Shown here: positions 1 through 64,000 of the stretch, piece by piece
Position numbering within the stretch: position 1 is the first letter of the stretch
Layout: every line of letters begins with the position of its first letter
Assembly: GCF_000423365.1 (NCBI RefSeq)
Contig: NZ_AUHV01000005.1
Coordinates: forward strand, 186,001-250,000
Direction: 5' to 3'
DNA from: Maritalea myrionectae DSM 19524
Lineage (GTDB): Bacteria; Pseudomonadota; Alphaproteobacteria; Rhizobiales; Devosiaceae
DNA length: 64,000 nt
The notes under the pieces: model-generated
Databases searched by the model: none
The model's input: only the letters and a program-made list of their open reading frames with translations
Told to the model about the DNA's origin: nothing
Program-made: the position numbers and the translations under genes

Positions 1-1142
1 GCGTGGCTGCGCCCGGCCTGGATATAAATCTCCTTGGCGTGGGCGGCAATGGCCTGGTCATTATCCAAAATGACATTTTTCGGCGCTTGATGCACCCCAT
101 CCCACACCGGCTCTTCGGTGTGACACATGGAGCAGCGGCCCATCACCGTGTCGCGCGCCTCTTCAAATTGTGCGGACGCCATAAAAGGCGCGGCATTGAG
201 GGTGGCCATTTTATCTTCGGTGAGGCCGGAGATTTTCGGATTGGTGGAGAGCCACATGATCAGGATAAACAACACTGCCGAAATAAACCATGTCCAGCTC
301 AAGGACTTGCCGGTTTCGTGCTTGGTGTTGAAGAAATGACGGATCAGCACGCCGATCAAAAAGATCATTGAGGCGATCACCCAATTATATTGGGTGGCGA
401 AGGCCAGCGGGTAATGGTTCGACAACATCAAAAAGATCACCGGCAGGGTGAGATAATTATTGTGCACCGAGCGCTGTTTCGACTGTTTGCCCAAGGCTGG
501 GTCCGGCTCTTTACCGGCCTTCAAATCCGCCACAATCACTTTTTGATTGGGGATGATGATGAAAAACACATTGGCCGACATGATGGTGGCGGTGAAGGCC
601 CCCAAATGCAGCAGCGCGGCGCGGCCGGTGAATATTTGGGTGTAGCCCCAAGCCATAAAGACCAGCACGCCAAACAGCAGCACCATCAGACCCGTATCGC
701 TTTTGCCGATGGGGGATTTGCACAAGAGATCATAAATGATCCAGCCCCCGGCGATGGAGGCGACCGACAGGAAGATGGCGAGCGGCACGCCCATATCCAT
801 CACATTGCGGTCGATCAGATAAAGATCCGCGCTGACATAATAGACAATGGCGAGCAGGGCAAAGCCGGAAAGCCAGGTGGTGTAGGCCTCCCATTTAAAC
901 CAGATCAGATGCTCGGGCATATGTGAGGGCGCGACCATATATTTCTTGATATGGTAGAAGCCGCCGCCATGGACCTGCCACTCCTCGCCGCGCACGCCCT
1001 TGTGCAGTTTCGGGTTGGGCTTGAGACCTAGGTCCAAGGCGATGAAATAGAAGCTGGAGCCGATCCACGCAATGGCGGTGATCACATGCAACCAGCGCAT
1101 GCCAAAGGCGATCCATTCGTAAAAAATTGCACTATCTGGCAT
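1..1142 (-). CDS. puuD: Membrane-bound urate oxidase PuuD with C-terminal cytochrome c (3' end cut by window)
   Basis: Oxidises urate to 5-hydroxyisourate and passes the electrons to a c-type cytochrome instead of making H2O2 (known for the PuuD family). Reading leftward from the ATG at 1142 gives 380 residues before the window ends. The first residues (MPDSAIFYEWIAFGMRWLHV) lead into several hydrophobic helices. A CSMCH haem-attachment motif lies at residues 337-341, marking the C-terminal cytochrome domain. Family members run to a little over 400 residues, so only the tail is missing. The start codon overlaps the end of xdhC by 11 bases, so the two are translationally coupled. It is the last visible gene of the uraH-xdhABC-puuD operon and supplies the step between xanthine dehydrogenase and 5-hydroxyisourate hydrolase. 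Confidence 0.93.
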   Translation of the reverse strand, partial: MPDSAIFYEWIAFGMRWLHVITAIAWIGSSFYFIALDLGLKPNPKLHKGVRGEEWQVHGGGFYHIKKYMVAPSHMPEHLIWFKWEAYTTWLSGFALLAIVYYVSADLYLIDRNVMDMGVPLAIFLSVASIAGGWIIYDLLCKSPIGKSDTGLMVLLFGVLVFMAWGYTQIFTGRAALLHLGAFTATIMSANVFFIIIPNQKVIVADLKAGKEPDPALGKQSKQRSVHNNYLTLPVIFLMLSNHYPLAFATQYNWVIASMIFLIGVLIRHFFNTKHETGKSLSWTWFISAVLFILIMWLSTNPKISGLTEDKMATLNAAPFMASAQFEEARDTVMGRCSMCHTEEPVWDGVHQAPKNVILDNDQAIAAHAKEIYIQAGRSH

Positions 1143-1974
1143 ATTCGCCCCCCAAATTCACCTTGGCGTTCTGTGCATTCGCCGCCTGTTGTTCAATCAA
1201 TTCTGCCGCCACCAACGCCGCAATCACTTCGGGCCGTTTATCTTTGACTTTGGCGCCACCTATGGGCAGCACCAATTGATCAAATGAAGCATCTGAATAG
1301 GCATCGGCCAACCAGGAGCGGAATGTGTTGCGCTTTGATTTTGAGCCGATCATGCCGACATAGAAAAAGCGGTTCATGGCCAAGGCTTCGCCCGCGATCA
1401 TAAAGTCCAAGGCGTGATCATGGGTCACCACCACCACGCCTGCCCCATCTGGCGCGACGCGCAGTTCGGCTTCCGGCAGCGGGCTGAGGCGTTTTTCAAT
1501 ATTGTCGATTTTTGACAATTCTTCGGCACGTTGATCGATCAGGATCGGCCTGAACGGCAGCGGCTTTAACGCTTGCGCCAAAGCGCGGCCCACATGGCCT
1601 GCCCCGAAAATATAGATTGGTGTGCGAGCGTCCGCTTCGCTGCGTAAGCTCTGTTCGAAAATCTGTGCGGCGCGCGCATCGAGGCGACGCAGGGAGAAAG
1701 TGAAATGTCCGCCGCAGCATTGGCCGATTTGTGGGCCGAGCGGCAAATCGATCTCGCGATGATCCTGGCCCTGACGCAGCATTTTGCGCGCTTCGTCCAT
1801 CATCATATATTCGGCTTGGCCGCCGCCAATGGTGCCGAACATTTCTGACGCGCTAACCACCATTTTTGCGTCCATATCGCGCGGGGTTGAGCCTTTGATG
1901 GCCAAGATCTCGACCAGAATGGCCTCGCCCTTTGCCAGCGCCCAGAATTGTTGCCAAGTGGAAATCGCCCCCAT
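1132..1974 (-). CDS. xdhC: XdhC, molybdenum cofactor insertion chaperone for xanthine dehydrogenase
   Basis: 280 residues. XdhC binds molybdenum cofactor, promotes its sulfuration and hands it to the XdhB subunit; it is not part of the mature enzyme (family knowledge). The N-terminal XdhC/CoxI domain is recognisable from GSTPRDMDAKM followed by GTIGGGQAEY. A GQCCGG motif lies near residue 105 and contains the cysteines conserved in the family. A Rossmann-like C-terminal domain begins at IFGAGHVGRALAQAL near residue 150. The start ATG shares one base with the xdhB stop (TGATG), and the 3' end overlaps puuD by 11 bases. Length is normal for the family. The position directly after xdhB supports a dedicated chaperone, not a CoxI or other XdhC paralogue. 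Confidence 0.95.
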   Translation of the reverse strand: MGAISTWQQFWALAKGEAILVEILAIKGSTPRDMDAKMVVSASEMFGTIGGGQAEYMMMDEARKMLRQGQDHREIDLPLGPQIGQCCGGHFTFSLRRLDARAAQIFEQSLRSEADARTPIYIFGAGHVGRALAQALKPLPFRPILIDQRAEELSKIDNIEKRLSPLPEAELRVAPDGAGVVVVTHDHALDFMIAGEALAMNRFFYVGMIGSKSKRNTFRSWLADAYSDASFDQLVLPIGGAKVKDKRPEVIAALVAAELIEQQAANAQNAKVNLGGEYAR

Positions 1975-4280
1975 CAGCGCTGTCCCTTCAGCCTTTCCAC
2001 CGCCATCAAAATGCGCTCCGGCGTGGCCGGGGCATCTAGGCGCGGGCAGGTTTTATAGTCGGCAACGCTGGCCACCGCCATGGAGAGGGCTTCCAGCACC
2101 GAAATGGCAAGCATAAAGGGCGGTTCGCCCACCGCTTTTGACCGTTTGATGGTGCGCTTTTCATTTTTCGACCAGGTGACCAGCTTGGTGTTGAAGGTGC
2201 GGGGCCGGTCGGACGCCAGCGGGATTTTATAGGTGGAGGGCGCGTGGGTTTTCAGCTCGCCTTTATCGGAGAACCAAAGCTCTTCGGTGGTGAGCCACCC
2301 CATGCCCTGAATAAATCCACCTTCGACCTGGCCCATATCGATGCCTTCATTAATCGAGTTGCCCACATCATGGAGCAAATCCACACGGTCCACAAAATAT
2401 TCGCCGGTGAGCGTGTCGATCACGACTTCGGACACGGCGGCGCCATAGGCATAATAATAGAACGGCGTGCCGCGCCCGGTTTCCCGGTTCCAGTGAATCT
2501 CGGGGGTTTTGTAAAAGCCGGCGGCAGACAGATGCACGCGCTCCATATAGGCGGCGGCGATCAGCTCTTCGAATGGCACTTGCTTGCCTGCGCAGTCCAA
2601 ATGCTCGTAGCCGAACTTCACGTCCGCTTCTTCGATCTGAAACTTGTCGGCGGCGAAACGCACCAGCCGTGCTTTCAATTGCCGTGCCGCATCGGCGGCG
2701 GCCATGCCGTTTAAGTCCGTGCCGGATGACGCGGCGGTGGCAGAGGTGTTGGGCACTTTGTCGGTGCGGGTGGCGCTGACTTTGACGCGGGCCGGATCGA
2801 CCTGCAACTCGTCCGCCAGCACTTGTGCCACTTTGGAATATAGCCCCTGCCCCATTTCCGTGCCGCCATGATTGAGCAGAATGGAGCCATCCTTATAGAT
2901 ATGCACCAAAGCGCCCGCCTGATTGTACCAGGTGGCGGTGAAGGAAATGCCGAATTTAACCGGGGTGAGCGCAATGCCGCGCTTCAGGTTCTTGTGGGAT
3001 TTGTTGAAATCCAGCACCTTTTGGCGACGGGCCTGGTAGTCGGCGCTTTCTTCCAGCTCGTCCACCACTTTGGTGATGATGTTGTCATCAACAATCTGGT
3101 GATAAGGCGTGGTGTTGCCCGTGTTTGGGCCATAAAAATTGGCGCGGCGCACCTCAAGTGGGTCTTTGCCCAGCTGATAGGCGATCTCTTCGATCACCCG
3201 TTCACCACCGATCATGCCCTGCGGGCCACCAAAGCCGCGGAAAGCGGTGTTGGAGACAGTGTTGGTTTTGAGCGGGCGCGAGCGCAGCTCGACATTTTCG
3301 AAGAAATAGCAATTGTCCGCATGGAACAGCGCGCGGTCCGTTACCGGACCAGACAGATCAGCGGAGAAGCCGCAGCGGGCGGCAAAGTCAGCATCCAGCG
3401 CGTGGATTTTGCCGCTTTCATCAAAGCCCACCTCATAAGTGGCGAGGAAATCGTGGCGCTTGCCGGTCATTACCATATCATCGTCGCGGTCCGGACGAAT
3501 TTTCACCGCGCGCTTATATTTTTTCGCCGCGATGGCTGCGACGCAGGCGAACAAAGCACCCTGGGTTTCCTTACCACCAAAGCCGCCGCCCATGCGCCGC
3601 ACTTCCACATTCACCGCATGCTGATGGGTGCCCAAAGCGTGGGCCACCATATGCTGCACCTCAGACGGGTGCTGGGTGGAGGAGATGACTTTGACCGTAT
3701 CGTCTTCCCCCGGAATGGCCATGGCGATATGGCCCTCCAGATAGAAGTGATCCTGACCGCCAATTTCCATTTCGCCTTTAAGGCGCATTGGGGCCTTTTC
3801 CATCGCCGCTTTCACGTCACCATTTTTCAAAGTCAGTGACGGGGTCACAAATTTTCCGCCTGCTTTTTCAGCGGCGCGAATATCGATGAGGGCGGGTTTT
3901 TCTTGATAGCTGATCTTGGCTTTTTTCGCCGCACGACGCGCGGCATCGCGGTGGGTCGCGATCACGGCAAAGACGGGTTGGCCGAGGAATTGCACCTCTT
4001 TATCGGCGAAGATCGGATCATCATGCAGCGCCGTGGGGCTGACATCGTTCTCGCCCGGAATATCGGTGGCAGTGAGCACGCCGAGCACGTCCGGGTGCGC
4101 CAACACATCAGTGAAATCCACGCCTTCAATTGTGCCTGCCGCGATGGTGCTGAGGCCGATATAGGCGTGCAGCGTGCCCGCCGGTTCATTGATGTCATCA
4201 AGATAATCAGCAGCGCCTGCCACATGTTTGTGGGCGGATTCGTGCGGTTTTGGGCCGAGGGCAGATTGCTTTTGGCTCAT
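1974..4280 (-). CDS. xdhB: Xanthine dehydrogenase large (molybdopterin) subunit
   Basis: 768 residues, the usual length of bacterial XdhB. It carries the molybdenum centre where hypoxanthine and xanthine are hydroxylated to urate. Visible motifs: GGGFGGKE at 231-238, AFRGFGGPQGM around 345, HGGTEMGQGLY around 470, and AVGEPPF with the base-catalyst glutamate at residue 719. The start is an ATG sharing one base with the xdhA stop; the stop likewise shares one base with xdhC, so A, B and C form a tightly coupled unit. Several long reading frames on the opposite strand (up to 323 codons) are shadows of this gene. Confidence 0.97.
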   Translation of the reverse strand: MSQKQSALGPKPHESAHKHVAGAADYLDDINEPAGTLHAYIGLSTIAAGTIEGVDFTDVLAHPDVLGVLTATDIPGENDVSPTALHDDPIFADKEVQFLGQPVFAVIATHRDAARRAAKKAKISYQEKPALIDIRAAEKAGGKFVTPSLTLKNGDVKAAMEKAPMRLKGEMEIGGQDHFYLEGHIAMAIPGEDDTVKVISSTQHPSEVQHMVAHALGTHQHAVNVEVRRMGGGFGGKETQGALFACVAAIAAKKYKRAVKIRPDRDDDMVMTGKRHDFLATYEVGFDESGKIHALDADFAARCGFSADLSGPVTDRALFHADNCYFFENVELRSRPLKTNTVSNTAFRGFGGPQGMIGGERVIEEIAYQLGKDPLEVRRANFYGPNTGNTTPYHQIVDDNIITKVVDELEESADYQARRQKVLDFNKSHKNLKRGIALTPVKFGISFTATWYNQAGALVHIYKDGSILLNHGGTEMGQGLYSKVAQVLADELQVDPARVKVSATRTDKVPNTSATAASSGTDLNGMAAADAARQLKARLVRFAADKFQIEEADVKFGYEHLDCAGKQVPFEELIAAAYMERVHLSAAGFYKTPEIHWNRETGRGTPFYYYAYGAAVSEVVIDTLTGEYFVDRVDLLHDVGNSINEGIDMGQVEGGFIQGMGWLTTEELWFSDKGELKTHAPSTYKIPLASDRPRTFNTKLVTWSKNEKRTIKRSKAVGEPPFMLAISVLEALSMAVASVADYKTCPRLDAPATPERILMAVERLKGQR

Positions 4281-5758
4281 CAGTTCACCTCCACCAGTGC
4301 AGCTTGGCGCAATGTATCTAAACTTTCCGCTTCGCCAAAATGTTGATCATAAAAGCGCAGCAGCAGATTTTTCGCCACTTGCTGGCGATAGGTGGCACTG
4401 GCACGCATATCGGTGAGCGGGGTGAAATCCTGATCGAAAGCATTGAGCGCGTTTTCAAATGTGTCGCGGGTGAGCAGCTTGCCGTTCAGCGCTGCTTCTA
4501 CGTGAGAAGCGCGTTTGGGCACGCCCGCCATGCCGCCATAAGCAATGCGCAAGGCACCGATCTTGTCGCCGCCCATTTCGAGATAGAAGGCAGCGGCGAC
4601 CGACGAAATGTCTTCGTCGCGGCGCTTGGAAATTTTGTAGGTGGCGAAATGCGCTTCGGGTTTGGGCAGCGGCACCTGAATCTGCGCGACAAATTCGCCG
4701 GGCGCCCGGTCCTGCTTGCCATAGTCTATAAAGAATTTTTCCAGTGGCAGCTGGCGAGTTTCCTCGCCCTTTTGCAAGGTGATGGTTGCGCCGAGCGCGA
4801 TCAGCGGCGGTGGCGTGTCGCCAATGGGGGAGCCGTTGGCAATATTGCCGCCAATGGTGCCCATATTGCGCACTTGGGCGCCGCCAATGCGTCGCCAATA
4901 GGTGCTGAGTTGCGGCAGTTTTTCATCAATCAGCGGCAGCAAGTCGGTGTAGGTCACACCCCCATCAATGATTAGCTGACCGTCTTTTTCCTGGACCGCG
5001 TCAAAATCATTGAGTGCGGTCAGAAAGATGGATGGGGAGATGGGGCGCATAAATTTGGTGACCCAGAGGCCGACATCTGTGGCCCCGGCCACCAAAGTCG
5101 CGTCTGGGTGGGCGGCATAAAGCTCTGCCAATTGCGCCTTGGTTTTGGGCACAAAGACTTGATCGTCGCCCTGCGATATGGCGATCGGCGTATTATTTTC
5201 CAACGCCTGCAAACGGTCGATATTTTGCTGGCGCTCTTTGACCAGGAAATCCTGCTCCAAGCTGCCAAATTTTGCGATATTGCGGGCGGCTTTGACGATC
5301 GGTTGATAGCCAGTGCAGCGGCAGAGATTGCCTTGCAGCGCCTCTTCAATTTCAGCCGTTGTAGGGTCCGCATTTTCCATCCACATGGCGTAAAGCGACA
5401 TGACAAAGCCCGGCGTGCAAAAGCCGCATTGGGAGCCATGATGTTCGACCATGGCCTGCTGGATCGGGTGCTGTCCCTGATCGCTTTTCAAATGCTCAAT
5501 CGTGACGATATGGGTGCCATGCAGGCTGGCGACAAAGCTGATGCAGGCATTGACGCCCTGATAGCGCAGCTTGCCCTTTTTCAGCCGTCCCACCAGCACG
5601 GTGCACGCACCGCAATCGCCTTCAGCGCACCCTTCTTTGGTACCGCGGAGCGTTTTTTCAAGCCGTAAAAAATCAAGTAAAGTCTGGTCTGAGTTGAGCT
5701 TATCCAGCTCGATTTTTTCATCGTTCAGCCAAAAAGAAATCTTTGAATCAAAATCCAA
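4280..5758 (-). CDS. xdhA: Xanthine dehydrogenase small (2x[2Fe-2S], FAD) subunit, TTG start
   Basis: 492 residues. It carries electrons from the molybdenum centre through two [2Fe-2S] clusters to FAD and NAD+. Plant-type ferredoxin cysteines are C44, C49, C52 and C72; the second cluster uses C111, C114, C146 and C148 (CGFC and CRC motifs). The FAD-binding domain follows from about residue 190 with VAGATDVGLW and GGNIANGSPIGD. The reading frame starts with TTG at 5758. No in-frame ATG occurs near the N-terminus, and a GGGAG ribosome site lies six bases upstream of the TTG, so TTG is the likely true start. It begins two bases after the uraH stop. Confidence 0.96.
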   Translation of the reverse strand: MDFDSKISFWLNDEKIELDKLNSDQTLLDFLRLEKTLRGTKEGCAEGDCGACTVLVGRLKKGKLRYQGVNACISFVASLHGTHIVTIEHLKSDQGQHPIQQAMVEHHGSQCGFCTPGFVMSLYAMWMENADPTTAEIEEALQGNLCRCTGYQPIVKAARNIAKFGSLEQDFLVKERQQNIDRLQALENNTPIAISQGDDQVFVPKTKAQLAELYAAHPDATLVAGATDVGLWVTKFMRPISPSIFLTALNDFDAVQEKDGQLIIDGGVTYTDLLPLIDEKLPQLSTYWRRIGGAQVRNMGTIGGNIANGSPIGDTPPPLIALGATITLQKGEETRQLPLEKFFIDYGKQDRAPGEFVAQIQVPLPKPEAHFATYKISKRRDEDISSVAAAFYLEMGGDKIGALRIAYGGMAGVPKRASHVEAALNGKLLTRDTFENALNAFDQDFTPLTDMRASATYRQQVAKNLLLRFYDQHFGEAESLDTLRQAALVEVN

Positions 5759-5760
5759 TA

Positions 5761-6117
5761 TCAGCTCCCGCGATAGGTGGAATAGCCATAGGGCGACAGC
5801 AAAAGCGGCACATGATAGTGCTGGCAGGGTTTAGCGATCACAAAACGCACGGGCACCTCATCCAGAAATGCGCCATGCGGCTCTTCAATACCTTGCGCTT
5901 TGAAATATTCCGCCACCATAAAGCGCAGCTCATAGGTGCCGGTTTTCAATGTCCCTTCCATAAGCGGATGATCCACGCGCCCATCGGAATTTGTGCGCGT
6001 GTCCAACACTTTTTCCGTGGCGCCATTGTTCAACTCGAAAAGGCAGAGTTGCAATCCCGCTGCCGGGCAGCCGCGCGATGTGTCCAACACATGTGTTGTG
6101 AGTTTGCCTGAAGCCAT
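5761..6117 (-). CDS. uraH: 5-hydroxyisourate hydrolase (transthyretin-like)
   Basis: 118 residues from the ATG at 6117, which is preceded by a strong GGGGGAGAAG ribosome site; an in-frame upstream ATG at 6171 has no such signal and would add 18 residues foreign to the family. The enzyme hydrolyses the PuuD product 5-hydroxyisourate to OHCU. The N-terminal TTHVLDTSRG contains catalytic His9, and the protein ends in the signature YRGS tetrapeptide preceded by HVPLLLSPYGYSTY. It is the first gene of the leftward operon, with xdhA starting two bases after its stop. Confidence 0.95.
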   Translation of the reverse strand: MASGKLTTHVLDTSRGCPAAGLQLCLFELNNGATEKVLDTRTNSDGRVDHPLMEGTLKTGTYELRFMVAEYFKAQGIEEPHGAFLDEVPVRFVIAKPCQHYHVPLLLSPYGYSTYRGS

Positions 6118-6140
6118 AATTCTTCTCCCCCAATTGGTGT

Positions 6141-6171
6141 ATTTTAGCAGTGTTTCCGGGCGTTTTGTCAA
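6141..6171 (-). promoter_or_regulatory. Possible sigma70-type promoter for the uraH-xdh-puuD operon
   Basis: Read leftward, TTGACA (6171-6166) is followed after 19 bases by TAAAAT (6146-6141), with the uraH ribosome site about 20 bases further on. The spacer is two bases longer than ideal. CAATTGGT occurs twice nearby on the plus strand (6131-6138 and 6182-6189) and may mark regulator sites. The assignment rests on sequence likeness only. Confidence 0.45.
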
Positions 6172-6205
6172 GAATTTTTAACAATTGGTCAAAAAATTGA
6201 TTGGC

Positions 6206-6227
6206 GCGCCTATTTCCCCCTAGGCGC
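6206..6227. promoter_or_regulatory. Inverted repeat between the divergent purine operons
   Basis: GCGCCTA (6206-6212) and TAGGCGC (6221-6227) form a perfect 7-bp inverted repeat with an 8-base centre. It sits between the leftward uraH promoter and the rightward puuE start, a usual place for an operator. No regulator gene is adjacent within the window, so the binding protein is unknown. A small RNA hairpin in the puuE leader is the alternative. Confidence 0.4.
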
Positions 6228-6305
6228 AAATCACCGCTTCATGCATAGTGCATGGATAAATGCCATTCGCCAATGGCCAATCAATAGCAAGATATTGAGG
6301 GAAAA

Positions 6306-7751
6306 ATGACGCAACATCCTCAGCGCTACGAACGGGATATGCGCGGCTATGGCCGCCGCAAGCCTGCCGTTAAGTGGCCGAACGGCGCCAAAATCGCGGT
6401 GCAATTTGTACTCAATTATGAAGAAGGCGGCGAGAATTGTCTGCTGCATGGAGACAAGGCATCTGAAGCGTTTTTATCCGAAATTGTCGGCGCACAGCAA
6501 TGGCAGGGGCAACGCCATTGGAACATGGAATCAATCTATGAATATGGTGCACGGGCTGGGTTTTGGCGCGTGCATGAGCTGTTCACCCAATTTGATCTGC
6601 CGCTGACCATTTATGGAGTTGCGACCGCCCTAAAGCGCTCGCCCGAACAAGTGGCCGCCATGCAGGAAGCGGGTTGGGAACTTGCGTCGCATGGGTTGAA
6701 ATGGATCGAATATAAGGACTTCACCGAAGCCGAAGAACGCGATCATATGAAGCAAGCGATCCAGCTGCATTATGAGGCGACAGGCGAATATCCCAAAGGC
6801 TGGTACACCGGGCGCTGCTCGGATCATACCGTAGCGCTGACCCAGGAAATGGGGTGCTTTGATTATGTCTCGGACAGTTATGCCGACGATTTGCCCTATT
6901 GGCGCGCACCGATGGGCGACGCACAAGTACCGCAATTGATTATCCCCTATACGCTGGACACAAATGATATGCGTTTTGCCGCGGTGCAGGGCTTTAACAG
7001 CGGCGATCAGTTCTTCACCTATCTCAAGGATAGTTTTGATGCGCTTTATGCCGAAGGCGAAGCGGGTGCACCGAAGATGCTCAATATCGGCTTGCATTGT
7101 CGGCTGATTGGCCGCCCCGGGCGGATTATGGCGCTCAGGCGTTTCCTCGACTATGTCCAATCCAAGCCCGATGTGTGGGTGCCGCGCCGCATTGATATTG
7201 CCCGCCATTGGATGGAGCATCACCCCTATGCTGCGCCAATATTTGATGTGGTCAAAATGAGCCGCAAAGCCTTCGTCGATCAGTTTGGCGGTGTGTTTGA
7301 GCATTCGCCCTGGATCGCGGAACGCGCTTTTGAGGCGGAGATGGGGCCAGCGCATAATTGTGCCACCGGGGTGCATGCGGCGCTGGCGGCGCAATTTAGA
7401 AAAGCGCGGGAGAGCGAGCGACTGAAAGTGTTGAACGCGCACCCAGATTTGGCAGGCAAGCTGGCCGCAGCAAAGCGATTGACCGCTGACTCCACCAAAG
7501 AACAAGCGAGCGCCGGGCTGAACGCGCTCACCGATGAAGAACGCACCACATTCACCGCGTTGAATGAAGCCTATACGGCCAAATTTGGCTTCCCCTTTAT
7601 CATCGCCGTAAAAGGGCTCAACAAGGATCAGATCCTTGAACAGTTTCAACAGCGCGTGCATCATGAGCGCGATCAAGAATTCACAACGGCGTGCCAGCAA
7701 GTGGAGCGCATTGCGCTGTTGCGGCTAAAAGATATGTTTGAAGAGGAATAG
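6306..7751 (+). CDS. puuE: Fused allantoinase PuuE and OHCU decarboxylase UraD
   Basis: 481 residues carrying two enzymes in one chain. Residues 1 to about 310 are a polysaccharide-deacetylase-fold allantoinase: the N-terminus reads RDMRGYGRR, with QFVLNYEEGGENC and a GRCSDHT motif further on. From about residue 320 (VFEHSPWIAERAF) to the end is a UraD domain with the HPDLAGK motif and TKEQASAGL. UraD makes (S)-allantoin from OHCU and PuuE opens it to allantoate, so the fusion joins two consecutive steps in reverse order along the chain. The ATG at 6306 follows a GAGG ribosome site. The stop touches the next start. A 356-codon antisense frame is a shadow. Confidence 0.94.
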   Translation: MTQHPQRYERDMRGYGRRKPAVKWPNGAKIAVQFVLNYEEGGENCLLHGDKASEAFLSEIVGAQQWQGQRHWNMESIYEYGARAGFWRVHELFTQFDLPLTIYGVATALKRSPEQVAAMQEAGWELASHGLKWIEYKDFTEAEERDHMKQAIQLHYEATGEYPKGWYTGRCSDHTVALTQEMGCFDYVSDSYADDLPYWRAPMGDAQVPQLIIPYTLDTNDMRFAAVQGFNSGDQFFTYLKDSFDALYAEGEAGAPKMLNIGLHCRLIGRPGRIMALRRFLDYVQSKPDVWVPRRIDIARHWMEHHPYAAPIFDVVKMSRKAFVDQFGGVFEHSPWIAERAFEAEMGPAHNCATGVHAALAAQFRKARESERLKVLNAHPDLAGKLAAAKRLTADSTKEQASAGLNALTDEERTTFTALNEAYTAKFGFPFIIAVKGLNKDQILEQFQQRVHHERDQEFTTACQQVERIALLRLKDMFEEE

Positions 7752-8576
7752 ATGAGCAATTATTACACGCCGAAAGGTGGCTTGCCGCCGCAAACCCAAT
7801 TGCTGACGGACCGCGCAAAATTCACCGAATCTTACGCGGTAATCCCCAAAGGTGTGTTTAGAGATATTGTGACTTCTAACCTGCCGCACTGGGACAAAAC
7901 CCGCGCATGGATTATTGCGCGCCCCTTGAGCGGCTTCGCCGAAACATTTGCCCAATATGTGATGGAAGTCGCCCCCGGAGGCGGGAGCGAAAAGCCGGAG
8001 CCTGATCAAGCCGCCGAAGGCGTTTTGTTTGTGACCGATGGCGCAGGTGAGCTGGTTCTTGATAGCGACACGCATCAGCTAAGCGCAGGCTCTTATGCCT
8101 ATCTGGCAGCAGGCGCGGCGTGGCAATTGCAAAACAATTCAGACGCGCCGCTGCGTTTTCATTGGATTCGCAAAGCGTATGAAGCCGTTGGCGGCATCGC
8201 GCCGCCGAAAAGTTTTGTGACCCATGAAACAAATCACGATCCAATCCCCATGCCGGACACAGATGGCGCTTGGGCAACGAGCCGATTTGTTGACCCCAAT
8301 GATGTGGCGCACGATATGCACGTGAATATTGTGACGTTTCAGCCGGGTGGCAGCATCCCGTTTGCCGAAACCCATGTGATGGAACATGGGCTTTATGTGT
8401 TGCAGGGCAAGGCGGTTTATCGGCTGAATGAAGATTGGGTGGAAGTGGAAGCAGGCGACTTTATGTGGCTGCGCGCCTTTTGCCCGCAAGCCTGCTATGC
8501 GGGCGGGCCGGAGCCGTTCCGCTATCTGCTCTACAAAGATGTTAATCGGCATATGAAACTGACATTGGGGGCGTAA
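7752..8576 (+). CDS. allE: (S)-ureidoglycine aminohydrolase, bicupin
   Basis: 274 residues. Releases ammonia from (S)-ureidoglycine to give (S)-ureidoglycolate (known for the AllE/UGlyAH family, a manganese-binding bicupin). The N-terminus YYTPKGGLPPQTQLLTDRA is typical. The first cupin covers about residues 70-130, the second about 190-260 with ETHVMEHGLYVLQGKAVY carrying the usual metal ligands. The start follows the puuE stop directly with a GAGG ribosome site inside the end of puuE. The presence of this gene implies that allantoate is opened to ureidoglycine by an AllC-type enzyme, which is not in the window. Confidence 0.93.
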   Translation: MSNYYTPKGGLPPQTQLLTDRAKFTESYAVIPKGVFRDIVTSNLPHWDKTRAWIIARPLSGFAETFAQYVMEVAPGGGSEKPEPDQAAEGVLFVTDGAGELVLDSDTHQLSAGSYAYLAAGAAWQLQNNSDAPLRFHWIRKAYEAVGGIAPPKSFVTHETNHDPIPMPDTDGAWATSRFVDPNDVAHDMHVNIVTFQPGGSIPFAETHVMEHGLYVLQGKAVYRLNEDWVEVEAGDFMWLRAFCPQACYAGGPEPFRYLLYKDVNRHMKLTLGA

Positions 8577-9077
8577 ATGGAAGTTCCTTTCATCCCCATC
8601 AAGCCGCTGAGTATTGAAGCTTTTGCGCCGTTTGGCGAAGTGATCGATCTGGATAAGGCCGAGCACTTTCCGATCAATAATGGCATGTGCACCCGCTATA
8701 ATGATCTGGCGACAGTGGAACTGGGGGGCGTCGAGCCGCGCCCCTTGGTGAATATTTTCCGCGGCAAGCCTTATGATATTCCATTGCATTTCAAAATGGT
8801 GGAACGGCATCCGCTTGGTTCACAGGCCTTTATCCCGATGACCAAACGACCCTTTTTGGTGATTGTTGCGCCAGATGAAAATGGCACGCCGGGTACACCC
8901 TTGGCATTTCTCACCCAATCCGGTCAGGGCATCAATTTAAAGATGGGGTGCTGGCATGGGGTGCTCACCACTCTGGAGCAGACCAGCGATTTTGTGGTGA
9001 TCGACCGGGGCGGACCGGGCGAAAACCTGGAAGAATATTTTTATGAGCCGGGCTTTTTGGTCGGGTTTGATGATTAG
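8577..9077 (+). CDS. allA: Ureidoglycolate lyase
   Basis: 166 residues, normal for AllA. Splits (S)-ureidoglycolate into glyoxylate and urea, the last step of ureide breakdown here. Family hallmarks are FAPFGEVI near the N-terminus, the VNIFRGKP segment, MVERHPLGSQAF and the LKMGCWHGVLTTL segment. The ATG follows the allE stop with no gap, so puuE, allE and allA form one transcript. No urease genes are in the window, so the fate of the urea is not visible. Downstream lies a palindromic intergenic repeat that may end the transcript. Confidence 0.94.
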   Translation: MEVPFIPIKPLSIEAFAPFGEVIDLDKAEHFPINNGMCTRYNDLATVELGGVEPRPLVNIFRGKPYDIPLHFKMVERHPLGSQAFIPMTKRPFLVIVAPDENGTPGTPLAFLTQSGQGINLKMGCWHGVLTTLEQTSDFVVIDRGGPGENLEEYFYEPGFLVGFDD

Positions 9078-9100
9078 GTTGGATTAGCTGCTTGCTTCCA

Positions 9101-9230
9101 ACGTCACCCCGGACCTGATCCGGGGTCCACGCAGAAGTTGAGACGAGGTGCAGCCTCGGCGTTTTTTCACTACAGCTTTGCCGTTTGGCCACGGCTACAT
9201 GGATTACCGGATCAAGTCCGGTAATGACCG
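9101..9230. repeat. Alphaproteobacterial-type palindromic intergenic repeat (REP-like mosaic)
   Basis: A chain of stem-loops lies between the convergent allA and lrp genes. CCCCGGA/TCCGGGG is at 9107-9113 and 9119-9125; CGAGG/CCTCG at 9144-9148 and 9154-9158; GCCGT/ACGGC at 9180-9184 and 9191-9195; ATTACCGGA/TCCGGTAAT at 9203-9211 and 9217-9225. Translated, the element yields the GLDPVIH-like peptide that recurs as a false ORF in many alphaproteobacterial genomes, so it is very probably a dispersed repeat. It may also act as a bidirectional terminator. Confidence 0.75.
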
Positions 9231-9286
9231 CGGTGGAGGTGGTTATTTGTGCTTTAGCCAGATTTCTTGATGCGGCGAAAGTGGGA

Positions 9287-9730
9287 TTATCGCCGATCAA
9301 ATTTGCGCCCCAGCACCAGAGACGTTTGGGTGCGGCGCACGCCGGGGATGAGGGCGATTTCGTCGATGATCTCGTCAATATCTTCGAGCTGCGGCGCTTC
9401 CACGGACAGGTGCAAATCATATTCGCCATTGATGGCGAGGCAGAGTTTGACCTCAGGAAAGTCTTTTAGCTTGTCGGCAATCTGCTTGCCCTGCTGCTGG
9501 TGCACTTCGATCATCACAAGCGCTTCCACATGCTGGCGACCCGGATCTTCTGCCAATTGCACCGTGTAGCCTTTGATATAGCCCATGCGCTCTAGTCGGG
9601 CGATCCGCTCGTGCACCGTGGTGCGGGCAATGCCCAGTTTTTTGGCAATGTCGGATGTTTTGGCGCGGGCGTTGAACTGCAATTGCGCGATCAATTGCCG
9701 GTCCAATTCGTCCCGAATGGCTTTATCCAT
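9287..9730 (-). CDS. Lrp/AsnC family transcriptional regulator
   Basis: 147 residues from the ATG at 9730, preceded by GAGGAG seven bases upstream; the in-frame ATG at 9751 lacks this. An N-terminal winged helix-turn-helix (about 5-60: DIAKKLGIARTTVHERIARLERMGYI) is followed by a RAM ligand-binding domain (about 65-145). Proteins of this type sense amino acids and often control the adjacent catabolic gene. It is divergent from the lysine 6-dehydrogenase-like gene with a 242-base gap rich in inverted repeats, which supports local control of lysine breakdown. The ligand is inferred from context only. Confidence 0.9.
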   Translation of the reverse strand: MDKAIRDELDRQLIAQLQFNARAKTSDIAKKLGIARTTVHERIARLERMGYIKGYTVQLAEDPGRQHVEALVMIEVHQQQGKQIADKLKDFPEVKLCLAINGEYDLHLSVEAPQLEDIDEIIDEIALIPGVRRTQTSLVLGRKFDRR

Positions 9731-9744
9731 GCCGCTGCTCCTCA

Positions 9745-9857
9745 CCGACAAAAAGACAATAGATTGATAAAATGACGATGGTCCAGATTTGGGCGATATG
9801 CAAGTTCCTCATTGCGTTAAGACCTTTCTCAAATATTAAATTCCGTCATTTTGTCGG
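9745..9857. promoter_or_regulatory. Repeated half-sites between lrp and the dehydrogenase gene (possible Lrp operators)
   Basis: CCGACAAAA (9745-9753) recurs inverted as TTTTGTCGG (9849-9857), and AAAATGACG (9769-9777) recurs inverted as CGTCATTTT (9844-9852). The right-hand copies overlap to form an imperfect palindrome around 9841-9862. Spaced, AT-rich half-sites of this sort suit the multimeric binding of Lrp-family proteins. Binding is inferred. Confidence 0.45.
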
Positions 9858-9972
9858 CAAATTGCCTCCAAATTCGTCGTTATGTCATCTTTATGGCGGT
9901 TCCGATTCTAGGCACTGACAGTTCCCGCTGTCACACTTTCGGCAGAACAAAAATCAAGCCAGAGGGATAGAT

Positions 9973-11088
9973 ATGAATTGGGATGTTTTGATTGTCGGCG
10001 CGGGCAAAATTGGCCGCATGGTAGGCGTGGTGTTGGAAACACAGCCAGAATATAGCGTGACCATTGCCGATACCAATGAAGAGAATTTGGCTGAAGTGGC
10101 TAAATTGGGGCTGAAGACCGCGAAAGTGGACGTGACCAAGGAAGATGAATTGGTGGCCGCCCTTCAGGGCAAGCAAGCCGTATTGAGCGCTGCGCCCTAC
10201 TTCTTGACGCCAGCCATCGCCTCTGGCGCGAAAAAAGCCGGCACCCATTATTTCGACCTGACGGAAGACGTTAAGGGCACCAAATTCGTGCGGGATTTGG
10301 CCAAAGACGCGGACACGGCCTTTATGCCACAATGTGGTTTGGCGCCGGGCTTTGTGGGCGTGGCCGGTTATCACCTTGCCAAGCAGTTCGACAAGGTTGA
10401 AGATTTGTCCATGCGCGTGGGTGCTTTGCCGCGCTTCCCTACAAATGCGCTGAAATATAACATCACCTGGTCCACCGAAGGCATGGTCAATGAATATTGC
10501 AACCCATGCGAAGCTTTGGTTGATGGAAAGCTGGTGGAAGTTCCACCGCTCGAGAATTTGCAGACATTTACCCTAAACGGCACTGAATTTGAGTGCTTTA
10601 ACACATCAGGCGGTTTGGGCACATTGTGCGAGACGTTGGCGGGCCACGCCCAAAACGTATCCTACCGCTCCATCCGCTATCCGGGCCACCGCGACATTTT
10701 GAAAATCTTGCTACAAGATTTGAAATTGCAGAATCGTCAGGATCTAATGTGCGAAATCTTCAACACCGCACTGCCTGTGACCAAGCAGGATACGGTGACG
10801 GTTTTCTGTACCGCAACGGGCACCATCAATGGCCGCTTTGAGGAAAAATCATTCCTCAATGTTTCAACCCCCATGGAAGTGGCCGGGCAAGAATGGACCG
10901 CCATTCAAATCACCACAGCTGCTGGCGTGACAGCGGCAATGGATTTGGTGCGCACGGGCAAACTGCCGCAAAAAGGGTTCTTGAGCCAAGAGCAGATTGA
11001 TCTGGATGAATTCCTCGACAATCGGTTCGGCGGCATGTTCCTCGGCAAGCCGCTCAAGACAGCGACAAAAACCGACAAAGCTGCATAA
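9973..11088 (+). CDS. Saccharopine dehydrogenase-family protein, probable lysine 6-dehydrogenase
   Basis: 371 residues. An N-terminal Rossmann fold begins at VLIVGAGKIGRMVG (GxGxxG at 9-14), and a saccharopine dehydrogenase-like domain with FMPQCGLAPGFVG follows around residue 120. Length and domain layout suit lysine 6-dehydrogenase, which oxidises the epsilon-amino group of lysine to allysine with NAD(P)+; saccharopine reductase-type enzymes are the main alternative. Support from context: a divergent Lrp-type regulator, a polar amino acid ABC transporter just downstream and an ALDH7-type semialdehyde dehydrogenase at 17247. The substrate is inference. A strong hairpin terminator follows the stop, separating it from the transporter. 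Confidence 0.8.
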   Translation: MNWDVLIVGAGKIGRMVGVVLETQPEYSVTIADTNEENLAEVAKLGLKTAKVDVTKEDELVAALQGKQAVLSAAPYFLTPAIASGAKKAGTHYFDLTEDVKGTKFVRDLAKDADTAFMPQCGLAPGFVGVAGYHLAKQFDKVEDLSMRVGALPRFPTNALKYNITWSTEGMVNEYCNPCEALVDGKLVEVPPLENLQTFTLNGTEFECFNTSGGLGTLCETLAGHAQNVSYRSIRYPGHRDILKILLQDLKLQNRQDLMCEIFNTALPVTKQDTVTVFCTATGTINGRFEEKSFLNVSTPMEVAGQEWTAIQITTAAGVTAAMDLVRTGKLPQKGFLSQEQIDLDEFLDNRFGGMFLGKPLKTATKTDKAA

Positions 11089-11093
11089 ATATT

Positions 11094-11119
11094 AAAGGGT
11101 GGGCCAAGGCTCACCCTTT
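11094..11119 (+). terminator. Terminator after the dehydrogenase gene
   Basis: AAAGGGTG (11094-11101) pairs with CACCCTTT (11112-11119) around a short loop, six bases after the stop codon. The following bases are only moderately T-rich. Confidence 0.65.
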
Positions 11120-11317
11120 CTCATTTTGGTGGATTGGCCTGCACAAAGTGCGAAAAGCACGTTAAATTTTGCACAAAAAAGTGACTATTCAGTCAAAAAA
11201 GAATAGGCCATACTGAAACTGAACATATCGCAAAAAGTGAATTTGCGGATAAGACGTTGTGAGGACAGCGCAAATCGGGCCCGAGAAATTGGACCTGATG
11301 TAAGGGAGGTAGTTTTG

Positions 11318-11503
11318 ATGCTTTTGAACCTGGTCATCAGACCGGCGGAGCTGTTGAGCGCGTTTGCGCGGTCATTCCAGATTCTTGTTGTCAGCTTGAT
11401 CGTTGCGTCACTTCGGCGTGCATTTGATCTTTCATCCTATATTTTTACCGCGTCTCGTATTAATTCGGGACGCGCACACCCCCCATTTGGGGCATTGGCC
11501 TAA
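11318..11503 (+). CDS. Possible 61-residue leader or small membrane protein upstream of the ABC transporter
   Basis: The ATG at 11318 has a GGGAGG ribosome site eight bases upstream, better than that of the transporter gene itself. The 61-codon product has a hydrophobic core (FQILVVSLIVASL, about residues 20-32) flanked by arginines, so it could be a small membrane protein. It contains no lysine, so a classical lysine-sensing attenuator peptide is unlikely. Its 3' end overlaps the first two hairpins of the series described separately. I do not recognise the sequence; it may be non-coding leader. Apart from this ORF and the hairpins, the 472-base gap 11089-11560 shows no gene. Confidence 0.35.
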   Translation: MLLNLVIRPAELLSAFARSFQILVVSLIVASLRRAFDLSSYIFTASRINSGRAHPPFGALA

Positions 11504-11513
11504 CAAAAGCCAA
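11449..11513 (+). promoter_or_regulatory. Three consecutive hairpins in the leader of the ABC transporter operon
   Basis: CGCGTC/GACGCG at 11449-11454 and 11469-11474, CCCC/GGGG at 11481-11484 and 11489-11492, and TTGGC/GCCAA at 11495-11499 and 11509-11513. They lie 48-112 bases before the ATPase start codon. No T-run follows, so this is not an ordinary terminator; an attenuator, RNA-binding site or mRNA-stabilising structure is possible. Confidence 0.4.
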
Positions 11514-11560
11514 TTGTGTACCAGCTCATTTTGGGCTAGATCGTTGGTAGCGACCAAAGA

Positions 11561-12352
11561 ATGAAAGAAAATATGTCGGACACGCAAACACCTGTCATTG
11601 AAGTACGTGATCTTCATAAGAGTTATGGCCAATTGGAAGTGCTCAAAGGCGTTGATCTTGTTGCCCACAAGGGCGATGTGGTGAGCCTGATTGGGTCTTC
11701 AGGGTCCGGGAAATCGACGCTGTTGCGCTGTGTGAACCTTTTGGAAGACAGCCAGCAGGGCGACATCATTTTTGACGGTGAGCCTGTGCACTGGAAAGGC
11801 GAGGGTCTTAATCGTCATCCGGCTGATAAAGCACAAGTGATCCGCATCCGCACCAACCTGACCATGGTGTTCCAACAGTTCAATCTTTGGGCCCATATGT
11901 CGATTTTGCAAAATGTGATGGAAGCACCCGTCACTGTGTTGGGCGAAGACCTTGCAGTGGTTGAAGAGCGTGCCCGCAAATTGCTCGACAAGGTGGGCAT
12001 TGGCGACAAGTGTGACAATTATCCAGCGCAGCTTTCTGGCGGCCAACAGCAGCGGGCGGCGATTGCGCGCGCCTTGGCCATGGAACCGCAAGCGCTTTTG
12101 TTTGATGAACCCACCTCCGCGCTTGATCCTGAATTGGAGCAAGAGGTGGTGAAGGTGATCAAGGATTTGGCCAAAGAAGGCCGCACAATGATCCTTGTCA
12201 CCCACGACATGCGGTTGGCAGCCGATGTGTCGGACCATGTTATCTTTTTGCATCAGGGACGTATTGAAGAACAAGGTACGCCTGATGAGGTGTTTAAGAA
12301 CACCAAAACCGAGCGGCTACAGCAATTCTTGAGTGCGACCGTTTCGGACTAA
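11561..12352 (+). CDS. Polar amino acid ABC transporter ATPase (HisP/GlnQ type)
   Basis: 263 residues. Hydrolyses ATP to drive import by the two permeases encoded downstream. Walker A is GSSGSGKST (about 43-51), the ABC signature LSGGQQQRAAIARAL (about 155-169) and Walker B LLFDEPTSALDPE (about 177-189). The D-loop and H-loop (TLVTHD-like LVTHDMRLAADVS) follow. The start may be the ATG at 11561 or the in-frame ATG at 11573 (MSDTQTP); neither has a strong ribosome site. Family resemblance is to basic and polar amino acid importers, which fits lysine uptake but does not prove it. Confidence 0.95.
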   Translation: MKENMSDTQTPVIEVRDLHKSYGQLEVLKGVDLVAHKGDVVSLIGSSGSGKSTLLRCVNLLEDSQQGDIIFDGEPVHWKGEGLNRHPADKAQVIRIRTNLTMVFQQFNLWAHMSILQNVMEAPVTVLGEDLAVVEERARKLLDKVGIGDKCDNYPAQLSGGQQQRAAIARALAMEPQALLFDEPTSALDPELEQEVVKVIKDLAKEGRTMILVTHDMRLAADVSDHVIFLHQGRIEEQGTPDEVFKNTKTERLQQFLSATVSD

Positions 12353-12400
12353 AATCAACTCAAGATCTCTTTTTAAGAGGTTAAACCAAGGGAGACTAAA

Positions 12401-13123
12401 ATGAAAAAACTTTTGCTTTCCGTTGCCGTATTGGCAATGAGCACAAGCTTTGCGATGGCGGACACTGTGCGCCTTGGCACCGAGGGCGCTTACCCTCCAT
12501 ATAACTTCATCAATGATAATGGCGAAGTTGACGGCTTTGAACGCGAGTTGGGCGATGAGCTTTGCAAGCGTGCCGAAATGGATTGTGAGTGGGTGACCAA
12601 CGATTGGGATTCAATCATTCCAAACTTGGTATCTGGCAACTATGACGCGATTATCGCCGGCATGTCGATCACGCCTGAGCGTCAAGAAGTTGTAGATTTC
12701 ACACAAAACTACACACCTCCATCACCTTCTGCATATGCAGCCTTGAGCGCAGATGTTGATCTCGATGGCGGCGTTATTGCAGCGCAAACTGGCACGATCC
12801 AATCAGCGCACATCACCACAACTGGTGCGACTTTGCTTGAGTTCGCAACGCCTGACGAAACTGTTGCTGCTGTGCGCAATGGTGAAGCAGACGCCGTGCT
12901 TTCAGACAAAGACTTCTTGATCCCATTGGTCGAAGATTCAAATGGCGACATGGTTTTTGTTGGCGAAGACATCCCATTGGGTGGCGGTATTGGCATGGCC
13001 TTCCGCAAATCTGATCCAGAGATGCGCGCCAAGTTTGATGCAGCGATCCAAACCATGAAAGATGACGGCACATTGAACGAGCTGATCATTAAATGGTTGG
13101 GTGAAGATTCACCACGCTTCTAA
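12401..13123 (+). CDS. Periplasmic amino acid-binding protein of the ABC transporter
   Basis: 240 residues, type 2 periplasmic-binding fold (SBP_bac_3). A signal peptide ends at AMA, with cleavage likely after residue 20. The ligand-binding start RLGTEGAYPPYNFINDNGE and the IAGMSITPERQEVVDFT segment are typical of lysine/arginine/ornithine- and histidine-binding proteins. A GGGAG ribosome site precedes the ATG. A small hairpin (CTCTT/AAGAG, 12367-12379) lies before it, and a larger one follows the gene. Such structures often leave the binding protein more abundant than the other subunits. Confidence 0.95.
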   Translation: MKKLLLSVAVLAMSTSFAMADTVRLGTEGAYPPYNFINDNGEVDGFERELGDELCKRAEMDCEWVTNDWDSIIPNLVSGNYDAIIAGMSITPERQEVVDFTQNYTPPSPSAYAALSADVDLDGGVIAAQTGTIQSAHITTTGATLLEFATPDETVAAVRNGEADAVLSDKDFLIPLVEDSNGDMVFVGEDIPLGGGIGMAFRKSDPEMRAKFDAAIQTMKDDGTLNELIIKWLGEDSPRF

Positions 13124-13134
13124 GTTAGCTATAA

Positions 13135-13160
13135 CAGGGCGGGAGTGCGCTTCCGCCCTG
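13135..13160 (+). terminator. Hairpin between binding protein and permease genes
   Basis: CAGGGCGG (13135-13142) pairs with CCGCCCTG (13153-13160). Only a weak T-rich stretch follows (ATTTGATTGT), so partial termination or 3'-end protection of the binding-protein mRNA is more likely than a full stop, since the permease genes lie immediately downstream. Confidence 0.6.
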
Positions 13161-13179
13161 ATTTGATTGTAGATCTAAT

Positions 13180-14061
13180 ATGTTTTCATTCTGCGCAACT
13201 CCGGACCAAATTGAAGGTCTCACCTGGCTGACCTGTTATCTGACAACAGGCAAGCACATGAGCTTTTACGCCTCGTTTGGCACCGTGCTGATGTTGCTGG
13301 CGGTTACAGCGCCAACCGCCCTATTGTTCGGCTTTTTTGGCGCCACAGCTGCGCGGTCGCACATTGCGCCGCTGCGCTGGTTTGGCAAAGGCTACACGGC
13401 CATTGTGCGCGGCGTGCCTGACATTGCCTTCTTCCTTTTCTTTGTGATCGCGCTCGATCAAGCCTTTGAATATGTGCGCCATAAAACGCTGTGTTCTGAT
13501 TGGACGGAGCCTGTACGGCAAGGCAGCGACTTTGTGGTTTGCGCTGCTGCGAAACTGCCCTTGTCGAGCTCACCTCAATGGGTGCACGAGGCTTACGGGT
13601 TCCTTTTGGCCGTTTTGACATTTTCGATTGTTTTTGGCGCGTTTGCCGCCAACGTTTTATATGGCGGCATGCGCGCTGTGCCCCACGCCCAGCTGCAAAC
13701 GGGCGAAGCTTATGGCATGAGCCGCCGACAAGTGTTTTGGCGCATTTTGATGCCACAAATGTGGATTTACGCCCTGCCCGGCCTTTCAAACCTTTGGATG
13801 ATTTTGATCAAAGCAACCCCGCTGCTGTTTCTGCTGGGCGTTGAAGATATCGTTTATTGGGCGCGGGAACTGGGCGGCTCAAAAAGCTCCGCCTTTTCGT
13901 ACCCCCATCCCGACTGGCGGATCTATTATTTCCTTGGCCTTTTGGTGTTCTATCTGGCCATGACCAAGATTTCGGAAATTGTGTTTGAAAAGCTGATGAC
14001 CAAACTCAGCTTGGGACAAGCCACAACCGGCGGCGGGTCCGCTGCTGGAGGTGCTGCATGA
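13180..14061 (+). CDS. Amino acid ABC transporter permease (HisQ type)
   Basis: 293 residues, inner membrane, several hydrophobic helices. The region around 180-205 (GEAYGMSRRQVFWRILMPQM) is the cytoplasmic EAA loop that docks on the ATPase. It carries a long inserted segment between early helices (about 105-140, with two cysteines), also known in alphaproteobacterial members. The ATG at 13180 has a poor ribosome site; an in-frame ATG at 13258 is possible but would remove residues shared by homologues as I recall them. The gene overlaps the second permease by four bases (ATGA), so both are coupled. Confidence 0.92.
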   Translation: MFSFCATPDQIEGLTWLTCYLTTGKHMSFYASFGTVLMLLAVTAPTALLFGFFGATAARSHIAPLRWFGKGYTAIVRGVPDIAFFLFFVIALDQAFEYVRHKTLCSDWTEPVRQGSDFVVCAAAKLPLSSSPQWVHEAYGFLLAVLTFSIVFGAFAANVLYGGMRAVPHAQLQTGEAYGMSRRQVFWRILMPQMWIYALPGLSNLWMILIKATPLLFLLGVEDIVYWARELGGSKSSAFSYPHPDWRIYYFLGLLVFYLAMTKISEIVFEKLMTKLSLGQATTGGGSAAGGAA

Positions 14062-14897
14062 GCTGCTTAGAAACCATCCAAAATTACGCCTTCCGTTCAA
14101 TGGGATTTGGCGAGCGGCTTTTGCCCCGTTCGGATTTTACCCTTTGCGACCAGTTCACCCTGATCGGCTCAGGGCTGATTTGGAACGTTTATTTTGGTGT
14201 GATTGCGCTTGGCCTTGGCTTTTTCCTCGCGGTGGCGGTTGCCACAGCAAAAGCCAGCAAAAACCCGCTGCTGCGGAAGCCTGCTGAATGGTATATTTTC
14301 ATTTTCCGCGGCTCACCGCTATTTATTCAGTTCTTCTTCGCCTACGAGCTTTTTGTTTTGCTGCCTCGACTGGGCACCGACATCAATCTTGGCTTTGTGG
14401 AAATCACGGTGGAGACACGTTGGTTGACCAAGGCCTGGCTTGGGGCTTTGTTCGTGTTGTTCCTCAACACAGGGGCTTATTCCGCCGAGATTTTTTATGG
14501 CGCCCTACGCTCTATTCCCAAAGGGGATGTGGAAGCGGCAGATGCCTATGGCATCACAGGTTGGCCTCGTTTTAGAAAGATCATCTGGCCGACCATGTTG
14601 CGCTTGGCGTGGCCCGCCTACACCAATGAAGCGATCTTTTTGTTTCACGCGACAACTTTGGTGTTTTTCTCAGGCTTTCCAAGCTGGCAACAGCGAGGCG
14701 ATGCGCTTTATTACGCCAGCTACTTCGCGGATAAAACGTTCAACCCGTTTGTGCCTTATCCAATTTTGGCGTTCTATTTTATTCTGCTCACGCTTTGCGT
14801 GATCGGGGTCTATGGCGCGATCAACAAACGGCTGAATAAACATCTGCCTGAAAACCAGGCTGCGAAACTGAAAATCAAGCCCCAAATATTGCGTTAG
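14058..14897 (+). CDS. Amino acid ABC transporter permease (HisM type)
   Basis: 279 residues, the second transmembrane subunit of the importer. The docking EAA-type loop reads EAADAYGITGWPRFRKIIWP around residue 160. FRGSPLFIQFFFAYEL near residue 85 is typical of the polar amino acid permease family. It starts inside the end of the first permease gene (four-base overlap). Its stop lies 12 bases from the end of the convergent SMP-30 gene, with a shared hairpin between and across the ends. Confidence 0.93.
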   Translation: MSCLETIQNYAFRSMGFGERLLPRSDFTLCDQFTLIGSGLIWNVYFGVIALGLGFFLAVAVATAKASKNPLLRKPAEWYIFIFRGSPLFIQFFFAYELFVLLPRLGTDINLGFVEITVETRWLTKAWLGALFVLFLNTGAYSAEIFYGALRSIPKGDVEAADAYGITGWPRFRKIIWPTMLRLAWPAYTNEAIFLFHATTLVFFSGFPSWQQRGDALYYASYFADKTFNPFVPYPILAFYFILLTLCVIGVYGAINKRLNKHLPENQAAKLKIKPQILR

Positions 14898-14903
14898 AAT
14901 CGG

Positions 14904-14927
14904 TGCGGTCAGTCAAGGCTGACCGCA
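14904..14927. terminator. Bidirectional hairpin terminator between convergent genes
   Basis: TGCGGTCAG (14904-14912) and CTGACCGCA (14919-14927) form a perfect 9-bp stem with a six-base loop. The structure overlaps the last codons of the leftward SMP-30 gene, whose stop is at 14909-14911, and lies just after the rightward permease stop. No long T-run is present on either strand. Confidence 0.6.
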
Positions 14928-15763
14928 TATTCTGCGCGGCCTTGCACCGCATCAGCAAACTCAAATATTTGCCCATCCGCAGCGCTCGGCGCATCAAGGT
15001 TCTCCGCCGCCGAGGTGAGATAAAGCGTTGTAAAGTTCTCACCACCAAAGGCTGGGCAGGTTGGCTGCTTTGCCGGCACATCAAGGCGCTGTAGCTCACG
15101 CCCTGTTTTGTCAAACTGCACAATGCATGACGCGCCCCACATGGCGATCCAGATGTTGCCTGCAGCATCGATCAATGCACCATCGGGATTGAGATCTGTT
15201 TCTCGCAAATCCACATGAATCGTCGGCTCACCGACGGGCCACCCCTCACCATCCAGGGCTTGCTTCCAAACAATCTGCGTTGGCGTGTCCGTGTAGCAGG
15301 CGAAGGATTTGTCGTGCGCAAAACAGATGGAATTTGGGATTGCCACTTCCGGCACCAGCAGACGTAGCTCGCCTTGATAAAAGCGGTAGATCCCACCTTT
15401 TTCGCTGCTTGGATCCGTCTTGGACATGGTGCCAATCCAAAATCCACCCCAGGGGTCGATCCGTCCATCGTTGGAGCGACGCGACGGCACGTTTGGTTCC
15501 AGATCAACGAGATGCTTTTTTTCTTCTGTTTTCAGATCGAACGCGAACAGTTTGGTTTCTGATGCGATGATCAGCGTGCGTTCGTCTTTCCACCCTGCGG
15601 CGGTCACGATTTCGTCGAACGCCCACTCGAGCGGCGCACCGTTTATTTGCGACCGCAATTTGCAATTGGGAATGTCGAACCAAAAAAGCTGTTGGCGCAA
15701 TGGGTGCCACAATGGGCCTTCACCCAAAATGTTTTGCCGTGAATCAAAAACTGCTGCTGCCAT
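14909..15763 (-). CDS. SMP-30/gluconolactonase-family hydrolase
   Basis: 284 residues, six-bladed beta-propeller of the SMP-30/LRE family, usually metal-dependent lactonases. Candidate metal ligands are Glu15 in LGEGPLWHP, the asparagine in RRSNDGRIDPWGGFWIG and the aspartate in NPDGALIDAAGN. The ATG at 15763 follows GGGGAAGG. No signal peptide is seen. Its role beside amino acid genes is unclear: it may act on a sugar lactone unrelated to the neighbours, or on a cyclic intermediate. It is transcribed leftward and convergent with the transporter operon. Confidence 0.88.
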   Translation of the reverse strand: MAAAVFDSRQNILGEGPLWHPLRQQLFWFDIPNCKLRSQINGAPLEWAFDEIVTAAGWKDERTLIIASETKLFAFDLKTEEKKHLVDLEPNVPSRRSNDGRIDPWGGFWIGTMSKTDPSSEKGGIYRFYQGELRLLVPEVAIPNSICFAHDKSFACYTDTPTQIVWKQALDGEGWPVGEPTIHVDLRETDLNPDGALIDAAGNIWIAMWGASCIVQFDKTGRELQRLDVPAKQPTCPAFGGENFTTLYLTSAAENLDAPSAADGQIFEFADAVQGRAEYAVSLD

Positions 15764-15851
15764 GAGACCTTCCCCTACTTGTTCTCTCCACTAGCTATCA
15801 AACCAAACCATGCTGACAAGCCCGTTGGTATGCAGATTGTACATTCAGATT

Positions 15852-15882
15852 AAAAAAACCCGCCAGAACAAAGTCTGGCGGG
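15852..15882 (-). terminator. Rho-independent terminator of the aminotransferase gene
   Basis: Read leftward, CCCGCCAGA pairs with TCTGGCGGG (15882-15874 and 15867-15859) and is followed by seven T residues (15858-15852). This is a textbook intrinsic terminator about 40 bases after the stop. A second, bulged AT-rich hairpin (TTAAAAGA/TCTTTTAA) lies at about 15897-15929, across the stop codon. Confidence 0.88.
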
Positions 15883-15923
15883 CAAGAAAAGGTCCTTAAA
15901 AGAACCCTTCTGTGGGAAGTCTT

Positions 15924-17153
15924 TTAAGTCAAAGCGCTTGCCGCTTTTTGTATGCGGGATATCGCTTCGACCAATTCTGATTTCGCTGCCGCATAAGATA
16001 TACGAAAATAAGGCGAAAGTCCAAAGGCTGAGCCGGGCACGATGGCCACATGGCTTTCTTCCAAAATATAGCGGCAGAAGTCGCTATCGCTTTCGATGGT
16101 CTTGCCGCTGGGCGTCGTCTTGCCGATGAGACCTTCGCAGGAGGCAAAGGTATAAAAGGCGCCTTCGGGCACACGGCAGGTTACCCCATCAATTTCGTTG
16201 AGGCCCGCAACCACCAGATCGCGCCGCTCTTGGAACGACAAGCGACGTTCCTCGAGGAATGAATTGTCGCCATTCAAGGCTTCGATTGCTGCAGCTTGCG
16301 ATACCGACGAGGCGCAGGACGTGGATTGGGATTGCATCACGGCCATGGCCTTGATCAGCTCCACCGGCCCGGCGCCATAGCCGATGCGCCACCCGGTCAT
16401 GGCGTGGGATTTGGACACACCATTGACCACCAGAATACGATCCCGCAATTCAGGCGCCAATTGTGCTGGGGTGACAAATTCAAAATCATCATAGGTGATG
16501 TGCTCATAAATATCGTCGCACACCAGCCAAACATGGGGATTGCGCGCCAGCACAGCCAAAAGAGGTTTTAGTTCTTCAGCCGAATAGGCCGCGCCGGATG
16601 GGTTGGATGGCGAGTTGAGCATCAGCCATTTGGTCTTTGGCGTAATTGCCGCTTCAAGCTGGTCAGCCTGCAGCCGGAAGCCTTTTTCACCCGGACATTT
16701 GACCAGCACAGGCTCGCCGCCGCACACTTCTACAATGTCGGCATAGGTGGTCCAGAACGGGGTCGGGATTATCACTTCGTCGCCCGGATTGATGGTCGCC
16801 ATAAAGGCGTTAAACAGCACTTGTTTTGCCCCTGCCGAAACCGAAATATTGGCGGGCTGATAGTCCAGTTCATTTTCTCGGCTCAACTTGTCGCAAATGG
16901 CTTGCTTTAATTCAGGTGTGCCATCAAGCGGGGTATATTTGGTTTGCCCTGCATTAATCGCGGCGATGCCAGCCTGTTTGACATGTTCCGGCGTGTCAAA
17001 ATCCGGTTCTCCAGCGCCCAGAATGATCACTGGCTTGCCTTCTGCCCGCAGTTCGCGGGCGCGGGTGCTGATTTTGATGATTTCAGAAACCGATAGTTTG
17101 GCAATGCGGTTAGCCCGGAAAAAGCCCGGATGAGAAACCAGATCGGCGCACAT
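15924..17153 (-). CDS. PLP-dependent class I aminotransferase (aspartate aminotransferase-like)
   Basis: 409 residues. The PLP lysine lies in VNGVSKSHAMTGWRIGYGAG (about residue 245). AGEPDFDTPEHV, QTKYTPLDGTPELK and NSPSNPSGA are the usual fold type I markers, closest in feel to aspartate/prephenate aminotransferases of rhizobia. Within a lysine-type locus it could instead transaminate 2-aminoadipate; sequence alone does not decide. An AGGGGAAG ribosome site precedes the ATG. It lies downstream of the dehydrogenase gene at 17247 on the same strand, with a long hairpin in the 93-base gap. Confidence 0.9.
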   Translation of the reverse strand: MCADLVSHPGFFRANRIAKLSVSEIIKISTRARELRAEGKPVIILGAGEPDFDTPEHVKQAGIAAINAGQTKYTPLDGTPELKQAICDKLSRENELDYQPANISVSAGAKQVLFNAFMATINPGDEVIIPTPFWTTYADIVEVCGGEPVLVKCPGEKGFRLQADQLEAAITPKTKWLMLNSPSNPSGAAYSAEELKPLLAVLARNPHVWLVCDDIYEHITYDDFEFVTPAQLAPELRDRILVVNGVSKSHAMTGWRIGYGAGPVELIKAMAVMQSQSTSCASSVSQAAAIEALNGDNSFLEERRLSFQERRDLVVAGLNEIDGVTCRVPEGAFYTFASCEGLIGKTTPSGKTIESDSDFCRYILEESHVAIVPGSAFGLSPYFRISYAAAKSELVEAISRIQKAASALT

Positions 17154-17173
17154 ATTTTATCTTCCCCTAAAGC

Positions 17174-17209
17174 CGAGCGCATATGGCGCGTTTTTGCCAT
17201 ATGCGCTCG
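17174..17209. repeat. Perfect 14-bp stem-loop between the dehydrogenase and aminotransferase genes
   Basis: CGAGCGCATATGGC (17174-17187) and its exact reverse complement (17196-17209) flank an eight-base loop. The leftward strand has no T-run after the stem. It may terminate in a factor-assisted way, protect an mRNA 3' end or be a protein-binding site. Confidence 0.7.
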
Positions 17210-17246
17210 AATATGTCCTTACATTTCCCTTTGGAAACGCATCGGT

Positions 17247-18767
17247 TTAGTCGATATCAAAGCTTACGCCCTGTGCCAATGGCAAGGCTGTGCCGTAGTT
17301 CACCGTGTTTGTGGCGCGGCGCATATAGGCCTTCCATGCATCGGAGCCGGATTCGCGGCCGCCACCAGTTTCCTTCTCGCCGCCAAAGGCACCGCCAACT
17401 TCAGCGCCTGACGTGCCGATATTGACGTTTGTGATGCCACAATCTGACCCGACTGCGGAAAGGAATGTTTCAGCTTCGCGCACATTCAGGGTGAATATGC
17501 AGGAGGAAAGGCCTGCGCCCACCGCATTTTGCATGGCGATGGCATCCTCAAAGTCAGAATATTTGGTGACGTAAAGGATTGGAGCGAATGTTTCTTCCAG
17601 CATTGGGCCAGTTTGTTCTGGCATTTCCACCAAAGCCGGGCGGAAATAATAGGACGCATCGCCATTCACATCGACGCGTTCACCACCAGTGACTTTGCCG
17701 CCAACGGCTTTTGCCGCTTCAAGCGCTTTCTCCATATTGTCGCCAGCCTCTTTGTCGATCAATGGACCGACCAAAGCATCAGACGACAAAGGATCGCCAA
17801 TGGTGACGCCCAAATAGGCTTTTTTCAACTGCGCCACCATATCGTCATAAACGCTCTCATGAACGAACAAGCGACGAGTGGTTGTGCAGCGCTGGCCTGC
17901 GGTGCCCATGGCACCAAATGCGATGGCGCGCACGGCCATGTCCATATCCGCAGACGGACAAACGATGCCCGCATTGTTGCCGCCCAGTTCAAGAATAGTG
18001 CGGCCGAAACGTTGGGCAACGCGTGGCCCAACCTGACGCCCCATGCGCGTAGAGCCTGTGGCGGACACAAGTGCCACTTTTTCATGGTCAACCATAACTT
18101 CGCCACCATCGCGCTCAGCGATAAAGGTGGTGATCAAGCCTTCAGGCGCATCGCCGAACTTCTTCAGGGCGCGATCCAAAATCGCCTGACAGGCGAGCGC
18201 GGTCAAAGGTGATTTTTCAGATGGCTTCCACACCACGGCATTGCCGCACGCCAAAGCCAAAGCCGCGTTCCAAGACCAAACCGCGACAGGAAAGTTAAAG
18301 GCAGAGATGACGCCCACAACACCCAAAGGATGCCATGTTTCCATCATGCGGTGATCTTGACGCTCGGTGGCGATGGTCAAGCCATAAAGCTGGCGAGAAA
18401 GGCCGACCGCAAAATCGCAAATGTCGATCATTTCTTGTACTTCGCCTGCGCCTTCTGACGGGATTTTACCTGCTTCAAGGCTCACCAACCGGCCCAAATC
18501 ATCCTTAGCGGCGCGCAACTCTTCGCCCAACAGCCGCACCAACTCACCCCGGCGAGGGCCGGGTACAGTGCGCCACTTTTTAAATGCTTCGTGTGCTTTT
18601 TCGATTTGAGCGTTGATTTCGCTTGCGCTGGATTTTTTGACGTCCGCGATTTTTTCGCCGTTGGTTGGGGAATAAACGGCCAAGTCGCCGCCTTCTAGGG
18701 CTTCTGGCTTAACGCCCAATTTGCCCATCAATTCAATGGTTTCGGATTTGCGTGACGATGCTGACAT
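17247..18767 (-). CDS. amaB: ALDH7-type dehydrogenase, probable 2-aminoadipate 6-semialdehyde (L-piperideine-6-carboxylate) dehydrogenase
   Basis: 506 residues. The catalytic cysteine lies in GTAGQRCTTTRR (about residue 299) and the catalytic glutamate in ILELGGNNAGI (about 264). The GQRCTTTRR context, and WHPLGVVGVISAFNFPVAVWSWN, mark the ALDH7/antiquitin branch that oxidises allysine to 2-aminoadipate. That is the reaction following lysine 6-dehydrogenase, which supports the proposed pathway with the gene at 9973. The ATG has an AAGGGGAT ribosome site. It is divergent from a LysR gene, with the operator-like repeats in between. Confidence 0.88.
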   Translation of the reverse strand: MSASSRKSETIELMGKLGVKPEALEGGDLAVYSPTNGEKIADVKKSSASEINAQIEKAHEAFKKWRTVPGPRRGELVRLLGEELRAAKDDLGRLVSLEAGKIPSEGAGEVQEMIDICDFAVGLSRQLYGLTIATERQDHRMMETWHPLGVVGVISAFNFPVAVWSWNAALALACGNAVVWKPSEKSPLTALACQAILDRALKKFGDAPEGLITTFIAERDGGEVMVDHEKVALVSATGSTRMGRQVGPRVAQRFGRTILELGGNNAGIVCPSADMDMAVRAIAFGAMGTAGQRCTTTRRLFVHESVYDDMVAQLKKAYLGVTIGDPLSSDALVGPLIDKEAGDNMEKALEAAKAVGGKVTGGERVDVNGDASYYFRPALVEMPEQTGPMLEETFAPILYVTKYSDFEDAIAMQNAVGAGLSSCIFTLNVREAETFLSAVGSDCGITNVNIGTSGAEVGGAFGGEKETGGGRESGSDAWKAYMRRATNTVNYGTALPLAQGVSFDID

Positions 18768-18864
18768 ATTCTATCCCCTTTGGCCGCGGCCAATGTTCGT
18801 TGTGGATCGACTTTTGCGCTGGGCGAACCCAATGCTCAAATTGAGGCTGGTCAAGTCGAAAAAA

Positions 18865-18930
18865 TTCATTATTCTCATGATAGCTTAGGCAAACACCCTA
18901 AAGAAGCAATGTTTTTTCATTACTTCATGA
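18865..18930. promoter_or_regulatory. Two similar dyad sites between amaB and lysR
   Basis: TTCATTATTCTCATGA (18865-18880) and TTCATTACTTCATGA (18916-18930) are near-identical direct copies, each with TCAT/ATGA arms. The second touches the lysR ribosome site. Spacing of about 50 bases and location in a divergent promoter fit the paired sites of a LysR-type regulator that also represses itself. Confidence 0.5.
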
Positions 18931-18939
18931 GGAAATTTT

Positions 18940-19878
18940 ATGCATACCAGTCGCCGCAACTTTCCCTCGATCAACACGTTGAGCGCTTTTGAATGCGCTG
19001 CGCGCCACCTCAATTTTACCCGCGCTGCGGAAGAAATGAACCTCACGCAAAGCGCAATTTCGCGTCAAATCCGCGATTTGGAATTGCAGTTGGGGGTCAC
19101 TTTATTTGAGCGGGTGCGTAAGCGCGTGGTGCTGACTGAAGCGGGCGCCCGATTTTTGGCTGACGCGCGTTATTTGATCGAGCAAACTGAAGGGCTGGTT
19201 TATCGCACCATGGCGGCGGCAAAGGCAGAAGCCATGTTGTCCATCGCCACGCTGCCGACGTTTGGATCGCATTGGCTGGCGCCACGACTGCCCGACTTTT
19301 TGTCGCAAAATCCTGATTTGGCCATCAATATTGAAAGCCGGTGGTCACCCTTTGCCATGCAAGATCAGTTTGTTGATGTGGCGGTGCATTTTGGTCGCCC
19401 GATTTGGGCTGGCGCCACCTGTCAGCCGCTTTGTGCAGAAATGATGGTGCCAGTGGCGGCGCCAAGTGTGGTGCGCCAATATCAATTGGATAAACCTGAG
19501 CACTTGGTCGAGACCCCTTTATTGCATCTGCAAACACGACAAACAGGGTGGCGCGATTGGTTTGAACAACAGGGCATGGAGAACAAGGAACCGTTTAAGG
19601 GGCATCGCTTTGATCAATTCTCCATGATCATCGAAGCCGCTGTTGCGGGCATGGGCGCGGGGTTATTGCCCTTTTACCTGATCGAGCAGCAAGTGATGCA
19701 AGGCAGCCTCAAGGTCATTGATCCGACCCCGCTCAACACCGAAGATGCGTATTTTCTCGCCATCCCAGACGACAAGGCGGAGAAACCCGGTGTCATCGCC
19801 TTTACCACGTGGATTCGTAAGCAGATCAAAAATCCAGTGATGCATTTGGATGAGGTGGACAGCCCCATCGCCAATTGA
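18940..19878 (+). CDS. LysR-type transcriptional regulator (GcvA-like)
   Basis: 312 residues. N-terminal winged helix-turn-helix (about 10-70: NFTRAAEEMNLTQSAISRQIRDLE), then a substrate-binding effector domain (about 95-300). The INTLSAFECAARHLNFTRAAEEMNLTQSAIS pattern resembles the GcvA subgroup. A GAGG ribosome site precedes the ATG at 18940. It is divergent from amaB and probably controls amaB and the aminotransferase; the inducer is unknown. An excellent site pair for self-control lies just upstream. Confidence 0.92.
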   Translation: MHTSRRNFPSINTLSAFECAARHLNFTRAAEEMNLTQSAISRQIRDLELQLGVTLFERVRKRVVLTEAGARFLADARYLIEQTEGLVYRTMAAAKAEAMLSIATLPTFGSHWLAPRLPDFLSQNPDLAINIESRWSPFAMQDQFVDVAVHFGRPIWAGATCQPLCAEMMVPVAAPSVVRQYQLDKPEHLVETPLLHLQTRQTGWRDWFEQQGMENKEPFKGHRFDQFSMIIEAAVAGMGAGLLPFYLIEQQVMQGSLKVIDPTPLNTEDAYFLAIPDDKAEKPGVIAFTTWIRKQIKNPVMHLDEVDSPIAN

Positions 19879-19904
19879 TGGCGCTGCCCAACTTTATGTT
19901 CGAT

Positions 19905-20273
19905 CTATTCGAAATAGATTTCGTTGTCTGCCAGATAGACTTCTGACGCATCGCAAATATCAATCCTGATCGGGTCGTCTAGAACTTCGCCATCATCGGC
20001 ACCGAGCCAACCCACTTGAAATGTTTGGTCGCAAGATCCCGTTGTTGCGAAGAATTCCGCTTGTGCAGTTTCGCCTGGATTCATCTCTTCTGACAGCCAA
20101 TTGGTGCTCCAGCCGCTGCCATCATTGGTGTAGAATCCGACAACGATATTGCTTTCCGTAATGTTGTGCAGCGTGAACAACCCGCCTGCGCCCGACTGGG
20201 CAAAAGCCGACCCTGCAAGCAGCCCAGCACCTAGCGCGCCGATCACGGCACACCGCTTCAATAGATTTTTCAT
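19905..20273 (-). CDS. Small secreted protein of unknown function
   Basis: 122 residues. A signal peptide ends at GSAFA (cleavage likely after residue 25), leaving a mature acidic protein of about 97 residues. Visible features: FTLHNITESNIVVGFYTNDGSGW, then WLSEEMNPGETAQAEFF, and two cysteines (CDQTFQVGWLG and DICDASEVYL) that could form a disulfide. I recall similar secreted proteins in alphaproteobacteria but no established function. The AAGGAC ribosome site supports the ATG at 20273. It is convergent with the LysR gene, 26 bases away. Confidence 0.8.
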   Translation of the reverse strand: MKNLLKRCAVIGALGAGLLAGSAFAQSGAGGLFTLHNITESNIVVGFYTNDGSGWSTNWLSEEMNPGETAQAEFFATTGSCDQTFQVGWLGADDGEVLDDPIRIDICDASEVYLADNEIYFE

Positions 20274-20352
20274 GAAATGTCCTTCCCCTCTAAAGCCACA
20301 TGATATGAGGAAAAATCATGCTTAACAAGCGGTTAATGGACTTCTTGAGGTA

Positions 20353-20934
20353 TTAGCGCGCCGAATGGTGGGCGGAAAACCATGCAATCAATTCCGCCGT
20401 GTTTTTCACGCCAATCGCTTTCATGATCCGCGCCCGGTGGGCCTCCACGGTGCGCTTGGACAATTCGAGTTCATCTGCGATCACGCCATTGGTTTTGCCT
20501 TGTGCCACCAAAGCGACAATCTGGCGTTGGCGATCAGTCAGCTCATATCCCGAGGCAGCAATGGCCCGCGGCAATGGTTCAAAGCAATAAACCGCTTTGG
20601 CAAATGGGTTTGCCGAGGTCATCGACCGCCCGCGCACCTTGCACCAGAACCGGGTTTGGTCCGCCTTGATCATGATCCGCTCATCATAATAGGTGATGCC
20701 CATGGTCATGTTCGTGGACCACATTTGCCCAGTGCGCACAAAGTCTTCAAAATTTGGATAGAGCAGATGAAAACTTTTGTTGCGCAGTTCCGCCCGGCCA
20801 TAGCCGAACAATCGCGCGAATTCTGCATTACATTCCAAAATGATGCGATGCTCCGCATAGGCCAATGGCACGGGCATTTCATGCAGATTGAAATTATATT
20901 TTGACTGGGATTGAACCGTTGCGTTGAGTACCAT
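20353..20934 (-). CDS. PAS domain-LuxR helix-turn-helix regulator
   Basis: 193 residues. Residues about 20-115 form a PAS-like domain (AEHRIILECNAEFARLFGYGRAELRNKSF). Residues about 128-190 are a LuxR/FixJ-type helix-turn-helix (YELTDRQRQIVALVAQGKTNGVIADELELSKRTVEAHRARIMKAIG). There is no receiver domain, so phosphorylation by a kinase is not expected; the PAS domain may sense a ligand or redox state. It is divergent from acetoacetyl-CoA synthetase across 161 bases and is the obvious candidate for its regulator. The ribosome site at the ATG is weak. Confidence 0.88.
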   Translation of the reverse strand: MVLNATVQSQSKYNFNLHEMPVPLAYAEHRIILECNAEFARLFGYGRAELRNKSFHLLYPNFEDFVRTGQMWSTNMTMGITYYDERIMIKADQTRFWCKVRGRSMTSANPFAKAVYCFEPLPRAIAASGYELTDRQRQIVALVAQGKTNGVIADELELSKRTVEAHRARIMKAIGVKNTAELIAWFSAHHSAR

Positions 20935-21095
20935 TTGTTGCCATCAGCTGCTTATGAGTGACCCGATTGTGTTTGGCGTGATGCAGGCGACGCCACACCG
21001 CCTACAGTATAAATACGACTAACGCTTGGCGAATGACAAGCATTATAATTTAATCCTGCGAAAATATACCGAATAAGTGGTCTCAGGGAGGACAA

Positions 21096-23039
21096 ATGCC
21101 CAATCCAGTTTTGTGGACACCGTCCAATGAACGCCAACGCGCCTCAAATCTTTATGCGTTTGCCGAAAAGACCAAGGCGCTGCATCAGTGCGCGCCGGAC
21201 GATTATGATGGCCTGTTGCAATTTTCAATTGACGAGCCGCAAGCATTTTACAATTCCCTTTGGGATGAATTGAACATTATCGGCGAAAAGGGCGAACGCG
21301 TCCTGATCGATAATCCTGATATTCGTAAGGTACGTTTTTTTCCTGACGCCAAACTGAACTACGCCGAGAATGCCCTGAAGCAGCCCGATGATCGCCTGGC
21401 GATTATTGGTCACCGGGATGATGGCACCCGCCGTGAAATAACCCGGCGACAGCTTTATGATCTGGTGAGCCAGTTGGTTCAGGCCATGCGGGCGAAGGGC
21501 GTTGAAAAGGGTGACCGCGTTGGCGCCATCGTCACCAATGATATTGAGGCGATTGCGCTTTATTTGGCCAGCTCGGCCATGGGCGCGATTTGGGCCTCTT
21601 GCTCGCCGGATTTTGGCCCCGAAGGCGCGACCGATCGGTTGGCGCAGGTTGAGCCCAAAATCCTTTTTGCGGTGCCGCATTATAATTATGCGGGCAAGCA
21701 TATTGATGTTGCGCCCAGCATTAACGCGGTGGCGAAAGCTGCGGATATTGAGCATGTGGTGCTGTTGGACAACCCAAAAGCGGATGCCCAGTATGAGGTT
21801 GATGTGCAAACGCTTGATGCGTTTGTCGCGCCCTTTGCCCCTGCGGAAATTCAATTCGAACGGATGGAATTTGATGCGCCGATGGTAATCCTGTTTTCCT
21901 CTGGTACCACTGGCAAACCTAAATGCATCATGCATCGTGGCGCGGGCTTGTTGATCCAACATTTGAAGGAATTGGTGCTGCACAGCGACGTTAAGCCAAA
22001 CGACAATTTCTTCTATTTCACCACATGCGGTTGGATGATGTGGAACTGGCTTGTTTCTGGCCTGGCGGCGGAGGCGACCCTGATCACTTTTGACGGCAAC
22101 CCGTTTTACCCCAAAGCGCCACGATTGCTGGATTTGATCGACAAAGAGCAGATCAATATTTTTGGCACCTCTGCGAAATATATCGACGCGCTGAGCAATA
22201 TGAATGTAAAGCCGCGCGAGACTCATTCGTTTGCCAGCTTGCGCACCATCTTGTCGACAGGCTCGCCGCTGCTGCCTGAAAACTTCGATTATGTCTATCG
22301 CGACTGGAAAGAAGACGTGCAACTGGCCTCCATTTCTGGCGGCACGGATATTTGCGGCTGCTTTATGGGCGGTGTGCCCACCAAATCTGTTTATCAAGGG
22401 GAGTTGCAAGGTGCGCAGCTCGGCCTGGATCTCGATATTTTGGATGATGACGGGCAGTCGGTCGTCAATCAACCGGGGGAATTTGTTTGCCGCAATGCGC
22501 ATATGACCATGCCCACAGGCTTTTGGGGCGACGAAAGCGGCGAAAAATATCACAGCGCTTATTTCGACAAATATGACAATTTGTGGGCTCATGGAGACTT
22601 TGTCGAAAAGACCGACAATGGCGGCTATATCATTCACGGCCGGTCAGATGCGACGCTCAATCCCGGTGGCGTGCGCATTGGCACAGCAGAGATTTATCGA
22701 CAGGTGGAAACCATTGATGAAATCGAAGAGGCCATTGCGGTGGGGCAAGATTGGCAGGGCGATCAACGGGTCATCCTGTTTGTGCGCATGAAAGATGGCG
22801 TCACCTTGGATGACGACTTGATCAAACTGGTCAAAACCCGCATTCGCAAGGGGGCAACCCCCCGACATACGCCCGCCAAGGTGATTGCGGTTAAAGATAT
22901 TCCACGCACCCGCTCGGGCAAGATTTCAGAGATTGCCGTGCGTGATGTGATTCATGGCCGAAAGATCAAAAACACAACTGCCTTGGCCAATGTGGAGTGT
23001 TTGGAGGACTATAAAAACCTGCCCGAACTGCAGGACTAA
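21096..23039 (+). CDS. aacS: Acetoacetate-CoA ligase
   Basis: 647 residues, full length for the family. Activates acetoacetate to acetoacetyl-CoA with ATP, allowing use of ketone bodies or products of polyhydroxybutyrate breakdown. The ANL-superfamily P-loop is FSSGTTGKPKCIMHRG (about 269-284). SGGTDICGCFMGG marks the adenylate-binding region, and the C-terminal lysine lies in the RTRSGKISEIAV segment. A GGGAGG ribosome site precedes the ATG. A strong bidirectional terminator follows at once. A 470-codon antisense frame is a shadow. Confidence 0.95.
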   Translation: MPNPVLWTPSNERQRASNLYAFAEKTKALHQCAPDDYDGLLQFSIDEPQAFYNSLWDELNIIGEKGERVLIDNPDIRKVRFFPDAKLNYAENALKQPDDRLAIIGHRDDGTRREITRRQLYDLVSQLVQAMRAKGVEKGDRVGAIVTNDIEAIALYLASSAMGAIWASCSPDFGPEGATDRLAQVEPKILFAVPHYNYAGKHIDVAPSINAVAKAADIEHVVLLDNPKADAQYEVDVQTLDAFVAPFAPAEIQFERMEFDAPMVILFSSGTTGKPKCIMHRGAGLLIQHLKELVLHSDVKPNDNFFYFTTCGWMMWNWLVSGLAAEATLITFDGNPFYPKAPRLLDLIDKEQINIFGTSAKYIDALSNMNVKPRETHSFASLRTILSTGSPLLPENFDYVYRDWKEDVQLASISGGTDICGCFMGGVPTKSVYQGELQGAQLGLDLDILDDDGQSVVNQPGEFVCRNAHMTMPTGFWGDESGEKYHSAYFDKYDNLWAHGDFVEKTDNGGYIIHGRSDATLNPGGVRIGTAEIYRQVETIDEIEEAIAVGQDWQGDQRVILFVRMKDGVTLDDDLIKLVKTRIRKGATPRHTPAKVIAVKDIPRTRSGKISEIAVRDVIHGRKIKNTTALANVECLEDYKNLPELQD

Positions 23040-23066
23040 AAAAGGGGCCATGCGGCCCCTTTTTAT
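23038..23066. terminator. Bidirectional Rho-independent terminator between aacS and the M24 peptidase
   Basis: GGGGCC (23044-23049) pairs with GGCCCC (23054-23059) around ATGC, flanked by an A-run on the left and a T-run on the right. It can therefore end both convergent transcripts. The left edge overlaps the aacS stop codon and the right edge touches the stop of the leftward gene. Confidence 0.88.
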
Positions 23067-24167
23067 TTAGTTTTTGGCAATCACGACATCGCGCGAGCGT
23101 TCGGACAGCACTTCCGGGCCATCGGCGCGGAGATAGACAATCTCTTCCAAGCGGACGCCAAATTTGCCTGGGATATAAATGCCGGGCTCGATGGAGAACA
23201 CCATACCCTCGTCCAAAATCACATCTGACGAGGCAGAGAGGTAGGGTTCTTCGTGAATTTCAATGCCAAGGCCGTGACCGGTGCGGTGGGTGAAATATTC
23301 GCCGTACCCCGCATTGGTGATCACATCGCGGGCAGCCTTATCAATATCTGATGTTTTAACGCCGGGCTTGCACGCCGCCAGCGCCGCCTGCACTGCGGCT
23401 TCCACCACGTCATGGACTTCTTGATAGTCATCGCGCAAGGTTTCAACCGCCACCATGCGGGTGATATCGCTCGGATAGCCTTTGGTCGTGCCGCCAATAT
23501 CGACAACCACAACATCACCTGATTTAAGCACACGGTCTGAGGTGTGGTGATGTGGGAACGCGCCATTTTCGTTGGCCCCAACAATGTCGAAAACAGGTTT
23601 GGCGCCCTTGGAAATAAAATGCTCTTTCACGGCTTCTGCAACGTCGTTTTCGGTGACGCCGGGCCGCGCGGTTTTGGCCGCCACTTCTTGCGCTTCATCA
23701 GCGATCTGAGCGTTCAATTTGAGCAATTTATACTCGTCTTCGGTCTTGCGCATCCGCAACGCGCCAACAGTGGATTTTGTGAATTGATGCGCAGCACCGT
23801 CCAATTTATCCAACAGGTTGAGCGCAAAATCGGCACGCATGGTTTCGTCAAGCACCACCTGCTTCACACCTGCGCCAGCGACCTTTTCAAGTGCGGCATT
23901 GAGGGCATCAAATGGTCCGTGATCGTCCGCCCATTCAAAGAACTCAATGTTCGTGTGTTCACGCACAGCGTTAGCATTAAGGGCTGGCATGACAAAAGCT
24001 TCGTTAGTTTTGCCGATCAACAACAGGCACATGCGCTCGTCAGGATAAGGGGTATAACCCAAGAGCCATTGGGTGTGAGCGGTGGGGCCGAGCGCCACCA
24101 GATCGATGTTTTGCGCCGCCATTTCCTGCCGCAAGCGTTTGAATTTTTGTGCTACGATTTCGTTCAT
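23067..24167 (-). CDS. M24-family aminopeptidase (Xaa-Pro peptidase type)
   Basis: 366 residues. An N-terminal creatinase-like domain (about 1-130) is followed by a pita-bread metallopeptidase domain. All five metal ligands are visible: D223 (VVVDIGG), D234 (YPSDITRM), H298 (RTGHGLGIEIHE), E327 (FSIEPGIY) and E341 or E342 (VRLEEIV). It probably removes N-terminal residues before proline or cleaves Xaa-Pro dipeptides in the cytoplasm; no signal peptide is seen. The ATG has a GGGGGA ribosome site. A perfect 21-bp palindrome lies 31 bases upstream of the start. Confidence 0.93.
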   Translation of the reverse strand: MNEIVAQKFKRLRQEMAAQNIDLVALGPTAHTQWLLGYTPYPDERMCLLLIGKTNEAFVMPALNANAVREHTNIEFFEWADDHGPFDALNAALEKVAGAGVKQVVLDETMRADFALNLLDKLDGAAHQFTKSTVGALRMRKTEDEYKLLKLNAQIADEAQEVAAKTARPGVTENDVAEAVKEHFISKGAKPVFDIVGANENGAFPHHHTSDRVLKSGDVVVVDIGGTTKGYPSDITRMVAVETLRDDYQEVHDVVEAAVQAALAACKPGVKTSDIDKAARDVITNAGYGEYFTHRTGHGLGIEIHEEPYLSASSDVILDEGMVFSIEPGIYIPGKFGVRLEEIVYLRADGPEVLSERSRDVVIAKN

Positions 24168-24197
24168 ACGTCCCCCTTGAATCCAACTGATAATCGG

Positions 24198-24218
24198 ATA
24201 CTAAAATTATTTTAGTAT
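24198..24218. promoter_or_regulatory. Perfect 21-bp AT-rich palindrome upstream of the M24 peptidase
   Basis: ATACTAAAAT (24198-24207), one central T, then ATTTTAGTAT (24209-24218). The match is exact over both arms. Its position in the promoter region of the leftward peptidase gene suggests an operator for a dimeric repressor. I do not recognise it as a known consensus. Confidence 0.6.
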
Positions 24219-24273
24219 AAGTAATATTTATTTTTTAGCTGGTCAATGACCTTAGGGGGGAACGCAAAATCAA

Positions 24274-24315
24274 TTGACCAAGGTCAAACCGCGCCCGCCA
24301 AAACTGCGCTATAAA
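24274..24315 (+). promoter_or_regulatory. FNR/FixK-type box and -10 element (class II promoter layout)
   Basis: TTGAC-CAAG-GTCAA (24274-24287) matches the FNR/FixK/DNR family pattern TTGAN-N4-NTCAA. A -10-like TATAAA lies at 24310-24315. If transcription starts about 24322, the box centre (24280.5) is at -41.5, the exact class II activator position. The next gene encodes a 60-residue membrane protein 25 bases further on. The regulator gene is not in the window. Confidence 0.6.
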
Positions 24316-24346
24316 GTGCAGGCTTTATTTCAGTTGGGGGAAGAAA

Positions 24347-24529
24347 ATGAATAAACTGATTGGCATGTTGTGGATTATTTCTGGCTCTGCAATCGCAGGG
24401 GCGCTGGTGATCGCTGTTCTGGTCACACAAATGGTGCCCAATATGGGGCTCGGCATCGCCGCTGCTGCCATTTTGGGATATGTGCTGGCCATCCCGTTTT
24501 CCTATTACTTATCTAAGAAAATCAAATAG
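24347..24529 (+). CDS. 60-residue membrane protein with two helices
   Basis: Two hydrophobic stretches (about residues 5-27 and 33-54) separated by a short turn with PNMGLG, and a basic C-terminal tail (SKKIK). The ATG has a strong GGGGGAAG ribosome site. The upstream FNR/FixK-like box suggests expression under low oxygen or nitrosative conditions. I do not recognise a named family; small hairpin membrane proteins often act as assembly factors or subunits of respiratory complexes, but nothing in this sequence shows that. Convergent with the large secreted protein. Confidence 0.78.
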   Translation: MNKLIGMLWIISGSAIAGALVIAVLVTQMVPNMGLGIAAAAILGYVLAIPFSYYLSKKIK

Positions 24530-24546
24530 CCAGCACTTTGTTTGGT

Positions 24547-26979
24547 TTATCGCGCGCGGCAAGATAGGCGGGTTGTTCCGCCTTCTTCCAACACCAACTC
24601 TTGGTTGGTGATTTTAGCGCGCACATTGCCCCACACATTGGCAAAGCTTCCGTTCACACGGGCGCGGTGCAGGGCATATTGTCCATCCACCAAAGCGGTG
24701 CCCTTGTTTGGCTCGATCAGCGCCACCACTTCGCGGCCAGAGCATTTGTAGCTTTTGGCCACAACGTCAGGATCAGCTTCGCCCATGCTGGGATTAATGC
24801 GATATTCAATATCTGCATTGGTCGCAACCATTGTGGTCAAGCATCCGCCATTGGGTGAGCGCACTTCAAACCCCTGCCCCGCATTGCGCGTAAGCTGCAA
24901 TCGAGCATTTGGGGGCACATCGCGCACATATTGGCGCTGGCCATTGCCCGCAATCTCATAGACTTCGACGGGCCGTCCGCGATCATTTTTGAACCCGATT
25001 GAAACCGCACGATTGCCCATCGGCTGGCTGCTGGCAGACAGGCCGCACATATAATTTGGGTCGGCCCGATAATTGTTGAGGGCCTGACGTGCCGCTGCGC
25101 TTTGGGTGGTGATATTGATGTTCACGTTTGAATCGGACTGCTGATTGATCAGATCGAAAATATTGATGATCGTATCAACAGCTTCATTGCCGGTTGTGGG
25201 GCGATCAGGGTCTACGCCGAAATCGCTGTCCCCACCATCGCCAATATCTGGTTGGGAGGGTGGGCGACACCCATTGAGGAACCGACGGATCGCTGCGCCA
25301 CTGCCTTTGAGCGAATAGGTGGCCGTTTGCTCATCATTGATTGACCACCGCACAATATTGCCGAGCGCGAGTGCCCGCCACATGGGATCTCGCGTGTCGA
25401 TTGCGGCGACTGGCAGCGCCCCCCAATCATATCCCTCAACCGTGCGCGTGGTGGCCCGCACGCGACCATTATCATCGCCAACGCGCCATTGCACATTGAC
25501 GTTGCGACCGCTGGTCAAGCCGCGCGGAGCGGAGGCAAACATAATGCGCACCACGTCTTCTTGTGGAGTGCAGCGCGCCTCTAGTCCGATACGATCCGTT
25601 GTCACGTCGCCAAAGACCAAGCGCAAATCACCATCGCGACGCGACGGCGGTGTGCTCCATTTCAAGCTGGAATCGTCGGTCACATCGCCATAAACTGAAG
25701 GCCCGTTAAAGCGGGTGTTGCAAGCCTGCAAAAACTCACGCACTGGCCCGGCGCTGCCATTCAAGGATAGCGTTAGCCGATGGTTGTCGTTGGCAATTCC
25801 AGTGAAATTGGCGCCGGAAATCAACCCTTTCCACAAGCGGTCATCTGTCGACTTAGAAAAGCTCGGTGCGGGGCCGGACGCCAAGGGTGACTGGCCACGA
25901 TCGCCGTTGACCACACCATTATAGCGACCCGTTGTCCAATTGATCCGCGTGCGCCGCGGCAAATTGGCCCGCGCGGGAAACCCATCAAGATAAATGGTGG
26001 CGCGGCGTGAGCCTGGTTCGCATACTGCGCTGAACCCCGTGCGATTAAAGCTGCGCGCTTTGAATTCGAGCGAGGCAATATCTTCCTCTGATTTTGGGGC
26101 GTTAAAGCGCCAAGTGTAACCAGCGCGTAGATTTGTATCCGAGGCATATTGCGGTTTCGGCGTGATGGTCACATCAAAGTTTGAGCCACAAAGATCCAAT
26201 TGGCCTTGTCCTGTAGCGCCAGATGCAAACTCCACTTCCAGATTGCCGGTGCAATTGATGCCTGAATTGTCGGCAAAAACTCGAGTCCTCGCATCGTTGC
26301 CGATATGGCGAATGATGTTCAGCTCTTCGCCATTCAGTTTGATGCCAATTATTTTATCGTCGCCGCCAGAGCGTACGGTGAGAATTTCATAATAGCGTGT
26401 CGGTTCGACATCCAAAATCACTTCGTTACCGAAAGAGCAAAGGTCAACGGTGCGCTCGAAATCGTCCGCACCGGACAAGGCTGCCGACAATTCGCCCACA
26501 CATTTGAACCCAGACGGCCCGCGACGAATATCAAATTCGACGCGGTTTGAATTCGGAAATGCGGTAAATGGCTGTGGCTCTCCATCAAAACTCAGGGCGA
26601 GAATGCGGACATTATCTTGTGATGGGACGATCGTAATCGTGCGCACCGACGGGCCAGCGCCAGTGTCGCCAAAGTTGAGTGCCACTTGCCATTCTGCATC
26701 ACACAAATTGAGCTGCTTGCGCAAAAAGCGGCCATTTTCAGCGATGAGCGAAAGGGTTGCATAGCATTGTGCACCGTCCTCCAGCTCAATAAAGGCATAT
26801 TGATCGGCCTGTGCAACAATCTCAACCCGCTGGCCATTGATAAAGGCTGATTGCAGTTCGACTGATGCTGGGTCTTTTTCGATGGTGAGAATGCGCGCTG
26901 CTGCCGCACCTTGCACCAACAACAGAATGGAAAATATCACAACGCCAATTTGAGCGCTGATGGAAGTGAGCCTATGCAT
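24547..26979 (-). CDS. Large secreted multidomain protein, C-terminal MliC-like and VHL-beta-like domains
   Basis: 810 residues, uncharacterised. A signal peptide or anchor covers about 1-28 (cleavage after GAAAA likely). All 14 cysteines fall into seven neat pairs. Three N-terminal modules share C-x20-C (72/93, 160/181, 243/264). Two larger repeats span 320-420 and 470-571, each ending in a GS-x5-R-x-FL-x2-C pattern. After a linker rich in D and G comes a segment (about 655-725) resembling a VHL beta domain: VSIGFKNDRGRPVEVYEIAGNG, then a PPNARL turn. The C-terminus (743-810, C746/C807) resembles MliC/PliC lysozyme inhibitors. Function unknown; a cell-envelope or host-defence role is inference. 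Confidence 0.8.
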   Translation of the reverse strand: MHRLTSISAQIGVVIFSILLLVQGAAAARILTIEKDPASVELQSAFINGQRVEIVAQADQYAFIELEDGAQCYATLSLIAENGRFLRKQLNLCDAEWQVALNFGDTGAGPSVRTITIVPSQDNVRILALSFDGEPQPFTAFPNSNRVEFDIRRGPSGFKCVGELSAALSGADDFERTVDLCSFGNEVILDVEPTRYYEILTVRSGGDDKIIGIKLNGEELNIIRHIGNDARTRVFADNSGINCTGNLEVEFASGATGQGQLDLCGSNFDVTITPKPQYASDTNLRAGYTWRFNAPKSEEDIASLEFKARSFNRTGFSAVCEPGSRRATIYLDGFPARANLPRRTRINWTTGRYNGVVNGDRGQSPLASGPAPSFSKSTDDRLWKGLISGANFTGIANDNHRLTLSLNGSAGPVREFLQACNTRFNGPSVYGDVTDDSSLKWSTPPSRRDGDLRLVFGDVTTDRIGLEARCTPQEDVVRIMFASAPRGLTSGRNVNVQWRVGDDNGRVRATTRTVEGYDWGALPVAAIDTRDPMWRALALGNIVRWSINDEQTATYSLKGSGAAIRRFLNGCRPPSQPDIGDGGDSDFGVDPDRPTTGNEAVDTIINIFDLINQQSDSNVNINITTQSAAARQALNNYRADPNYMCGLSASSQPMGNRAVSIGFKNDRGRPVEVYEIAGNGQRQYVRDVPPNARLQLTRNAGQGFEVRSPNGGCLTTMVATNADIEYRINPSMGEADPDVVAKSYKCSGREVVALIEPNKGTALVDGQYALHRARVNGSFANVWGNVRAKITNQELVLEEGGTTRLSCRAR

Positions 26980-27054
26980 GTCCGTCTCCTCAAGCGCCCC
27001 CGCGCTTTACCCAACCCTACTATGCATCAGCAAATTTGTCGAAATTATGTAGAT

Positions 27055-27081
27055 GGGGCGGAAGCTTAGCGCCTCCGCCCC
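27055..27081 (-). terminator. GC-rich hairpin downstream of hutU
   Basis: GGGGCGGA (27055-27062) and TCCGCCCC (27074-27081) form a perfect 8-bp stem just after the hutU stop (leftward reading). There is no T-run, so it is a weak or factor-dependent terminator at best. Confidence 0.5.
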
Positions 27082-27089
27082 GGTAATAA

Positions 27090-28760
27090 CTAAAGAATGC
27101 CAGGCAAGTTCAATCCTTTTTCCCGCGCACACTCTTGTGCGATCTCGTAACCTGCATCGGCGTGACGCATCACGCCGGTCGCCGGGTCATTCCACAAAAC
27201 ACGCTCTAGGCGCTTGGCCGCTTCAGGCGTGCCATCCGCTACGATCACCACGCCCGCATGTTGCGAATAGCCCATACCTACGCCGCCGCCATGATGGATT
27301 GACACCCAAGTGGCCCCAGAGGCCGTGTTGAGCAAAGCATTAAGCAATGGCCAATCGGAAACGGCGTCCGACCCATCCCGCATGGCTTCGGTTTCCCGGT
27401 TGGGCGACGCCACGGACCCGCTGTCCAAATGGTCGCGACCAATGACAACTGGCGCGTCCAGCTCGCCATTGGCAACCATTTCATTAAAGGCCATGCCAAG
27501 GCGGTGCCGGTCACCCAACCCCACCCAGCAAATGCGGGCGGGCAGGCCCTGGAATGAAATGCGCTCACGCGCCATATCCAACCAATTATGCAGGTTTTTA
27601 TCGTCGGGCAGCAGCTCTTTGACCTTTTGATCGGTCTTATAAATATCTTCCGGATTGCCCGATAGCGCCGCCCAGCGGAACGGTCCGATGCCGCGGCAAA
27701 AGAGCGGGCGAATATAGGCAGGCACAAAACCGGGGAAATCAAAGGCATTTTCCAAGCCTTCATCCTTGGCGACCTGGCGAATATTGTTGCCATAATCGAC
27801 GGTGGGAATGCCCTGGGCGTGGAAATCAAGCATGGCTTGCACCTGCACTTTCATGCTGGCACGGGCTTCTTTTTCCACCAATTTAGGATCGCTCTCGCGC
27901 TTGTCACGCCATTCCCCCATGGACCAGCCGATGGGCAAATAGCCATTGATCGGGTCATGGGCCGAGGTTTGATCGGTGACAATGTCGGGCCGAACGCCGC
28001 GTTTGACCAATTCGGGGAATATGTCGGCCGCATTGCCCAAAAGGCCAACAGATTTCGCTTCACCCGCCTTGGTCCAGCGGTCGATCATTTCCAGCGCTTC
28101 GTCCAAGCTGTCGGCTTTTTCATCGATATAGCGCGTACGCAAGCGAAAATCGATACTGTCGGGGTTGCATTCCACCGCCAAGCAGCAGGCCCCAGCCATC
28201 ACCGCCGCGAGCGGTTGCGCGCCGCCCATGCCGCCAAGGCCGCCGGTCAAAATCCATTTGCCTTTCAGATCGCCGCCATAATGCTGGCGTCCAGCTTCAG
28301 CAAAGGTTTCATAAGTGCCCTGCACGATGCCTTGCGAGCCGATATAAATCCAAGAGCCCGCCGTCATTTGGCCATACATGGCCAAGCCCTTCTTATCGAG
28401 TTCGTTGAAATGATCCCAGTTGGCCCATTTGGGCACCAAGTTTGAATTGGCGATCAACACGCGCGGCGCATCTTTGTGGGTTTTAAAAACGCCCACGGGT
28501 TTGCCAGATTGCACCAACAAGGTCTCGTCGGTGTTGAGGGTTTTGAGGCTATCCACAATCTTGTCGAAATCGCCCCAAGTGCGTGCCGCGCGGCCAATAC
28601 CGCCATAAACCACCAATTCATGGGGATTTTCCGCCACATCGGGGTCGAGATTGTTCATCATCATGCGCATGGGCGCTTCTGTGGTCCAATCGCCGCAAAT
28701 CAAATCCGGCCCGATGGGCGAACGTACGGTGCGGGCATTTTTGCGTGGATTTTCGGTCAT
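27090..28760 (-). CDS. hutU: Urocanate hydratase
   Basis: 556 residues from the ATG at 28760, preceded by a GGGAGAA ribosome site; the open frame extends 47 codons further upstream but that part lies inside hutG. Converts urocanate to imidazolone propionate with tightly bound NAD+. [13 protein letters not shown] (about residue 170) is the NAD-binding glycine-rich loop, and CCLAVECN and [16 protein letters not shown] are invariant urocanase segments. The start overlaps the hutG stop by four bases (ATGA). Last gene of the leftward hut operon. Confidence 0.97.
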
Positions 28761-29572
28761 GATTGTTCTCCCGTTTGCGCGAAAGCGTTTGCCGCCTCGT
28801 CCAACAACGCTTCTAAGATCAATTTCAGGATGGGGCGCAATTGCGCGCACTTTTGGTCGTCCAATGCCCAAGGGGCCAGCTCGGCCTTCAGGTAGGCACA
28901 TTGGGCAATTTCCATTTGAAAGGCACAGATGTTTTTATCCGGCTGCCCATAATGGCGCGTGGTCCAGCCACCCTTAAAGCGGCCATTCAAGACACTTTCA
29001 AAGCCAGACTGATTGGCGATCTCGAGGGCGCGTTTTTCCATTGCTGGCAGTAGCGTCGCGCCGTCATTGGTGCCCAGATTAAGGTCTGGCAGCTTGCCCT
29101 CAAACAAAAATGGCAATTCGCTGCGAATAGAGTGGCCATCATAAAGCACTGCAAAGCCATGTTCCGATTTCACTCGGGCGATTTCTTGACGAATAGCCGC
29201 ATGGTAAGGCGTGTGAAAAGCGATGCGCCTCGCTTCAATTTCACCTGGACTTGGTGCTTGCCCCTCATGATAAATCGGTTGCCCTTCAAAATCGATGGTG
29301 GGGCACAGTGTGGTGGTATTTTGGCCGGGATAAAGTGATGTGCCTTCCGGGTCGCGGTTGGCATCAATCACATAGCGGGAGAACGTGGCGCGGATCGTGG
29401 TCGCATCCGGCATCAACCCGTCATAGACTTCATCTATAAACCAATCTGTATCCACCAGTGCCGTGCCGCGTTCGTTTAGGCGCCCGGCAATATCGGCGGG
29501 CACAAAGGTGCCCACATGGGGAAAGGCCAAAATGAGGGGGCTGGTGCCGCGGTGAAGGGCAAAGGGTTCCAT
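28757..29572 (-). CDS. hutG: N-formylglutamate deformylase
   Basis: 271 residues. Hydrolyses N-formylglutamate to glutamate and formate, the last step of the five-step histidine pathway. Family hallmarks are [13 protein letters not shown] at the N-terminus, [15 protein letters not shown] around residue 72 and [20 protein letters not shown] around residue 145, which carry the zinc-binding and catalytic residues. It begins directly after the hutH stop and overlaps hutU by four bases. Its presence together with hutF shows that the deiminase/deformylase route is used, not direct hydrolysis of formiminoglutamate. Confidence 0.95.
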
Positions 29573-31102
29573 CTAAACCTCCAGCGCCAGATCAATGCTG
29601 GCCCCGTCAAGCAGCGAGGGTTCACGCACCAGTGCGCCAGCCTTCACCAGATCGGGCGAGATGTAGCGATCATCATCGAGCGCGCTCACCTGTTGCCGTA
29701 CAAGTTTGATGGCCGCTTGCAACTTCGTTGAAGTGGCAAGGGGCGCGCGCAAGCGAATACCCTGCGTGGCGGACAGCAGCTCAATGCCCAAGATGTGAGC
29801 CAAGTTCTGGTTCATCTCCAACAGGCGCCGGGCGGCGTGGCAAGCCATAGACACATGGTCTTCCTGATTGGCGCTTGTGGGGGTAGAATCGACTGAACAG
29901 GGCGCTGCTTTTTGCTTGTTCTCAGACATCAGCGCCGCTGAGGTCACCTCGGCAATCATAAAGCCAGAATTGAGGCCCGGGTTTGGCGTCAGGAATGCGG
30001 GGAGGCCAAAGGACAAAACCGGGTCAACCAGCAACGCAATGCGGCGTTGCGCAATGGCGCCCATTTCTGAGATGGCCAAGGCAATCTGGTCCGCTGCAAA
30101 AGCAACCGGCTCAGCGTGGAAATTGCCGCCCGATATGATTTCATCGTCGCCAACCACCAAAGGATTGTCGGTCACCGCATTCGCTTCAATGCGCAAGGTA
30201 TCGCCCACTTGTCGCAACATGCCAATCACTGCGCCCATTACCTGCGGCTGACAGCGCAGGCAATATGGGTCCTGCACCCGTTCGTCATTTTCCAAATGGC
30301 TGTCGCGAATTTGCGACCCTTCCAGCAAGTTGCGCAATTGCGCCGCTGCATCGATTTGTCCCTGATGGCCGCGTAGGGTTTGGATTTTTTCATGGAACGG
30401 CGCATTTGATCCCATCGCCGCGTCAGTTGACATGGCGCCGGTCAGCAACGAAATTTTGGCCAAATGCCATGCCTCGAAAAGGCCCGCGAGCGCCAGCGCG
30501 GTGGAGGTTTGCGTGCCATTGATCAGGGCCAGACCTTCTTTGGGTCCGAGCACCACAGCTTTTAAGCCTGCGCGGCGCAACGCATCTGCACCGCTCATAC
30601 GCTGGCCTTGATAATCTGCCTCGCCTTCGCCGATCATCACCGCCGTCATATGCGCCAATGGCGCAAGATCACCTGACGCGCCGACAGAACCCTGACCCGG
30701 CACAATAGGCGTGACACCTTTTTCCAGCATCTCTTCCAGCAACTCAATCAACGCCCAGCGCACGCCAGACGCGCCGCGCCCCAAAGAGAGCAATTTGAGC
30801 ACCATCATCAAGCGGACAATATGAGGTGCCAATGGTTCGCCCACGCCGCTGGAATGCGAGAGAATCAAGTTGCGCTGCAAGGTGGCAGTGTCCTCGACGG
30901 CAATCCGGGTTTTGGCCAGTTTGCCAAAGCCTGTGTTCACCCCATAAACCGCCGCATCGCCTTTCGCAGCCTTTGTGATAATGGCGGCGGCGCGTTCAAC
31001 GTCCGGCTTGACGCTACGGTCCAATTGCACGGGCGTGGCGGCCCGGAAAATCTCTTCTAGCTGAGTGAGGCTAACCCGCCCCGGCTGCACGATCATGCTC
31101 AC
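29573..31102 (-). CDS. hutH: Histidine ammonia-lyase, GTG start
   Basis: 509 residues. Removes ammonia from histidine to give urocanate. The Ala142-Ser143-Gly144 triad in [15 protein letters not shown] cyclises into the MIO cofactor. VNTGFGKLA (about 55-63) is the mobile catalytic loop with its tyrosine. The frame begins with GTG at 31102, six bases after a strong GGAGG site, and shares four bases with the hutI stop; an ATG two codons later is the alternative start. The hutG start abuts its stop. Confidence 0.97.
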
Positions 31103-32316
31103 AATTTTCCTCCGAAAATACGCGCTTTGAGTGGATTAAACCCAATGCGATAACTTAGTTCTGCGGGGTGTTGAATGGCCCAAAGGGCAATGTCTGCGCG
31201 CTGACCAACGGCCAGCGTGCCGCGATCATCAAAGCCGAGGGCTTTGGCCGCATTGCGCGTGGTTGCTGCCAAGCATTCATCCGGTGTCATCCGAAACAAA
31301 GTGGCGCCCATATTCATGGTCAGCAAAAGCGACGTGAGCGGCGAGGAGCCGGGGTTACAATCGGTTGCTAAAGAAATGGGCACCTGATGATCTCGCAATA
31401 GCTGCACGGGAGGCATTTGGGTTTCACGCAAGGTATAGAAGGCGCCGGGCAACAGCACAGCGGCACTACCCGCCGCCGCCATGGCTTTGGCGCCCGCTTC
31501 ATCCAGATATTCTAAATGATCGGCCGAAAGCGCTTTGAATGAAGCGGCCAGAGATGCGCCGCCAAGATTGCTCAATTGTTCTGCGTGAAGTTTAACGGGC
31601 AGACCCAGTTCGGTGGCCGCGTTGAATACAATTTTTATCTGCTCGGGGGAAAAGGCAATGCCCTCGCAAAAGCCGTCAACAGCGTCGATCAGGCCCTCTT
31701 TGTGCAATTGCGGCAGCATCTCGTCCGCGACCAGATTAATGTAATCGTCGGCGCGATCCTTGAATTCTGGCGGCGTGGCGTGGGCACCAAGAAATGTGGT
31801 GCGCACATTGATGTCGCGCAATTCGCCAAGCTCACGTGCCGCAAGCAGCATATTGCGCTCGCTTTCAAGCTCTAGTCCGTAGCCGGATTTAATCTCGATA
31901 GTTGTGACGCCTTCGGCGATCAAGGCATCAAGGCGCGGCAAGGCGTCAGCCACGAGTTCTTCAACACTTGCCGCGCGCGTGGCTTTCACCGTTGAAATGA
32001 TGCCGCCGCCAGCGCGGGCGACCTCTTCATAGCTTGCGCCCTCGAGCCGCATTTCAAATTCATTCGCGCGGTGACCACCGAAAACAATATGAGTGTGGCA
32101 ATCGATGAGGCCGGGAGTGGCCAATGCGCCGTCGCATTCCCTTGTTGGCCATTCGCGATAATCGATAGGAATATCAGCAACTGGCCCCACCCAAGCGATC
32201 GTCTCACCGTCAATGGCGATGGCGCCATTTTCGATCAAACCGCCATAGTTTTCACCATTCGCCTGCATGGGTGCGACGCGCAAATTGGTCAGCACATATT
32301 GGGTTGAATTCGCCAT
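31099..32316 (-). CDS. hutI: Imidazolonepropionase
   Basis: 405 residues from the ATG at 32316, which has an AGGTG ribosome site; upstream in-frame codons run into the hut operator region and are not protein-like. An amidohydrolase-fold enzyme that opens imidazolone propionate to formiminoglutamate. [16 protein letters not shown] (about residue 80) holds the first metal histidines; [18 protein letters not shown] and [10 protein letters not shown] follow as in other HutI proteins. First gene of the leftward hutI-hutH-hutG-hutU operon, overlapping hutH by four bases. Confidence 0.96.
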
Positions 32317-32359
32317 GTGAGAGCACCTTTTGCCGGAATTAGGATTGCGCTTTAATCGA

Positions 32360-32396
32360 ATATGTATATGCTTAATTATATTATGTCCATACATAT
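32360..32396. promoter_or_regulatory. Probable HutC operator between divergent hut operons
   Basis: ATATGTAT (32360-32367) and ATACATAT (32389-32396) are a perfect inverted repeat. Each half resembles the TGTATATACA-type operator known for HutC repressors. The site lies between hutI and hutF, with the HutC gene nearby, so one repressor could control both directions, with urocanate as the expected inducer (family knowledge). Confidence 0.6.
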
Positions 32397-32406
32397 TAGG
32401 TGAGTA

Positions 32407-33777
32407 ATGACTTCGCTTTTTGTCAAATCAGCATTGTTGCAAACTGGCTGGGCCCAAAATGTTCGGGTTGTGTGGGAGAACAGCCGCATCATCCAGACGG
32501 AAGCAAATACTGTCGCCCACGCGGACGATTTGGATTTGGGCGATCAAATCTTGCTGCCTGCAATCGGCAATTTGCACTCTCACACGTTCCAACGGGCCAT
32601 GGCGGGGCTGACCGAATATCGCGGCGAAGACCGCGACAGTTTTTGGAGTTGGCGGCACCTTATGTATCAGTTCCTTGACCAGCTGACGCCGGGCGATCTT
32701 TATGTGATTGCCCGCTATGCCTTTATGGAAATGTTGGAAGCAGGCTATAGCGCGGTCGCTGAATTTCATTATGTGCATCATCAAGTGGGCGGCGCAGCCT
32801 ATGACAGCTTGGCCGAAACATCCCATTCGATTATCCACGCGGCGCAAGATGTGGGCATCGGGCTCACTCACTTGCCCGTTTTTTATGCCTATGGCGGTGT
32901 CGATCAGCGCCCGTTGCAAGGTGGGCAAAAGCGGTTTGGCAACGCGCTTTCTCAATTCGAAAAACTGCTTGAGCAATGTAGCGATCTGCTGGGCAAAATG
33001 CCTGAAGACTATCGGCTCGGCTTGGCACCTCATTCTCTGCGCGCGGTGAGCAAAGACCAGCTCGATGCGTTGGTCGCCCTGCGCCCGCAAGACCCCATCC
33101 ATATGCATATTGCCGAACAAGTTGCCGAAATCGAAGAAATCGAAGCGCAATATGGCCAACGACCCATGGCCTGGTTGTTTGATCATGCTGAAGTGGATGA
33201 GCGCTGGTGCCTGATTCATTCAACACATTTGACGCAGGGTGAAACTCAAAAGCTGGCGCAATCTGGCGCAGTGGCGGGACTTTGCCCGATCACGGAGGCC
33301 AATTTGGGCGATGGCATTTTCAACGGCGTCAACTATTTGGGCGCGAATGGCATATTCGGCATTGGCTCTGATTCCGACATCCGCATTTCATTAAGCGAAG
33401 AATTGCGCGTGTTGGAGCATTCCCAACGTTATCGGCACAACGGTCGCGCCATGTTGGCGCCCAAAAATGGGTCGAACGGCGCGACCCTGTTCAAGGGCGC
33501 AGCCAATGGCGGTGCGCGTGCCTTGGGGCGCGATCACGGCGTTATCGCGCCGGGGAAGCTGGCGGACTTTTTCTCGCTGGATCGCGATCGCATGCTTGGG
33601 CAGGGGCTTACGGGCGACAAGCAGCTTGATCATTGGATTTTTGCCAGTGATGATCGGGCGATCGATCATGTGTGGTCCGCCGGGCGACATATGGTTGCGC
33701 GCGGTCAGCACAAAAATCATGCGTCCATTCGCTCAGACTATATTGCCTGTTTGAAAAAATTACGCAGTGACCTATAA
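32407..33777 (+). CDS. hutF: Formimidoylglutamate deiminase
   Basis: 456 residues, amidohydrolase superfamily. Converts N-formimino-L-glutamate to N-formylglutamate and ammonia. The N-terminal metal site is [17 protein letters not shown] (about 57-73). [13 protein letters not shown] and the [15 protein letters not shown] segment supply the further metal ligands. The AGGTGAG ribosome site sits in the last bases of the operator region. It is divergent from hutI and in one transcript with hutC, eight bases downstream. It feeds HutG. Confidence 0.96.
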
Positions 33778-33785
33778 AACGCCCC

Positions 33786-34514
33786 ATGACAGAACGTAGC
33801 GCCGCTTCTCCCTATCTCACCATCAAAAACGATTTGCTTGCTCAAATTCGGGCCGGGCAATTGCGGCCAGGCGATGCGGTGCCGCATGAAGAAACCATTG
33901 CACAAAATTATGGCGTTGCACGGGCCACGGTCCACCGCGCCTTGCGGGAATTGGCCGAAGAAGGATTTGTGGAACGAAAGCGGCGCGCGGGCACCCGCGT
34001 TGCGGCGGCTGGTGGGCGCACCACCAAGGTGGATATTGCCTTGGTACGCACGGAAATCGAACGCACCGGTGCACCCTACCGATTTGAAATTGTAAGCCGC
34101 AATGTGGTGCAAAATGATGCTTTTGCGCAGCGTATCTTGCGCGTATCGGCCACCCAGCCGGTGCTGCATCTGGAGGTTTTGCATTACGCCGGTGAGCGGC
34201 CCCACCAGTTGGAAGAACGCTGGATTAATTTGGATGTGGTGCCCAGCGCGAGAGATCAGGAGTTTACGGATTCCAACCCCAATGAATGGTTGATTGCAAC
34301 CATGCCCTATGCCGAGGCGGAGCATAAGTTTTCGGCGCTTAACGCCAATGCACATCAGGCGCAGGCCCTTGGTGTGCCCGAAGGCGAAGCCTTGTTTGTG
34401 ATCGAACGCCGCACCGCCTTGGACGCGAAAACGATCACCTATGTGCGCATGCTGCATCCGGGCCAAACCTTTGCCATGGCAGCAACAAATTTCTCTTTGT
34501 CGACAAAAAATTAA
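33786..34514 (+). CDS. hutC: HutC, GntR/UTRA-family repressor of histidine utilisation
   Basis: 242 residues. N-terminal GntR winged helix-turn-helix (about 8-75: PYLTIKNDLLAQIRAGQLRPGD, then ARATVHRALRELAEEGF) and a C-terminal UTRA effector domain (about 95-235, with GAPYRFEIVSRNVV and ERRTALDAKTITYVRM). In known systems urocanate releases HutC from DNA. Placement right after hutF and near the inverted repeat at 32360 supports the identification. A 313-codon antisense frame across the gene is a shadow. Confidence 0.93.
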   Translation: MTERSAASPYLTIKNDLLAQIRAGQLRPGDAVPHEETIAQNYGVARATVHRALRELAEEGFVERKRRAGTRVAAAGGRTTKVDIALVRTEIERTGAPYRFEIVSRNVVQNDAFAQRILRVSATQPVLHLEVLHYAGERPHQLEERWINLDVVPSARDQEFTDSNPNEWLIATMPYAEAEHKFSALNANAHQAQALGVPEGEALFVIERRTALDAKTITYVRMLHPGQTFAMAATNFSLSTKN

Positions 34515-34581
34515 CGCCCGAATGATAAGAACTTGGTTCGGCACATAAGAGTGGGATTTTGTGTGCTGATAGGGGAATCTT

Positions 34582-35181
34582 ATGAGTTTTTTTGATGTTG
34601 CGACCAATATGGGCGGCAACAGCGCCCAGATTGCGCTGATCGATGATTTGGCGCGCGATTTGGGTTTTCGGCAGGTCACGCACTATTCCGGTTTGGTGGC
34701 AACGGAAGAATTGACTCGAAAAGTGCCGAACAATTTCTTCCTTTTTGCCAGCGATGGCGAATTAGAGCCCATCAAAACCCAAGTCCAAAATATTCGCAGC
34801 AGCCCACGACCCCGCGTGCGCTATTCACCTCTTATCTGCTTTGTTGAGGTGCCGTTGCCCATGCTGGTTTCACAATGCATTCAAATTGGCTTTGACGATA
34901 TTCTCACCCTGCCATGGGACCCCAAGCAGATGATGCCCCGTTTGCGCCGTCAGCTCAACACGCCAATCACTTACTTTGAGACGTCGACCTATTTTGGGCC
35001 GGATCGGCGTCGTTTTGGCAAAAAACGACCGTCGACGGACAAGGTTTATCATAAAAGCCAAGGCTATCGCCGCATTGATATTCGGCGCGATCTTGCTCAC
35101 GGCGTGCAAATTCTGGGCGACACGACGGTGGGAAATATTTCTAAACGACATAGCCATGTCTCGTGGAGCGCCGCTGGCTAG
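34582..35181 (+). CDS. Degenerate receiver-like protein of unknown function
   Basis: 199 residues. The segment from about 80 to 132 (SPLICFVEVPLPMLVSQCIQIGFDDILTLPWDPKQMMPRL, in pieces) follows the beta4-alpha4-beta5-alpha5 pattern of response regulator receivers, including the FDDILTLP turn where active receivers have a conserved lysine-proline; here it reads LPWDP. I find no convincing phosphoacceptor aspartate. The tail has a GPDRRR motif, often seen after receiver domains in alphaproteobacteria, and is strongly basic. AGGGG ribosome site. It lies 95 bases upstream of a chemoreceptor gene on the same strand, so a role in the same signalling path is possible. Confidence 0.7.
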   Translation: MSFFDVATNMGGNSAQIALIDDLARDLGFRQVTHYSGLVATEELTRKVPNNFFLFASDGELEPIKTQVQNIRSSPRPRVRYSPLICFVEVPLPMLVSQCIQIGFDDILTLPWDPKQMMPRLRRQLNTPITYFETSTYFGPDRRRFGKKRPSTDKVYHKSQGYRRIDIRRDLAHGVQILGDTTVGNISKRHSHVSWSAAG

Positions 35182-35276
35182 GCTAAGCATTATTCCGTAC
35201 ACATGCCGGAAACAGCAATTAACCAAAGCTGCAAGATAATGGCCGCATAGATTTACTCTTATTGCGAGCCATTGCC

Positions 35277-37430
35277 ATGTTCAAATTGCCAACCCTCAAT
35301 ATTGCTGCCCGTTTGCCACTTGCTTTATCCATATCTGCCTTGGCCATTGGCCTTGGCGTCGGGGTCGCCAGCTTCTTTATCAGCTCCCAGACCGTCAACT
35401 CCATGACAAAAGAAAAGCTGGAAGCGATTGTCGAAAGTCGCGCGATCGCGCTTGAACGCTATTTCGCACAGGTCGAAGATGATTTGTTGCTGCAATCCAA
35501 AAATCCCACCGTCATTGAAGCCGCGAAAGATTTTGCGACCGCATGGAGCCGCATCGAGGGAGATGCTCAAACCATTTTGCAGCAGGGCTATGTGGCGCAA
35601 AATCCATTCCCCCTCGGCGAAAAGGATAAACTGCAACAGGCCAATCTGGGCATTTGGTATGATAGCGTGCACGAACGATATCATAGCTATTTCAGCGAGT
35701 TGATGACCCAAAACGGGTATTACGATGTGTTCCTGTTCGACCTCGCTGGCAATCTGACCTACACAGTGGCCAAAGAAAATGACTATGCCACTAACTTCAA
35801 AGAGGGAGGTGGTCGTTGGTCTTCCTCTGACTTGGGGAAAGCCTATCGGGCGGGGGAATCGCTTGCACCGGGCCAAACAGCTTTTTTCGACATTGCGCCC
35901 TATGCGCCCAGCCAGAATTTGCCCGCGACCTTTATGTCGACCCCCTTGATTGACAAAGCTGGCACCCGCATTGGTGTCTTGGCTTTCCAACTGCCCGTGG
36001 AAGAGTTCACCACCATCATGCACGATAAAACTGGCCTGGGCCAAACAGGCGAAACCTTTATCGTTGGGGCAGATCATCTGTTTCGCAATGATTCAGACTT
36101 CACCGAAGAAAATGACATTTTAACCACCAGCCTGGACTATACAGCGATCGATGAAGCTATTCAGGGTGAACGTGGCTTCACCACCACAGATGATTATCGC
36201 GGACAAGAACTCTATTTGCTCACGGTGCCGTTTAGCTTTGGCGGGGTCAATTGGGCGGTGACTGGCGTGAAGGGCGTTGCCGAATCCAACCAACCCGTTA
36301 TCGCTTTGCGCAATGCCATGATGATGATTGGGGCGGGCTTTCTCGTGGTCATTGTTGTGGCCGGGGTTCTTTTTGCCCGCACCATCACGCGCCCCATCGC
36401 ACGGCTTTCCACCACAATGAAGGACTTGGCGGAAGGCCAACTGGACGTGGACATTGAAGGCACGGAAGGTAAAGATGAGCTCGGAGACATGGCCCGCGCT
36501 GTGGATGTGTTCAAGCAAAACGCCATCGAACGTCAACGACTTGAAACGGAAAGCGAAGCGGAATCCAAAGCGCAGGCAAAACGTCAAGCACGGATTGAGG
36601 AGCTGATCACGCATTTCCGCACAACCGTTGGAGACGCCTTGGAGTTGGTCACCAAAAACAGCGCGCAAATGACCGAAACGGCGAATATGCTCAATGACAT
36701 TGCCACCAACACATCCGGTCAGGCAGGCGATGCAGCCAATGCCTCCAAAGAAGCCTCTACCAATGTGAAAGCGGTTGCGGCGGCGGCCGAGGAACTAGCC
36801 GCCTCGATTGAAGAGATTTCACGGCAGGTGTCGAAAACCAACACCATTGTCAATTCCGCTGCCGATGCCGCACAATTGACCAATGGTCGCGTCACCCGGC
36901 TTGCCGCCGCTGCGCAAAAGATTGGCGATGTGGTCGCCCTCATTCAAGACATTGCCGAACAGACAAATCTTTTGGCCCTGAACACCTCAATCGAAGCCGC
37001 ACGGGCGGGCGAAATGGGCAAAGGCTTTGCTGTTGTCGCCACGGAGGTCAAATCTTTGGCCAACCAAACCGCCAGCGCCACGGAAGAGATTTCGGCCCAG
37101 ATCACCGAAATTCAAGATTCGACCAAGGATGCCGTTGCCGCCATCGAGCAAATCGCGGGGACCATGACAGAGGTGACCCAGTACACAACCTCGATTGCTT
37201 CTGCGGTGGAAGAACAAGGTGCCGCCACGGCGGAAATCAGCCAAAGCGTCACCCAGGCCGCGACAGGCACCGAACAGGTGGCGGGCTCCATCAACACCGT
37301 GACCAACGCCGCAGACGAGACCAACCAAAGCGCAAATCAAGTGTTGGTTGCTTCTCAAGATATGGCGCAACAGGCCAAAACGCTAAGGACCACGGTAGAC
37401 CAGTTTTTGACCGAGGTCGCGGCGGCCTAG
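35277..37430 (+). CDS. Methyl-accepting chemotaxis protein with periplasmic Cache-like sensor
   Basis: 717 residues from the ATG at 35277; the frame opens 15 bases earlier with TTG, which is less likely. Transmembrane helices at about 12-34 and 345-368 enclose a periplasmic domain of about 310 residues resembling a double-Cache sensor. HAMP follows at about 369-421, and the signalling hairpin has [20 protein letters not shown] near residue 560. The C-terminus (FLTEVAAA) lacks a CheR-binding pentapeptide. No che genes are in the window, so partners lie elsewhere. Ligand unknown. Confidence 0.93.
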
Positions 37431-37452
37431 CGCACGTCACATCAATAAAAGC

Positions 37453-37480
37453 TAGGGGCGCTTTTGGGCGCCCCTATTCT
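37453..37480 (+). terminator. Terminator after the chemoreceptor gene
   Basis: TAGGGGCGC (37453-37461) pairs with GCGCCCCTA (37468-37476), followed by a T-rich stretch (TTCTGTTGTGTTTT). Confidence 0.8.
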
Positions 37481-37526
37481 GTTGTGTTTTGCTTGTGCGT
37501 TGCTTCAATTGGGCTAAACTTGCCTG

Positions 37527-38009
37527 ATGAACTCGGATTCGATGCAAAATTTGCCCCCCATTGTGGATGGCCGACAATCAGAAACCGCCTTGCGGGTGCA
37601 GCGCGGCTGCATGCGCTTTTTGCGGGCACAACATGATATTACCTGTTTTGCTGAAGTGCCCTTGGCCAATGGAAGGCGCGCAGATTTGCTGGGTGTGACG
37701 CCAAAGGGCGAAGTTTGGATTGTGGAGATCAAATCCAGCCTTGAAGATTATCGGGTTGACCAAAAGTGGCCCCAATATCATGAGTTCTGCGACCGTTTTT
37801 TCTTTGCCAAACCACCGGAGCTGGCGGCCGAGATTTTCCCTGAAAGTGAAGGCCTTATCGTTGCCGACGGGCATGGCGCAGATATGATGCGGCCCGCATC
37901 CCTAGATAAAATGGCACCCGCCCGCCGCAAAACGCTGATGATCAAACTGGCACGGTTGGGCGCCGACCGCATTCATCAGTTGATGGATCCGGGGCCAAGC
38001 GCGCTTTAG
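37527..38009 (+). CDS. mmcB: MmcB-family DNA repair protein
   Basis: 160 residues. A PD-(D/E)xK nuclease-like core is visible: the aspartate in GRRADLLGV (about 54) and EIKSS (about 72-76). Family members in alphaproteobacteria are linked to tolerance of DNA damage (for example to mitomycin C). No clear LexA box (GTTC-N7-GTTC) is seen upstream, so SOS control is not supported by this sequence. The stop codon overlaps that of the convergent metallo-beta-lactamase gene by three bases. Confidence 0.88.
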   Translation: MNSDSMQNLPPIVDGRQSETALRVQRGCMRFLRAQHDITCFAEVPLANGRRADLLGVTPKGEVWIVEIKSSLEDYRVDQKWPQYHEFCDRFFFAKPPELAAEIFPESEGLIVADGHGADMMRPASLDKMAPARRKTLMIKLARLGADRIHQLMDPGPSAL

Positions 38010-39595
38010 ACCTTATCCAATTCGGCATGCAGCCGCTTCATCAGCTCGAGGCGTTTTTTGTCGCTCGATTCCTTGGCCAAAGCATGGCTCAGTTCAATGG
38101 AGAAACGGGCAAATTCAGCAGACCAATCTTGCGTGAATTGTTGCGGATCGATGCGCAAATGCTCGGGTTGATGCACCGCGCCAACGCCATTGGCGCGCAG
38201 TTCAAACTGATCATCCAATTGTGGCGCAATCACTTTATCCGGGCCCAAGCCTTTTGCTGCTAGGGCTGTTTTCATGGCATCGCGCCCCTCATCCTCGCCA
38301 TGGGTGAGGAAAATGGCCCCATGCGCCGGCAAGCGTTCAGCAATCCAATCCATAAGCTCGGAATGGTCGCCATGGGCGGAATAATTGCCGATGGAGCGGA
38401 TGGCGGCGCGCACAATATGGTTTTTACCATGGATGCGCACTTCATCTTTGCCCGATTTGATCACATGGCCAAGGGTGCCGGGCGCTTGATAGCCTACAAA
38501 CAAAATGGTCGATTTGGGATCGGAGATATTGTTGCGCAAATGGTGTTTTATGCGCCCTGCATCGCACATGCCAGACGCGGCCATTATGATCGCACCGCCA
38601 TTGATGCGATTGATGCCTTTGCTCTCCTCCACCGATTCGACAATGCGAAAACGGTCGTCAGCGAACAATTCTTCTGGGTCCAACTCCACGTCCTGCAATT
38701 CAGCAGCGTGGCGCTTAAACACGGACGTGACACGGCGTGCCAACGGCGAATCAAGAAACACCAATTGCGGATCGATTTCCCCGCGTTTGATCAGCACGCC
38801 GATATCATGCAGCAATTCTTGACTGCGCTCTACGGCAAAGGCAGGGATCACCAAATTGCCGCCATTGCCCAACGCCCGATTGATTTCTTTTTTTAGCGCG
38901 GCGCGCCGTTCGTCCAGCGAGTAATCGTCACGATCGCGGCCACCATAGGTGCTTTCGCACAGAATATAATCAAAGCCGGAAGGGGCATGCGGCTCTAGAT
39001 AGAACACTTTTTCGTCCGGCCCGAGATCGCCGGAGAACAGCATTTTGATGGTTTTGCCATCATCATCCTGCACATGCACTTCAATGGAAGAACTACCTAG
39101 AATATGGCCCGCGTTCCAAAACCGTGCCTTTACGCCAGGGCCGGGCTCAAACCATTCTTCATAAGGGTGGCCCTTGGTCCGCTTGAGCGTTTCTTCTGCG
39201 TTCTCACGCGTATATAGCGGCTCAACCAGTTCTTCGCCTTTGCGGGCGCGCTTGCGGTTATGCCGCTCTGCCTCATATTCCTGGATGCCCGCGCTGTCGG
39301 GCAGCATATAATCCAACAGGCCCGTGGTGGCGGCTGTGCTGTGGATTGGCCCCTCAAATTTATGTTTGACCAGCTTTGGCAACAAGCCTGCATGGTCAAT
39401 ATGAGCGTGCGTCAACAACGCATAATCGAGCTTCGCTGGATCAAATGGGAAGGGCTTATAATTGAGGGCGCGGACCGTCTTGTTGCCTTGAAACAGACCA
39501 CAATCGACAAGGAATTGGCCCTTGGGGTGGGTAACCCGATAGCAAGAACCTGTGACCGTGCCCGCGGCCCCGTGAAATGACAAAACTACGCCCAT
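38006..39595 (-). CDS. Beta-CASP metallo-beta-lactamase nuclease (RNA-specificity type)
   Basis: 529 residues. The metallo-beta-lactamase core shows motif 1 (VDCGLFQG), motif 2 HAHIDHAG (about 63-70), motif 3 (NAGHILGSSS) and motif 4 (FSGDLG). The beta-CASP part has CESTYGGRDR, MAASGMCDAGR and NYSAHGDHSEL. The family cleaves RNA (archaeal CPSF- and Ysh1-like); it is distinct from RNase J. A helical extension of about 60 residues at the C-terminus ends in EKx-rich sequence. The ATG has a GAGGG ribosome site. It is convergent with mmcB. Confidence 0.92.
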   Translation of the reverse strand: MGVVLSFHGAAGTVTGSCYRVTHPKGQFLVDCGLFQGNKTVRALNYKPFPFDPAKLDYALLTHAHIDHAGLLPKLVKHKFEGPIHSTAATTGLLDYMLPDSAGIQEYEAERHNRKRARKGEELVEPLYTRENAEETLKRTKGHPYEEWFEPGPGVKARFWNAGHILGSSSIEVHVQDDDGKTIKMLFSGDLGPDEKVFYLEPHAPSGFDYILCESTYGGRDRDDYSLDERRAALKKEINRALGNGGNLVIPAFAVERSQELLHDIGVLIKRGEIDPQLVFLDSPLARRVTSVFKRHAAELQDVELDPEELFADDRFRIVESVEESKGINRINGGAIIMAASGMCDAGRIKHHLRNNISDPKSTILFVGYQAPGTLGHVIKSGKDEVRIHGKNHIVRAAIRSIGNYSAHGDHSELMDWIAERLPAHGAIFLTHGEDEGRDAMKTALAAKGLGPDKVIAPQLDDQFELRANGVGAVHQPEHLRIDPQQFTQDWSAEFARFSIELSHALAKESSDKKRLELMKRLHAELDKV

Positions 39596-39696
39596 GAATT
39601 TACCCTCTGTGCCGAATTTCTTGCTGTATAGACATCAGCTTAGCAGCAGGTGGCAACAGACAAAAGCCAAACAGGAGTGCGGCCCGATCTTTTTTT

Positions 39697-40251
39697 CTAC
39701 CGTGGCGCGCGCTTTGCCAAAATGCGCTGCAATGTGCGTCGATGCATGTTCAATCGACGCGCCGTTTCCGACACGTTGCGATCACACAATTCGTAAACCC
39801 GTTGGATGTGTTCCCAACGCACCCGGTCGGCCGACATTGGGTTTTCCGGTGGGTCCGCTTTGATCTCGTCCTCATGCGCCATCAACGCTTTGAACACATC
39901 GTCCGCGTCCGCTGGTTTGGCAAGATAGTCGACTGCACCCAATTTCACGGCGGTCACCGCGGTGGCAATATTGCCATATCCGGTGAGCACGACTGCGCGG
40001 GCGTCGGGGCGTCTTTCTTTGAGGGTTGAAACCACCTCCAACCCGTTGCCATCTTCCAAGCGCATATCAACAACGGCAAAAGCGGGTGGATTGGATTTCA
40101 CCTGCGCCATACCGGCAGCAACGCTATCTGCGGTTCGCACATCAAAGCCACGCTTTTGCATGGCCCGCTCAAGCCTGGTCAAAAAAGGTTTGTCATCATC
40201 GACAAGAAGTAAGGACAGGTCTTTGTCCAAAAGTTCTGGGACGCTGGTCAT
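39697..40251 (-). CDS. regA: RegA/ActR/PrrA redox response regulator
   Basis: 184 residues from the ATG at 40251, preceded by GAGGA; the open frame begins 12 codons earlier without a ribosome site. The receiver domain has the acidic pocket LLVDDD, phosphoacceptor D62 (VVDMRLEDG) and lysine in YLAKPAD. The C-terminal Fis-type helix-turn-helix (VYELCDRNVSETARRLNMHR, then RTLQRILAKR) is nearly invariant in the family. It is phosphorylated by RegB and controls respiration, nitrogen and carbon metabolism genes. Downstream of regB on the same strand. Confidence 0.96.
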   Translation of the reverse strand: MTSVPELLDKDLSLLLVDDDKPFLTRLERAMQKRGFDVRTADSVAAGMAQVKSNPPAFAVVDMRLEDGNGLEVVSTLKERRPDARAVVLTGYGNIATAVTAVKLGAVDYLAKPADADDVFKALMAHEDEIKADPPENPMSADRVRWEHIQRVYELCDRNVSETARRLNMHRRTLQRILAKRAPR

Positions 40252-40329
40252 CTTGGTATCCTCGCAATTGATGCTATATGGCATCATTTCAACCGAAAGG
40301 TCAAAACCATCTCATTTTGTACGTTTAAA

Positions 40330-41643
40330 TCACCTGGCCAGTTCAATCACCTGTCTTGGCCATGCTATTTTGACGCAGGCGTGGCGCCCTTCATCACGGT
40401 TGAAAAACGCCAATTGAGCGCCCGTGCGTTCAAGCAAAGTCTTGGCAATAAAAATGCCAAGGCCTAGCCCGCCGGGTTCAGTCGGGTCGCTATCATTCAT
40501 ATCCTTAGGGCGTGTCGTAAGGTAAGGCTCGCCCATGCGCATCAGCATATCCTGAGTGAAGCCGGGACCATCATCACAAATTGATATCTCCAACGTTCGA
40601 TCAGTCCATCGCACACTGACTTCAACCCGTGATTCGGCAAAATCAACCGCATTTTCGATCAGATTGCCCAGCCCATAAATCAACCCAGAATTACGAGCCA
40701 AATTCGGCTGCGTGCCTTCGCCTTTTGCGTCCACGTCAATATCGATGCCAAAAAAGCGCTGTGGTTCGGAAACTTCCGCCACCAAGTCGCTGGCCGTGAG
40801 CTCAGAAAAATGCTGCTCCTGGGTGTTGAGGTTGCGCAGTTTTTGCAAAATCTCGCGACAGCGCGTGGCCTGCTCGGTGATCAGTTCCAAGTCTTTCTTC
40901 AAAGATTGCGGATCGTCGAGATCGGTTTGCATTTCCTTTGCGGCCAAGGCGATTGTCGCCAGCGGAGTGCCCAATTCGTGCGCCGCCGCCGTGGCCAGCC
41001 CATCAATTGCGGACAAATGCTGCTCGCGGGCCAAAACCAGTTCGGTAGCGCTTAAAGCATCTGCCAATTGTCGCGCTTCATGCGCGACGCGGTTGGTATA
41101 GGCGGACGTGAACACCACGCCACACACCAAAGCCACCCAAATGCCAAATACATATAGATTGTTGATCAAAAACGGCTCGCTGCCGGACCAAGGCAACGGC
41201 ATATGGAAAAGGCCCAGCAACGTGATGATGGCAATCGCCAAGCCGCTAAGCCCCAATGTCCATCGATAGGGCAATGTGGTGGCGGATACGCTAACCGGAG
41301 CCAACAACAGCAAAGCGAACGGGTTATAAAGACCGCCTGTCAAATATAATAGCCCACCCAACTGCAAGGAATCATACGCCAATTGGGCGGCTGAGAATTG
41401 CGACCGAAGCCGCAGGGTCGCGGGATACCGCACCAAGAAAAACACATTCAGCCAAGCGGACATGGCAATCAAGGTGAAACAGGCCGCCAACGGCACATCA
41501 TATTTAAGGATGAAGGCCACCACCAAAACGCCGGCGCTTTGCCCGGCCACGGCCAACCAACGCAGGCGAACCAACGTGTCGAGCCGCAATCTATGGTGCG
41601 CGCTATAGGCCAAAATCGGTTCTGATTTGTCAGTTTCGGTCAA
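40330..41643 (-). CDS. regB: RegB/ActS/PrrB redox sensor histidine kinase
   Basis: 437 residues, inner membrane. Six hydrophobic helices occupy about 25-185, with the quinone-sensing signature GGLYNPF at 103-109. The phosphorylated histidine is H222 in AAHELGTPLATI. The redox-active cysteine (C262 in ATRCREILQKL) is present, so sensing through both quinone and thiol should be intact. ATP-binding boxes (NLIENAVDFA, DDGPGF, GGLGLGIFIAKTLL) are complete. It lies 78 bases before regA. The pair is the main oxygen/redox control system visible here. Confidence 0.96.
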   Translation of the reverse strand: MTETDKSEPILAYSAHHRLRLDTLVRLRWLAVAGQSAGVLVVAFILKYDVPLAACFTLIAMSAWLNVFFLVRYPATLRLRSQFSAAQLAYDSLQLGGLLYLTGGLYNPFALLLLAPVSVSATTLPYRWTLGLSGLAIAIITLLGLFHMPLPWSGSEPFLINNLYVFGIWVALVCGVVFTSAYTNRVAHEARQLADALSATELVLAREQHLSAIDGLATAAAHELGTPLATIALAAKEMQTDLDDPQSLKKDLELITEQATRCREILQKLRNLNTQEQHFSELTASDLVAEVSEPQRFFGIDIDVDAKGEGTQPNLARNSGLIYGLGNLIENAVDFAESRVEVSVRWTDRTLEISICDDGPGFTQDMLMRMGEPYLTTRPKDMNDSDPTEPGGLGLGIFIAKTLLERTGAQLAFFNRDEGRHACVKIAWPRQVIELAR

Positions 41644-41817
41644 ATTTCGCTCCTATTGGTGGCGATTTCGCGTGGAAAAAATATGCAAAAATCCCCATTT
41701 TCCGGCGCTCTGGGCCTTACGTGATGTGTTTTCAAGACCCTTTTTGCAAAAAATTGCGGCTTGAAGCCAGCAAAATCCCCCCCAAATCTAAGTCATCGTT
41801 GATGAAGAGGTGATAAA

Positions 41818-42273
41818 ATGAGCACACAGTTGATTAAACCAGAATGGTCCCCCCTGACCATTGGTCTTATGGTTCTTGGCTTTATTGTTTTCTGGCCGCT
41901 TGGCCTCGCCATGTTGTTCTACATTTTGTGGGGCGAGCATTGGGGCGGTTCAAGCGACAAAGCCGAAAAGTGGATGCACAAGCAGAAGCATAAAATGAAG
42001 GGCTGTCGTGGCAAGCGCTACCGTCGCCACCACGCCACAGGCAATGCGGCGTTCGACGAATATCGCGAAGCTGAGTTTCGCCGGATTGAGGAAGAGCGTG
42101 CACGCCTAGAGCAAGAACGTGAAGAGTTTGAAGAGTTTTTGCGCAATCTGCATATGGCCCGTGATCGCGAAGAATTTGACCGCTTTAAATCGGATCACCG
42201 TGCGAAGCGTCATGATGATGAAGATGATCGATCTTCACGCCGCGACGACCGCAAGGATCGGGACGACTATTAA
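41818..42273 (+). CDS. DUF2852-type membrane protein with charged coiled-coil tail
   Basis: 151 residues. One hydrophobic hairpin or helix (about 12-40: PLTIGLMVLGFIVFWPLGLAM) is followed by a basic stretch (KQKHKMKGCRGKRYRR), a coiled-coil-like segment rich in E and R (about 80-120), and an extremely charged tail (DDEDDRSSRRDDRKDRDDY). This arrangement matches the DUF2852 family common in Hyphomicrobiales; no function is established. An AGAGGTGA ribosome site precedes the ATG. Confidence 0.85.
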   Translation: MSTQLIKPEWSPLTIGLMVLGFIVFWPLGLAMLFYILWGEHWGGSSDKAEKWMHKQKHKMKGCRGKRYRRHHATGNAAFDEYREAEFRRIEEERARLEQEREEFEEFLRNLHMARDREEFDRFKSDHRAKRHDDEDDRSSRRDDRKDRDDY

Positions 42274-42368
42274 GATTTAACAGCCTTCTCCCCGCCCTTG
42301 CGCTTTTGCCCCCGAACAAATTGCGCAAGGGCCCCTGACCCCCAAAAACTTAGATCTGATCTTGATCT

Positions 42369-42398
42369 GGCGCTCCAAAAATCTGGAGCGCCTTTTTT
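42369..42398 (+). terminator. Rho-independent terminator after the DUF2852 gene
   Basis: GGCGCTCCA (42369-42377) pairs with TGGAGCGCC (42384-42392), followed by six T residues. It stands 96 bases after the stop. Confidence 0.9.
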
Positions 42399-42436
42399 GT
42401 TGCCAAATCAGTCCCAATTGAGGGAAAATCACATCC

Positions 42437-43168
42437 ATGATGTTGAAACGTCGCGCAGCGATTCCCGAAAAATTGCAGATTGATCTTGCCACAGGTGAAC
42501 TAGAGATTGTGGTGAGCCAGAATGCACGTGCCAAGCATTATCGTTTGTCGTTGCATCCGAAAAAGGGTGTTGTGCTGACCGTGCCTAAACGCGGCAATTG
42601 GCGCGATGCGCAAAATTTTGTTCATCGGCATCATGATTGGTTGAGCGACCGTCTTGACCAAATTCAAAGCCCCGCGATTTTGGCCCCCGGCATGGCGCTG
42701 CCGCTGCGGGGCGAACCGCACCACCTCATGTCGACAGGCAAGCTTCGCGGCCTTGTCGCCCAAGACACGGGCAACCAACAGATCATGGTGCCAGGCGCGC
42801 CAGAGCATTTTGCACGAAAGCTCGGCGATTGGTTGAAGGCAGAAGCGCGACGGGATTTATCCACCCAGGTTGCAGCGCACGCTGAACGCCTATCCCTATC
42901 ACCAAAGGGGATCACCATTCGCGATCAAACCAGCCGGTGGGGCTCGTGCAGTTCGTCGGGCCAGCTCAATTTTTCATGGCGCTTGGTTTTGGCGCCACCA
43001 TTTGTGCTTGACTATGTTGCCGCCCACGAAGTGGCGCATTTGCGCGAGATGAACCATTCGCCGCGCTTTTGGCGTACGGTGAAAGAAACATTGCCCGACA
43101 TGAAGCGTGGCCATGATTGGCTCAAAGTGCATGGACGTGATTTGATGCGCTATCAAGTACATCGCTAA
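42437..43168 (+). CDS. YgjP-like (DUF45) zinc metallopeptidase
   Basis: 243 residues. The zincin motif is HEVAHLREMNHSPRFW (about 196-211), with the third ligand histidine in NHS. RWGSCSSSGQLNFSWRL just before it is the other family signature. The N-terminal half (RAKHYRLSLHPKKGVVLTVP) is typical of the YgjP/DUF45 group, which is related to M48/SprT-like peptidases. No signal peptide, so cytoplasmic. Substrate unknown. Start at the ATG of 42437 (a second ATG follows directly). Confidence 0.88.
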   Translation: MMLKRRAAIPEKLQIDLATGELEIVVSQNARAKHYRLSLHPKKGVVLTVPKRGNWRDAQNFVHRHHDWLSDRLDQIQSPAILAPGMALPLRGEPHHLMSTGKLRGLVAQDTGNQQIMVPGAPEHFARKLGDWLKAEARRDLSTQVAAHAERLSLSPKGITIRDQTSRWGSCSSSGQLNFSWRLVLAPPFVLDYVAAHEVAHLREMNHSPRFWRTVKETLPDMKRGHDWLKVHGRDLMRYQVHR

Positions 43169-43204
43169 TCGCACCAGCAATTTTCACAAATTGAGATGGT
43201 TGAC

Positions 43205-43259
43205 TTGACGTAGGCCTATTCATTTCCTACATACATACCGACCAGTCGGTCTGTATGTA
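43205..43259 (+). promoter_or_regulatory. Promoter and 32-bp TetR operator
   Basis: A -35 TTGACG (43205-43210) and a -10 TACATA (43228-43233) are separated by 17 bases. The -10 forms the left end of a near-perfect palindrome at 43228-43259: arms TACATACA/TGTATGTA outside, CCGAC/GTCGG inside, with only a two-base pair mismatched near each arm. The TetR gene starts 15 bases downstream, so self-repression is expected. Confidence 0.75.
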
Positions 43260-43273
43260 AATTGGAGTTTGAG

Positions 43274-43783
43274 ATGCCTACTACCACCAAGGAACAATTG
43301 CTCGAGATCGCCTTTGATATGTTTTTGGCGCATGGATATGACGGTGTGGGGATCAGCGAAGTTATCAAAAGAGCGGGGGTCTCTAAGGGCGCGCTCTATC
43401 ATCATTTTACATCGAAAGACGATTTGATCGCTCAAATATTACAGCGCTATTTTCTCGATGGATTTGCGCAGATGGACTTTGAGGCGCTGGCGCAACAGCC
43501 TGCGCACTCGCAACTCGGCCAGTTGGTGGACGGCTATCAAAACCTTTTCGGCCCAACAGCCGCGCTGCGCAAATATGGGCTTGCACGTTATTTGGCTTTG
43601 TTTTTCGACAGCTTGTCGCGCAACGAACAGTTCGCTGCGGCTGTTGCGCGCTATTACCGACAAATAGAAGCCGCGCTTCATCCTGATGCACAGCCTTATT
43701 TACGGCAGATCGAAGGAGAGATTTATCTCTCCACCGTCTTGCAGCGCGATCCTGAATTTTCGTTTATTCCGGCCACATTTTAG
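43274..43783 (+). CDS. TetR/AcrR-family regulator
   Basis: 169 residues from the ATG at 43274, six bases after GGAG; a TTG four codons earlier also opens the frame. The N-terminal helix-turn-helix (about 8-50) contains GVGISEVIKRAGVSKGALYHHFTSKDDL, a textbook TetR DNA-binding region. The effector domain is short. A large palindrome covers its promoter. The membrane protein gene 11 bases downstream is very likely co-transcribed and thus under the same control. Inducer unknown. Confidence 0.93.
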   Translation: MPTTTKEQLLEIAFDMFLAHGYDGVGISEVIKRAGVSKGALYHHFTSKDDLIAQILQRYFLDGFAQMDFEALAQQPAHSQLGQLVDGYQNLFGPTAALRKYGLARYLALFFDSLSRNEQFAAAVARYYRQIEAALHPDAQPYLRQIEGEIYLSTVLQRDPEFSFIPATF

Positions 43784-43794
43784 GAGCACATCCC

Positions 43795-44484
43795 ATGGAA
43801 CTTTATGGCTCGAAATCCAAATCCATTCCGCAAAAAATCACCCTTACCCTTATTGAGCTGGCCCTTATTGGGCTTTCAAGTTGGATCATGTTTGGCAATG
43901 GCGGCCAAACTTTCGCAAGTCTTTTTGGGTGGACGCTGCCCGCCCAAACGCCTACGCGCTATGGGGTGATACTTGCCTTTAACATCGTCATTTTATTGCG
44001 TATGGGCTTCATGATGTTTTACCTGATGAAACGCACTTTGCCCTGGTCAGAGGCATTCACGGTGCCGTCTGCTTTCGCCATCTATTATGTGGGCTTTGCT
44101 ATTTTGGTGCTGCCCAATGGGGCACCGCTGGGGCCTGTGGATTTTTTCGCCATTGGCCTATTTGCACTGGGGTGCATTTTAAACACAATGTCCGAATTGC
44201 AGCGGCATATCTTTAAAAAAGACCCCGCCAACAAAGGCAAGCTTTATACTGGTGGACTGTTTGCCTATTCAATGCACATCAATTTCTTTGGCGACATTGT
44301 TTGGGTCGCCGCCTATGCACTGGTGGCGGGCCATTGGTTGGGCGCAGCCATCCCGGTGATGCTGTTTTGCCTGTTCGCGTTTTACAATGTCCCCATGCTG
44401 GATGATTATTTGCGCGACCGCTATGGCGACGCTTTCAAAGATTATGAAGCGCGGACCAAAAAGCTGATCCCTTTCATTTATTGA
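43795..44484 (+). CDS. Integral membrane protein, DUF1295/isoprenylcysteine methyltransferase-like
   Basis: 229 residues with about six hydrophobic helices. The C-terminal region (KLYTGGLFAYSMHINFFGDIVW, in pieces, and RYGDAFKDYEARTKKLIPFIY) follows the pattern of the ICMT/DUF1295/steroid-reductase-like fold, where an RYG-x4-Y-x4 tail contacts the cofactor. Enzymatic activity is not shown. An AGGAG ribosome site precedes the ATG. It is likely co-transcribed with the TetR gene. Its last seven bases overlap the convergent LysR gene. Confidence 0.8.
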   Translation: MELYGSKSKSIPQKITLTLIELALIGLSSWIMFGNGGQTFASLFGWTLPAQTPTRYGVILAFNIVILLRMGFMMFYLMKRTLPWSEAFTVPSAFAIYYVGFAILVLPNGAPLGPVDFFAIGLFALGCILNTMSELQRHIFKKDPANKGKLYTGGLFAYSMHINFFGDIVWVAAYALVAGHWLGAAIPVMLFCLFAFYNVPMLDDYLRDRYGDAFKDYEARTKKLIPFIY

Positions 44485-45368
44485 GAGCGGGACAAGGCGC
44501 GGGCCAGAAAATCGATTGCGGCCCGCACCCGTGCCGGGCGATTCCGGTTGAGCGGCAGCACAGCCTGGATTGGCAAGGTCAGCGAGGGATAGTCCGGCAA
44601 AAGCCGCACCAGCTTTTCCGCCGCCACGTCCGATTGCACAACAAAATCCGGCACAAGCGCAATGCCTTCACCCATCATTGCCAGATTGCGCATGGCGGTA
44701 GCGCTGTTGGTGACAAATTGCGGCTGAATCGCAATATTGCGGGTTATCCCGTCTATCTGAAAAGGCCAGCGCGCCCCGCCGCGATAGTTGGCATCCTGCA
44801 AACAAATATGATCGCTCAAATCATCTGGCGATTTCGGCGTCCCATAATGATCAAGATAGGCCGGGCTTGCGACCAGCCATAAGTGCGATTCGGTGAGTTT
44901 GCGCGCCACCAAATTGGAATCACTGAGCGCGCCGATACGCAGGGCGAAGTCAAAGCCGCCTTCGATCAGATCGACATAGCTGTCTGATAAGCGCACATCA
45001 AAGCTAAGGTCCGGATGCTCTCGCTTAAGTTTGGCGAGCAATGGCAGTAGAACCACTTCGCCAAAACTCACTGGCGCTGAAATGCGCAAATGCCCGATTA
45101 ATTGTCCCTCAGCCTGCTTCAGCGCCGAATGGCTTTCATCAATGCGGGCAATTATGTCCTGGCAATCAAGATAATATTGCTGACCGGCCACTGTCAGGCT
45201 TTGGCTGCGGGTCGTGCGATTGAGCAGCTTGACGCCAACCTGCGTTTCAAGCGCAGCCAAATATTTGCTGGCCAGTTTTTTTGAAATGTTCAGTCGGTCT
45301 GCTGCGGCTGTAATTGTGCCGGCTTCCACCACCGCAAGAAAGGTCCGCATACCATCAATCATATCCAT
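44478..45368 (-). CDS. LysR-type transcriptional regulator
   Basis: 296 residues from the ATG at 45368; an ATG two codons later (45362) is equally possible, and the upstream TTG at 45404 is not convincing. Helix-turn-helix at about 5-62 (TITAAADRLNISKKLASKYLAALE), effector-binding domain from about 90. The sequence has the feel of the large CrgA/AaeR-like LysR branch with RTTRSQSLT after the DNA-binding domain. It is divergent from the SnoaL-like gene across 139 bases containing a candidate site and probably controls that operon. Confidence 0.9.
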   Translation of the reverse strand: MDMIDGMRTFLAVVEAGTITAAADRLNISKKLASKYLAALETQVGVKLLNRTTRSQSLTVAGQQYYLDCQDIIARIDESHSALKQAEGQLIGHLRISAPVSFGEVVLLPLLAKLKREHPDLSFDVRLSDSYVDLIEGGFDFALRIGALSDSNLVARKLTESHLWLVASPAYLDHYGTPKSPDDLSDHICLQDANYRGGARWPFQIDGITRNIAIQPQFVTNSATAMRNLAMMGEGIALVPDFVVQSDVAAEKLVRLLPDYPSLTLPIQAVLPLNRNRPARVRAAIDFLARALSRSQ

Positions 45369-45418
45369 ATTATTGTGAATATACCGGCGACAATATTTCG
45401 TCAATATCTATGTTTTTC

Positions 45419-45443
45419 GGAATAAAGATTTCAATCATATTCC
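45419..45443. promoter_or_regulatory. Inverted repeat in the lysR-snoaL divergent promoter
   Basis: GGAATA (45419-45424) and TATTCC (45438-45443) are perfect arms around 13 bases, a geometry compatible with a LysR-type site. It lies midway between the two start codons. Confidence 0.45.
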
Positions 45444-45507
45444 TTTCAACGCCGCACAACACAAGCCTCCAAAATGATGCGGTGCAACAAACTGAAAGGA
45501 AATAGAC

Positions 45508-46071
45508 ATGTTGAAACAAACTCTTATAACAACACTTCTGGCCACCGGCCTCACCGCAAATGCATTTGCTGAAACGCAAGAAGCCATTCCGGGCGGGATC
45601 ACACAAGAGCAATATTATACCGGCGGTGGTGCCGCCACTGAGGTGGATGAAAAGCACCTCGAAAAGTTCGATGCGCTCGATTTTGAGATTTTCTCTAATC
45701 AGGAATGGGACCGGGTCCACGAAAGCCATGATGAGGACATTATTGTCACCTGGCCCGATGGGCACTCCACCCGCGGTATTGATGTGCACATTGAGGATCT
45801 GAAGCGCTTATTTGTCCATGCGCCAGACACACAGATCCGCTTCCATCCCGTGCGCCTGGCCACCGACAATTGGACCGCCGTTGTCGGGGTAATGGAAGGC
45901 ACCTTCACTGAGCCCCTGCCTATTGGCAAGGGCGAATTTATCGAACCTACCGGCGAATCTTTTGAACTGCAGATGGCCACCATCGCCTTCTGGCAGGACG
46001 GTCGCATGATCCATGAATGGCTGTTCTGGGACAATGAAACCTACGCCCGTCAACTTGGACTGATCGAATGA
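45508..46071 (+). CDS. Secreted SnoaL-like (NTF2-fold) protein
   Basis: 187 residues. A signal peptide ends at TANAFA (cleavage likely after residue 21). The mature protein has the polyketide cyclase/SnoaL pattern: HESHDEDIIVTWPDGHSTRGIDVHIED around residues 70-95 and GESFELQMATIAFWQDGRMIHEWLFWDN near the end. Members bind small hydrophobic or reactive molecules; some are hydrolases or ester cyclases. AAAGGAAA ribosome site. It opens an operon with a nucleotide-binding reductase, whose likely start lies 36 bases downstream, and is divergent from a LysR gene. Confidence 0.82.
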   Translation: MLKQTLITTLLATGLTANAFAETQEAIPGGITQEQYYTGGGAATEVDEKHLEKFDALDFEIFSNQEWDRVHESHDEDIIVTWPDGHSTRGIDVHIEDLKRLFVHAPDTQIRFHPVRLATDNWTAVVGVMEGTFTEPLPIGKGEFIEPTGESFELQMATIAFWQDGRMIHEWLFWDNETYARQLGLIE

Positions 46072-46106
46072 CTTTACTCAACAAACTCCTCAGAAAGGAT
46101 AGAAAA

Positions 46107-46736
46107 ATGACATATGCAATTATTGGTACAGGCAACATCGCCAGCGGTTTGGCCCGCACATTGGCCGCAAAGCACAAGGTATTGGTTGCCGGACGCGACG
46201 CTGACAAGGCGGACAAACTGGTCAGCACCGTGAAAAATGCCAGCGCGGTAGCCATAGATGAAGCGCTCGACACCGCCGAGATCGTATTTCTCGCCGTGCC
46301 GTTTGATGCGGTGAGTGAATTGGCCGCCCGCTATAATTTTGACAACAAGATTGTTGTCGATGTCACCAATCCATTCAAGGCAGACTTCTCCGGGCTGACC
46401 TTTGGCTATGATTCCTCAGCTGCCGAAGAAATTGCGCAGCTTTTGCCCAATGCCCATGTGGTCAAGGCGTTGAATACGATCTTTGCCCAGGTCTATGAGC
46501 AGGGTCTGATTTTTGAGGGCCGGAAAGTGCCCGCCTATGTGGCGGCTGATGATGATGCGGCCAAACAAAAGGTGGTCACATTATTGGCTGACGTCGGGTT
46601 TGACGCGGTGGATGCGGGCGGCCTGCTCAATGCGCGCTATCTGGAGCCGCTCGCCTATCTGAATGTGCAGTTTGGCTATATGTTGGGCCAAGGCACACAA
46701 ATCGCGCCAGCCTGGCTTTCCCGCCAGCCTGCCTAA
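46107..46736 (+). CDS. NADP-binding protein of the F420-reductase-like family
   Basis: 209 residues from the ATG at 46107, which has an AAAGGAT ribosome site; an in-frame ATG at 46068 overlaps the previous stop by four bases and is the alternative. The Rossmann motif is AIIGTGNIASGLARTLA (about 4-20). IVFLAVPFDAVSELA and VVKALNTIFAQVYEQG match the NADPH-dependent F420 reductase/ferric-reductase-like group that in proteobacteria uses other acceptors. Exact substrate unknown. It is followed by a strong terminator and then the hydroquinone reductase gene. Confidence 0.85.
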   Translation: MTYAIIGTGNIASGLARTLAAKHKVLVAGRDADKADKLVSTVKNASAVAIDEALDTAEIVFLAVPFDAVSELAARYNFDNKIVVDVTNPFKADFSGLTFGYDSSAAEEIAQLLPNAHVVKALNTIFAQVYEQGLIFEGRKVPAYVAADDDAAKQKVVTLLADVGFDAVDAGGLLNARYLEPLAYLNVQFGYMLGQGTQIAPAWLSRQPA

Positions 46737-46743
46737 GTGCAAC

Positions 46744-46774
46744 AGGGCGCGATCTTTTGGGTCGCGCCCTTTTT
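46744..46774 (+). terminator. Rho-independent terminator after the reductase gene
   Basis: AGGGCGCGA (46744-46752) pairs with TCGCGCCCT (46762-46770), followed by a T-run (to 46774). The ribosome site of the next gene comes immediately after. Confidence 0.88.
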
Positions 46775-46786
46775 AAGGAGCTTACT

Positions 46787-47764
46787 ATGCTTGTTGATGG
46801 AAAATGGCAGGGCGATTGGCACCCTTATCAGGCCAAGGACAAAAAGGGGCGCTTTGTGCGTCAGGAGTCGGCGTTTCGCAACTGGATCACACCCGATGGG
46901 GCGCCAGGGCCCACCGGTGAAGGCGGCTTTGAGGCGGAGCCAGACCGCTATCATCTTTATGTCGCCTTGATCTGCCCCTGGGCGTCGCGCACCTTGATGG
47001 CACGCGCGCTCAAAGGCCTTGAGGATGTGATCAGCGTAAGCGTGGTCAACCCGCAGCTCAGCGCAGAGGGGTGGTCCTTTGGCGGTTTTGAAGGGGCCGA
47101 TTTGGACCGGCTCAATGGGGCGAAATATATGCACCAGATTTATACAAGGGCTGATCCCAATTACACCGGGCGTGCCACGGTGCCTGTACTTTGGGATAAA
47201 AAGCGCCAAAGGATTGTGAACAATGAGAGCGCGGATATTTTGCGCATGCTCAATCATAGTTTTTCCGCGCTAGTGCCTTCCAAAAATGACCTTTATCCAG
47301 AAGAACTGGCGGATCAGATCGAAGACCTGAACAGCTGGCTTTATCACGGGCTGAATAACGGGGTTTATCGCGCTGGCTTTGCACAAAGTCAGGATGCCTA
47401 TGAAGAGGCGTTTGATGAAGTCTTTGCCACGCTGGATCGATTGGAAGAACGCTTGGCAGCAGATGGGCCATACCTATTTGGCGAGCAACTGACCGAAAGC
47501 GATATTCGATTGTTTGTAACGCTTGCGCGGTTTGATGTGGCCTATTTCGGCCTGTTTAAGACCAATCTGAAAAGGGTGCAGGATTATCCGCATTTGCTGC
47601 GCTTTGCCCAACGCATATATGCGTTGGACGGTGTGGCTGCGACCGTCGATCTTGAGCATATCAAGGCGGGGTATTATTCGGTCAAAGCGCTCAATCCGCG
47701 CCAAATAATTCCGGCTGGTCCAGACGATATCGGCTTTGCCATCAACACGAAAAGCGCTGCTTAA
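46787..47764 (+). CDS. Glutathionyl-hydroquinone reductase (YqjG/ECM4 type)
   Basis: 325 residues from the ATG at 46787, preceded by AAGGAG; the open frame begins ten codons earlier inside the terminator. A xi-class glutathione transferase that removes glutathione from glutathionyl-hydroquinones. The catalytic cysteine lies in ALICPWASRTLMARAL (about residue 60), with the CPWA context diagnostic. Further markers are RATVPVLWDKK and NNESADILRMLN (substrate and GSH binding). The stop overlaps that of the convergent penicillin-binding protein. Fits a quinone-stress role for the neighbourhood. Confidence 0.93.
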   Translation: MLVDGKWQGDWHPYQAKDKKGRFVRQESAFRNWITPDGAPGPTGEGGFEAEPDRYHLYVALICPWASRTLMARALKGLEDVISVSVVNPQLSAEGWSFGGFEGADLDRLNGAKYMHQIYTRADPNYTGRATVPVLWDKKRQRIVNNESADILRMLNHSFSALVPSKNDLYPEELADQIEDLNSWLYHGLNNGVYRAGFAQSQDAYEEAFDEVFATLDRLEERLAADGPYLFGEQLTESDIRLFVTLARFDVAYFGLFKTNLKRVQDYPHLLRFAQRIYALDGVAATVDLEHIKAGYYSVKALNPRQIIPAGPDDIGFAINTKSAA

Positions 47765-49824
47765 CGCGAGAATATCTCGTTAATCAGGTCGCCCAAATTC
47801 CGGCGCTGGCCTTCTTGGGGCCGCTGGGTCATTGGCTCAAGGCTTTGATTGTCAAACCGCACATTGCCGCCGGGGATTTGGGCGACAGCGAGCCCTTCAT
47901 GGGCTTTTTGCATAAAATCGTGCCAAACTTGAACCGGCACATTGCCACCGCTGGCATTGGTGGGCGTGTCATCATCATTGCCCACCCATACGCCGGTGAC
48001 CAAACGGGCGCTGTAGCCGACGAAGAGCGCATCGCGGTTCTTCTGAGAAGTGCCGGTTTTGCCAGCGATCGGCCAATCGCCAAATCTTGCTTTGCGGCCT
48101 GTGCCTACTTCGACAGCATGGGCCAACATATCGTTCATCATTGGGATATGTTCGGGCGCCACGACCCGACCGGGGCCCGCTGGCTGATGATTATAAAGCA
48201 CTTCACCTTCGGCGGTTTCGATGCGCGAAATCACCCGTGCAATGATGCCTTCGCCACCATTGGCAAAAGGGGCGTAGGCTGCGGTCAGTTCCAAAAGCGA
48301 AATGCCCGTGGTGCCCAGTGCGCTTGAGGGCACGGGGTCGATATTGCTGGAAATCCCAAGCTTATAGGCGGTCTGCGCCACATTTAGCGGCCCCAGTTCG
48401 ATGGCCAGTTTAGCGGCCACCAAATTGGACGACACCGCCAATGCGTCGCGCAGTTGCATGGTGCCACGGGTTTTGCCACCAGCATTTTGGGGCGACCAGC
48501 CCTTATAGGTGAAGGGCGAATCGTCAACCACGGTCTCAGGCCGATAGCCATTTTCCAAAGCGGTCAGATACACAAAGGGTTTAAACGCGGAGCCAGATTG
48601 TCGCCGCGCTGTGACCGCGCGGTTATATTGGCTTGTGGTGTAATCAATGCCCCCGACAATGGCCTGCACTGCCCCATCAGGCGTCATCGACACGAGCGCC
48701 CCTTGGCTAAACGCACGCTCTTCGCCCTGTTCGCGCACAATTTCTTTGATTAAAAACTCGGCCTGTTTTTGCAATTCCCAGTTGATGGTGGTGTAAACAA
48801 TCACATCCTGTTCCACCTCACCAAGATAATTGTCCATCAAGGTTTCCACCCAGTCAGCGACATAATATTCGGTGCCGGTGACACGTGTCCGGATCCGCTT
48901 GTTGGGGTCGATCGCGGCGGCCTTGGCCTCTGCTTCAGAGATATAGCCTTCCTCCGCCATCGCGTTCAGCACCACGCGGGCACGAGCGGCTGCACCTTCC
49001 GGGTTTTTGTTGGGCGCGAGGCGAGACGGCGCCTTCAGCAGGCCCGCCAGAATTGCAGATTCACCCAAGGATAAATTGCGCGCTGACTTGCCAAAATAAC
49101 GCTGCGACGCCGCTTCAATCCCGTAAGACCCCGCACCAAAATAAACCCGGTTCAAATAGAGCTGCAAAATTTCATCTTTGGTGAAATTTTGTTCCAGCCA
49201 AACCGACAGAAGCGCTTCCTGGATTTTCCGACCATAATTCTGATCCGGCGTCAAAAACAGATTTTTGGCCACTTGTTGGGTGATGGTCGATCCACCGCCG
49301 GTAATCCGGCCCTCAATGGTGTTGTTCACAAAGGCGCGGGCGATACCGATGGGATCGATGCCGAAATGGTCATAAAAACGCCGGTCTTCAATCGCCAACA
49401 CGGCTGCGGGCACAAAATGGGGCAATTCATGGATGGATATGGCCTCGCCGCCCATTTTGCCGCGATTGGACAAAAGCTGTCCATCGGCCGCAACAATGCG
49501 GATATTCGCCGGACGATCAGGGATGGCCCACGTGTCTGATGATGGCAGCTGCATGCCGTAATAGGCGACAATGCCGCCAACGGCAATCAGCGCCCATACG
49601 CCCAGCACAACGCCCCAATAAAACAGACGACGGAACACACGCCAGAACGTCCATTTCTGCTGCTTCTTCGCCTTACGACGCGTCACTTTCTTTTTGGGAT
49701 TCGCCTTGCTGCTGGCCGCAGTTTTGGCCTTGGTGCGCGCACGCGTCTTCTTGCCCTTTGTGCCGCCAATACGGTCAGCATTGGTCAATTTCAGGTCTGA
49801 CGATTTGGAAGGTTTACGCGCCAC
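47761..49824 (-). CDS. Class A penicillin-binding protein (PBP1a family), GTG start
   Basis: 687 residues. A basic cytoplasmic tail rich in K, R and A (about 1-60) precedes one transmembrane helix (about 65-90). The glycosyltransferase domain GT51 shows EDRRFYDHFGIDPIG and GGSTITQQVAKNLFL. The transpeptidase has SGSAFKPF (active-site serine), SSN and KTGTS. It makes peptidoglycan strands and crosslinks them. The frame can start at TTG (49827) or GTG (49824); a GAGGG site is three or six bases upstream, respectively, so GTG is preferred. Divergent from the GNAT gene. Confidence 0.93.
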   Translation of the reverse strand: MARKPSKSSDLKLTNADRIGGTKGKKTRARTKAKTAASSKANPKKKVTRRKAKKQQKWTFWRVFRRLFYWGVVLGVWALIAVGGIVAYYGMQLPSSDTWAIPDRPANIRIVAADGQLLSNRGKMGGEAISIHELPHFVPAAVLAIEDRRFYDHFGIDPIGIARAFVNNTIEGRITGGGSTITQQVAKNLFLTPDQNYGRKIQEALLSVWLEQNFTKDEILQLYLNRVYFGAGSYGIEAASQRYFGKSARNLSLGESAILAGLLKAPSRLAPNKNPEGAAARARVVLNAMAEEGYISEAEAKAAAIDPNKRIRTRVTGTEYYVADWVETLMDNYLGEVEQDVIVYTTINWELQKQAEFLIKEIVREQGEERAFSQGALVSMTPDGAVQAIVGGIDYTTSQYNRAVTARRQSGSAFKPFVYLTALENGYRPETVVDDSPFTYKGWSPQNAGGKTRGTMQLRDALAVSSNLVAAKLAIELGPLNVAQTAYKLGISSNIDPVPSSALGTTGISLLELTAAYAPFANGGEGIIARVISRIETAEGEVLYNHQPAGPGRVVAPEHIPMMNDMLAHAVEVGTGRKARFGDWPIAGKTGTSQKNRDALFVGYSARLVTGVWVGNDDDTPTNASGGNVPVQVWHDFMQKAHEGLAVAQIPGGNVRFDNQSLEPMTQRPQEGQRRNLGDLINEIFSR

Positions 49825-49987
49825 CAATTACCCTCACGGATTTGATTAAAAGTCGAGAAAAGTGCTTATTCACTTTAAATGTGGCCGGTTTATGGGGTGT
49901 AAACATTTTTGCAACAGCCCAGACTTACCAGTTTCATTGCATTGCTGAACGCTGAATCAATGTCTAAATGCATGTTTTGACCAAATT

Positions 49988-50470
49988 ATGAGTATTGTTG
50001 TGACTTTTGAAATTAGACGCGCCTTGGTTGAAGATAAGCCCGACATCAAAGGCATCTTGCTTTCAACCTTCACCCACACGTGGAAACCGCAGCTCAATGA
50101 GCGCGGATTGGCCAAGGCTGCGCAATTCGATCAACGGGTCGATGACTATCTTGATCAATATTGCTCCCACATTTTTGTGGCGGCGGAAGGCGGCAAAGCT
50201 ATAGGCATGGTGCATTGGTTTGGTGATTTCGTTGCGGCGCTGCACGTGTCTCAAGAGGCTCAGGGGCGTGGCGCTGGTAGCGCGTTGCTGTGCTATGTAG
50301 AAAATGAAATCCGACAGGCTCATGACAAGGTGCGGTTGGAAACAGACACGTTTAACACGCAGTCGCGCGCCTTTTACAAAAAACACGGGTTTGAAGAGAT
50401 CAAACAATATCCTGATGAGGAATGGGACAGCGGTCTGACCACAATTTTGCTCTGCAAACGCTTGTCCTAA
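49988..50470 (+). CDS. GNAT-family N-acetyltransferase
   Basis: 160 residues. The acetyl-CoA-binding motif A is LHVSQEAQGRGAGSALLCYV (about 85-104, pyrophosphate loop QGRGAG), and RAFYKKHGFEE is the usual motif B. Substrate unknown. The only ATG is at 49988 and has no clear ribosome site, so expression may be low or the start leaderless. A bidirectional terminator lies directly after the stop. Confidence 0.88.
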   Translation: MSIVVTFEIRRALVEDKPDIKGILLSTFTHTWKPQLNERGLAKAAQFDQRVDDYLDQYCSHIFVAAEGGKAIGMVHWFGDFVAALHVSQEAQGRGAGSALLCYVENEIRQAHDKVRLETDTFNTQSRAFYKKHGFEEIKQYPDEEWDSGLTTILLCKRLS

Positions 50471-50500
50471 AAAAAAGGCGCCAATCGGCGCCCTTTTTTG
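50469..50500. terminator. Bidirectional terminator between the GNAT gene and gyrB
   Basis: GGCGCC (50477-50482) repeats as GGCGCC (50487-50492) around AATC, flanked by an A-run to the left and six T residues to the right. It serves both convergent transcripts. Confidence 0.88.
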
Positions 50501-50519
50501 CTTAAATATCGAGGTCCAC

Positions 50520-52970
<2,451 letters not shown>

Positions 52971-53096
52971 TTAGCTTCTCTTTTTCTAGACCGTTTTCAG
53001 CCTAAACCAAAGGGTTGTGGCGGTTTTTTGCCGCTTTTTCTTGGGATTGTTGCGCCAGGGAGCATGGTTGCGCTTATTTGGCCGGATTTAAGGGCC

Positions 53097-54230
53097 TTAA
53101 AGCGTCAACTGCGCGTCTTTCACGCTGACAAATTGCGCTTCGTCGCCCAGCGCATCAAACAGCATTTTGTCGGTACCCGTCATCCAACACTGAGTGCCAA
53201 GGCCATTGAGGATTTCAAACAGGGCCGCGCGGCGCGACAAATCCAGATGCGCCGCGATTTCATCGAGCAACAAAAGCGGTGAAATGTGGGTGATTTGGCG
53301 CACCAGCGCGGCCTGCGCCAAAATAAGACCGATCAAGAGCGCCTTTTGCTCCCCGGTTGAGCACAGGGCGGCGGGCATTTGTTTATCCAGATGGGTAACC
53401 TGCATGTCTGTACGGTGCGGCCCAAGGGTCGTGCGCCCCGCCACGCGGTCAATGGGGCGACGATTGCGCCAGAGATCGGTCAGAAACGCCTCTAAAGCGC
53501 TTGAGGATACAAACTCTTCGGTCAGCTCCTCTTGCGACGCAAGCGCCACATGGGCACCGGGAAATGGCGCGTCGCCGCGCGTTTTCTCCAGCAATTGATT
53601 GAGATGGGTAATCATATCGACGCGGGCAAAATGCATCGCCGCGGCATGGGTGGCCATTTGCGCTTCGATGGCGCTCATCCAACTGGGATCGAAGTCAGTT
53701 TCCAGCAGCTTGTTGCGTTGGCGCATGGCCTTTTCAAAGGCATTGGCCTCAGCCCCATGGCTGGGAATGAGCGTCATCACCAGCCGATCAAAGAACCGAC
53801 GGCGGTCGCCCGCGGCGCCGGTAAACAGCCCATCCAAGGAGGGTGTCAGCCAAAGAATGCGGGCATATTCGCCTAGCTCTTCCACCGATTTGGCGGCGCT
53901 GCCATTGATGCGCACCTTGCGTCCGGTCTGCACGCCTTGATCAAGCCCTGTGCCCATATCTACTGGGCCAACGGGTGTTTCCAAGCTTGCCGCCACGGCC
54001 CAGCCCGCCTCACTGGCATGCAGTGCCAATTGCTCAAACGCGGCGCGGCGCAGGCCACGCCCCGGTCCGAGCAGAGAAATCGCTTCCAAAAGATTTGTTT
54101 TGCCCGCCCCATTTGGCCCGGTCAGCACCACATGGCGCGGGTCCGGGTCCAATGCCGCACTTGCATAATTGCGGAAGTTTGAGAGCCGCAATCTGGAAAT
54201 GTAATGGGTGGGCAGTTCACGATGTGCCAT
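53097..54230 (-). CDS. recF: DNA replication and repair protein RecF
   Basis: 377 residues, normal length. SMC-like ATPase: Walker A GPNGAGKTNLLEA (about 38-50), ABC-like signature region with STGEQKALLIGLILAQ (about 305), Walker B LLLDEIAAHLD (about 330). It helps load RecA at gaps through RecFOR. The motif RLRLSNFRNY at the N-terminus is typical. It is 37 bases downstream of dnaN and 147 bases upstream of gyrB, all leftward. Confidence 0.97.
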   Translation of the reverse strand: MAHRELPTHYISRLRLSNFRNYASAALDPDPRHVVLTGPNGAGKTNLLEAISLLGPGRGLRRAAFEQLALHASEAGWAVAASLETPVGPVDMGTGLDQGVQTGRKVRINGSAAKSVEELGEYARILWLTPSLDGLFTGAAGDRRRFFDRLVMTLIPSHGAEANAFEKAMRQRNKLLETDFDPSWMSAIEAQMATHAAAMHFARVDMITHLNQLLEKTRGDAPFPGAHVALASQEELTEEFVSSSALEAFLTDLWRNRRPIDRVAGRTTLGPHRTDMQVTHLDKQMPAALCSTGEQKALLIGLILAQAALVRQITHISPLLLLDEIAAHLDLSRRAALFEILNGLGTQCWMTGTDKMLFDALGDEAQFVSVKDAQLTL

Positions 54231-54267
54231 TTAAGGCCTGCCCCTTTCTGCCCCGGCGATAACGCGA

Positions 54268-55392
54268 CTAAACGCGCATCGGCATCAAAATATAAAGCGC
54301 TTGATCGGCGTCATCTTCTGATTGCACGATGGTGGGTGACCCGCTGTCCGAGAACATAAAGATCGCCTGCTCCGAATGCACCTGCTCGATAATGTCCAGC
54401 AAATAGCGGGCATTAAAGCCGATTTCAAAGCCTTCATGCTCAAACTCGATGGGCAATTCTTCACGGGCTGTGCCGTGGTCCGGGTTGGTCACGCTCAATT
54501 CAAGCAGACCTTCGCTCAAGCCCAGCTTCACAGCCTTGCCGCCCCGGTCGGACGCGATGGTGGACACACGGTCCACGGCCTGCTTCAGAGCATTGCGGTC
54601 AACCGCCAAGCGTTTGTCATTGTCCTTCGGAATCACGCCTTCATAATTGGGGTAAGTGCCCTCAATCAATTTTGACAACAGCACCACGCCGCCCAATTCA
54701 AAACGGATTTTGCTGTCCGACAGTTCAATCGCCACGTCCTGATCATCATCGCCCAGAAGCTTTTGCACTTCGGCCACAGTTTTGCGCGGCACGATGATTG
54801 AAGGCATGCCTTCAGACCCTTGCGGCGCTGCCGTTTCGGCACGCGCCAAACGGTGGCCGTCTGTCGCCACGGCGCGCAGGATCACGCCATCATCTTCACT
54901 CATGGTGTGGAAGAAGATGCCGTTCAAATAATAGCGCGTCTCTTCGGTGGAGATGGCAAACTGGGTGCAATCAATCAGATTTTTGAGCGCGCCAGCTTTT
55001 AGGCTAAATTTGTGACCGAAATCGCCTGATTTCAAATCAGGGAACCCATCCGGGGACAAGCAGGTCAAATTGAAATTTGAGCGGCCTGAGGTGATTTTCA
55101 TCTGCTCATTTGCACCGTCTGTTTCCAGATTGACTTCGGCGCCATCTGCCAATTTACGCACGATTTCATAGAGCGTGTGCGCAGGCACCGTGGTGGTGCC
55201 GGCAACGCCAACCATGGCGGGCACACTTTCGGTGATTTCAATGTCCAGATCGGTAGCCCGCAATTCGAGCTGCCCATCATGCGCATTGATCAAAACGTTG
55301 GACAGGATGGGGTATGTGGTTCGCCGCTCCACAACACGGTGAACATGGCCCAAAGATTTGAGCAAATGGTTGCGCTCCAAAGTGACCTTCAT
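54268..55392 (-). CDS. dnaN: DNA polymerase III beta subunit (sliding clamp)
   Basis: 374 residues made of three clamp domains. The N-terminus MKVTLERNHLLKSLGHVHRV and the C-terminal YILMPMRV are standard, and ATDGHRLARAE (about 180) marks the second domain. It encircles DNA and tethers the polymerase. It lies 194 bases downstream of dnaA; the gap contains a strong terminator, so dnaN probably has its own promoter. Confidence 0.98.
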   Translation of the reverse strand: MKVTLERNHLLKSLGHVHRVVERRTTYPILSNVLINAHDGQLELRATDLDIEITESVPAMVGVAGTTTVPAHTLYEIVRKLADGAEVNLETDGANEQMKITSGRSNFNLTCLSPDGFPDLKSGDFGHKFSLKAGALKNLIDCTQFAISTEETRYYLNGIFFHTMSEDDGVILRAVATDGHRLARAETAAPQGSEGMPSIIVPRKTVAEVQKLLGDDDQDVAIELSDSKIRFELGGVVLLSKLIEGTYPNYEGVIPKDNDKRLAVDRNALKQAVDRVSTIASDRGGKAVKLGLSEGLLELSVTNPDHGTAREELPIEFEHEGFEIGFNARYLLDIIEQVHSEQAIFMFSDSGSPTIVQSEDDADQALYILMPMRV

Positions 55393-55521
55393 CTGACGTC
55401 TCCCATGCTGCCATCGTTTTTTTCGATGGCGCTTATCATTGATCTATTCGGGGTTGCGAAACTGGCTTTTTCTGGCGCAAAAGGCAAGGCCTAACTCGCC
55501 CAAAAGCTGCAATAACAACAG

Positions 55522-55556
55522 AAAACGGCGCATCTTCTGTCAAGATGCACCGTTTT
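55522..55556 (-). terminator. Terminator of dnaA
   Basis: AAAACGGCGCATCTT (55522-55536) and AAGATGCACCGTTTT (55542-55556) form a 15-bp stem with one wobble or mismatch around a five-base loop. Read leftward it ends in a T-rich stretch (TTTTCTGTTGTTATT). It stands 31 bases after the dnaA stop. Confidence 0.85.
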
Positions 55557-55586
55557 ATCCTCCCCCGAGAATTTCTGCGCGGTCGT

Positions 55587-57119
55587 CTATTCCTCGATCA
55601 TACGCTTAAGCAGTTCAACTTCTTGCGCAAATCCAGTATCGCCGCCCATCAATTGTTCCACTTTGCGCACAGCGTGCAACACGGTGGTGTGATCGCGATT
55701 GCCAAAGCGGCGCCCAATTTCTGGCAATGACCGCGAGGTCAAAATTTTCGACAAATACATGGCAATTTGGCGCGGGCGCACCACAGAACGCGAACGACGC
55801 GATGACAAAAGATCCGGCTTAGACACCTTGAAGTGTTTTGCCACAGTTGTTTGGATTTCATCGATCTTCACGCGGCGTGTATCACGGGTGCGCAAAAGGT
55901 CGTGCAATGCTTTTTCGGCCAGCTCGATGGTGATTGGCTCTTCGGTGAGTTGGTTGGCTGCCACCAAGCGGTTCACTGCACCATCCAAATCTCGACCATG
56001 GGACAACACGTTGCGGGCCACATAATCGAGAACTGGCGCCGGAATGTGCAGACCTGGGAATTTCGCTGCCGCTTGTTCCGCGCGCTTTTGAACGATCGCA
56101 CGGCGCAATTCTTCATCCAATGATTGGATGGGCACAACGAGACCACCGGAAAGGCGTGACCGCAACCGATCATCCAACATGTCCAAATCGCGTGGCGGCG
56201 CGTCGCCTGCCACCACAACTTGTTTGGCCCCCGTGAGCAAGGCGCTCAACGCTTGACCCAACTCGGTAACGGACTTGCCTTGCAAGAACTGCATATCATC
56301 GATCAACAACACATCGATCGAGCGGAGCCATTCTTTAAACGCGATGGCGCTTTGACGCTGCACGGCGGTGATGAAGTGATACATAAAATGGTCGGCGGTG
56401 AGATAGACGATATTGCGGTCCTTATCGCCAGCGCCGGCGGCCCATGCAATCGCGTTCAACAGGTGGGACTTGCCCAAGCCAACGGAAGAGTGAATATAAA
56501 CCGGATTAAAGGCGGCTGTGCCTTGGGCGGCGGCCTGTGCAACTTGCTTGGCGGCAGCTAAAGCCATTTCGTTGGCTGACCCTGTCACAAAGCTATCAAA
56601 GGTGAGCTTGGGATCAAGCGCTGATCCTGAAAGCGCATCGCCGGCCTTAATACGCGCATTATGCTGCACGCCTGTGCGCAAACCCTGATTGGTGGTGGAC
56701 TTGGCTTGCGGCTTTTGTGCCTCAGAACCATTATTCTGCTGGATTGTGGCGCGTGGCTTGCCATTTACCCGCACGGTCAAATGCAATTGAGCCACTTGAT
56801 CTGTTTCGGCGGTAAAAGCCTCCAAAATGCGATCTTGATAATTTGATGTAATCCAAGAGCTCAGAAAGCGGGTCGGCACTGATAAATGCGCAACCCCGTC
56901 GCGGATTTCCTCCATCTCCATCGACGCGAACCATGATGAAAACACATCTTCGCCCACACTTGCCCAAAGTCTTTTCTTCGCGCGTTCCCAAATCTTAGAC
57001 TGATCCGCCCCCAAATCTGTCATTTGCTCTCCGCCCATTTGTCCTGATTGATTGGTCGCAACATCTAGTTGTTCTGTTTCTTGATTGATGTCGCGCGCCA
57101 AAAGCGATGTGTGGTTCAT
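55587..57119 (-). CDS. dnaA: Chromosomal replication initiator DnaA
   Basis: 510 residues from the ATG at 57119, which has an AGAGG ribosome site; the frame is open for 40 more codons upstream, but that part reads like leader. Domain I contains IWERAKKRLWASVGEDVFSSWF. A Q/N-rich linker follows. The AAA+ domain III has Walker A SSVGLGKSHLLNAI and Walker B LLIDDMQFLQGK. Domain IV contains the DnaA signature RDHTTVLHAVRKVE, which binds DnaA boxes. GKS in place of the usual GKT is a mild variant. Upstream lies an AT-rich gap of about 800 bases. Confidence 0.97.
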   Translation of the reverse strand: MNHTSLLARDINQETEQLDVATNQSGQMGGEQMTDLGADQSKIWERAKKRLWASVGEDVFSSWFASMEMEEIRDGVAHLSVPTRFLSSWITSNYQDRILEAFTAETDQVAQLHLTVRVNGKPRATIQQNNGSEAQKPQAKSTTNQGLRTGVQHNARIKAGDALSGSALDPKLTFDSFVTGSANEMALAAAKQVAQAAAQGTAAFNPVYIHSSVGLGKSHLLNAIAWAAGAGDKDRNIVYLTADHFMYHFITAVQRQSAIAFKEWLRSIDVLLIDDMQFLQGKSVTELGQALSALLTGAKQVVVAGDAPPRDLDMLDDRLRSRLSGGLVVPIQSLDEELRRAIVQKRAEQAAAKFPGLHIPAPVLDYVARNVLSHGRDLDGAVNRLVAANQLTEEPITIELAEKALHDLLRTRDTRRVKIDEIQTTVAKHFKVSKPDLLSSRRSRSVVRPRQIAMYLSKILTSRSLPEIGRRFGNRDHTTVLHAVRKVEQLMGGDTGFAQEVELLKRMIEE

Positions 57120-57857
57120 ATGTGCCTCTGTTTGCCCAAATCTTACCCGTCTCCAACCCCGCAAGGTTGGCCGCACGACGGGCTGTTTTTGCCCCGTAAA
57201 CATAACAATATCGCTCGCCGAAAGTATTCGCCGCTTCAATTGTCATTTTATTTTGTAGTTTAGCGATTGCCGCCAGAAAGTTTTCTATTGAAACTCACAA
57301 GACATGGTGAGCTAAGAAAAAAATGATGCGAAATGCTTAAAAGTATTCCGAAACTCGGGCCCCGATCGCCCGTTTTTCTTGTGCCGCATCACAATGCCCC
57401 CGGTTATATTGATATGTGTGTTTTTATTATTCACATATCTTTAGTCTTCGTTCCAACGAGGATCATATTAGCCTTGAAAAATTTCGGTTTCAACCGTGGA
57501 ATCTCGCAAAATGGGGATTGACTCTTTAATCAAAAGTGCGGGTGAGCAGGGGTGAGTCTACCCCCCTCTTTTTAAGGCTTTGACTCTCCTTACAAATTCA
57601 TAAATCAAGCCCTAAAAGCACGTTAATAAAAAATTTACTTTTTCTGGTTTTTCGGTCGTTTTTTATATTTTTTGCCGAAATTCGCCGCAGAGGAGACTTC
57701 GGTAAACATCTGAAAATAAATATTTTTTCGGGCTGCATGTCGGTTTTACGACAGATTCATAAATAGATTCAATAATTTGCAGGCGTTTGTTATCAAGGCA
57801 GATAGTCTCAAACGCAACAATTTCAATGCGCCGATATTTTTCCGCTCGCGCAGGCAC
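57120..57857. promoter_or_regulatory. dnaA upstream region with DnaA box and clustered GANTC sites; possible origin
   Basis: No gene is supported in this gap, apart from the dnaA leader. One perfect DnaA box, TTATTCACA, lies at 57427-57435. Six GANTC sites sit within 272 bases: 57499, 57520, 57554, 57582, 57754 and 57766. Very AT-rich tracts occur at about 57622-57673 and 57715-57727, and TTGACTCT is repeated at 57518 and 57580. These fit cell-cycle-controlled dnaA expression and possibly oriC. A single DnaA box is little for an origin, so origin status is uncertain. Confidence 0.5.
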
Positions 57858-57895
57858 GCAAAAAGCCCTTCCTTGATCACTCAAAGAAGGGCTTT
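57858..57895 (-). terminator. Terminator of rpsT
   Basis: Read leftward, AAAGCCCTTC (57895-57886) pairs with GAAGGGCTTT (57871-57862), and the stem runs into further T residues (to about 57858). It stands 29 bases after the rpsT stop. Confidence 0.85.
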
Positions 57896-57924
57896 CAAAT
57901 CTGCAATGTCAAAGTGTGATCTGC

Positions 57925-58191
57925 TTAAGCAGAAACAGCTTTCACACGGGCTGCCAAACGCGAAATTTTGCGCGAGGCCAAATTCTTATGAATAACGCCT
58001 TTGTTTGCAGCGCGCATAATTTCAGGCTGCGCAGCTTGAAGCGCTTGCTTCGCTGCAGCATCGTCGCCTGATGTAATCGCTTCTTCAACCTTGCGGATGA
58101 ATGTGCGCATGCGTGAACGACGTGCTTTGTTGACTTCGGTCTTACGCTCGATCTTGCGTACAGCCTTTTTTGCTGACGGAGTATTTGCCAT
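57925..58191 (-). CDS. rpsT: 30S ribosomal protein S20
   Basis: 88 residues from the ATG at 58191, six bases after GAGG; an in-frame ATG ten codons upstream is not needed. [22 protein letters not shown] and the [15 protein letters not shown] segment are typical of S20, a highly basic helical-bundle protein that binds 16S rRNA. Its place immediately upstream of dnaA is the usual alphaproteobacterial arrangement. It has its own terminator. Confidence 0.98.
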
Positions 58192-58245
58192 GCTTTTCCT
58201 CGTAATGCGTTTTCGGCTCAAATTCTCAATAATTCAAACCGAAAT

Positions 58246-58269
58246 AAAAGCGGCGGCACAGCTGCCGCC
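58246..58269 (-). terminator. Terminator downstream of mutM
   Basis: GGCGGCA (58252-58258) and TGCCGCC (58263-58269) form a stem; read leftward it is followed by GCTTTTATTT. A second hairpin, GCGGGC/GCCCGC (58334-58349), lies closer to the mutM stop but has a weaker T-run. Confidence 0.7.
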
Positions 58270-58356
58270 AAAATTTCGTTGGCGCGTTATAGAGCGCCTA
58301 GGCGATCACGTCAATATCAAATTAGGTGAAATAGCGGGCAAACGCCCGCACTCGGC

Positions 58357-59238
58357 CTAAGTCTGACAGGCGGGACACATAAAGGTGGAGCGCCCAGATT
58401 GCACCCGACGTTCAATTGATGTGTCACACCCCTCATTAGCACATAATTCGCCCTCGCGGCCATAAACCTTAAACTGATGTTGAAAATAGCCTAAATCGCC
58501 TTGCGCGTTCTTGAAATCTTTCAAGGTAGAGCCGCCCGCCGCGATCGCGATTTGCAAGGTGCGTTTGATGGCTTGGGTGAGCCCCTCCAGCAGTGCCGGG
58601 TCGCGCCCATAGTCGGATGCCAACTGCGCCATGGGCTTAAACGGGTCTATTCCCATTTCATAAAGGGCTTCACACACATAAATATTGCCTAAGCCCGCCA
58701 CATTGCGTTGATCCAGCAGGCCGGTTTTGACCGGGCTTTTCTTATTGGCGAAGCGCTGGGCCAAATGATCGGCATTGAACTGGTTGGACAAGGGTTCAGG
58801 CCCCAAATGGTCCAAATGCTTGTTGGGCGCCCCTTGGACGATCAAATCCATATAGCCGAAACGGCGTGGGTCATTATACACGAGCTCAACCACGCCCTGT
58901 GTGGGATGGGTGAGTTGCATCACCACATGATCATGCTTGGTCGATAATTGTTGCTTGTGCACCCGCGCGGCCGCGTCAGGAACATATTGGCCGACCTTGA
59001 AACTGCCGCTCATGCCCAAATGGGCCAACAGCACCTCAGGGCTCGACAGCCCAAGCACCAGATATTTGGCGCGCCGCCCCACATGGATAATGGTTTGGCC
59101 GATCAACCGATCCGCCATATTGTCGGGAAACGGAAATCGCAAGTCAGGCCGATTAAGGATCACCTTCTCAATCGTGGCCCCAGCCAGAAAGGGCTCGAGC
59201 CCTCTTTTCACGGTTTCAACCTCTGGTAATTCGGGCAT
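58357..59238 (-). CDS. mutM: Formamidopyrimidine-DNA glycosylase
   Basis: 293 residues from the ATG at 59238; the frame is open 137 codons further upstream, but the product must begin MPELPEVE because Pro2 is the catalytic nucleophile and Glu3 also acts. It removes 8-oxoguanine and FaPy lesions and nicks the strand. The helix-two-turn-helix region includes LLDQRNVAGLGNIYVCEAL (about 155-180). The C-terminal zinc finger has four cysteines: a CANEGC pair (C-x4-C spacing) and CPAC within GRSTFMCPACQT. It is divergent from ubiE. Confidence 0.95.
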   Translation of the reverse strand: MPELPEVETVKRGLEPFLAGATIEKVILNRPDLRFPFPDNMADRLIGQTIIHVGRRAKYLVLGLSSPEVLLAHLGMSGSFKVGQYVPDAAARVHKQQLSTKHDHVVMQLTHPTQGVVELVYNDPRRFGYMDLIVQGAPNKHLDHLGPEPLSNQFNADHLAQRFANKKSPVKTGLLDQRNVAGLGNIYVCEALYEMGIDPFKPMAQLASDYGRDPALLEGLTQAIKRTLQIAIAAGGSTLKDFKNAQGDLGYFQHQFKVYGREGELCANEGCDTSIERRVQSGRSTFMCPACQT

Positions 59239-59372
59239 TTTCTCTTTCACTTTCGTCGGTGGCCGCAGGTGTGTGCCTGCGTCAATCCACTGCAGCCATA
59301 TCATGGCGTCTTTTATTGGAAATCCAAAACGGCTTGGGATATGGTGCCGGAAATTGAAGGAATATCGAAAAG

Positions 59373-60140
59373 ATGACTGACGCACAACAAACCACACATT
59401 TCGGTGAACGCGAAGTGCCTTTGGGCGAAAAGCAGGGGCTGGTGAATGATGTGTTTCATAAGGTGGCTGACCGCTATGATCTGATGAACGACATGATGAG
59501 CGGCGGCTTGCACCGGGTGTGGAAGGATGCGTTTGTGGCCAAGCTCGCGCCACCCAAACTGGGCAATGACCATTATCATGTGTTGGATATGGCAGGCGGC
59601 ACGGGCGATATTGCCCAGCGCATTTTGGCTGCCTCCCACGGCAACGCAAATGTGACCGTTTCGGACATCAATAGCGATATGTTGCGCGTGGGGGCGGAGC
59701 GGGCAAAAAATTGGCGCTATCAAGAAGGTGTCGACTTTGTTGAAGCCAACGCTGAAGAGCTGCCGTTCGACGACAAGATGTTTGATGCCTACACCATCGC
59801 TTTTGGCATTCGCAATGTGCCGCAGATCGATAAAGCCCTGCGGGAAGCTTATCGCGTGCTCAAACGTGGCGGCCGTTTGATGGTGCTTGAATTCTCAACC
59901 GTCGATGTCCCCGGTCTCGATAAAGTTTATGAGCTGTTTTCTGACCATTTGATCCCGCCGATGGGCAAAATGGTGACCGGTGATGGCGACCCCTATCAAT
60001 ATCTGGTGGAGAGCATTCGGCAGTTTCCAAAGCCCGAACCGTTTGCGCAAATGATCCGCGATGCCGGATTTGAGAACGTCAATTATACGCCGCTTACCGG
60101 CAACATTGCCACCATCCATTCGGCTTGGAAAATCAGATAG
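59373..60140 (+). CDS. ubiE: Ubiquinone/menaquinone C-methyltransferase UbiE
   Basis: 255 residues. SAM-dependent methyltransferase: motif [16 protein letters not shown] (about 70-84), and [26 protein letters not shown] is the UbiE N-terminal signature. [30 protein letters not shown] completes the fold. In an aerobic alphaproteobacterium it methylates a ubiquinone precursor at C-2. It is followed after 11 bases by ubiB, so the two quinone genes are one unit. Confidence 0.97.
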
Positions 60141-60151
60141 GCACAACATTT

Positions 60152-61684
60152 ATGGGACTTTCAGCCTATTTTCGCTTGCTTCGTGCAGGCTATGTTTTGG
60201 CCCGCGAAGGGGCGCTGTCGATCACGGAAGGCCAAGGCATCAAGGGGCCTGCAGCACGTGCGATCAAGCTGGCACGCCTGATTGAACGGCGCTCTGTGCG
60301 CAAAACCGGGCGGGTGGAGCGCTTGTCCAAAGCGTTGCAAAAGCTTGGCCCAACCTATGTCAAGCTAGGGCAAATGCTGGCGACACGGCCTGATATTGTC
60401 GGCGCCCATGTGTCCACTGACCTGCAAGGGCTGCAAGATCAAATGCCGCCGTTTGACCAAAAGCTGGTGCCCGAAATTTTGAAGCGCTCACTAGGCAACG
60501 GTGCCGACAAGCTGTTGGATGTTTCCGAGCCCATTGCTGCAGCCTCCATTGCGCAGGTACATCAAGCCTATATTGAGGGGCCAACCGGCCGACAAAAGGT
60601 GGCCATAAAGCTTTTGCGTCCGGACATTGAGGAACGTTTTTATAAAGATTTAGCCTCCATGCGCGCCGCCGCCGGCCTTGTGGAACGCATGGTGCCGAAA
60701 GCGCGGCGCTTGCGGCCTTTGGACGTGATCAAAACGTTGGAACGGTCTGCGTTTTTAGAGATGGATTTGCGGCTGGAAGCCGCCGCCATTTCCGAAATGC
60801 GTGAAAATACAGAACAAGATCCCGGCTTTGAAATTCCCACCGTGGTTTGGCCGCAAACCGCACGGGAGGTGATGACCACTTCCTGGATGGATGGTATCCC
60901 AATTCGCGATCACGCCAAGATTGATGCGGCGGGCTTGGACCGCAAAAAGATCGCCAAAGATTTGCTGCAAAGCTTTTTGCGCCATGCCATTCGCGATGGC
61001 TTCTTCCATGCAGATATGCACCCGGGCAATTTGTTTGTCGCGCCTGATGACGGCACGGTTCGGGCAGTTGATTTCGGCATTATGGGCCGTATCGGCCCGG
61101 AAGAACAAAAATTTCTGGCCGAGATTCTATACGGTTTTATTACCCGCAATTATCGACGCATCGCCCAGTTGCATTTTGACATTGGCTATGTGCCGAAGAC
61201 CCAGTCAGTCGACGATTTCGCGCAAGCCCTTCGCGCCATTGGCGAACCGCTGGTGGGACGCGCGGCCAATGAGATTTCCATGGCCAAGGTGCTCACCCAA
61301 TTGATGGATGTTACCGAATTATTTGATATGGAAACCCGCACTGAATTGGTGATGCTGCAAAAGAATATGGTGTTGGTGGAAGGGGTTGCGCGTTCGCTTG
61401 ATCCCGAACTGAACATGTGGACCACCGCCGAGCCGATTGTGTCTGAGTGGGTGAAGCGCAAAGTGGGGCCGGAAGGCATCATCAAAGACGCGATTGCGAC
61501 GGGCAATGAGTTTTTGCTGGCCGCAAAAAAACTGCCTGACCTGCTTGGGCGGTATGAGCGCATGTTGGAACTATCAGAGAAACACCGCGATCAAACGCCG
61601 TTTTTTATGAAACGTTGGTTTGCGATTTTGAGCGTGACGCTTATGCTTTTGCTGGGCGCTGCGGCGCTGAACTCGCTGTTCTAG
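60152..61684 (+). CDS. ubiB: UbiB/ADCK-type atypical kinase for ubiquinone biosynthesis
   Basis: 510 residues from the ATG at 60152; the frame opens at a TTG nine codons earlier, within ubiE. Atypical protein-kinase-like fold with the KxGQ motif in KLGPTYVKLGQMLATRPD (about 70-87), the ExD motif (EMDLRLEAA), the catalytic-loop equivalent HADMHPGNLFV and metal-binding DFGIMGRI. One or two C-terminal helices (about 487-508) anchor it in the membrane. Needed for hydroxylation steps of ubiquinone synthesis through ATPase activity; the exact role is still debated in the literature. Confidence 0.95.
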   Translation: MGLSAYFRLLRAGYVLAREGALSITEGQGIKGPAARAIKLARLIERRSVRKTGRVERLSKALQKLGPTYVKLGQMLATRPDIVGAHVSTDLQGLQDQMPPFDQKLVPEILKRSLGNGADKLLDVSEPIAAASIAQVHQAYIEGPTGRQKVAIKLLRPDIEERFYKDLASMRAAAGLVERMVPKARRLRPLDVIKTLERSAFLEMDLRLEAAAISEMRENTEQDPGFEIPTVVWPQTAREVMTTSWMDGIPIRDHAKIDAAGLDRKKIAKDLLQSFLRHAIRDGFFHADMHPGNLFVAPDDGTVRAVDFGIMGRIGPEEQKFLAEILYGFITRNYRRIAQLHFDIGYVPKTQSVDDFAQALRAIGEPLVGRAANEISMAKVLTQLMDVTELFDMETRTELVMLQKNMVLVEGVARSLDPELNMWTTAEPIVSEWVKRKVGPEGIIKDAIATGNEFLLAAKKLPDLLGRYERMLELSEKHRDQTPFFMKRWFAILSVTLMLLLGAAALNSLF

Positions 61685-61721
61685 GCGCAAAGACAGCCCT
61701 AACGGGGCTTAAGGAGATCAT

Positions 61722-62930
61722 ATGCTCGAAGGCCGCAAAATTTTATTGATCATTACGGGCGGCATTGCCGCGTTTAAGGCGATTGATGTGATGCGCCTGA
61801 TCCGGAAAGCGGGCGGCGAGGTGCAGCCTTTAATGACCCGCGCGGCACAAAATTTTGTGACCCCGATGACCGCGAGCACCGTTTCGGGCAAAGCCACCTT
61901 GACCGAGTTGTTTGATTTGAGCCGCGAGGCGGAGATCAATCATATTGAACTGGTGCGTGACGCGGATCTCATTGTGGTGGCTCCGGCCACGGGTAATTTT
62001 ATGGCCAAGATGGCCCTTGGCCTTGCTGATGATTTGGCCTCCACCGCCATTCTGGCGCGCGACAAGGATGTGATCGTCGTGCCCGCCATGAATGTGCGCA
62101 TGTGGGAATCGGCGGCCACCCAGCGCAACTACAAGCAATTGCTGGCGGATGGCATGCAGTTTTTGGGCCCGGTTGAAGGCAGCATGGCGTGCGGCGAATT
62201 TGGCCCTGGCCGTTTGGCAGAGCCGCCAGAAATCTTTGACGCCATCTGCGCCTATTTCGAAAAAGGCCAAAGCCTCAAGGGCAAGCATTTTATCGTCACC
62301 TCCGGCGGCACGCGCGAGCCAATTGATCCGGTGCGATATATCTCAAATGCCTCCTCCGGCAAGCAAGGCACCGCCATTGCCCAAAGCCTGTTGAACCGTG
62401 GTGCCAAAGTAAGCTTTATCTATGGCGCATCTGACGTGCCGCCACCCGCCGGGGTCGATGCCATTGCCATCGGCAGTGCCCAAGACATGTATGACGCTGT
62501 GCATCAGGCTTTGCCTGCCGATGGTGCCATTTTTTGCGCCGCTGTAGCCGATTGGCGTCCCAAGCAAGCGGGTGCGGAAAAGATCAAGAAAAAGCATGAC
62601 GGCACAACACCCTCGATTGAAATGGTGCTGAACCCCGACATTTTGAAGTCGGTTGCGGAGCTGGACCAGGCCAAACGCCCGGCATTGGTGGTCGGCTTTG
62701 CCGCAGAAACTGAAAATCTGGTGGAGCATGCGCGCGCCAAGCGCCAACGCAAGGGGTGCGATTGGCTGCTGGCCAATGATGTCAGCCCGGAAACAGGCAC
62801 CTTTGGTGGCGACCAAAACAAGATCACATTCTTTGCATCTGATCAGCCTGAAGATTGGCCAAAGATGAGCAAGTCTGATGTGGCGGAAAAACTGGCTGAT
62901 GCCATCTCAAAGCATTTTGGAGACGCGTAA
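61722..62930 (+). CDS. coaBC: Bifunctional phosphopantothenoylcysteine decarboxylase/synthetase
   Basis: 402 residues. N-terminal CoaC flavoprotein domain (about 1-185): [36 protein letters not shown] and [14 protein letters not shown] with the catalytic cysteine. C-terminal CoaB synthetase (about 190-400): [33 protein letters not shown] and a lysine-rich flexible loop. It makes 4'-phosphopantetheine in coenzyme A synthesis. AAGGAG ribosome site. A small AGCCC/GGGCT hairpin lies just upstream (61695-61709). One-base overlap with dut. Confidence 0.97.
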
Positions 62931-63385
62931 TGGTCGACGTTCAGTTCAAAATTTTACCCCATGGCGAGGGTCTAGATGCACCACAACAGGCCACCACGGG
63001 TGCAGCCGGGTTGGATTTGCGCGCGGCGGTGCCCGCTGACACGCCGATGGTTCTTGAGCCGGGCAGTCATGATATTGTCCCGACAGGCTTTTCGTTGGGA
63101 TTGCCCGAAAATTACGAGGCGCAAATTCGGCCTCGGTCGGGGCTTGCTGCAAAGCATGCGGTGACCACGCTAAACGCGCCGGGCACCATTGATGCCGATT
63201 ATCGTGGTGAGGTGCGGGTCATCCTGATTAATCACGGGAAAGCGCCGTTCACGATCAATCGCGGTGACCGGATTGCACAAATGGTGATTGCACCCGTTGA
63301 AAAAGTGGTCATGATAAAGACAGAATCTCTGTCTAGCACTGATCGAGGTGCGGGCGGGTTTGGTTCAACTGGGGTGTCGTCATAA
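62930..63385 (+). CDS. dut: dUTP diphosphatase
   Basis: 151 residues, homotrimeric dUTPase with all five motifs: AAGLDLRAA (1), [10 protein letters not shown] (2), [14 protein letters not shown] (3), [12 protein letters not shown] (4) and the C-terminal [10 protein letters not shown] (5). It hydrolyses dUTP to dUMP, keeping uracil out of DNA and supplying dTMP synthesis. The ATG shares its first base with the coaBC stop (TAATG), so the two are coupled, as in many bacteria. Confidence 0.98.
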
Positions 63386-63413
63386 GCGGCACGCTTTGCA
63401 AAGAGGTGCTCAA

Positions 63414-64000
63414 ATGACCTTAACTTCGCTAATCTCGCGCTTTGCGCTTGTCCTCGCTCTTGTCTTTTCCTTTAATTCCGCTGGCCTTGCAGGTGATCGC
63501 GCCTTACTGAATGCCATCGGCTATTCAGAAGATGGTCGCTATTTCGCCTTTGAAGAATTTGGTGTGCAGGATGGATCAGGCTTTGCCTATTCCAATATCT
63601 ATCTGATCGACCTGGCCGAAGATAAGTGGGTGGAGGGTTCGCCCTATCGTGTGCGCTCCGAAGAAGAAATGACGCCACTACATGTGATCCGCGCCCAAGC
63701 GGCCAGTGAAGCGTTTGCGGATTTGGAAGCCTATGGCATCGTCACCCCTGCCGATATGATCGCCTTTCAGGCCGAAGGCGAACCCGAGATCGACCAGACC
63801 AGCATTGAGTTTAATGTGCCTGGCTTTATGGGCCCCGCGCCGCGCGATGACATGTATGAAATCGCTCTGGAAATCTTCAAGGCCCCCTCCACCGAACCTT
63901 GCGTGGATTATATGGGTCAGGAACCGATGGGGTTTGCGGTCAATTTGACTGATCTTCAGGGCAACACTGACCGTGTTTACGAAGATGGGCATATTCCTAA
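63414..64000 (+). CDS. Secreted DUF2259-type protein (3' end beyond window)
   Basis: 195 codons are visible before the window ends, with no stop. An AAGAGGTG ribosome site precedes the ATG at 63414. A signal peptide covers about residues 1-26 (RFALVLALVFSFNSAGLAG). The mature part begins with IGYSEDGRYFAFEEFGVQDGSG and IYLIDLAEDKWVEGSPYR, the pattern of the DUF2259 predicted secreted proteins of alphaproteobacteria. Function unknown. It lies 28 bases after dut and is probably co-transcribed with it. Confidence 0.82.
   Translation, partial: MTLTSLISRFALVLALVFSFNSAGLAGDRALLNAIGYSEDGRYFAFEEFGVQDGSGFAYSNIYLIDLAEDKWVEGSPYRVRSEEEMTPLHVIRAQAASEAFADLEAYGIVTPADMIAFQAEGEPEIDQTSIEFNVPGFMGPAPRDDMYEIALEIFKAPSTEPCVDYMGQEPMGFAVNLTDLQGNTDRVYEDGHIP

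Follow-up and report, generated by a model that had tools for sequence, protein, structure and literature searches.

The window, i.e. the whole 64,000-nucleotide stretch of Maritalea myrionectae DSM 19524 DNA that was analysed, encodes an exported protein that sequence comparisons resolve into seven modules (Table 1). We propose, with a probability of about 0.55, that it is exported by Sec and acts in the cell envelope as a non-enzymatic, disulfide-stapled multi-domain binding protein, serving as an adaptor or scaffold. Three possibly Ig-like and two IalB/MotY-type repeats would form a rigid arm, and a flexible linker would present two ligand-binding ends, a VHL-beta domain whose pocket has been rebuilt and a diverged MliC domain. 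Such an adaptor or scaffold would grip proteins or glycans of the envelope, in the periplasm or at the outer surface. We infer the disulfides, the periplasmic or surface location and ligand binding rather than catalysis from the features described below.

Export, module order and cysteine pattern

The coordinates given in the initial annotation were right; the gene is encoded by the minus strand. Its product starts with a classical signal peptide, read from the sequence as a hydrophobic stretch followed by AAA before R29 and devoid of a lipobox Cys. No second hydrophobic segment is present in the 810-residue chain, nor did we see a surface anchor, a sorting signal or an outer-membrane translocation signal in it. 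The protein had been described as an exported, extracellular chain; the signal peptide and the lack of a second hydrophobic segment agree with export, and an extracellular and a periplasmic location are indistinguishable from the sequence.

The gene is single-copy in its own Maritalea genome, as determined by a protein search and a VHL-profile search. The protein matched no plasmid or phage record, and a phage or plasmid origin of the gene was rejected on that basis. Our sample contained full-length homologues in five other Maritalea genomes and in two further genera of this family. Identities to the M. myrionectae protein are 84% for M. mobilis and M. mediterranea, 45-46% for M. porphyrae and an uncultured Maritalea, and 32-34% for Cucumibacter marinus and an alphaproteobacterial MAG. 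A dN/dS of 0.05-0.07 relative to the two nearest Maritalea species, a rough ratio given the high dS, indicates that the open reading frame is under strong purifying selection.

Table 1. Features of the gene, its product and the upstream intergenic region (positions in the window)
Feature	Positions	Strand	Basis
Whole ORF, exported seven-module protein, 810 aa	24547..26979	-	Open frame, seven full-length homologues, dN/dS
Signal peptide, residues 1-28	26896..26979	-	Sequence reading; sole hydrophobic segment of the chain
N1 module, residues 29-108, Cys72-Cys93	26656..26895	-	hhalign to N2 and N3 with shuffled controls
N2 module, residues 112-192, Cys160-Cys181	26404..26646	-	hhalign with shuffled controls
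N3 module, residues 198-276, Cys243-Cys264	26152..26388	-	hhalign; predicted Ig/FnIII-like beta sandwich
M1 module, residues 286-424, Cys320-Cys420	25708..26124	-	hhalign to M2; predicted IalB/MotY-N fold
M2 module, residues 434-575, Cys470-Cys571	25255..25680	-	hhalign; profile matches in relatives
Acidic/Gly-Pro-rich linker with helices, residues 576-631	25087..25254	-	Lowest pLDDT part of the full-length model
VHL-beta domain, residues 632-732, Cys645-Cys713	24784..25086	-	hhalign to VHL-positive relatives; pVHL superposition
Diverged MliC-like domain, residues 736-810, Cys746-Cys807	24550..24774	-	hhalign to true MliC proteins
11-bp hairpin between the hutU stop and the ORF, no U-run	27055..27081	-	-25.6 kcal/mol, z = -5.0

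Seven modules, some of them repeated, had been suspected from the sequence. We compared segment profiles of eight rows each by hhalign, with 60 column shuffles as controls. The N1, N2 and N3 profiles match end to end, with scores of 39, 55 and 69 (E 4e-7 to 3e-13), and M1 matches M2 with a score of 129 (E 4e-22). The best shuffled controls were 16-23 for the N comparisons and 21 for M1/M2, and the same analysis revealed no cross-match between N and M. The N-terminal modules are thus genuine repeats. The comparisons indicate an N-N-N-M-M-VHL-MliC chain, i.e. two repeat families and two different end domains. The N modules comprise ~80 residues, and the M modules ~140 residues with SLxGSAxxVRxFxxxC at their end. 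The linker between M2 and the VHL-beta domain differs in length between homologues.

All cysteines (n=14) form regular pairs at the positions reported initially. Exactly 20 residues separate the two cysteines of each N pair, as had been noted, and the spacing of about 100 residues ascribed to the next two pairs is 99 in M1 and 100 in M2. All 14 are aligned and invariant across the protein and its seven full-length homologues, down to 33% identity, and none of the seven contains an extra Cys. With 117/810 positions invariant among the eight sequences, the hypergeometric P for this invariance is 9e-13. Outside this protein, among the relatives, the 20-residue spacing occurs in 38/38 N-module matches, while that of the M modules is mostly 98-101 and that of the VHL modules mostly 68. 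The pattern is therefore real, beyond chance and under selection. As the cysteines are paired and invariant and the protein is exported, each module apparently contains one disulfide, which makes seven in the chain.

Relatives and predicted folds of the repeated modules

Searches of Pfam, NCBIfam and PHROGs with the protein gave no usable match, for the whole chain or otherwise, and phmmer against the PDB gave none. Likewise, in all proteins scanned, the N and M modules lacked a counterpart among the Pfam and NCBIfam models. The individual folds are known; we encountered neither the N and M families nor the combination of folds nor the long form in the Pfam, NCBIfam, PHROGs and literature that we searched, in agreement with the view that the protein was undescribed.

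A profile search for this layout in other Hyphomicrobiales identified relatives of the modules in 53/397 genomes of the order, and M matches in three other genomes of the class, all weak. The relatives carry fewer and reshuffled modules. Many have the N-M-VHL-MliC order, and others are N-N-M-VHL-MliC (L028, L036), N-N-M-MliC-like (L009, L020, L024, L046), M-VHL (L010, L011, L038) or M alone (L029). Since most of the extracted relatives have fewer modules, the full-length seven-module form may be a lineage-specific elaboration. The M module is also found with DUF11, PG_binding_1 and a tail containing about 30 Cys (L048:1186-3996 and L049:2886-6191), and DUF3011 is a further domain that the modules adjoin (L042). 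A BlaR1-type Peptidase_M56 protein harbours a C-terminal VHL-like domain (L050:1303-4242), possibly an extracytoplasmic sensor input. N (Cys-20-Cys) and M (Cys-100-Cys) are two module types new to Pfam. Across Hyphomicrobiales, they occur in changing combinations with VHL-beta, MliC, peptidoglycan-binding and sensor-protease domains, and a single structure would therefore annotate many proteins.

We modelled the full-length protein with AF2 from the eight full-length homologues only (mean pLDDT 78), and residues 198-424, corresponding to N3-M1, separately (pLDDT 88). The best structural matches of M1 are an LPHT-ring chain (8z5n_A, Z 10.1), MotY (2zf8, Z 9.2) and Bartonella IalB (3dtd, Z 9.1). 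They span 125-131 residues at 3.4 Å (125-129 for IalB and the MotY N-domain) and score well above the next match, one to a different region of the model. M1 is thus predicted to share the IalB/MotY-N fold. In contrast with this likeness in fold, the M modules have a different Cys pattern from IalB, are repeated in tandem and show no detectable sequence relation to it. They have no Pfam match to IalB (PF06776), and relative to the IalB proteins of the order, present in 61/61 genomes sampled, the hhalign probability was 1-2% with a score at the shuffled null; sequence homology to IalB was therefore rejected. The M profile also had no match among PDB sequences.

N3 is a beta sandwich in the model, with residues 52-132 of 3bws as its best match (Z 6.3) and many Ig/FnIII chains at Z 4.5-6, which faintly suggests that the N modules are Ig-like. 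Foldseek with the whole chain yielded multi-domain receptors and glycan-binding proteins, with top TM-scores of about 0.1-0.2. A likeness to immune/cytokine receptors was rejected in view of these very low scores, which correspond to generic beta-sandwich beads.

The VHL-beta and MliC-like end domains

The two end domains had been likened to a VHL beta domain and to an MliC/PliC lysozyme inhibitor, and both resemblances were borne out. The VHL segment profile matched that of the VHL-positive relatives by hhalign with an E-value of 3e-16 (score 88, null maximum 17.7). Independently of these profiles, superposition of the AF2 model on pVHL residues 62-156 with VIA-align covered 85 residues at 1.8 Å (Z 7.6), and the top 47 rows were all VHL. 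The model thus confirmed the predicted VHL-beta fold of this domain. The profile of the eight full-length homologues alone did not retrieve human VHL from the PDB sequences; hence, the sequence link needs bridging relatives, and a joint profile of these and the target lineage did find human VHL (E 5e-7). In the same way, PF01847 gave nothing over the Pfam cut-off in the protein and its full-length homologues, whereas many of the shorter relatives pass it. The human pVHL beta domain and that of M. myrionectae have the fold in common, but the latter is exported, contains one invariant Cys pair and has lost most pocket residues, and the elongin-binding helical part of pVHL was not seen in it.

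The hydroxyproline pocket of pVHL is formed by Trp88, Tyr98, His110, Ser111, His115 and Trp117 (PMC9528729). We aligned 20 non-redundant exported bacterial VHL domains from outside the target lineage with the eight target-lineage sequences. In the former, the pocket residues are W88 (19/20), Y98 (14/20), S/T111 (20/20), H115 (18/20) and W117 (20/20); together with G93 (20/20) and N78 (17/20), they are among the positions most like human VHL. In the target lineage, W88, Y98 and H115 occur in 0/8 sequences each, S/T111 in 1/8 (T) and W117 in 4/8, with E/Q/S/A at position 88, V/L at 98, R/A/T/G at 111, Q/L at 115 and F/W/Y at 117. By this alignment, the pocket is lost in the target lineage but kept in most other exported bacterial VHL domains.

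In other Alphaproteobacteria, proteins that combine an exported VHL domain with MVL have, like the protein studied here, a signal peptide-like start and a Cys-bearing VHL-beta domain, which in their case is annotated by Pfam. They differ in their size of ~160-200 residues, in keeping the pocket and in having mannan-binding MVL in place of the N, M and MliC modules. In four of them, the VHL-beta domain with an intact pocket and MVL are both over the Pfam cut-off (L064:1252-1851, L065:1411-1899, L066:1276-1887, L070:1408-1899). Two adjacent genes of one genome each code for a VHL-beta domain over the Pfam cut-off (L051:2067-2444 and 2474-3907). Cyanobacterial plasmids of Nostoc sp. C057 (L106:2375-2737) and Calothrix sp. 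NIES-4101 (L107:2444-2785) encode small VHL-beta proteins called 'hypothetical', whose sequences show the W/Y/T/H/W pocket. A bacterial exported VHL-beta protein, that of Litorilituus sediminis, has been described from sequence; it is single-domain, and the part of the report available to us focuses on tumour suppression and mentions no module family, pocket conservation or MliC domain (PMC9002001).

VHL-beta thus recurs among exported bacterial proteins, and most of these domains have the pocket by which hydroxyproline is read in animals. The retention of this pocket in the related exported domains, as judged by alignment, would be the newest lead of this work; if the pocket works, it would become directly testable how the VHL reader arose in evolution. 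Speculatively, the exported bacterial VHL-beta domains might be extracytoplasmic readers of hydroxyproline/proline peptides or of glycoproteins that share the human pocket, the Maritalea branch having been rebuilt for another ligand in a seven-module scaffold, although we regard this scenario as doubtful.

The C-terminal domain is a diverged homologue of MliC. As the MliC-type profile had only a weak best match in the PDB (E 1.2 to 2f09), we turned to an hhalign comparison with the true MliC proteins that PF09864 had retrieved from the order. The domain of M. myrionectae reached 82% probability (E 1e-5) and a score of 31.5, compared with a maximum of 17.1 in 100 shuffles, and the MliC-like ends of the relatives reached 98.5%. 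PF09864 had no match over the Pfam cut-off in the protein and its full-length homologues, while relatives G115 (34.8 bits) and G076 (30 bits) passed the 22-bit threshold. Homology to the MliC/PliC profile extends over the whole domain, including the YxC start, the closing Cys and the pairing of cysteines from first to last strand. However, MliC/PliC proteins are otherwise small lipoproteins or periplasmic proteins, unlike this one domain among seven. MliC fills the active site of lysozyme with its loop 4 and has two conserved motifs, SxSGAxY and YxxxTKG (PMC5507604). Both motifs are absent in 8/8 full-length homologues, whereas SxSGxxY is present in almost every MliC protein retrieved from the order. 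Neisseria ACP has the MliC fold without those motifs and still inhibits lysozyme (PMC5507604); hence, the loss of SxSGxxY would lower the chance of lysozyme inhibition rather than abolish it.

Proposed role, alternatives and genomic neighbourhood

The initial annotation suggested a scaffold or an inhibitor with several binding surfaces. The scaffold fits the anatomy of the chain, and our reading of it as an envelope adaptor or scaffold retains that part; classical lysozyme inhibition is not favoured, given the absence of SxSGxxY. The folds predicted for the modules, tentatively so for N, are all typical of structural or binding domains that lack catalysis, and in relatives the modules adjoin envelope or binding domains. 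Relatives of the two end domains bind peptides in the case of VHL and an enzyme in the case of MliC. As both canonical binding motifs are replaced, hydroxyproline is probably not the ligand and lysozyme is a less likely one. On the other hand, the narrow distribution of the full-length form would be no less compatible with a niche trait than with a housekeeping scaffold, and the lack of a conserved neighbourhood, with hut neighbours in Maritalea only, also argues against the binding role.

A surface adhesin that binds glycoproteins or the matrix of algae, animals or other bacteria through an Ig-like and IalB-like stalk is the alternative that we take most seriously, although we consider it unlikely. 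The beads-on-a-string Ig-like domains, the generic receptor and glycan-binding matches of Foldseek and the Bartonella IalB fold of M1 are consistent with it, and the fusion of exported VHL domains to mannan-binding MVL elsewhere would suit an adhesin and an adaptor alike. The low TM-scores, the lack of a sequence relation between M modules and IalB, and the absence of recognizable anchoring, sorting or outer-membrane translocation signals argue against it. We find it less probable still that the protein is a multi-domain lysozyme inhibitor whose MliC-like end blocks the active site of the c-type lysozyme of animals or predators, the rest being a spacer. The homology to MliC speaks for such a role, as do the precedent of Neisseria ACP (PMC5507604) and the SGxxY-type loops kept by G115 and G076, which have the same module types; however, the full-length homologues all lack SxSGxxY, and inhibition does not necessitate a 700-residue spacer. 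That the VHL-beta domain is a functional reader of (hydroxy)proline peptides is very improbable: its fold and the pocket kept in other exported bacterial VHL domains would allow it, but the pocket is gone in the target lineage, and no gene of 2OG-FeII_Oxy_3, the one family looked for, was found in its own genome.

Co-transcription with hutIHGU and a role in histidine utilisation would fit the position of the gene in the examined loci of Maritalea, where it comes immediately after hutU and shares its strand. We deem this the least probable of the alternatives, and rejected it, because the 110-bp gap between hutU and the ORF contains a strong hairpin (Table 1) and the Cucumibacter and MAG homologues are in unrelated loci devoid of the hutU linkage; moreover, the domains of the protein are unrelated to the pathway. 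No partner gene is conserved across the Maritalea, Cucumibacter and MAG loci. The statement that the gene has no operon partner is thus supported by the hairpin and by the lack of linkage outside Maritalea, though it must be qualified within that genus by the adjoining same-strand hutU.

Finally, a 60-residue hydrophobic protein is encoded at 24347-24529 (+) of the window, convergently with the gene studied here. The loci of M. porphyrae, Cucumibacter and the MAG contain no clear copy of it, and copies 97 and 80% identical to it are found at the same place in M. mobilis (L012) and M. mediterranea (L013), respectively.
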